DNA of 22,648 nt from a virus: positions 1-22,648 of the IMG/VR virus record IMGVR_UViG_3300009103_000167, one strand, 5' to 3'. The position numbers and the translations under genes were made by a program. Shown here piece after piece: positions 1 through 22,648 of this stretch. A model generated the notes under the pieces. The model was not told the origin of the DNA and ran no database searches. It saw nothing but the letters and a program-made list of their open reading frames with translations. Every line of letters starts with the position of its first letter. Position 1 is the stretch's first letter.

Positions 1-85
1 GGGGGGGGCGTCGGGTCCGCCTGGGCGACCCGCCCCCGATCCGCAACCGTCAACCACGCGATAAAAAAACCCGCCGTGTGACGGT

Positions 86-107
86 CGGCCCGGCCCAGCT
101 CGGGCCG
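86..107 (+). other. GC hairpin in the left leader
   Basis: CGGCCCG (86-92) and CGGGCCG (101-107) form a perfect 7-bp stem with an 8-base loop. There is no T tract, so it is not a canonical terminator. Bases 1-254 hold no convincing gene: the window opens with eight G, then a second weak GC stem, an A7 run near 63, and the first promoter module. The role of the hairpin is unknown. Confidence 0.4.
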
Positions 108-151
108 CCTCGTGGCCCCCAGGCGGTCCTCACGGCAGCCCCGGACCTTTC

Positions 152-180
152 CCCAGGCCCTGGGCTTTTCTTGTTTTTAG
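152..180 (+). terminator. Short hairpin plus T-rich tract upstream of promoter 1
   Basis: CCCAG (152-156) pairs with CTGGG (160-164) over a 3-base loop and is followed by TTTTC and TTGTTTTT. It has a weak terminator shape. The T-rich stretch also sits just upstream of the -35 box, as it does at the two sister promoters, so it may act partly as an UP-like element. The same hairpin, T-tract, promoter order recurs near 1300 and 2860. Confidence 0.4.
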
Positions 181-183
181 GTG

Positions 184-212
184 TTGACATCTCCGGTGCC
201 AGTAGGCATATT
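184..212 (+). promoter_or_regulatory. Sigma70-type promoter 1 with embedded palindromic operator
   Basis: TTGACA (184-189), a 17-bp spacer and CATATT (207-212) make a near-consensus promoter. The spacer carries TGCC-agta-GGCA (197-208), an inverted repeat whose last two bases are the first two of the -10. The same layout occurs at 1344 and 2880. A protein bound there would compete with or assist RNA polymerase. Predicted transcription start is near 219, and the first gene begins at 255. Confidence 0.8.
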
Positions 213-254
213 CCCCTCATGGCAACGAAGAACACCGAAGGGGAGAACAATCCG

Positions 255-836
255 ATGAAGCTCCACGCACTCGCGCCCTCGAATTTTTACAACGCGACAA
301 GCCCCGAGTGCGGTCGCTGCGTCAGCCTCGCCGACTACCTGGCCGCGTGCGGCCTGACCGATCACGTCGACGCCGCCATCCAGGAGCTGATCCCTTCGGA
401 GGTCGAGCGTTGGTCTGTCGACGTGATCCTCTCGAAGACGGTCGTCAAGGGGACGCGGGCGATCTCGAAGTTCGGGAGCATTCACTTCGGGAAGCTCGTG
501 ATGCAGATCACCGAGCTGGACTGCTCGCCGGCCGAACGCGCTGACACGCTGCTCCACGAGATCGCGCACCTCGTTGCCTACTTTCATCTCAGGCATCGCG
601 GGCACGGCATCGAGTGGCAGCGGTGCGCCGTCGCCCTGGGCGCGAAGCCCAACCGATGCGGCTCGGACGACCGGCACGACCGAGCGGTGGCCGCGAAGCG
701 CGCACGCCAGGGCAAGGTCGTCGCGCGTTGTACGAAATGCGGCGAGAAGGTCGTCCGAATGCGACGCAGCAGTCGCGACTGGTCGCGGTTCACGCACCGC
801 GCCTGCGGCGGCGGCCGCATGGAGGCGGTCAAGTGA
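255..836 (+). CDS. SprT-like zinc metalloprotease with zinc ribbon
   Basis: The predicted product is 193 residues. HEIAH at 101-105 is an HExxH zinc-protease motif, and RGHGIEW at about 115-121 supplies the third metal-binding His (H117) typical of SprT/Spartan proteins. The C-terminus has a zinc ribbon: CTKC at 159-162 and H181-RAC184. Family members cleave proteins, including DNA-protein crosslinks, or are uncharacterised phage proteins; the substrate here is unknown. I chose ATG 255 because GGGGAG precedes it at good spacing. ATG 219 is in frame but would coincide with the predicted transcript start. It is the first gene of promoter unit 1 and overlaps or abuts the next gene. The family call is firm; the biological role is not. 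Confidence 0.8.
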   Translation: MKLHALAPSNFYNATSPECGRCVSLADYLAACGLTDHVDAAIQELIPSEVERWSVDVILSKTVVKGTRAISKFGSIHFGKLVMQITELDCSPAERADTLLHEIAHLVAYFHLRHRGHGIEWQRCAVALGAKPNRCGSDDRHDRAVAAKRARQGKVVARCTKCGEKVVRMRRSSRDWSRFTHRACGGGRMEAVK

Positions 837-847
837 AGGACCCCGGG

Positions 848-1192
848 ATGAAAATCGAACGATTCCGCGCCCTCGGATTCGACGGCTGGGCCGCCGACGT
901 TGTCACCTCGACGAAGATCGTCACCGTGTGCAAGGGGACGCGCGCCGAAGTCGAGGCGGCGACCTCGAAGCTCCGGGCGCGGCTCTTCCGCGCCGGGCAC
1001 GCCGTCATCTTCGCGGACGGCTCGAAGGTCTGGCGAACCCGCGAGCCGGCCTTCTCGAAGGGCCAGCTCGGCGGATTCGACTGGCACCCCGACGGCGAGC
1101 GCGTCCGGTTCGACGTGGTCGAGATCCGCGTGTCGGCCGACGGCGAGCGAACCGAGCGCGTGGTCAGGTCGACGTGGGGCCTGCCGGGATAG
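848..1192 (+). CDS. Unknown 114-residue protein
   Basis: Second gene of unit 1, beginning MKIERFRALGFDGW. I do not recognise the family. The protein is mixed alpha/beta in appearance and rich in charged residues, with no membrane segment or Cys cluster. ATG 848 has GAAGGA 7 bases upstream. The alternative GTG 833 has a strong GGAGG and would overlap the protease stop as GTGA, adding five residues. Either start couples translation to the protease, so the two products may act together. Codon third positions are strongly G/C, as in its neighbours, which supports real coding. Confidence 0.7.
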   Translation: MKIERFRALGFDGWAADVVTSTKIVTVCKGTRAEVEAATSKLRARLFRAGHAVIFADGSKVWRTREPAFSKGQLGGFDWHPDGERVRFDVVEIRVSADGERTERVVRSTWGLPG

Positions 1193-1210
1193 CGGGTCGC
1201 CTCGTCCCGC

Positions 1211-1234
1211 AGGATGGCCCAGGGCGGCCATCCT
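1211..1234 (+). other. Perfect 9-bp hairpin after unit 1
   Basis: AGGATGGCC (1211-1219) and GGCCATCCT (1226-1234) form a perfect stem with a 6-base loop, starting 18 bases after the unit 1 stop codon. No T tract follows directly. It may protect the 3' end or assist the terminator at 1278. A further stem, GCCTGGC with GCCAGGC, lies at about 1261-1283. Confidence 0.45.
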
Positions 1235-1277
1235 CGGGCGGCCGGGTCCACCAGGTCCCGGCCTGGCAGATCGGCCG

Positions 1278-1310
1278 CCAGGCGGCCCCTGGGGCGGCCT
1301 GGGTTTTTTT
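1278..1310 (+). terminator. Intrinsic terminator between units 1 and 2
   Basis: CCAGGCGGCCCC (1278-1289) and GGGGCGGCCTGG (1291-1302) are complementary except at one position; the inner pairs must open to form the loop. TTTTTTT follows at 1304-1310. This is a classical intrinsic terminator. It sits only 33 bases upstream of the next -35 box, so the unit is insulated before it is re-initiated. Confidence 0.75.
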
Positions 1311-1343
1311 GGGGGGGCCTGGCGCTTTTTTTGTTTTTACCTG

Positions 1344-1372
1344 TTGACAGATCGGATGCCCGCGGGCATATT
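1344..1372 (+). promoter_or_regulatory. Sigma70-type promoter 2 with embedded palindromic operator
   Basis: TTGACA (1344-1349), 17 bp, CATATT (1367-1372). The spacer holds TGCCCGCGGGCA (1357-1368), a perfect 12-bp palindrome in the same register as at promoters 1 and 3. CTTTTTTTGTTTTT lies immediately upstream. Predicted transcription start is near 1379, close to the leader hairpin. Confidence 0.85.
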
Positions 1373-1377
1373 GAGGG

Positions 1378-1397
1378 GGTCGGCAAGGGAGCCGGCC
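1378..1397 (+). promoter_or_regulatory. 5' leader hairpin, copy A
   Basis: GGTCGGC (1378-1384) pairs with GCCGGCC (1391-1397), with one G-T wobble and the loop AAGGGA. It lies at the predicted 5' end of the unit 2 mRNA. The 24-base stretch 1374-1397 is identical to 2910-2933 in unit 3. Possible roles are mRNA stabilisation or translational control. Confidence 0.55.
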
Positions 1398-1415
1398 GGA
1401 AACAAGGAGAACGAA

Positions 1416-1679
1416 ATGGCAAACCAGAACATCAAGAACGCGATCCTCTGGGCCGAAGCGGCAGCGTTTGACCTGGGACCCGAGGGCGAGATCCTCACCG
1501 ACCTGGAGCGGGTCAACATCGCGGCCCTCGATCATGCTACGGCGCGCAACATCGACGCCATCGCCCATCGGCTGGCCGACGCGGTCGCCGACCTGGACGC
1601 AGCCCTCACGGCCGCCACCGACGGCACCCGGGAGGCCATGCACGGCACGGCCGGCACGCTGGAAAAGGGAGCCAACTGA
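1416..1679 (+). CDS. Unknown 87-residue helical protein
   Basis: First gene of unit 2, beginning MANQNIKNAILWAEAAAF. It is Ala- and Asp-rich and probably all helical, with heptad-like spacing around residues 36-70, so it may form a coiled coil or a small bundle. I recognise no domain. The start is well supported by AAGGAG at 1404-1409, six bases before ATG. Its stop overlaps the next ATG as TGATG, so the following mini-gene is translationally coupled. No function can be assigned. Confidence 0.75.
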   Translation: MANQNIKNAILWAEAAAFDLGPEGEILTDLERVNIAALDHATARNIDAIAHRLADAVADLDAALTAATDGTREAMHGTAGTLEKGAN

Positions 1680-1792
1680 TGGTAGCCGCAGCCTCGCGCT
1701 GGTGGGCCGGAGTCCTCGCCAACCTCGACCGCCAGCCGGTGGTCGGAACCGCCGGCGGCGCTGTCGCGCTGGCGCGGAGGGCGAGCCGATGA
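1679..1792 (+). CDS. 37-residue mini-protein coupled on both sides
   Basis: The ORF runs from ATG 1679 to TGA 1792 and reads MVAAASRWWAGVLANL at its start. AAGGGAG lies upstream at good spacing. The ATG overlaps the preceding stop (TGATG), and its own stop overlaps the next start (ATGA). It fills exactly the gap between two real genes, which is the main evidence that it is translated. The N-terminal half is amphipathic or hydrophobic with a WW pair; the C-terminal end is basic. Alternatives are a leader peptide that only feeds ribosomes to the next gene, or a membrane-active peptide. Confidence 0.5.
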   Translation: MVAAASRWWAGVLANLDRQPVVGTAGGAVALARRASR

Positions 1793-2793
1793 CCGTCGCC
1801 GTCTTCGCCGGCGTCAACACGACGCGCATCGCCGAGGCGACCGAGGGCTTCCCGATCCTCGTGTCCTTCGCTTCCTGGATCGACGGCCACCGCGGCGTCG
1901 TCGAGCGCGACGTTCTGCCGCGACTTCGAGCTGGCCTCCACCCGCATTCGATTCTCGACTCGGGTGCCTTCTCGGAGCTGACCGAGCGCGGTCGGTCGGC
2001 GCGCAAGCTGGCCGACGCGCTGGGCGTCGAGCCCCACGAGTTGACCGCCGACCAGTTCGAGATCGTGAAGGCCGACGCCGCGAAGAAGTTCAACGTGAGC
2101 ATCGACGACTACATCGAGTTTTGCCTCGAACACGGCCACCTCTTCTCGCAGGTTGTGACCCTCGACGACATCGCCGGCGACCTCGCGGTGACCTGGTCGA
2201 ACACGGCGAAGATGCTCGAAGCAGGCCTCGACCCGGTTCCCGTTTTTCACGGGCGCGAGCCCTTCGATGTTCTGCGCCATTACTGCGAGAAGTTCGCCCA
2301 CGTCGGCCTCGGATTTTTCCGCGAGCCGTCAGGGAAGAAGGTCGTCATCGCGAAGGACCAGGGCGACGGGCTCACCCCGGACGAGTGGCTGACGAAGGCG
2401 CTCGACATTTGCGAAGCCGCAGGCGTTGAAGTCCACGGCTTCGGCATGACCCGCTGGGCGCTGAAACTCGGCCACGAACGGCTGACGACGAGCGACTCGA
2501 CGACCTGGCTCGCCGAGTACCTGGCGATGCGACGGCGGTCGTCGACCGGCGGCGACCGACTCGGCGACGGCGCAGCCGCGGAGCTGCTCGCGAACCTCGG
2601 CGACTCCGAACTGATGAAGCTCGCGCTCGCCAGCTATGACGGCACCGGCCCCGACCCCGAGATGGAGACGCTGCTCGCCGAGGCTCGCGGCCAGGCGAAG
2701 ACCGCGCTCGCGCGGTTCACGAGCGGCGAGCTGGGCCGGCTGCTCGCCGGCTTCGAGGCCGACGCCAAGGTCGACGAGCAGCTCGCGGCGTGA
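1789..2793 (+). CDS. TGT/DpdA-like base-exchange enzyme (putative 7-deazaguanine DNA modification)
   Basis: The predicted product is 334 residues. Several motifs match, as I recall them, the phage branch of the tRNA-guanine transglycosylase fold: DSGAFS (57-62), TLDDIAGD (124-131), PVFHG (151-155), HVGLGFF (171-177), VHGFGMT (215-221) and SDSTTW (235-240). The DSG and LDD aspartates would be the catalytic candidates. In phages this family (DpdA) exchanges guanine in DNA for a 7-deazaguanine base and so protects against host restriction. No preQ0 synthesis genes (folE, queD, queE, queC) are visible here, so precursor would come from the host or from genes outside the window. The start is fixed by GGAGG 8 bases before ATG 1789. 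Residues 245-334 form a charged helical tail of unknown role. A tRNA-acting TGT relative is the main alternative. Confidence 0.62.
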   Translation: MTVAVFAGVNTTRIAEATEGFPILVSFASWIDGHRGVVERDVLPRLRAGLHPHSILDSGAFSELTERGRSARKLADALGVEPHELTADQFEIVKADAAKKFNVSIDDYIEFCLEHGHLFSQVVTLDDIAGDLAVTWSNTAKMLEAGLDPVPVFHGREPFDVLRHYCEKFAHVGLGFFREPSGKKVVIAKDQGDGLTPDEWLTKALDICEAAGVEVHGFGMTRWALKLGHERLTTSDSTTWLAEYLAMRRRSSTGGDRLGDGAAAELLANLGDSELMKLALASYDGTGPDPEMETLLAEARGQAKTALARFTSGELGRLLAGFEADAKVDEQLAA

Positions 2794-2800
2794 GCGCCAG

Positions 2801-2868
2801 GGCCTCCAGGGCGTGGGAGACGCGCCTGGGGGCCGCTAGAAAAAAAAAGACCCGGGGCCGCTTTTTTT
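2801..2868 (+). terminator. Terminator region between units 2 and 3
   Basis: The first stem is GGCCTCCAGGGCGT (2801-2814) with 2820-2834, about 14 bp with one wobble and one bulged G. It is followed by nine A (2840-2848). The second stem is AAAAAAAG (2842-2849) with CTTTTTTT (2861-2868). The A-tract, GC core, T-tract pattern can terminate in both directions. It lies 11 bases upstream of the next -35 box. Confidence 0.65.
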
Positions 2869-2879
2869 GGTTTTTCCTG

Positions 2880-2908
2880 TTGACAGGGTAGGTGCCCGCT
2901 GGCATATT
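2880..2908 (+). promoter_or_regulatory. Sigma70-type promoter 3 with embedded palindromic operator
   Basis: TTGACA (2880-2885), 17 bp, CATATT (2903-2908). TGCC-cgct-GGCA lies at 2893-2904 in the same position as at promoters 1 and 2. CTTTTTTTGGTTTTT lies upstream. Predicted start of transcription is near 2915. Confidence 0.85.
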
Positions 2909-2913
2909 CAGGG

Positions 2914-2933
2914 GGTCGGCAAGGGAGCCGGCC
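2914..2933 (+). promoter_or_regulatory. 5' leader hairpin, copy B
   Basis: GGTCGGC (2914-2920) pairs with GCCGGCC (2927-2933) over the loop AAGGGA. It is part of a 24-base leader identical to 1374-1397. The conservation includes loop bases, so a sequence-specific role or a recent duplication are both possible. Confidence 0.55.
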
Positions 2934-2957
2934 ACAAGAAAAACGAGGGAAAAAGAG

Positions 2958-3416
2958 ATGAACGGAATCAACGAAAATTTCAGCCTGGTCTTCTCGGTGA
3001 TCCATTGGATCTTCACCAACGGCGAATACACCGAGGACGGCTACCAGGTCGAGAAAAGCTCTTTCTTTGTGCAGGCCACCGCCTCGGACGGCAGCCGCTG
3101 GAATCACCAGCATCGCTTCAAGGTTGCAGCCGTCGCCTCTTCGCCTTATCAGACCGAAGAGGATCGCTACGGTCCCGAATTCCCCTCGCACGACAGCCTG
3201 GCCGAGGTCGACGAACTTCGCGAGAAGTGCGAAGCGCTCGTCGCGAAGATCGAAGCGCACGTCGCCAACGGCGGCACGCTCGACGAAACCTGCTGGACGC
3301 CGGGCGATCCGGCCTACGGCTCCGAGGCCTACCAGCGCCTCGCGGTCATCGACCGCCCGGACGTCGCGGAGGAAAACCGGGACCGCATGGATCACGGCGC
3401 TCCGCTGATCGGATGA
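2958..3416 (+). CDS. Unknown 152-residue acidic protein
   Basis: First gene of unit 3, beginning MNGINENFSLVFSVIHWI. The N-terminal third looks like beta strands with aromatic residues (W17, F19, Y24), the middle holds a predicted helix around DELREKCEALVAKIEAH, and the tail is acidic. I recognise no family. GAGGGA lies 7 bases before ATG 2958. It is followed by a 71-base gap that carries the first GC hairpin, so its expression may be separated from the downstream genes. Confidence 0.75.
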   Translation: MNGINENFSLVFSVIHWIFTNGEYTEDGYQVEKSSFFVQATASDGSRWNHQHRFKVAAVASSPYQTEEDRYGPEFPSHDSLAEVDELREKCEALVAKIEAHVANGGTLDETCWTPGDPAYGSEAYQRLAVIDRPDVAEENRDRMDHGAPLIG

Positions 3417-3432
3417 TCCAAACCCCGAACCC

Positions 3433-3457
3433 GGGGGCCGGCGCGGTGCCGGCCCCC
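3433..3457 (+). promoter_or_regulatory. Intercistronic GC hairpin 1
   Basis: GGGGGCCGGC (3433-3442) and GCCGGCCCCC (3448-3457) form a perfect 10-bp stem with a 5-base loop, followed by CTCGAAC. A near copy lies at 4249-4272. There is no T tract, so RNA processing, stabilisation or attenuation is more likely than termination. It lies upstream of the Shine-Dalgarno site of the next gene. Confidence 0.6.
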
Positions 3458-3487
3458 TCGAACATCGAACGAACGAGGGAGACCGAA

Positions 3488-3814
3488 ATGGAATTTTTCT
3501 ACGGCAAGAGCAAGGCGCAGGGTTTAGAGTTGTGCAGCGAAGTGATCCAGCGGAAGGCCAAGGCGAACGGCTGGGAGCTGACTCGCGGAGAGCAGGGCAC
3601 GCGGTGGGTGAATACCTGGACCCTGGTCGTCCCGACCGCGAAGCTCGGCGGCGGCATGGGCGGCGCTCCGACGCCGGCCGACTGGCCCGTCCAGGGCGAG
3701 CGCTTCTACGCCGGCACGACCGAAGAGATGTTCGAGCTGGTCGAGGAACTCGACGAACGCGGTCGCACCGACCGGATCAACCCGACGAAGGAAATGTGGG
3801 GGATGCTTCGATGA
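3488..3814 (+). CDS. Unknown 108-residue protein
   Basis: Begins MEFFYGKSKAQGLELC. I do not recognise the family. A Gly-rich loop (LGGGMGG near 53-59) separates an N-terminal alpha/beta part from an acidic helical part (TEEMFELVEELDERG). GAGGGAG precedes ATG 3488 by six bases. The stop overlaps the next start as ATGA, which couples translation. It follows GC hairpin 1. Confidence 0.75.
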   Translation: MEFFYGKSKAQGLELCSEVIQRKAKANGWELTRGEQGTRWVNTWTLVVPTAKLGGGMGGAPTPADWPVQGERFYAGTTEEMFELVEELDERGRTDRINPTKEMWGMLR

Positions 3815-4020
3815 AGCGAACGAGTTACAAGCCTTTCAAGGTGAACGGCGGCTGGATCGCCGCCGGCCACCTCGGCGGCCGACATTGGATGCCGGTCGGT
3901 GCGACCCGGAAGACTCGCGCCCAGGCGGCGGCCGACTGCAAGGGCCTCGCCCTCGCCGAAGCGGCCGACCGCCGATGCGTCCTGGCCGGCGACTTCTCGG
4001 TCGAGGGGTCGGTCCAATGA
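3811..4020 (+). CDS. Unknown 69-residue basic protein
   Basis: Begins MKRTSYKPFKVNGGW. It is basic at the N-terminus and Ala-rich in the middle, with two Cys too far apart for an obvious zinc site. ATGA overlaps at both ends place it in a tight translational chain. GGGGG lies 8 bases before the start. No function recognised; the size and charge are those of typical early phage proteins. Confidence 0.7.
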   Translation: MKRTSYKPFKVNGGWIAAGHLGGRHWMPVGATRKTRAQAAADCKGLALAEAADRRCVLAGDFSVEGSVQ

Positions 4021-4223
4021 TCGGCCAGGCCCGCGAGCTGGCGAAGGGCCACGTCTTCGCGCTGGACTGGTCCGGCCCCTGGAAGCGCGTCGTCGCGGTC
4101 CGGCGCGGCCGGCTGGCGGTCGAGGTCCAGGTCCAGGGCGGCGAGCGGCTGACCCTGCCGGCCGACCAGGGCGTCCGGTTCGAGCCGAACCCCGGGGCCG
4201 CCCGCGCCAGGGCTGGGGCATAG
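4017..4223 (+). CDS. Unknown 68-residue protein, possibly a small beta-barrel
   Basis: Begins MIGQARELAKGHVFAL. Residues 10-55 alternate hydrophobic and charged residues in short strands (HVFALDW, KRVVAVRRG, LAVEVQVQGG), which suggests a small SH3- or KOW-like barrel; this is inference only. It overlaps the previous stop as ATGA. It is followed by an 88-base gap with GC hairpin 2. Confidence 0.65.
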   Translation: MIGQARELAKGHVFALDWSGPWKRVVAVRRGRLAVEVQVQGGERLTLPADQGVRFEPNPGAARARAGA

Positions 4224-4248
4224 GTGGCGTCGAGCCAGAAGTAACACC

Positions 4249-4272
4249 GGGGGCCGGCGGGTGCCGGTCCCC
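4249..4272 (+). promoter_or_regulatory. Intercistronic GC hairpin 2
   Basis: GGGGGCCGGC (4249-4258) pairs with GCCGGTCCCC (4263-4272), 10 bp with one G-T wobble and a 4-base loop, followed by CTCGAATTTT. The left arm and the trailing CTCGAA match hairpin 1 at 3433-3457. The short T run could give weak termination or attenuation. Confidence 0.55.
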
Positions 4273-4311
4273 TCGAATTTTGCAACAATGGAAACCGAGA
4301 AGGAGATCGAG

Positions 4312-4647
4312 ATGACGAGAATCGAGAAGGCTGTCGAGGTGATGCGCGCATCCGGGATGGACGCGCGGGCCTGGCAGAAGCACGGGAAGGACCGCATCTA
4401 CCTGGGCGGGGCGGGCAAGGACGTGAAGGCGTTCTTCGACTTCGACGAGGGCTGGGCGGACGAGGCCGTCGAGGACGGCGACGACCTGCTCGGCGGCTCC
4501 GCGCTGAAGGTCTTCATCGACGCGCCCGGCGTCTCGCGAAGCTGGGAAGTCAACCGCAGCAAGATGGTGAAACACGGCTTCATGCTCGACCTGGTCAAGG
4601 CTGGCCTGGTCGACGAAGTCTGCGAGGACTGGAAGGAGATACTCTGA
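4312..4647 (+). CDS. Unknown 111-residue acidic protein
   Basis: Begins MTRIEKAVEVMRASGM. Acidic and probably alpha/beta; the aromatic-acid stretch KAFFDFDEGW sits near residue 40. No known domain recognised. AAGGAG lies just before ATG 4312. An in-frame ATG at 4288 would add eight residues but has a poorer ribosome site. The stop overlaps the next ATG as TGATG. Its context downstream of GC hairpin 2 suggests a four-part sub-operon with the next genes. Confidence 0.75.
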   Translation: MTRIEKAVEVMRASGMDARAWQKHGKDRIYLGGAGKDVKAFFDFDEGWADEAVEDGDDLLGGSALKVFIDAPGVSRSWEVNRSKMVKHGFMLDLVKAGLVDEVCEDWKEIL

Positions 4648-4871
4648 TGGCTGGGAAAAAGAAGACGACGTGGGGCGGACCGCGCCCTGGATCGGGCCGA
4701 CCGCGCGGGGTGAAGAGCCCCTGGGTCACGCGGTCGCTCGCGTTCCGGCCGGAGGTGATCGACGCCGTCGACGCGGCGGCGGAGGAGGAGGGGATTTCGC
4801 GGTCGGCGTGGATCGCGACCGCAATCGAGAAGGAGCTGAAGCGCGCCGCCAGGCGGAAGGGGGCGAAGTGA
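4647..4871 (+). CDS. Ribbon-helix-helix-like DNA-binding protein
   Basis: The predicted product is 74 residues. The N-terminus carries GGPRPGSGRPRG, a basic Gly-Pro tail common in small phage regulators. The core TRSLAFRPEVIDAVDAAAEE followed by GISRSAWIATAIEKEL has the strand-helix-turn-helix pattern of the CopG/Arc family. Such proteins bind short palindromes as dimers. It is therefore a candidate for the protein that binds TGCC-N4-GGCA at the three promoters, but only by inference. It is coupled to both neighbours by TGATG overlaps. Confidence 0.6.
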   Translation: MAGKKKTTWGGPRPGSGRPRGVKSPWVTRSLAFRPEVIDAVDAAAEEEGISRSAWIATAIEKELKRAARRKGAK

Positions 4872-5119
4872 TGGCCGTCGTCGTGTTTACGCCTTGGCGC
4901 TGCAAGCTCCCGAGCTGTTCGCGTCATAATCTCTACGCCGCGGTCGGCTGCATGACAGACCACGGCGAAGAATGCGAGCGCGATGGCTTCCCGCTCGCGA
5001 CCGCCGCCGAGCGGCGCGCCGCCGTCGCGGAGTGTCGCGCCCACGGCCGGGCGAAGGAGATCCCCGGCGGTCTCGGGTCGCGCACCGCACCGGGGGGGGT
5101 CGAGCGCATTCCGCGCTGA
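4871..5119 (+). CDS. Unknown 82-residue Cys-containing protein
   Basis: Begins MAVVVFTPWRCKLPSC. Five Cys and several His (CKLPSC at 11-16, then C27, H31, C35 and C55) suggest a small zinc-binding fold, although the spacing is not a standard finger. It starts at TGATG after the RHH-like gene and is the last gene of the + strand arm. The 3' part is Gly- and Arg-rich and includes an eight-G run, so the C-terminus could be affected by a sequencing error there. Confidence 0.6.
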   Translation: MAVVVFTPWRCKLPSCSRHNLYAAVGCMTDHGEECERDGFPLATAAERRAAVAECRAHGRAKEIPGGLGSRTAPGGVERIPR

Positions 5120-5144
5120 CGCGCCAACCAGCTCGCGACCGACG

Positions 5145-5172
5145 AGGCCCGGGGGGTTCGCCCGCCGGGCCT
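5145..5172 (+). terminator. Terminator between the convergent arms
   Basis: AGGCCCGG (5145-5152) and CCGGGCCT (5165-5172) form a perfect 8-bp stem, followed by TTCGCGTTT on the + strand. It sits in the 61-base gap between the two convergent operons. The T-rich side favours + strand termination; no T tract follows on the - strand, so any effect on the late operon would be partial. Confidence 0.6.
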
Positions 5173-5180
5173 TTCGCGTT

Positions 5181-5411
5181 TCAGCGCAGCGCCAGCTCCA
5201 GAGCCCAGCCGGCCAGGCCGGCGAAGGCCGCGAGCGCGGCCGCTAGGGTGTAGAGGCGAACCCGGAGCGCGACGAGCTGGCGCTCCAGGTCGTCGACCGA
5301 CTCGGCCAGGGCGTCGACGATCATCCGCTGATTCCGGTGGTCGTGGCGCTGCTGGTCGGCGCGCGAGGCCAGGACCGCGAGCTGCTGCTCGTCCGAGAGC
5401 GGCGCGGTCAC
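5181..5411 (-). CDS. Small coiled-coil protein with C-terminal membrane segment
   Basis: The predicted product is 76 residues. Residues 1-50 are charged and helical with heptads (VDALAESVDDLERQLVAL). Residues 54-76 form one hydrophobic segment rich in Ala and Leu, so the protein is probably tail-anchored. It is the last gene of the late operon and overlaps the oxygenase stop as ATGA. Possible roles are a membrane partner in lysis or an exclusion protein; neither is shown. Confidence 0.65.
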   Translation of the reverse strand: MTAPLSDEQQLAVLASRADQQRHDHRNQRMIVDALAESVDDLERQLVALRVRLYTLAAALAAFAGLAGWALELALR

Positions 5412-5986
5412 TCGTCCGAGAAGACGGTCGTCTTCTTGCGCCGGCGGGGCTTCTTCTTCGGCGGGGCCGGCTCCGACGCGCCGGCCACAGCTTGCAGCTC
5501 CGCCGAGACCAGGACGTCGACGAGCAGGTGGAGGCGGTTCGACGCGCCCCCGTTCTTCGCCGCGTGCGGTCGGGTCCCGTCCAGGACGATGGCCTCGCCG
5601 ACGGCCAGGTCGACGCGCGACTCGTCCTCGATCTCGAAGAAGGCGTCGGGGTAGGCGGCCAGCGCGAGGTGGACGTTCGCGACGTTGCCGACCTCGAACC
5701 CCATCAACTTCCCGGGCAGCTTTTTCCCGGCCTCGACCGGGTCGGCGTGCCGTGGCCGCCGGCCCCCCGCGCGAAGGACCAGGACGACCACGCGAACTTT
5801 TTCGCCGGGGATCGCGTCGACGATCCGCGTCAGCTCGGGCGTCCAGTCGTCGGCCTCGGGGTTGATTCCGAACCAGTTCTCGCGGACGCTCCGCGCGGCC
5901 GCGCGCTCGGCGAACTGCTCGGCGACTGCGGCCAGGTCGGCCTGGTCGAGTTCGACGTCGAGCCGTCGGACCTGGTCGTCAATCAT
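5408..5986 (-). CDS. Aspartyl/asparaginyl beta-hydroxylase-like 2OG oxygenase (putative)
   Basis: The predicted product is 192 residues. NVHLAL (H106) and, about 35 residues later, GEAIVLDGTRPHAAKN (H141), then NRLHLLVDV with R151, match my recollection of the double-stranded beta-helix core of the AspH family, which uses two His for Fe(II) and an Arg for 2-oxoglutarate. The substrate could be a protein side chain or a nucleotide; nothing here decides it. The C-terminus is a Pro-Lys-Arg tail (PPKKKPRRRKK), unusual for an enzyme and suggestive of nucleic-acid or membrane contact. GGAGG precedes ATG 5986. A cupin without this activity is the main alternative. Confidence 0.5.
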   Translation of the reverse strand: MIDDQVRRLDVELDQADLAAVAEQFAERAAARSVRENWFGINPEADDWTPELTRIVDAIPGEKVRVVVLVLRAGGRRPRHADPVEAGKKLPGKLMGFEVGNVANVHLALAAYPDAFFEIEDESRVDLAVGEAIVLDGTRPHAAKNGGASNRLHLLVDVLVSAELQAVAGASEPAPPKKKPRRRKKTTVFSDE

Positions 5987-6297
5987 TGGAAGACCTCCTC
6001 GCCTCGAAAGGCGTCAATGGCAAGACAGTAGAGCGTGGTCCGCTCCAGGTGTTCGTGGAGCCCTGGAAGCTCGGCGACCTGGCCGGCGTCTTCGGCGTCG
6101 AGCAGCTTCGCGTAGTCGACGAGCGCCGTCTGAGACCAGCGCGGGCAGGGCGGCGGCTTCGAGGTCCCGACGTGGGCGGGGCAGCCGGCCAGCGCCAGGG
6201 CGACGAGAACCGCACCAGAAAAAAAAGCGCCGCGGGTGATCCATCGGGGTCGTCGGAGAACGCGCGGCACCGGGCATCCTCGGGCGTCGGTTTTCAC
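5983..6297 (-). CDS. Phage lipoprotein, possible o-spanin
   Basis: The predicted product is 104 residues from GTG 6297. A basic N-region is followed by a hydrophobic segment ending in LALAGC, a clear lipobox for signal peptidase II; the mature part starts CPAHVG with a short Pro-rich stretch. The mature helical domain (about 60 residues) ends GEEVFQ. The start overlaps the stop of the preceding gene, which encodes a membrane-anchored coiled coil, as GTGA; overlap of this kind is typical of i-spanin/o-spanin pairs. It is longer than many Rz1 proteins, so a host-exclusion lipoprotein remains possible. Confidence 0.6.
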   Translation of the reverse strand: MKTDARGCPVPRVLRRPRWITRGAFFSGAVLVALALAGCPAHVGTSKPPPCPRWSQTALVDYAKLLDAEDAGQVAELPGLHEHLERTTLYCLAIDAFRGEEVFQ

Positions 6298-6530
6298 GGC
6301 TTCCGGTCCTTCGCGGCTTCGCGAGCCTTCAGCCATGCGAGCAGCTTGCGGCGGCGACCGATGCGCGAGGCCATGACCTCGTCGAGGCGCTCCCGGTCGG
6401 CGAGCGCGTCGCTCGCGTTCTGCGCTTCGAGTCCGGCCTTCGCGGCTTCGCGGGCCGCGCGAATGGCGACCCAGATCGCGAGGCCGACCAGGCCGAAGAG
6501 TCCGCCCACCAGGGCGAGCGTCGTTCCCAT
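6294..6530 (-). CDS. Single-pass coiled-coil membrane protein, possible i-spanin
   Basis: The predicted product is 78 residues. Residues 4-24 (TLALVGGLFGLVGLAIWVAI) are one membrane segment. The rest is a charged helix with heptads, as in Rz-type i-spanins. The following gene is a lipoprotein that overlaps it by four bases, which strengthens the spanin-pair idea. The peptidase and holin-like genes lie about 3 kb upstream in the operon, so the lysis functions would be split. Confidence 0.55.
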   Translation of the reverse strand: MGTTLALVGGLFGLVGLAIWVAIRAAREAAKAGLEAQNASDALADRERLDEVMASRIGRRRKLLAWLKAREAAKDRKP

Positions 6531-6533
6531 GCT

Positions 6534-6776
6534 TCAGTCCTCCACCTCGGGGTCGATGACCCGAACCCCGGCCTCGGTTTCGATCCAGACCCGCGCGCCG
6601 CACGAGAGCGGCCGGTGCGGCCGGTAGACAACGCGGGCCGGGCCGTCGATCTCGACCTCGAAGGCGTAGTCGTTGGTTTTGTAGGTCTTCACCGTCAGCA
6701 CCGGCTCGACCTCCGCGAGGTCGACCTTCGCGTTCCTCTTGATCGCGTGCTGGTTGACGTGGACGAAGGTCTTCAC
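6534..6776 (-). CDS. Unknown 80-residue phage protein
   Basis: Starts at GTG 6776 (MKTFVHVNQHAIKRN) and overlaps the previous stop as GTGA. It appears mostly beta, with a conserved-looking end (PLSCGARVWIETEAG). I have an impression of similar hypothetical proteins in other phages but cannot name a family. No membrane segment. Its place among membrane and lysis genes gives no clear role. Confidence 0.7.
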   Translation of the reverse strand: MKTFVHVNQHAIKRNAKVDLAEVEPVLTVKTYKTNDYAFEVEIDGPARVVYRPHRPLSCGARVWIETEAGVRVIDPEVED

Positions 6777-7060
6777 CTTTTCCCCTCGCGGAGCTGGAGC
6801 GACAGCGACCAGCCGTAGATGTCGACGGCGCAGAAGATCAGCCCCCAGATTACAAGGCTCGAAAGCGGCACGCCCTCGAAGACCAGGACGATCCCGATGG
6901 CGACCCACGCGGCCTCGCCCCCCAATCGGAGCGGCCAGCCGAGCGCCTCCAGGCCGGGCCTCGCCTGCGGCCGGCGAGACCGACCGATCAGGAGCATCCC
7001 GATCAGCGACGCGGCGAAGGCGAAGTGGCCGACGATGTCGAGCGCCTCGAAGACGGTCAC
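6773..7060 (-). CDS. Small multi-pass membrane protein
   Basis: The predicted product is 95 residues from GTG 7060, overlapping the upstream stop as GTGA. Hydrophobic segments lie near residues 8-26 (VGHFAFAASLIGMLLIG), 49-62 (AAWVAIGIVLVFEG) and 66-84 (SLVIWGLIFCAVDIYGW). A holin or another membrane effector is possible from its size and topology. The longer ORF upstream of GTG 7060 is rejected because it lies within the protease gene. Confidence 0.65.
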   Translation of the reverse strand: MTVFEALDIVGHFAFAASLIGMLLIGRSRRPQARPGLEALGWPLRLGGEAAWVAIGIVLVFEGVPLSSLVIWGLIFCAVDIYGWSLSLQLREGKR

Positions 7061-7491
7061 GGCCGGTAGACCTCCGGGAACCTCCAGCTCGCAGTGTCGC
7101 CTGGCGGATCGTTGTCCCAGAAGGACTCGACCAGCGAGCCGTGGGCCAGAGCCCAGACGGCGTCGTGGGGGAATCGGTCGCGCGGTCGCGCGCGTCCCTG
7201 GCTCGACAGCCCCGTCCGCTCCTCCCATCGGGCCGGCATCGCGACCAGGCAGTGCGCCCACTCGTGGAGCAGCGTGTCGACCAGGATCGCCTTCGGCCAG
7301 GCGGCGGCGTCGACCAGCGTGATCCGCGAGCGCGGTCCGACCTTCTCGGCCCATCCGAAGACGCGCTCGCTCCGCGGGAGGTTCTCCCAGCGCACGAAGC
7401 GCAGCTCGACGGGCGCGGGGCACGGGTGCGTCGCCTTCAGCCACGAGGCGATCTGGCGCACGCGGCCCCGTCGAGTTCGAGAGCAGGGCAT
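7057..7491 (-). CDS. HExxH zinc metalloprotease-like protein
   Basis: The predicted product is 144 residues. LLHEWAH places the zinc motif at 76-80; the likely third ligand region is PHDAVWALAHGSLVESF (H109 or H117). The fold resembles SprT/ImmA-type gluzincins and lacks the C-terminal zinc ribbon seen in the left-arm protease. The substrate is unknown. Its start overlaps the metallophosphoesterase stop (TGATG), so it is made in the late operon. It is the second HExxH protein in the window, with little similarity to the first outside the motif. Confidence 0.65.
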   Translation of the reverse strand: MPCSRTRRGRVRQIASWLKATHPCPAPVELRFVRWENLPRSERVFGWAEKVGPRSRITLVDAAAWPKAILVDTLLHEWAHCLVAMPARWEERTGLSSQGRARPRDRFPHDAVWALAHGSLVESFWDNDPPGDTASWRFPEVYRP

Positions 7492-8603
7492 CAGACGGCC
7501 CTGCGGCGGCTCTGCGGGACTCGCTCGCCGGTCGCGGTCAGGAAGACCTGGTGGTCGGCGATCACGCCATGCTCGGCGTTCAGGAATTGGAGACGCTGCG
7601 ACGGCCAGCCGCCGGCGGCGAGCTGCTCCTGCGCGTACACGTTCCCGCTCTCCGGCGTGCCGGTTGCGAAAAAAGTGCGGTAGTTCAGCGTCGCGCAGGC
7701 GTGCTGGTGGAAGTGGCCGAAGTAGAGAAAGTCCCAGGCCTCGGGGATCGAGTCGGCCCAGCCCCAGGCCTTCTTCCCCACGCCGTACCAGGGGAAGCCG
7801 CCGAAGCCGCCGCGGATCTGGTCGCCGTGGATGACCAGGAGGCCCCAGTCGAAGACGCGCGGCACCGCGTAGAACTGGTCGGCGATCTCGAAGGTCAGCC
7901 GGCCGTCGAGTTCGGGTCGCGCGCCGGCCGGTCCGAGGACCATGAGCTTGGTCACCTCGTATGCCACGCGGTCCCAGTTCGTCCGGGGGTGCGAGCCCAT
8001 CGACCTCGGGGAGCTGCGGCCGTGGTTTCCCGAGACCGCCGTGACCCGAATCCGCGGGAAGACCTCCAGCAGCCTGAAGATCATCCGCGCCAGGATCGCC
8101 GGGGCGTCGCGCACCGCCTGGTCGAACACCCCGCGGTCGCCGATCTCGAACTGCTGACCTGGGAAGAGGTTCTCGTTCTCGATGATGTCGCCGCCCAGGA
8201 GCAGGACCAGCTCGTCGACCTTCACGGCGCTCCGCCGGACCTCGACGATGGTGCGGACCTTGTCGGCGAGCTGCATCAGACGCGCGTCGGCGATCCCCAC
8301 GTTGTAGCTGTCGGTCACCTTCCCGATCTGGGTGTCGGTGACGTGGAGCAGCGCGACCTCTTCCGACTTCTTACGGCTCGGCGTCGGGCGCGGGGGAATC
8401 GAGAGATCCGGCGGCTCGGCGTAGGCCGTCTCGACCGCGTGGATGATGACGGCCTCGCCTCCGCGGCGTCGGCCCGCGTCGCGCGTCAGTCGCTTAACCT
8501 CGCGCCGCAGGGCGGCCACTTCGTCCGGGTCTCCGCCGGATCTCTCGTTTTCTTCGTGCGCCCACTCCGCGGGCTTCTTCTTCGTTTTTTTTCTAACGGC
8601 CAC
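7491..8603 (-). CDS. Calcineurin-like metallophosphoesterase
   Basis: The predicted product is 370 residues. The five metal-site blocks of the family are present in order: HVTDTQIGKV, LLGGDIIEN, VSGNHGR, VIHGDQIRG and YFGHFHQHA. Such enzymes cleave phosphodiesters; phage members are often described as SbcD/Mre11-like nucleases, but here there is no SbcC-like partner and the DNA-end specificity is unproven. The N-terminal 75 residues are Lys-Arg rich with a helical segment (EVAALRREVKRLTRD), which may bind DNA. The start is GTG 8603, followed within a few bases by eight A, and overlaps the previous gene by 11 bases. Confidence 0.8.
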   Translation of the reverse strand: MAVRKKTKKKPAEWAHEENERSGGDPDEVAALRREVKRLTRDAGRRRGGEAVIIHAVETAYAEPPDLSIPPRPTPSRKKSEEVALLHVTDTQIGKVTDSYNVGIADARLMQLADKVRTIVEVRRSAVKVDELVLLLGGDIIENENLFPGQQFEIGDRGVFDQAVRDAPAILARMIFRLLEVFPRIRVTAVSGNHGRSSPRSMGSHPRTNWDRVAYEVTKLMVLGPAGARPELDGRLTFEIADQFYAVPRVFDWGLLVIHGDQIRGGFGGFPWYGVGKKAWGWADSIPEAWDFLYFGHFHQHACATLNYRTFFATGTPESGNVYAQEQLAAGGWPSQRLQFLNAEHGVIADHQVFLTATGERVPQSRRRAV

Positions 8604-8886
8604 GGGCGGCCCACTTCGCGTAGAGTTTCGACTCGTGCGCTCGAACGTGCGCTCGAAGCGACTCGACGCCGAGCGGGTAGGCCGGGTCGAACTCGTCCGG
8701 GTCCGACAGGAATCGGTGGAGCCCCGAGAAGGTGACGTTCCGGCCGACGCGGCCGCTCGCCATCTCCTCCAGGACCTCGCGGATCGCGCCCTTCCAGGGT
8801 TCCTCGCATGAGGCGCAATGGCGCGATGGCAGCCGCTTCGCGGACTTCATCCATGCGTCGATAGACGTGGTCTTCTTCTTCGGCAT
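8593..8886 (-). CDS. Unknown 97-residue protein, possible DNA-binding
   Basis: Starts at ATG 8886 with GAGGGAG upstream. A basic MPKKKTTS start leads to RHCASCEEPWKG (a CxxC), then an all-helical stretch ending SLRAHVRAHESKLYAKW. The layout resembles small phage DNA-binding proteins, including some small terminase subunits, but I cannot identify it as such. It lies directly before the metallophosphoesterase and overlaps it. A CxxC motif without an obvious second pair is odd. Confidence 0.6.
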   Translation of the reverse strand: MPKKKTTSIDAWMKSAKRLPSRHCASCEEPWKGAIREVLEEMASGRVGRNVTFSGLHRFLSDPDEFDPAYPLGVESLRAHVRAHESKLYAKWAARGR

Positions 8887-8911
8887 AGCGCTCCCTCTTT
8901 CAGAACGAAGC

Positions 8912-8975
8912 GCCCGCGCAGGGAGGGCAGAACGCGGCCAGCCAACCCCAACTAGGCCGGCCGCCCTGCGCGGGC
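8912..8975 (-). repeat. Perfect 12-bp inverted repeat across a gene end
   Basis: GCCCGCGCAGGG (8912-8923) and CCCTGCGCGGGC (8964-8975) are exact reverse complements, 40 bases apart. One arm lies inside the end of the Cys-rich gene and the other in the 65-base gap before the next gene. It could form a long stem in the late mRNA that separates lysis and metallophosphoesterase cistrons. No T tract follows. Confidence 0.5.
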
Positions 8976-9206
8976 AGGGGTGCGGGCTTCGAGGCCCTGG
9001 ACCTGCTCGATGGAGTCGCACGCGCACTCGAAAACGTGTTCTTCGTGCGCGAGGCACCACCAGTCCTCGCAAGAATCGCAGCGGACCCAGCGGCCCCAGA
9101 GTTCCACTTCATCGGCCGGCCGGTAGCGGGGGTCGAGAAGTTTCGCGCCTGGTTCGCAGTCGCACCGAACCGCGGGCTCGCAGCTCTCAGCGTGTTGAAG
9201 GCTCAA
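8952..9206 (-). CDS. Cys-rich probable zinc-binding protein
   Basis: The predicted product is 84 residues from TTG 9206, overlapping the previous stop as TTGA. Cys pairs and His cluster: CDCE, then VRCDSCEDWWCLAHEEHVFECAC. That is enough for one or two zinc sites of treble-clef or ribbon type. No family is recognised. It sits right after the holin-like gene. A short basic tail ends the protein inside the inverted repeat at 8964-8975. Confidence 0.6.
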   Translation of the reverse strand: MSLQHAESCEPAVRCDCEPGAKLLDPRYRPADEVELWGRWVRCDSCEDWWCLAHEEHVFECACDSIEQVQGLEARTPARAGRPA

Positions 9207-9397
9207 CGGTCATCGTCGGCCATCTTCGCCTTGTTCAGGTTCAGCGCGATGAGCGAGAGCCCGTCGAGCAAAACCTGGGCGAGAGGCGACTTCGAGCGAC
9301 TCGTCAGAACGGCGCAAAGCGCCGAGGCCAATGTGACCGCCGCCGTCAACGCGGGCAGCCATTCGGAACCGATGTAGGCGTTCCAGAGTTCTGTCAT
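9203..9397 (-). CDS. Small holin-like membrane protein
   Basis: The predicted product is 64 residues. One clear membrane segment (WLPALTAAVTLASALCAVL, about 13-31) and a second, weaker hydrophobic stretch (LAQVLLDGLSLIALNL) suggest one or two passes. It lies directly downstream of the M15 peptidase with GGAAGGAG before ATG 9397. Size and context fit a holin, or a membrane protein of the lysis cassette. It ends in a charged tail, KMADDDR. Confidence 0.6.
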   Translation of the reverse strand: MTELWNAYIGSEWLPALTAAVTLASALCAVLTSRSKSPLAQVLLDGLSLIALNLNKAKMADDDR

Positions 9398-9400
9398 GTT

Positions 9401-9799
9401 CTACTCCTTCCCTCGCGGGATTTCGATATGGCCGAAGTCCGGCCATGTTTTCATCTTGAAGTCGCCGCGCCAGTCGCCACCCCATCGGATGACGAAGCCC
9501 GGCGACGTGGTCTCGGACATTGCCCTCGCCGTCGCCAGGAAGTACCCGCCGAGCAGGATGAACTGCGGAGGCTTCCATGTCACTGGATACGGGCAAAAGT
9601 CCAGGGCCATCCCGACCAGGTGGCGGGAGTTCATCGTCTTCGACGCGCCCTGCTCGAACAGCTCGCGCTGTCGCTCGGGAGTGCGAAGGCCTTCGAGAAC
9701 TGAAAAGTCGGCGACCTCGATCACGCGCTCCGCGAGTTCCTGGAGCCGCGGGTCGATCCCCGAAAGCGCAGCGCGTGAGCGCTTGCCGAACGCCGGCAC
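9401..9799 (-). CDS. M15-family peptidase, probable endolysin
   Basis: The predicted product is 132 residues from GTG 9799. The M15 zinc site is visible: SRHLVGMALDF gives H60 and D67, and DFGHIEI gives H124. GLRTPERQRELFEQG upstream is the usual substrate-side block. Related enzymes are L-alanyl-D-glutamate endopeptidases (as in phage T5) or D,D-carboxypeptidases that cut peptidoglycan stems. There is no signal peptide or cell-wall binding domain, so export would depend on a holin. Both flanking genes encode membrane proteins. Confidence 0.85.
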   Translation of the reverse strand: MPAFGKRSRAALSGIDPRLQELAERVIEVADFSVLEGLRTPERQRELFEQGASKTMNSRHLVGMALDFCPYPVTWKPPQFILLGGYFLATARAMSETTSPGFVIRWGGDWRGDFKMKTWPDFGHIEIPRGKE

Positions 9800-9800
9800 G

Positions 9801-10091
9801 CTACCGGCCCTCGCGTTCGATGATAACGAGGACGCGGTTCAGCTTGCGGTCGATCTCGGTGGTGGTCTCGCGCTGCTCCTTCTGCTCGACTCGGATCTCC
9901 TTCAGGTCTTCCTTGATCGTGGCCTGATTCGCCTGGACCTTCACCAGCGCCGGGCTCGCTGCTACCATCTCTTGAATCGCCGACTGGTCGGCCCAGGCTC
10001 CCGAGATCGAGCCGGCCCCCGCGCCCAGGCCTCCGCCTAGGGCGAGAATCGCCACGGTCTTCCAGGTCCCGTTCCCGTTCCCGTTCGGCAT
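9801..10091 (-). CDS. Membrane-anchored coiled-coil protein of the lysis group
   Basis: The predicted product is 96 residues. A short Asn/Gly-rich start is followed by a membrane segment (TVAILALGGGLGAGAGSISG, about 12-31). The rest is a charged helix with heptads (QATIKEDLKEIRVEQKEQRE), ending basic. The topology fits an Rz-like i-spanin or a pinholin-type partner. It lies just before the M15 peptidase. AGGAG precedes ATG 10091. The 9-base gap to the previous gene is one of the few true gaps in the operon. Confidence 0.6.
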   Translation of the reverse strand: MPNGNGNGTWKTVAILALGGGLGAGAGSISGAWADQSAIQEMVAASPALVKVQANQATIKEDLKEIRVEQKEQRETTTEIDRKLNRVLVIIEREGR

Positions 10092-10100
10092 TGTCGACTC

Positions 10101-11111
10101 CTAGGTGGCCGGGCCAAGCTCGACGGCTTCTACCGCGAACCAGGTCCAGAAGTGCGCGTCGATGGTGTTTCCCGCGCCCAGGTAGAGGTTCAGCTTCAGC
10201 GTATCCCCGGCGGCGACGGCGAGGACCGGCGAGACCTGCGAGTGGGGGACGCCCGTCGTCATCGTCGCCGCGGACTGCAAAACGAAGCCAGGGAAGTCCC
10301 CGTCGCCGTTCTTCCAGATCTGCGCGTTGAGCGTGTTCGCCACCGTGTTCAGCGGTAGCACCGAGAAGGCCGCGCGGACGTGGGTCACGCCGCTCGGGAC
10401 GGTGAAGAAGCCGTCTCCGCTGGTGCCGACCCAGCCGCCGATGTTGTACGTCTCGGTACCGAAGACGGCGATGGTATTCGTCGTCGCGCTGATGACCTGG
10501 TCGGAGGTCATCGACAGCATCGAGCCGCGGAAGTAGAGCCGGCGGTCGATCTCGGTGAGTCCCTTCGTGACCAGGCCGACCGCGTCTACGTCACCGTACT
10601 CGATTGTCGGGAGCCCGATGTTCGGCGTGAAGTCCGCGTGGATGCCGTAGCCGGTTTCGACCAACTCGGTGCCGGTGAAGTTCGCAGTCATCGCGAACGT
10701 GTCGGACGTGTGCCCCGAGCTGGCGAGAGTGTAGTTCCCCGTGGCCGACTTCGAGAAGACGACGGTCTTCGATCCCGACGCGGTGATCGTCGGGTTCGTC
10801 GACCAGTCCGGCGGCGAGGTCGCCGCCAGGGCGGAGATCGTCCCGTTGTTCGAGGTGGCGGCGACCACGCGGATCGCCTCGCCAGAGGTCGGCGCGACGC
10901 CGGCGGTCCGGTAGAACCGGAGCCGGTTCAGGCTGGAGTTCCACGAGGTCACCACGCCGTCGCCGCCGGTCGACCCGCTGCCGCCATCCCAGTCGATCAC
11001 CAAGCCCTGCGAGAATGTCCCGGAGACGGTTTCGAGCGTGACGGTCCAGACGTGCGAGACGGTCGCGGAGCCGTTCGCGACTCGCACGAGGCCCGCGTTC
11101 ACTTGGCCCAT
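10101..11111 (-). CDS. Tail fibre / receptor-binding protein with C1q-like end
   Basis: The predicted product is 336 residues, rich in Gly, Ser, Thr and Val and probably all beta. The N-terminal 90 residues (MGQVNAGLVRVANGSATV) look like a fibre base. The C-terminal 140 residues (from about GGWVGTSGDGFFTVPSGV to WFAVEAVEL) resemble the C1q/TNF jelly-roll found at phage fibre tips. It follows the tail-tip gene and the small DUF4376-like gene, the usual place for adhesins. I infer trimers and host binding. GGAGGAGGGA precedes ATG 11111. Confidence 0.65.
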   Translation of the reverse strand: MGQVNAGLVRVANGSATVSHVWTVTLETVSGTFSQGLVIDWDGGSGSTGGDGVVTSWNSSLNRLRFYRTAGVAPTSGEAIRVVAATSNNGTISALAATSPPDWSTNPTITASGSKTVVFSKSATGNYTLASSGHTSDTFAMTANFTGTELVETGYGIHADFTPNIGLPTIEYGDVDAVGLVTKGLTEIDRRLYFRGSMLSMTSDQVISATTNTIAVFGTETYNIGGWVGTSGDGFFTVPSGVTHVRAAFSVLPLNTVANTLNAQIWKNGDGDFPGFVLQSAATMTTGVPHSQVSPVLAVAAGDTLKLNLYLGAGNTIDAHFWTWFAVEAVELGPAT

Positions 11112-11515
11112 TAGTTCCCTCCTCCGAAGGTGATGGTGACGGCCTGGACTTCGCCGACCGTCGTCGCTTCGTTCAGCGCGTCCCGCGCGTCGAAGTAGTG
11201 CTGGTCGATCCCCAGGCGCGCGGCGACCGCGTTCGCGAGCATCGCGAGCGCTTCGGCCTCGTCCATCGAGACGCGCTCATTCTCGGCGTCCACCCAGTAG
11301 CCTCCGTGGGCGTCAGGGTCTCCCGCCCGCAGCTCCGCCAGGACGGTCGTCACTCGACCGAGCGCCGAGTCGTCGATCTGGAAGACGTGAGATAGCCAGG
11401 TGAAGCCGGACTCGACCGCGGTCAGCCGGTTCTGGTTCAGGTTGCCGAGCGCGAGCGCTCGCTTCAGCTCCATCTCGTCGCCGAGTTCGCTGACCAGGTC
11501 CTCGATCTCGGTCAT
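11111..11515 (-). CDS. Small tail-associated protein, DUF4376-like
   Basis: The predicted product is 134 residues. The first half is a helix that may form a coiled coil (LVSELGDEMELKRALALG). The second half (MDEAEALAMLANAVAARLG, then ARDALNEATTVGEVQAV) resembles the helical repeat I associate with DUF4376 proteins encoded next to phage tail fibres; this match is from memory. A fibre attachment or assembly role is possible. It overlaps the tail-tip stop (ATGA) and the fibre start (TAATG). Confidence 0.5.
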   Translation of the reverse strand: MTEIEDLVSELGDEMELKRALALGNLNQNRLTAVESGFTWLSHVFQIDDSALGRVTTVLAELRAGDPDAHGGYWVDAENERVSMDEAEALAMLANAVAARLGIDQHYFDARDALNEATTVGEVQAVTITFGGGN

Positions 11516-14500
11516 CGCTTCACCGCCTTCGCGTCGAATCTCGTACCCGCCGCACCCTTTGTGCCTTGCCAGATGGAATTCCCGTCGTGGGCGAGCATGA
11601 ATCGGTATAGGTGCGTCCCAGCAGTCACGCCCTTCTCGACCACCGAATAGGAGAAGCCCTGGTGGACGTTCAGGTCGCCGTAGGGTGCGCCGCGCACATT
11701 GAGCGGCGAAGCGTGAATTTTCCGAATGTAGGAGGCGTCGGGAACCGCGATCCCCACGGTTCCCGTGAAGTTGACCGTCGAGCCGGAAGTCGAGTCGACC
11801 GTCAGGTAGACGTGCTGGAGATACGCGCTCGCGAAGCTGACGACGTCGCCGGCTTCGAGAAAGTCTTCCGCGTCCCCCGTCACGAAGTCCGCGGACGTGG
11901 CCGACGAGGCCAGCGCGTCCTGGAGCGTCCCGACGTTCTCGTAGCGGTCGATCCTGAAAAGCGGCGCGAAGTCATTCGTCGCGTGCGTGGACGACTTGAA
12001 GACCTCGCCGGTCCAGGTAAGCTCGGCGTCGAAGGTATCGGTCGAGGTCGTCGTCAGCCCGGCGTGTTCAATGAAATAGGTTCCCGCGTAAGTGTCCGCG
12101 GAGAGGCTGCTCGTGTTTCGCGCGGTCACCGACTCCGACTGGAGCGAGGCCGTAGAGATCGCCGGCTGGACCGTCAAGACGCGCGACGCGGAGACGTTCA
12201 GGTCGCCGGCCTCCCAGGCCTTCCAGGGCGTCGAGGCCGGAGGGTTCCGGTGAAAGGCGTCGGCGGCGGCAAACCTGTAGTAGTGCGTACCCGCCGACGG
12301 GAATGGGATCACCGCGTCACGTTCGGTGGCCTGCGCGTAGACAAGGCTCGACTCGTTCAGGGCGAAGCCCTCGGTGGTTCCCGACCAGATGTAGATCGCG
12401 TCCACGTCCGGCCCCGATATGGTGTTTTCTTTAAAGCGAAAGCGAAGACCGAGCCCGCCGTCGACCGCTCCCAACGATTGGAGACTCGGCAGCGCCGGCG
12501 GTTCGTCGAAGGCCAGAATCTCCGCTGGCTCCCCCGGCACGAGCGCGCCTTCGAGAATCGGGGCGACCACGAAGCGATAGCCCCCGCGACTCGTCGAAGG
12601 TCCGGGGTTCAGGTCTTGCGCGTTCATCTGGAGCGTGTACTCGAAGCGGCTTTCGGTGGTGTAGACTTCTGCGGTTCGGAGCAGCGAGCTGGTCCCCGGA
12701 TCGACGATATTCTGCGCGTCGCCCTGCACCAGTTCGCCGGCTTCCGCGCTCTGAGTTACCGCTGCACCGACCGCCATGTCGGGGATCAGACCCGTCTCAG
12801 GAAACGGCCTGTCGAGGTAGAGGATGTCGTGGCTCGGCTGCGGCAGGTACTGCAACGCGACCGGCTCGAACACGGAGCCGTCGGCCATCGAGATCTGTAT
12901 GGGTACGTTCATCCTAAAATCAGAACCCGTTCCCGCCGTTATGTAGACGTTGGTCGTGCCGGCGTTCCTTGCGTTCGTGGATACCGTCGCCACGTCGTCC
13001 GGCGCAAATTCTCGGAAGGTCAGCGACTGGATTAGCGACGGCGGCGGCTGCTCGGGCGGCTCTACCCGAGCGCCCTCGTAATACAGCGAGAACTTGAAGC
13101 CGACCACGAAGTGATCGAGCGCGCTCGGACCGTCGAGCGAGTCCGATGCGATCTCGCTCGACATCGCCGCGACCGCCGTCGACGTCTGGAACTCGCTGCC
13201 GGTCAGGCCATCGCCCACGGCGTCGCCGAGGTTCTTCTCCCAGGTGAAGACCAGGCTCCCGTTCTCGTAGGCGACGTCGAGGTGAGAGAAGCGAGCGTTC
13301 CCAGGGCTGAAGACGGCGTCGGCTTCCGACGGGTCGATGGCTCCGGTCTCGACCCAGGCGGAGGTCAGCGCGGCATCGCTGCGAAGCGCTCGGACTCGGA
13401 AGACTCGCGGATAGCGGACGGCGACCCCCGCGTAGGGCCAGGGAATTCGGATCGTTGTCTGGCCGGTCGCGGTCACGCGCACCGCGTTGGACCAGGTGCC
13501 CCACGAGTTATCCTCGCGCCAACTCGCCTCGAAGGCGGAGGTCGAGGCGTGCGACAGTAGGGTCGGTGCGACAATAAGGTCGATGAAGTCTGGACCAAAA
13601 AGCCAGGACACGATCACCGGGTCGCCAGGCAGGGTTCGGCCGTCGTACCGCGTGCCGGTCGAGAAGACCGGCGCGAACGTGGACTCTTCTTCGAGTGCGG
13701 ACCAGATCCCATTCGCCTCGTCGACGAGCGTGACCCGCGCGGCCAGATCGTCGGTCGGCATTATCCCGACCACGATCATCCGCTTCGTCTCCGCGGCGAG
13801 CTGGCCGAAGCTCAGGACATCGCCGACCGCCGGGCCGTTCGCCGTTGGGATCGCCCCGCCTAGCGAGATCGACTTTGTGGACACGCTCCCGCCGGGGGGC
13901 GCGGAGTTCACCACCGAGTCGTAGGTGATCGCACCGTCCGCCTGCCGGATGCGGACCCCGTAGACGAGACCGTCCTCCATGTAGGCCGCCTCGTCGAGGT
14001 CGAGTCCAGTGACACTCCCGCTGCCGGTGACGCCAGAAATCCTGGCGAAGTTGGTGCCGATCATCGGAACGTCGTGGCAGAACTCGACCAGGTCGCCGCG
14101 TTCCAGGAAGAAGTTCTCGATGTCCAGCTCGACGACGATGATCTCGGAGCGGAGGTCGCGGGAGATCAGCGAGAACTTCCCGGCCTGGTAGGCCTGGTCT
14201 GCGTTGGTGACGCCCCATGTGTCCATCGTCTCGAAGATGGTGGCCGGCTTCACCCCGTCCAGTGCGTCGTCTCCGTATCCGGCGCGGTAGACAATGGTCT
14301 CGCGGTTGCTCCCGGCGTCGTCGTTGAAGTTCACGCGAATCGCGTGGGCGATCTCCGGGTAGGTTCTCTGGCCCTGAAGCGAGAAGGCCTTCGTGTTCCG
14401 CGGCGTAATCATCGCGACCGCCGCTTCGTCGTTCCCGTTTTCGTCGTAGCGTGGCCGGTCGATGGTCACGCCGACGCGGCCATCGTGGAATGAGATCGAG

Positions 14501-17500
14501 GCCATGCCGACCGACGCGATCTGCTCCAGGAGGTCGCCCTGTGTTGTCACATAGTCGATCACCGCGTTGACTTCGAGCGGCTTGTTCGCCGGTGTTGCCA
14601 CGGCCATCGCGTTGCACCAGCCCTGGTATTTGAACGGCTCGGTGTACTTGATGGGCTCCTCCAGGTAGATGGAGTTACCGTCGATACTCTTCACGATGCC
14701 GGACCCGCGGCCGTCCGGGTAGTCGACGACCACGCTCGACTCGTACTCGATGAAGTCGCCGACCTCAAAGCCAGACGAGTCCGCGAGGTGCAAGACGTTC
14801 CCGGTCAGCGTCGCGACGGTTCCGGTCGTCGAAGCCTTCGACCAGGGGACCGTCGGACGGTCTCCGCCGGGGATCGGATCTATGTCGATCTGGTAGTGCT
14901 TGTCGAGGTAGAGGTTCGCTTCCCCGCGGACGACGTGCGAGTCGCCGGAGGAGTCGGTCACCTTGAGGTGATGCACTTTTTTGTACGTCCAGGTATTCCC
15001 CGGCGTGTGCGCGAGGTTCGTTCTGGTGGACCCTTCGAGACGCATCGGGTAGAGGACATAATCGAGCGACCATAATCCCTGGCCCCCGGCGACGTTGTAG
15101 CCCGAGTGGTAGTTGTAGAAGACGACCTGGCTGTCGCTGGTTTGGAGCCCGAAGCGGAATTCTTTGTTGAGAACCGAGGCGTCGGTACCATCGGCGTCGT
15201 CGCCGACCCAGACGCGCGCGACGTCGAGCTGATACTTCCGGGTGACCGTCGTCGTGTAATTTTCATTCCCGTCGGAGTCGTTCAGATATGGCGCACCCTG
15301 CCAGGCCACGTAGGGGCCGCCGCTTATTTTGCCGCCGAGCGTGTCGACAACGATGTAGCAGTTATCGGTCGTGTTGACGTCGCTGTGCGCCGAGAAGTCC
15401 CAGTGGAGGTCGACCCACTCGCCGGTAGCCGGCGTCTGCGAGGAGCCGTTGACCTCGGTCTCGGTCGCGACCAGGGTCAGGCCCGACAGCTTATAGATCC
15501 GGCACACGAAGCTCCAGCTCGACCACTCCCACTTCGCACTCTCCGGGCGGCGCACACGCAGGTGGACGTGCTTGCCGTTGTCGAAGTCGATATTCGCGCC
15601 CGCAGTAGAGAGCGACCGAACCACCTGTATCTGGGAGTAACCGGAGAACAGATAGAGGCCACCGGCCAGCCTAGGCGGTTCGTGGATCGCCCACACTTCG
15701 TCCTCGGTGAACTCTGAGTTCATGTAGTAGGTCGAGAGATAGGTGCCCGCGGTCGGACTGCTCGGAGACGACGTGAAGGGAATCGAAACGTCGGCCTGCG
15801 GCCCCTCGCACCACTCCGAAAAAGTCTTGAGACGGTCGCCGTCGATGTATTTGTCGTCGACGGGAACGATCCCGCCGTTGCCGCGCAGGACGTCGGCGAT
15901 GGCCCAGGCCGGGTTCGAGTTCAGGAACGGCGTGAAGTCGGTCGTCTCGGCCGTCGGCGCGACCCAGGCGTCGCCGTCGTAGTACGGGAACAGGCTTTGC
16001 GTCTCGCAGTTGACCGTGTCGAGGACGCCGTCGAAAATATCGCTCGCCCGAACTCGCAGCGAAACCTCCGCCAGCTCGGTCTCGTTGACGGCGTCCCCTT
16101 CGAGGTGCGATGTAATCCCGTTCCAGCTCGTGTTATTCGCATAGAGTTTATTGTGAATATTCGCCCATTCCGCGGCCTCGACTTTCACATCCCACTGCCA
16201 CTGGTCGCCTTCAAATGCGATATGGCCGCCGAGTTCGATGGTCACGGTGTACTGCGACGAGGTATCCCACTCCCCCGGTAATGTCGCGCGGATGCACTGG
16301 GTCGACTCCGTCTCGCCCCTAAAGGTGTAGTTGACTCCGGTAGATGCGAGAGTCTCCGCGATGTTGCTCCCGAATATTTTCGCCGACCGGACGAAGGTCA
16401 TATTTCCATTGACTCCGAACTCGTCCGAGACGTTGTCGATGGTCGCCCACTGCGTCGGTCTAAATGCGATATATATGTCGACGGCACTGGTGAAGCCGTC
16501 CATGTCTGGGTCGTGAATCCGCGAGGGGCCGTTCAGGCCGAAGGTGAGCGTGACGGTTTTGGTGGAAGTCTGCGAAGTCCTTACGTGTTGACCCGTAGAG
16601 CCGCCGACGTGGTAGCCCGTGAATTCCATCAGCAGGATCTGAAGCTCGTCTAGCACCCGGTTGCTCGGGACGAGCGTCGACGGTCTCTCGCCTGGGAAGC
16701 CCATCGTAACATCCATGTCGAGGTCTTCGCCGAGGACGCCGACGGCGGACTGGTTCGTGCTGACTTCCAGACCGAGCGGCGCGTTCAACCGAAAACACTC
16801 GACGAGGGTCGCGTTTGAGTCTCCAATGTGTTCGAGCATATATTCGATGGCGTTGCCGTCGAGGATCGTCAGCGACTGCGCCTCGGCCAAGCCGTTAACG
16901 TCGTAGCTGAACTCGATCACAGGCCGATATTTGATTTTCGTACCGCTGACGATCTCGGTCACTTCAATGCAGCAGGAGCGCCCGCCGCGCGCTGCTGGCA
17001 AGCTCATCGTACCCTCTACCAGTCCGCCCCCGCCTCCTTGAGTCGTGGTACTCATTTCCGAAAGAGTCGGGAGATCCCCGTTCTGCCAGTCGGTAAATTC
17101 GACCTCCAGAAAAGTTCCGCGCGTGCCAGCTCCATCGTCGCGGGCCACCAGGCCGGCGGTCGTGTTCAGAGCCATCTCCGCGTCGGCCGGGTACGTCGGC
17201 CACGTCGTACTATAAGCCCCAGCCCGTTGCGCCCCATTGATGAAGAAGTGAGAAAAAATCTCCTGGTAGTAGACGCCGTCAATCGGCATTCCCCACTCCC
17301 TGAAGGTCTGATTCGAGTCGTCCGGGTCATACTCGGGAATTTTGTAGGCCGTCTCCGAGTCGGTCGGCAGGTCTGTCCCCATGTAGGGGCTTCCGCAGCG
17401 ATGGGTGATCTGCCGCCAAACCGCGTGATCGGTCACCGTCTGGATCGAGACGGTCGTCAGCCGATTCGCCCAGAGGTTTGTGCCGTAGTCCGAGAACGTG

Positions 17501-18444
17501 TGGAGCCATAGGCGGTCGTCGGTCGCCTGGTAGTTCCCGACCGGGTAGTTCGTGCCAGAGATCCCCGGCGGGTCGGGCATCGTTTTGGTGTAGCCCGCGC
17601 CGCCGTAGTTGATGATGTCGGTGTCACCGATCCGAATGTTCGAGATCAAAAGCGGCCCGGTCCCGACGATCAGCCTCGCGTAGAAATAGGTATGCTCGCC
17701 TTCGAGGTTCGCGTATGGAAACTGGCCGTAGCTGGGATGGCAGCGGACCTTCCCGAGGATGCGGGGCACCGGCTCGAAGGTCCTGATCGCGTTGCGCGCT
17801 CCACGCAGGTGCGGCGAGCTGCGAACCCCGGCGTCGGCCCCTTTCGACCTCGGCGGCTTCGCGATCACCGAGCCAACCAGGCCGGCCGCACCGAGGGCGA
17901 AGCCGCCGGCCGCGACCGTCGCCGCGGACATGGACCCGCTGAGACCCATCGTCAGGCCGCCGACGCCGAGAGCGGCGGCGGTTCCGAAACCCATGCCGAC
18001 CAGGCCGACCGCCGCGCCGGCGATCATCAGATACTGATTCCCGGTGACCGCGCCGGCGATGCTGAGGGATATAGAGATGACAATGGCCGCAATAAAAACC
18101 CAAAGCGCCCAGTCGCCCGGAACGCGCTGCACGCGAACCAGGGAGCGGGAGCGGGGCGCGGTCGTCGCCCACTCCTCGCTCTCGACGACCAGGTCGTCGA
18201 CGAAGATCCGAAGCTCCTCGGGCTTCGCGTCGAACTCGTCGGCGACGATCTGCGCGAGCGTCGGGCCAATCGGCACCAGGACCTGGCGCGTCTTCATCGG
18301 GTCGAAGACCGACTCGTGATAGACCACGCGCACGAAGCCGTCGGGCGCGAAGCCGTCCGAAATGTAGGGCAGGGCTAGCCCGACCTCGCGGACGTCCAGC
18401 GCTACTTCTCGCGGTGCCGGTAGATGCCGTTGAGTCGGTTGCAA
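11512..18444 (-). CDS. Giant tail-tip protein (lambda I plus J-like)
   Basis: About 2,310 residues from TTG 18444, against 1,132 for lambda J. Residues 40-105 look like a beta-grasp I-like domain (MKTRQVLVPIGPTLAQIV, RIFVDDLVV). About 110-195 is a Gly/Ala-rich hydrophobic region with two or three possible membrane passes. The J-like hub follows (PVPRILGKVRCHPSYGQFPY near 230). About 890-1045 resembles a jelly-roll insertion. The C-terminal third has FN3-like segments and small beta-modules. It should form the tail tip that contacts the host. The start is uncertain: coding bias begins near 18402 and no ATG is available until 18290. TTG 18444 has AGGGG upstream; GTG 18333 is the alternative. 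The extra N-terminal reading up to 18627 overlaps the NlpC gene and looks like a shadow. Confidence 0.8.
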   Translation of the reverse strand: MQPTQRHLPAPREVALDVREVGLALPYISDGFAPDGFVRVVYHESVFDPMKTRQVLVPIGPTLAQIVADEFDAKPEELRIFVDDLVVESEEWATTAPRSRSLVRVQRVPGDWALWVFIAAIVISISLSIAGAVTGNQYLMIAGAAVGLVGMGFGTAAALGVGGLTMGLSGSMSAATVAAGGFALGAAGLVGSVIAKPPRSKGADAGVRSSPHLRGARNAIRTFEPVPRILGKVRCHPSYGQFPYANLEGEHTYFYARLIVGTGPLLISNIRIGDTDIINYGGAGYTKTMPDPPGISGTNYPVGNYQATDDRLWLHTFSDYGTNLWANRLTTVSIQTVTDHAVWRQITHRCGSPYMGTDLPTDSETAYKIPEYDPDDSNQTFREWGMPIDGVYYQEIFSHFFINGAQRAGAYSTTWPTYPADAEMALNTTAGLVARDDGAGTRGTFLEVEFTDWQNGDLPTLSEMSTTTQGGGGGLVEGTMSLPAARGGRSCCIEVTEIVSGTKIKYRPVIEFSYDVNGLAEAQSLTILDGNAIEYMLEHIGDSNATLVECFRLNAPLGLEVSTNQSAVGVLGEDLDMDVTMGFPGERPSTLVPSNRVLDELQILLMEFTGYHVGGSTGQHVRTSQTSTKTVTLTFGLNGPSRIHDPDMDGFTSAVDIYIAFRPTQWATIDNVSDEFGVNGNMTFVRSAKIFGSNIAETLASTGVNYTFRGETESTQCIRATLPGEWDTSSQYTVTIELGGHIAFEGDQWQWDVKVEAAEWANIHNKLYANNTSWNGITSHLEGDAVNETELAEVSLRVRASDIFDGVLDTVNCETQSLFPYYDGDAWVAPTAETTDFTPFLNSNPAWAIADVLRGNGGIVPVDDKYIDGDRLKTFSEWCEGPQADVSIPFTSSPSSPTAGTYLSTYYMNSEFTEDEVWAIHEPPRLAGGLYLFSGYSQIQVVRSLSTAGANIDFDNGKHVHLRVRRPESAKWEWSSWSFVCRIYKLSGLTLVATETEVNGSSQTPATGEWVDLHWDFSAHSDVNTTDNCYIVVDTLGGKISGGPYVAWQGAPYLNDSDGNENYTTTVTRKYQLDVARVWVGDDADGTDASVLNKEFRFGLQTSDSQVVFYNYHSGYNVAGGQGLWSLDYVLYPMRLEGSTRTNLAHTPGNTWTYKKVHHLKVTDSSGDSHVVRGEANLYLDKHYQIDIDPIPGGDRPTVPWSKASTTGTVATLTGNVLHLADSSGFEVGDFIEYESSVVVDYPDGRGSGIVKSIDGNSIYLEEPIKYTEPFKYQGWCNAMAVATPANKPLEVNAVIDYVTTQGDLLEQIASVGMASISFHDGRVGVTIDRPRYDENGNDEAAVAMITPRNTKAFSLQGQRTYPEIAHAIRVNFNDDAGSNRETIVYRAGYGDDALDGVKPATIFETMDTWGVTNADQAYQAGKFSLISRDLRSEIIVVELDIENFFLERGDLVEFCHDVPMIGTNFARISGVTGSGSVTGLDLDEAAYMEDGLVYGVRIRQADGAITYDSVVNSAPPGGSVSTKSISLGGAIPTANGPAVGDVLSFGQLAAETKRMIVVGIMPTDDLAARVTLVDEANGIWSALEEESTFAPVFSTGTRYDGRTLPGDPVIVSWLFGPDFIDLIVAPTLLSHASTSAFEASWREDNSWGTWSNAVRVTATGQTTIRIPWPYAGVAVRYPRVFRVRALRSDAALTSAWVETGAIDPSEADAVFSPGNARFSHLDVAYENGSLVFTWEKNLGDAVGDGLTGSEFQTSTAVAAMSSEIASDSLDGPSALDHFVVGFKFSLYYEGARVEPPEQPPPSLIQSLTFREFAPDDVATVSTNARNAGTTNVYITAGTGSDFRMNVPIQISMADGSVFEPVALQYLPQPSHDILYLDRPFPETGLIPDMAVGAAVTQSAEAGELVQGDAQNIVDPGTSSLLRTAEVYTTESRFEYTLQMNAQDLNPGPSTSRGGYRFVVAPILEGALVPGEPAEILAFDEPPALPSLQSLGAVDGGLGLRFRFKENTISGPDVDAIYIWSGTTEGFALNESSLVYAQATERDAVIPFPSAGTHYYRFAAADAFHRNPPASTPWKAWEAGDLNVSASRVLTVQPAISTASLQSESVTARNTSSLSADTYAGTYFIEHAGLTTTSTDTFDAELTWTGEVFKSSTHATNDFAPLFRIDRYENVGTLQDALASSATSADFVTGDAEDFLEAGDVVSFASAYLQHVYLTVDSTSGSTVNFTGTVGIAVPDASYIRKIHASPLNVRGAPYGDLNVHQGFSYSVVEKGVTAGTHLYRFMLAHDGNSIWQGTKGAAGTRFDAKAVKR

Positions 18445-18815
18445 TAGAAGCCCCTGTCGAAACGGGCGACGTGGCAGCCGCTCTCGCCTCGCGTGTGGAG
18501 AAACTCGCCAGGCCCCGCGACGACGCCGCAGTGGGGCACGTTGAAGATCACAAAGTCGAGCGCGTCGCCGGGCTGCGCTTCCTCGTTGGGAATGCGCCGC
18601 CAGTCCGACTCGCGAGCGGCCTGCCAAATATCTCGAACCAGATCCTCGCCGACCGCCGAGTTCCCGACGGTCTCGAAGGACTCGATGGAGATCCCGAGCT
18701 GTTCCTGGTAGACGACGACCAGGAGGCCGTAGCAGTCGAGCCCCTCGGCGCGGGTGCGCCCTAGCTCGCGGTGCGGGATTCCGATGTACTCGGAGACCCA
18801 GGGCGCTCGCGTCAT
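18402..18815 (-). CDS. NlpC/P60 tail assembly protein (lambda K-like)
   Basis: The predicted product is 137 residues. GLDCYGLL supplies the catalytic Cys (C28), PHCGVVAG the His (H95), and FLHTRG a third polar site (H107), in the order of the NlpC/P60 fold. In lambda-like phages this protein sits between L and I/J, acts in tail-tip assembly and may cut peptidoglycan at entry. Here it lies in the same place. ATGA overlaps the DUF1833 stop. The lambda K protein also has an N-terminal JAB/MPN domain; that is absent, so this is a short, single-domain form. Confidence 0.8.
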   Translation of the reverse strand: MTRAPWVSEYIGIPHRELGRTRAEGLDCYGLLVVVYQEQLGISIESFETVGNSAVGEDLVRDIWQAARESDWRRIPNEEAQPGDALDFVIFNVPHCGVVAGPGEFLHTRGESGCHVARFDRGFYCNRLNGIYRHREK

Positions 18816-19762
18816 ACCGAAAAGAGGTTCGGGAAAGCCGACGGCGTGAAGGCCTTCGCCGGGTAGGTCCGAGTGAAAAAAGTCGGGGGGGCCAGCTCGC
18901 CGTCGACCTTCAGAAGGTTGTAGGTCAGTTTTCGCCAGGCCAGCGGCGGCGTCTCAAACTCCACGCGGTCCGGCGTGTCAGCGAGCGACATTCTGATCGT
19001 CACCTCCGGCGCTGACATCGTCGGCGTGATCGCGCGGAAGGAGTTGAGGATCGCGCGGTCGATGTTGTCGATGGAAAGCCTCGCGCCGATGAACTGGCCG
19101 GGCTCGTCGTTGCCGAGCGAAATCTCGAAGGGGAAGGGAAGGAATTGGTTTTGCTTCCAGACGAGGCCGCCGGTCGAGCCTCCAGGGAAAGCGTGCGAGG
19201 CCGGCTTCGTCAGGGTGATGACGTCGGAGGTGCCGTCAACGGTGAGCGCGCCGATCCGCCCGTAGGACGATGTCGTCCGGTGGATCGCGTTGTCCTGGGT
19301 GGCCGAGGTCAGGCCTTCGTCGATGGTGACGTTCGTCCCGGAGATTTTCAGGATCTTCCGGTGGTCGTAGGTTCCATCGTTCAGCAGGATCTTGATGTGG
19401 TCCTGGACCGACAGCCCGGAGGCGCTGACGACCGGCACGACCGTTGCGCCGGCGGCGACCAGGCTGTCCGCGACGGCATGGCTCACGCTGCTGGTTTCCT
19501 CGACGCGCACGTCGTCGCCGACGGCGAAGTTCGCGTGGTCGGCAACGTGGAAGGAGAGCAGACCGGAAGAGACGGCGGCCTCGTCGTGGAAGAGCGTGGT
19601 CGCGGTCGACGTCTTTCCGAAGCCGTGCGAGACCATATCCAGAACCAGGCGGATCGGAGCGGCCAGGGTCGAGTGCGTGATCTCCAGCCAGACCAGGGCG
19701 ACCTCGCCGGTCGACTCCGCCGAGAACTGCTCGCGAAACGTATCGGAGACGGTGCGCGCCAT
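18812..19762 (-). CDS. DUF1833 / lambda L-like hub protein with large insertion
   Basis: The predicted product is 316 residues, against roughly 150-190 remembered for DUF1833. The two ends match the family: MARTVSDTFREQF, then GEVALVWLEITH and PIRLVLDMVSHG (to about 47), resuming at FLPFPFEISLGNDE (about 207) with ARLSIDNIDRAIL and closing near TPSAFPNLFSV. Residues about 50-205 are an insertion made of short beta segments such as FAVGDDVRVEE and ILKISGTNVTIDEGL. The protein should sit in the baseplate hub between the tail tube and the tip. The insertion may form a decoration or sugar-binding lobe. It begins directly after the M-like stop, with no gap. Confidence 0.7.
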   Translation of the reverse strand: MARTVSDTFREQFSAESTGEVALVWLEITHSTLAAPIRLVLDMVSHGFGKTSTATTLFHDEAAVSSGLLSFHVADHANFAVGDDVRVEETSSVSHAVADSLVAAGATVVPVVSASGLSVQDHIKILLNDGTYDHRKILKISGTNVTIDEGLTSATQDNAIHRTTSSYGRIGALTVDGTSDVITLTKPASHAFPGGSTGGLVWKQNQFLPFPFEISLGNDEPGQFIGARLSIDNIDRAILNSFRAITPTMSAPEVTIRMSLADTPDRVEFETPPLAWRKLTYNLLKVDGELAPPTFFTRTYPAKAFTPSAFPNLFSV

Positions 19763-20161
19763 TTAGACCGGCACCAGCTCGACGCGGAGCGCGCAGGAGT
19801 AGCGCCGGTCGGCGTCGGCTCCCGGGACGATGCACTGGACCTGCGGCCGGCCGTCGAAGCGGAACTTCTGGGTCGTGTCCCCGTTAAACTCGGGCACCGG
19901 CCCGGTCGAGCCCCAGGTGAAGGTCAGCGCGCCGAAGTTGGTAGTCGTGTCGTGGAAGGTGAGCAGGTCGACCTTCTGCGCGTTCGTCAAAACGAAGCGG
20001 GCCGAGTCGACTTCCAGGAAGCGGACGAGCGACGTGTAGCGCGGGCGGATCTTTCGAGGCCCGTGTTCCATGTCGCTCGCGATGGTGTTCCCGAGGGCCT
20101 CTTCCTTCGTTCCCATCGGGAAGACCTGCGGCATCGAGTTCGTTGTCGGCCAGGTCGGCAT
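19763..20161 (-). CDS. Minor tail protein, lambda M-like
   Basis: The predicted product is 132 residues (lambda M is 109). Assignment rests on position, directly between the tape measure and the L-like gene, and on size and beta-rich composition (TFTWGSTGPVPEFNGDTTQKF). Sequence motifs alone would not decide it. M-like proteins join the tape measure to the tail tip. It overlaps the tape measure stop as TGATG, and its TAA touches the next ATG. Confidence 0.65.
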   Translation of the reverse strand: MPTWPTTNSMPQVFPMGTKEEALGNTIASDMEHGPRKIRPRYTSLVRFLEVDSARFVLTNAQKVDLLTFHDTTTNFGALTFTWGSTGPVPEFNGDTTQKFRFDGRPQVQCIVPGADADRRYSCALRVELVPV

Positions 20162-22648
20162 CAGACTCCTCCCGTGCGCTGCGAGCCGAACGTGTTCTGG
20201 ATCGCCTTGCTCACGTCACCGCCGCGCGAGATGTCCTGGGCGACGGCGCTCTTCGCGCCCTCGAAGATCATTTCGAGCATCCGCTTCCCGGAGTTGTCAC
20301 GGCCTTCGTTCTTTTGCTCCAGCGGCGAGGGTGCGTGAACGTGGACCTCGACCCCGCCAGCGCCGCCCATGATCTCGTCCCAGCGTTCGAGCGGGATGAT
20401 CGCCTCGCGGCCGCTCGGGTTGTCGCCGACCATCGCGAGCGTCTTGCCAAGAGTGATTCCACCGTGGGCGGCCACCGGAACCATAAAGTCGGCCCCGACT
20501 CCGGTCGGGACTCCGACATTCCCGGCGGGTGCGTTGAAAGCGTTCGAGACCTGAGCGCTCGCCGAAGGCGTCCAGCCGAAGAGCCCGCCGACGAGTTTCA
20601 TCGCCTCGAAAGCGAAGTCTGCGATCATAGGAAGAAGGTCCTGCATGAAGTTTTTTTCTAGGACCGCGTCGAAATTCAGCTTCGAGCGGATAATCTGAGA
20701 AAAGGCGTCCTCGAACAGACCGACCATCGAGTCGGTGAATATCTCGACGAAGCTCTCCAGGTCGCGCGTACCCCGCAGCATTCCGGTCATCATCTCGTCC
20801 ATGCTCGACGCGATGGACCCGCCTAGGTTTATTCGGATGAACTCGGACGTGTCCTCGAAGAGTCCCTCGACCGAGCGGAGCGTCGAGCCGAACTTCGTCT
20901 CGACCTCGTCGAGGTTTTCGGTTGCCGCTTGGGGCACCGAGTCGAACCCCTTGATCGTGTCCGCGAAAAGCCTTTCGAGTTCCGCCTGTTGCGCTCGGGC
21001 TTCCGCGATCAGACTGAGGTCGAGGCCCGACACGCCGGCATTCTTCCCCGCGTTCGGGTCGTAGAAGTTCGGGTCGCTGTCGCCGCTGGGGAATGTGAAA
21101 GTCGCCCGTCCGGTCTCGTTGAGCGCCGCGATTTCAGCACGCAAGACCGCGATGCCGTGAGCAGCTCTCGCGGCGGCCGCGTGGTTCTTCGCGATCCGCT
21201 CCTCCCACGCTGCACCGCCGCCGGCCCACTCGGGCACGTCGACCATCTGCTCCGAGAAGCTGATCCACGCCGAGCGGATCTTCTCGAAGGCCTGGATGAA
21301 TATGATCGCGAGGTGGCGGCCGAGTTTCTCAAACTCGACGTAGAAGTTATCGATCCACTTCCCGATGAGCGGCCAGTCCTGGAAGAACTCGCGCAGGTCG
21401 TCGATGCTTTTGAAGAAGGTCGCCGTCGCGAGAAGTCCGAGAACCGAGACCACCAGGGCGAGCCCCTTGGCAAGAAAGACGACGCCCTTCCCGATACCGG
21501 CGAAAATCGCGACGACCCCGGCAAGGTCGACCATCGCGACCCGGATCAGCATCCAGAAATTCCGCACCGCCGCCGTAGCCGCTGGGATCGTGGTGAAGGC
21601 GAGCCCCGCGAAGAGCGTGCCGACCATGCCGAGCGACCAGATGAGCGGCCCCATTGCGACCGCCGCGAGCGTCACGACGGCGATCCACTTATGGGTCTCG
21701 ACTTGAGCCGCGTTTAGGTTGTCGACGTAGCCGATCACCGCGTCTACCGCGTCGAGAAGCATCGGCGTTAGCACGGTCCCGAACGCGATCCCGAGGACGG
21801 TTACCTTCGACTTGAACTCGTCGAACTGGTGGGCCATCGTTTCGGTCGTTCGCTTGAAGGCCTTCTCGGTTGCGCCGGCGGAGTTCGTGATGTCCCGCGC
21901 GATCTTGATGTAGTCCTTCCCCTGGCTCGCCGCGGTCGACAGCGCGCCGCGCAGGGCGCGCACGTTCCCGATCACCTTGCCGAGCGCGTCGATGTTCCCG
22001 TCGAACGTCGAGATCAGCCTGACCATCGCGACGGCGAGGCCGTCCTTCTTGATCGCGTCCCGGACCTTTTGCACCGAGATGCCGAGGTCTTCGAGCTGCT
22101 TGACCTGTTGCGGGGTCGTCTTCAGGAACGTCGACATCACGGCGACCAGGGAGGTCGCGGCGATGTTCGCGTCCGCGCCTGCCTTCGTGAAGCTAGCGAT
22201 GAACGCGGTCGACTCGGCGAAGCTGACGCCCATCGAGTTCGCGATGCCCATCACGTTTCCGAGTGCGCCAGCTAGGTCGGCGGCTTCGAGGTTGCCGGCG
22301 CGGACCGCTGCGGTCATCACGTCGGTCGCCTGGGCTGCCGTGAGCCCCTGGCTGGCGAATGCGTTCACCGCAGAGCCAACGGCGAAGGCGACGTCGCGGG
22401 TGGCACCCAGGCCCACGGCGCTCGCCTTTGCCGATCCGGTCAGGATGTCGATGGCCTCGGCCCCGCGCGCACCGGCCGACGTGATCGCGAAGAGCGCGTC
22501 GGCCAGCTCGGTCGGAGTTTTTCCGAGCGCCGGGCCAATTCTGAGCAGCTCCCTCCGCCACTGGTCGACCTGCTTGCGGTTGACGCCGACCAGGCTCTCG
22601 ATCTTGGTCATCGAGCGGTCGAAGTCCACGGCGACCTTCGTCGCCGCG
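20161..22648 (-). CDS. Tail tape measure protein, 5' end outside the window
   Basis: At least 828 residues; the frame stays open to the edge (AATKVAVDFDRSMTKIESLVG), so the real start lies beyond 22648. The first 250 residues match the TP901-type core remembered for tape measure proteins, including TPTELADALFAITSAGARG and an Ala/Gly-rich helical stretch. Two hydrophobic regions lie near 313-345 and 370-405 (numbering from GTG 22629), as expected for a protein that inserts into the host membrane. The C-terminus has AHGGITLGKTLAMVGDNPSGREAIIPL, split here for length: AHGGITLGKTLAM then VGDNPSGREAIIPLE, a common tape-measure ending. It sets tail length and occupies the tail tube. The usual frameshifted chaperone genes would lie upstream. 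Confidence 0.9.
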   Translation of the reverse strand, partial: AATKVAVDFDRSMTKIESLVGVNRKQVDQWRRELLRIGPALGKTPTELADALFAITSAGARGAEAIDILTGSAKASAVGLGATRDVAFAVGSAVNAFASQGLTAAQATDVMTAAVRAGNLEAADLAGALGNVMGIANSMGVSFAESTAFIASFTKAGADANIAATSLVAVMSTFLKTTPQQVKQLEDLGISVQKVRDAIKKDGLAVAMVRLISTFDGNIDALGKVIGNVRALRGALSTAASQGKDYIKIARDITNSAGATEKAFKRTTETMAHQFDEFKSKVTVLGIAFGTVLTPMLLDAVDAVIGYVDNLNAAQVETHKWIAVVTLAAVAMGPLIWSLGMVGTLFAGLAFTTIPAATAAVRNFWMLIRVAMVDLAGVVAIFAGIGKGVVFLAKGLALVVSVLGLLATATFFKSIDDLREFFQDWPLIGKWIDNFYVEFEKLGRHLAIIFIQAFEKIRSAWISFSEQMVDVPEWAGGGAAWEERIAKNHAAAARAAHGIAVLRAEIAALNETGRATFTFPSGDSDPNFYDPNAGKNAGVSGLDLSLIAEARAQQAELERLFADTIKGFDSVPQAATENLDEVETKFGSTLRSVEGLFEDTSEFIRINLGGSIASSMDEMMTGMLRGTRDLESFVEIFTDSMVGLFEDAFSQIIRSKLNFDAVLEKNFMQDLLPMIADFAFEAMKLVGGLFGWTPSASAQVSNAFNAPAGNVGVPTGVGADFMVPVAAHGGITLGKTLAMVGDNPSGREAIIPLERWDEIMGGAGGVEVHVHAPSPLEQKNEGRDNSGKRMLEMIFEGAKSAVAQDISRGGDVSKAIQNTFGSQRTGGV

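Follow-up and report, generated by a model that had tools for sequence, protein, structure and literature searches.

For two phages, the function of DpdA has been tested by experiment. In Escherichia phage CAjan, dpdA is needed for dPreQ0 in DNA (Hutinet et al. 2019, PMC6884629), and the DpdA of Enterobacteria phage 9g puts preQ0 into plasmid DNA (PMC6884629); both phages carry FolE, QueD, QueE and QueC. Hutinet et al. also report 76 phages with dpdA but without precursor genes (PMC6884629). Their group 3 (Salmonella phage 7-11 and Orion) and Pantoea phage MED16 have this gene content, the host being the presumed supplier of the base. Levels of modification in these singleton carriers vary: Orion has no modified guanine (its host lacks the pathway; PMC6884629), dADG amounts to 0.02% of G in 7-11 (PMC6884629), and MED16 reaches 0.13% of G without being shielded from the tested enzymes (PMC8306585). 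The locus described here resembles these three phages, a likeness of gene content and not of compared DpdA sequences. It lies on a viral fragment of 22,648 nucleotides (IMG/VR record IMGVR_UViG_3300009103_000167), which was analysed whole and is called the window below, and it consists of an intact, ATG-initiated ORF of 334 aa with its neighbours (Table 1).

Table 1. Features of the dpdA locus and of other parts of the window (nucleotide positions in the window unless stated).
Feature	Position	Strand	Basis or remark
Sigma70-type promoter of the dpdA unit, TTGACA-N17-CATATT	1344..1372	+	ATGCCCGCGGGCAT inverted repeat in spacer
SprT-like zinc metalloprotease, HEIAH	255..836	+	PF10263, above cut-off
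87-aa ORF, head of the dpdA transcription unit	1416..1679	+	No family match (Pfam, PHROGs)
37-aa ORF, ATGA overlaps with the preceding ORF and with dpdA	1679..1792	+	
dpdA-like gene, predicted TIM-barrel guanine transglycosylase homologue	1789..2793	+	Homology, alignment, fold prediction
DSGAFS motif, residue 57	1957..1974	+	D57, aligned with TGT Asp102 / DpdA 'DCGAF' position
Insert of about 31 residues in the window protein alone	1993..2091	+	Missing in both close relatives, L113 and L010
TLDDIAGD motif	residue 124 of the window protein		
PVFHG motif	residue 151 of the window protein		
HVGLGFF motif	residue 171 of the window protein		
Base-binding loop, remodelled from YIALGG to HVGLGFF	2299..2391	+	Followed by clade-specific DQGDGLTPDEWL insert
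VHGFGMT motif	residue 215 of the window protein		
SDSTTW motif, residue 235	2491..2508	+	D236, aligned with TGT nucleophile Asp280 position
G051-like tail-tip and downstream proteins	9203-9397, 11111-11515, C-terminus of 11512-18402; L121 4602-6597	- (window)	

The window protein matches PHROG 887 (queuine tRNA-ribosyltransferase; profile search, E = 5.3e-20) and the experimentally tested 9g DpdA (BLASTP E = 2e-15, 28% identity over 170 aa), and tblastn with it reaches 144 phage records, the best at E about 2e-12. Among the best named phage matches are the DpdAs of Mycobacterium phages Bipper and Typha (E about 1e-12), which belong to another clade. Likeness to the 9g and CAjan enzymes extends to a homologous catalytic barrel, the order of the motifs and invariant Asp, His and Tyr residues, at about 28% identity over the aligned core; unlike them, the window protein has no RYPWY segment ahead of the nucleophile, and its C terminus is unrelated to theirs. 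L113, a relative 64% identical to the window protein, itself matches the DpdAs of CAjan (E = 9e-9) and 9g (E = 4e-15). The Pfam DpdA model PF23859 gives the window protein 15.1 bits, below its cut-off of 27; as none of 54 aligned homologues matched this model at E <= 0.01, it evidently covers this DpdA branch poorly. Searching with the family profile returns 7ui4, a bacterial DpdA (DNA-guanine transglycosylase) that is longer at 436 aa, as the best solved-structure match; the match is weak (E = 0.027), and it aligns the two catalytic motifs, placing DSGAF on DCGAF and SVDSTSW on SIDSTTP. The AF2 model is a predicted TIM barrel (pLDDT 79.5, pTM 0.77). Its viral structural neighbours in BFVD include queuine tRNA-ribosyltransferases (E to 4e-7); in the PDB generic TIM barrels come first and TGT (6rkt) follows at rank 8, with TM-scores of about 0.5 or less among the matches listed and 7ui4 outside the best 50 fold matches listed.

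All six motifs on which the original prediction of a DpdA-like enzyme was built are present and in order (Table 1). Ten residues are invariant in the alignment of 54 homologues (D57, S58, G59, Y108, L125, D126, P151, H154, H216 and D236), and the window protein has every one of them. D57 and D236 align with the catalytic Asp pair of TGT and DpdA, and the protein also carries the HGFG, DSGAF and DSS-TW motifs that serve with this pair to mark a DpdA. When the gene is compared with its 64% and 56% identical relatives, codon position 3 is clearly more diverged than positions 1 and 2; this pattern holds among three unrelated phages, so dpdA is under constraint at the protein level. The PHROG 887 match, the tblastn matches, the existence of full-length relatives and the codon-position constraint together place the observation beyond chance. 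Profile, pairwise, tree and predicted-fold evidence thus bears out the assignment and, judged by its sequence, the window protein is a genuine, divergent DpdA homologue. To the eye, the insert found in the window protein alone (RSARKLADALGVEPHELTADQFEIVKADAAKKF) looks like the latter half of an XRE-type helix-turn-helix, a likeness without Pfam support.

Membership in the TGT superfamily, and the annotation of many tblastn homologues as queuine tRNA-ribosyltransferase, would suit a phage-encoded TGT that acts on tRNA and not on DNA. The TIM barrel and an equivalent catalytic Asp pair are indeed common to the window protein, bacterial TGT and human QTRT1, but the window protein has no Pfam TGT match, and its only cysteines (C112, C166 and C208) include none in a CxCxxC arrangement, leaving it without the Cys3-His zinc site. 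In TGT, the CxCxxC zinc site is part of the tRNA-binding scaffold (PMC6165067). The protein is moreover closer to DpdAs demonstrated to act on DNA, one of which, from 9g, does not complement delta-tgt (PMC6884629). We consider a tRNA substrate very improbable, the missing TGT match and the missing zinc site both ruling against it.

Two full-length relatives occur in viral contigs, L113 and L010 (56% identity to the window protein). The L113 record (G051, 39,234 bp) has podophage-type portal, terminase, capsid and tail spike genes, together with a CI-like regulator and a DNA methyltransferase; the L010 record (G001, 36,126 bp) is a myophage record with tail sheath, baseplate and terminase genes, and the tail genes of the window are siphophage-like. 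A tree of 86 homologues groups the three proteins in one clade on a long branch (SH-aLRT 100%). Further scans of viral contigs returned just L113 and L010 as close relatives, and a single scan of genome contigs, whose search patterns might overlook members of the clade (L113 for one), returned distant homologues alone. In sequence, the three-member clade is sharply separate. Its recurrence in siphophage, myophage and podophage records without detected precursor genes suggests a mobile singleton dpdA. The tail-tip and downstream proteins of the window share 40-58% identity with their counterparts in the podophage-like G051, carrier of a sister dpdA, and the two phages may have hosts in common. 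The window's central tail protein is nearest to those of Bradyrhizobium, Rhodovulum, Nitrincola and Rhizobium phages. On the chromosome of a Streptomyces (genome G079), two DpdA-like genes, L131 and L135, are separated by about 0.5 kb.

As had been noted at the outset, no precursor genes were detected in the window: QueD is absent by profile search of this 22.6 kb linear fragment, and no preQ0 pathway gene appears among its ORFs annotated with Pfam and PHROGs. QueD, QueC and FolE are likewise absent from the records of both close relatives (G001, 36 kb; G051, 39 kb), and the linked preQ0 pathway of Hutinet groups 1 and 2 was found in none of the three. The original prediction left the base to come either from the host or from a pathway encoded elsewhere. 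Because dpdA and its two closest relatives sit without base-making genes, the phage probably takes the base from its host, which is the better supported half of that claim. Preceding or following sequence could still hold preQ0 genes of the phage's own, the record being a linear fragment, and QueD is present in 44 of the 50 DpdA-carrying records (QueC in 36); against this, dpdA usually has the pathway genes on its flanks in those annotated relatives that were examined, but its neighbours in the window are not genes of that pathway, and the two nearest relatives lack QueD, QueC and FolE. Such a private pathway strikes us as quite unlikely.

The explanation that we favour, at a probability of roughly 0.6, is a stand-alone DpdA of the phage branch, encoded by a mobile accessory gene, that would modify DNA with a host-supplied base. 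Asp280 is the residue of TGT that attacks C1', and Asp102 helps to insert the base (PMC6165067); by analogy we propose D236 and D57 as the corresponding pair: D236 would attack C1' of deoxyguanosine in phage DNA, releasing guanine, and D57 would assist insertion of a 7-deazaguanine-type base. That base would be drawn from the queuosine pathway of the host, as preQ0 or a near derivative. The DNA would then be sparsely modified, which may impede restriction or other host proteins that read guanine. MED16 and 7-11 set a precedent for singletons fed by the host (PMC8306585, PMC6884629). The sub-cut-off Pfam DpdA score, the low TGT fold rank and the differing base-facing loop all count against a host-fed DpdA, as does the lack of modified base in Orion, though Orion's host has no pathway. 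Since the published singleton-DpdA phages carry little or no modified guanine, a strong anti-restriction effect of the window dpdA is uncertain; as the measured singletons vary, the gene probably modifies DNA just as far as the host supplies base. The same measurements (dpdA but no modified guanine in Orion, traces alone in 7-11 and MED16, with MED16 dADG blocking none of the tested enzymes; PMC6884629, PMC8306585) would fit a relic or inactive paralogue, or an enzyme active just in base-making hosts, with virion DNA not really affected. We judge this unlikely: all catalytic positions are kept and three unrelated phages conserve codon positions 1 and 2, so the protein is under selection.

The base-facing loop sets the clade apart. 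Where nearly all DpdAs, including those of 9g and CAjan, have LGG, the window protein, L113 and L010 have LGF[FA] (LGFF in the window protein), followed by a conserved DQGDGL[TA]PxEWL insert. The second Gly is also missing from Bipper and Typha (LGK) and from other homologues, which makes the GG loop common in DpdA and not strictly defining. Bipper and Typha have no QueC annotated beside dpdA; unlike the window, they have FolE, QueD and QueE there. Across 86 proteins, the second Gly (after G175) gives way to V, K or F in 13 of 25 from records without QueC and in 0 of 61 from records with it, L011 (LGGR, QueC present) being counted as GG and the absence of QueC being uncertain where records are contig fragments. 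Counted by rows and ignoring shared ancestry, the association of GG loss with QueC loss is strong (Fisher p about 1e-7), but the trait changes just 5-6 times or so on the tree, and a pair test that takes the tree into account finds no significance; with so few independent events we do not claim the link as shown. There is precedent for a loop residue discriminating C7 side chains, as Gly232/Val233 decides the fit of the larger queuine side chain in human QTRT1 compared with bacterial TGT (PMC6165067). As the clade has lost the Gly-Gly that faces the C7 group, the second Gly becoming Phe in all three members, and has gained an insert of its own, its base may differ from preQ0, and the loop replacement possibly marks which 7-deazaguanine goes into the DNA. 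That the enzyme is a DpdA whose base choice has changed, inserting for example preQ1, 7-carboxy- or unsubstituted 7-deazaguanine in place of preQ0, is an idea we hold tentatively and at low confidence. With similar reserve we hold the composite proposal of a previously undescribed DpdA subgroup that spread as a single gene among sipho-, myo- and podophages and, with its rebuilt loop (GG to GF plus DQGDGL), would insert a host-derived analogue other than preQ0.

The expected coupling of dpdA to two small upstream ORFs is present, with ATGA overlaps at both junctions. Neither ORF has a significant tblastn relative in L010, L113 or other dpdA loci, and the 87-aa ORF matches no family; the absence of detectable relatives beside dpdA in the sister phages leaves the proposed accessory role unsupported, and we rejected the pair as conserved accessory factors. 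The promoter of this unit is one of three near-identical cassettes (the others at 184-212 and 2880-2908; expected by chance, zero) whose spacers carry an RTGCC-N4-GGCAT inverted repeat. T-rich tracts precede the cassettes, terminator-like stems lie upstream of the first two, and the arrangement looks like a shared repressor operator over three early units. SprT-like proteases are a family linked to DNA-protein crosslink repair, and the enzyme class of DpdA forms a covalent nucleic-acid intermediate; the SprT-like protease encoded in the window might act on DpdA-DNA covalent intermediates. The protease gene lies upstream of dpdA in the window, and a homologue (33% identity over 96 aa) lies immediately upstream of dpdA in the L010 record (9350-9850). 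As an obligatory DpdA partner the protease was rejected, being absent from G051 and present in only 4 of 50 DpdA records, in two of which it lies about 4 and about 15 kb from dpdA. The late region of the window encodes an aspartyl/asparaginyl beta-hydroxylase domain (5408-5986, minus strand; PF05118, 34.8 bits, above cut-off), and a second short protein with a metalloprotease-like HEWAH motif (7057-7491, minus strand) has no Pfam match.

Lone DpdA enzymes were already known; this small group is distinct from them in sequence. If active, it would amount to a one-gene DNA-modification cassette that taps the queuosine precursor pool of the host and is small enough for transfer between unrelated phages. 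The clade offers a clean test of whether DNA is in fact modified by singleton DpdAs, and of whether the loop past the first Gly sets which 7-deazaguanine goes in.
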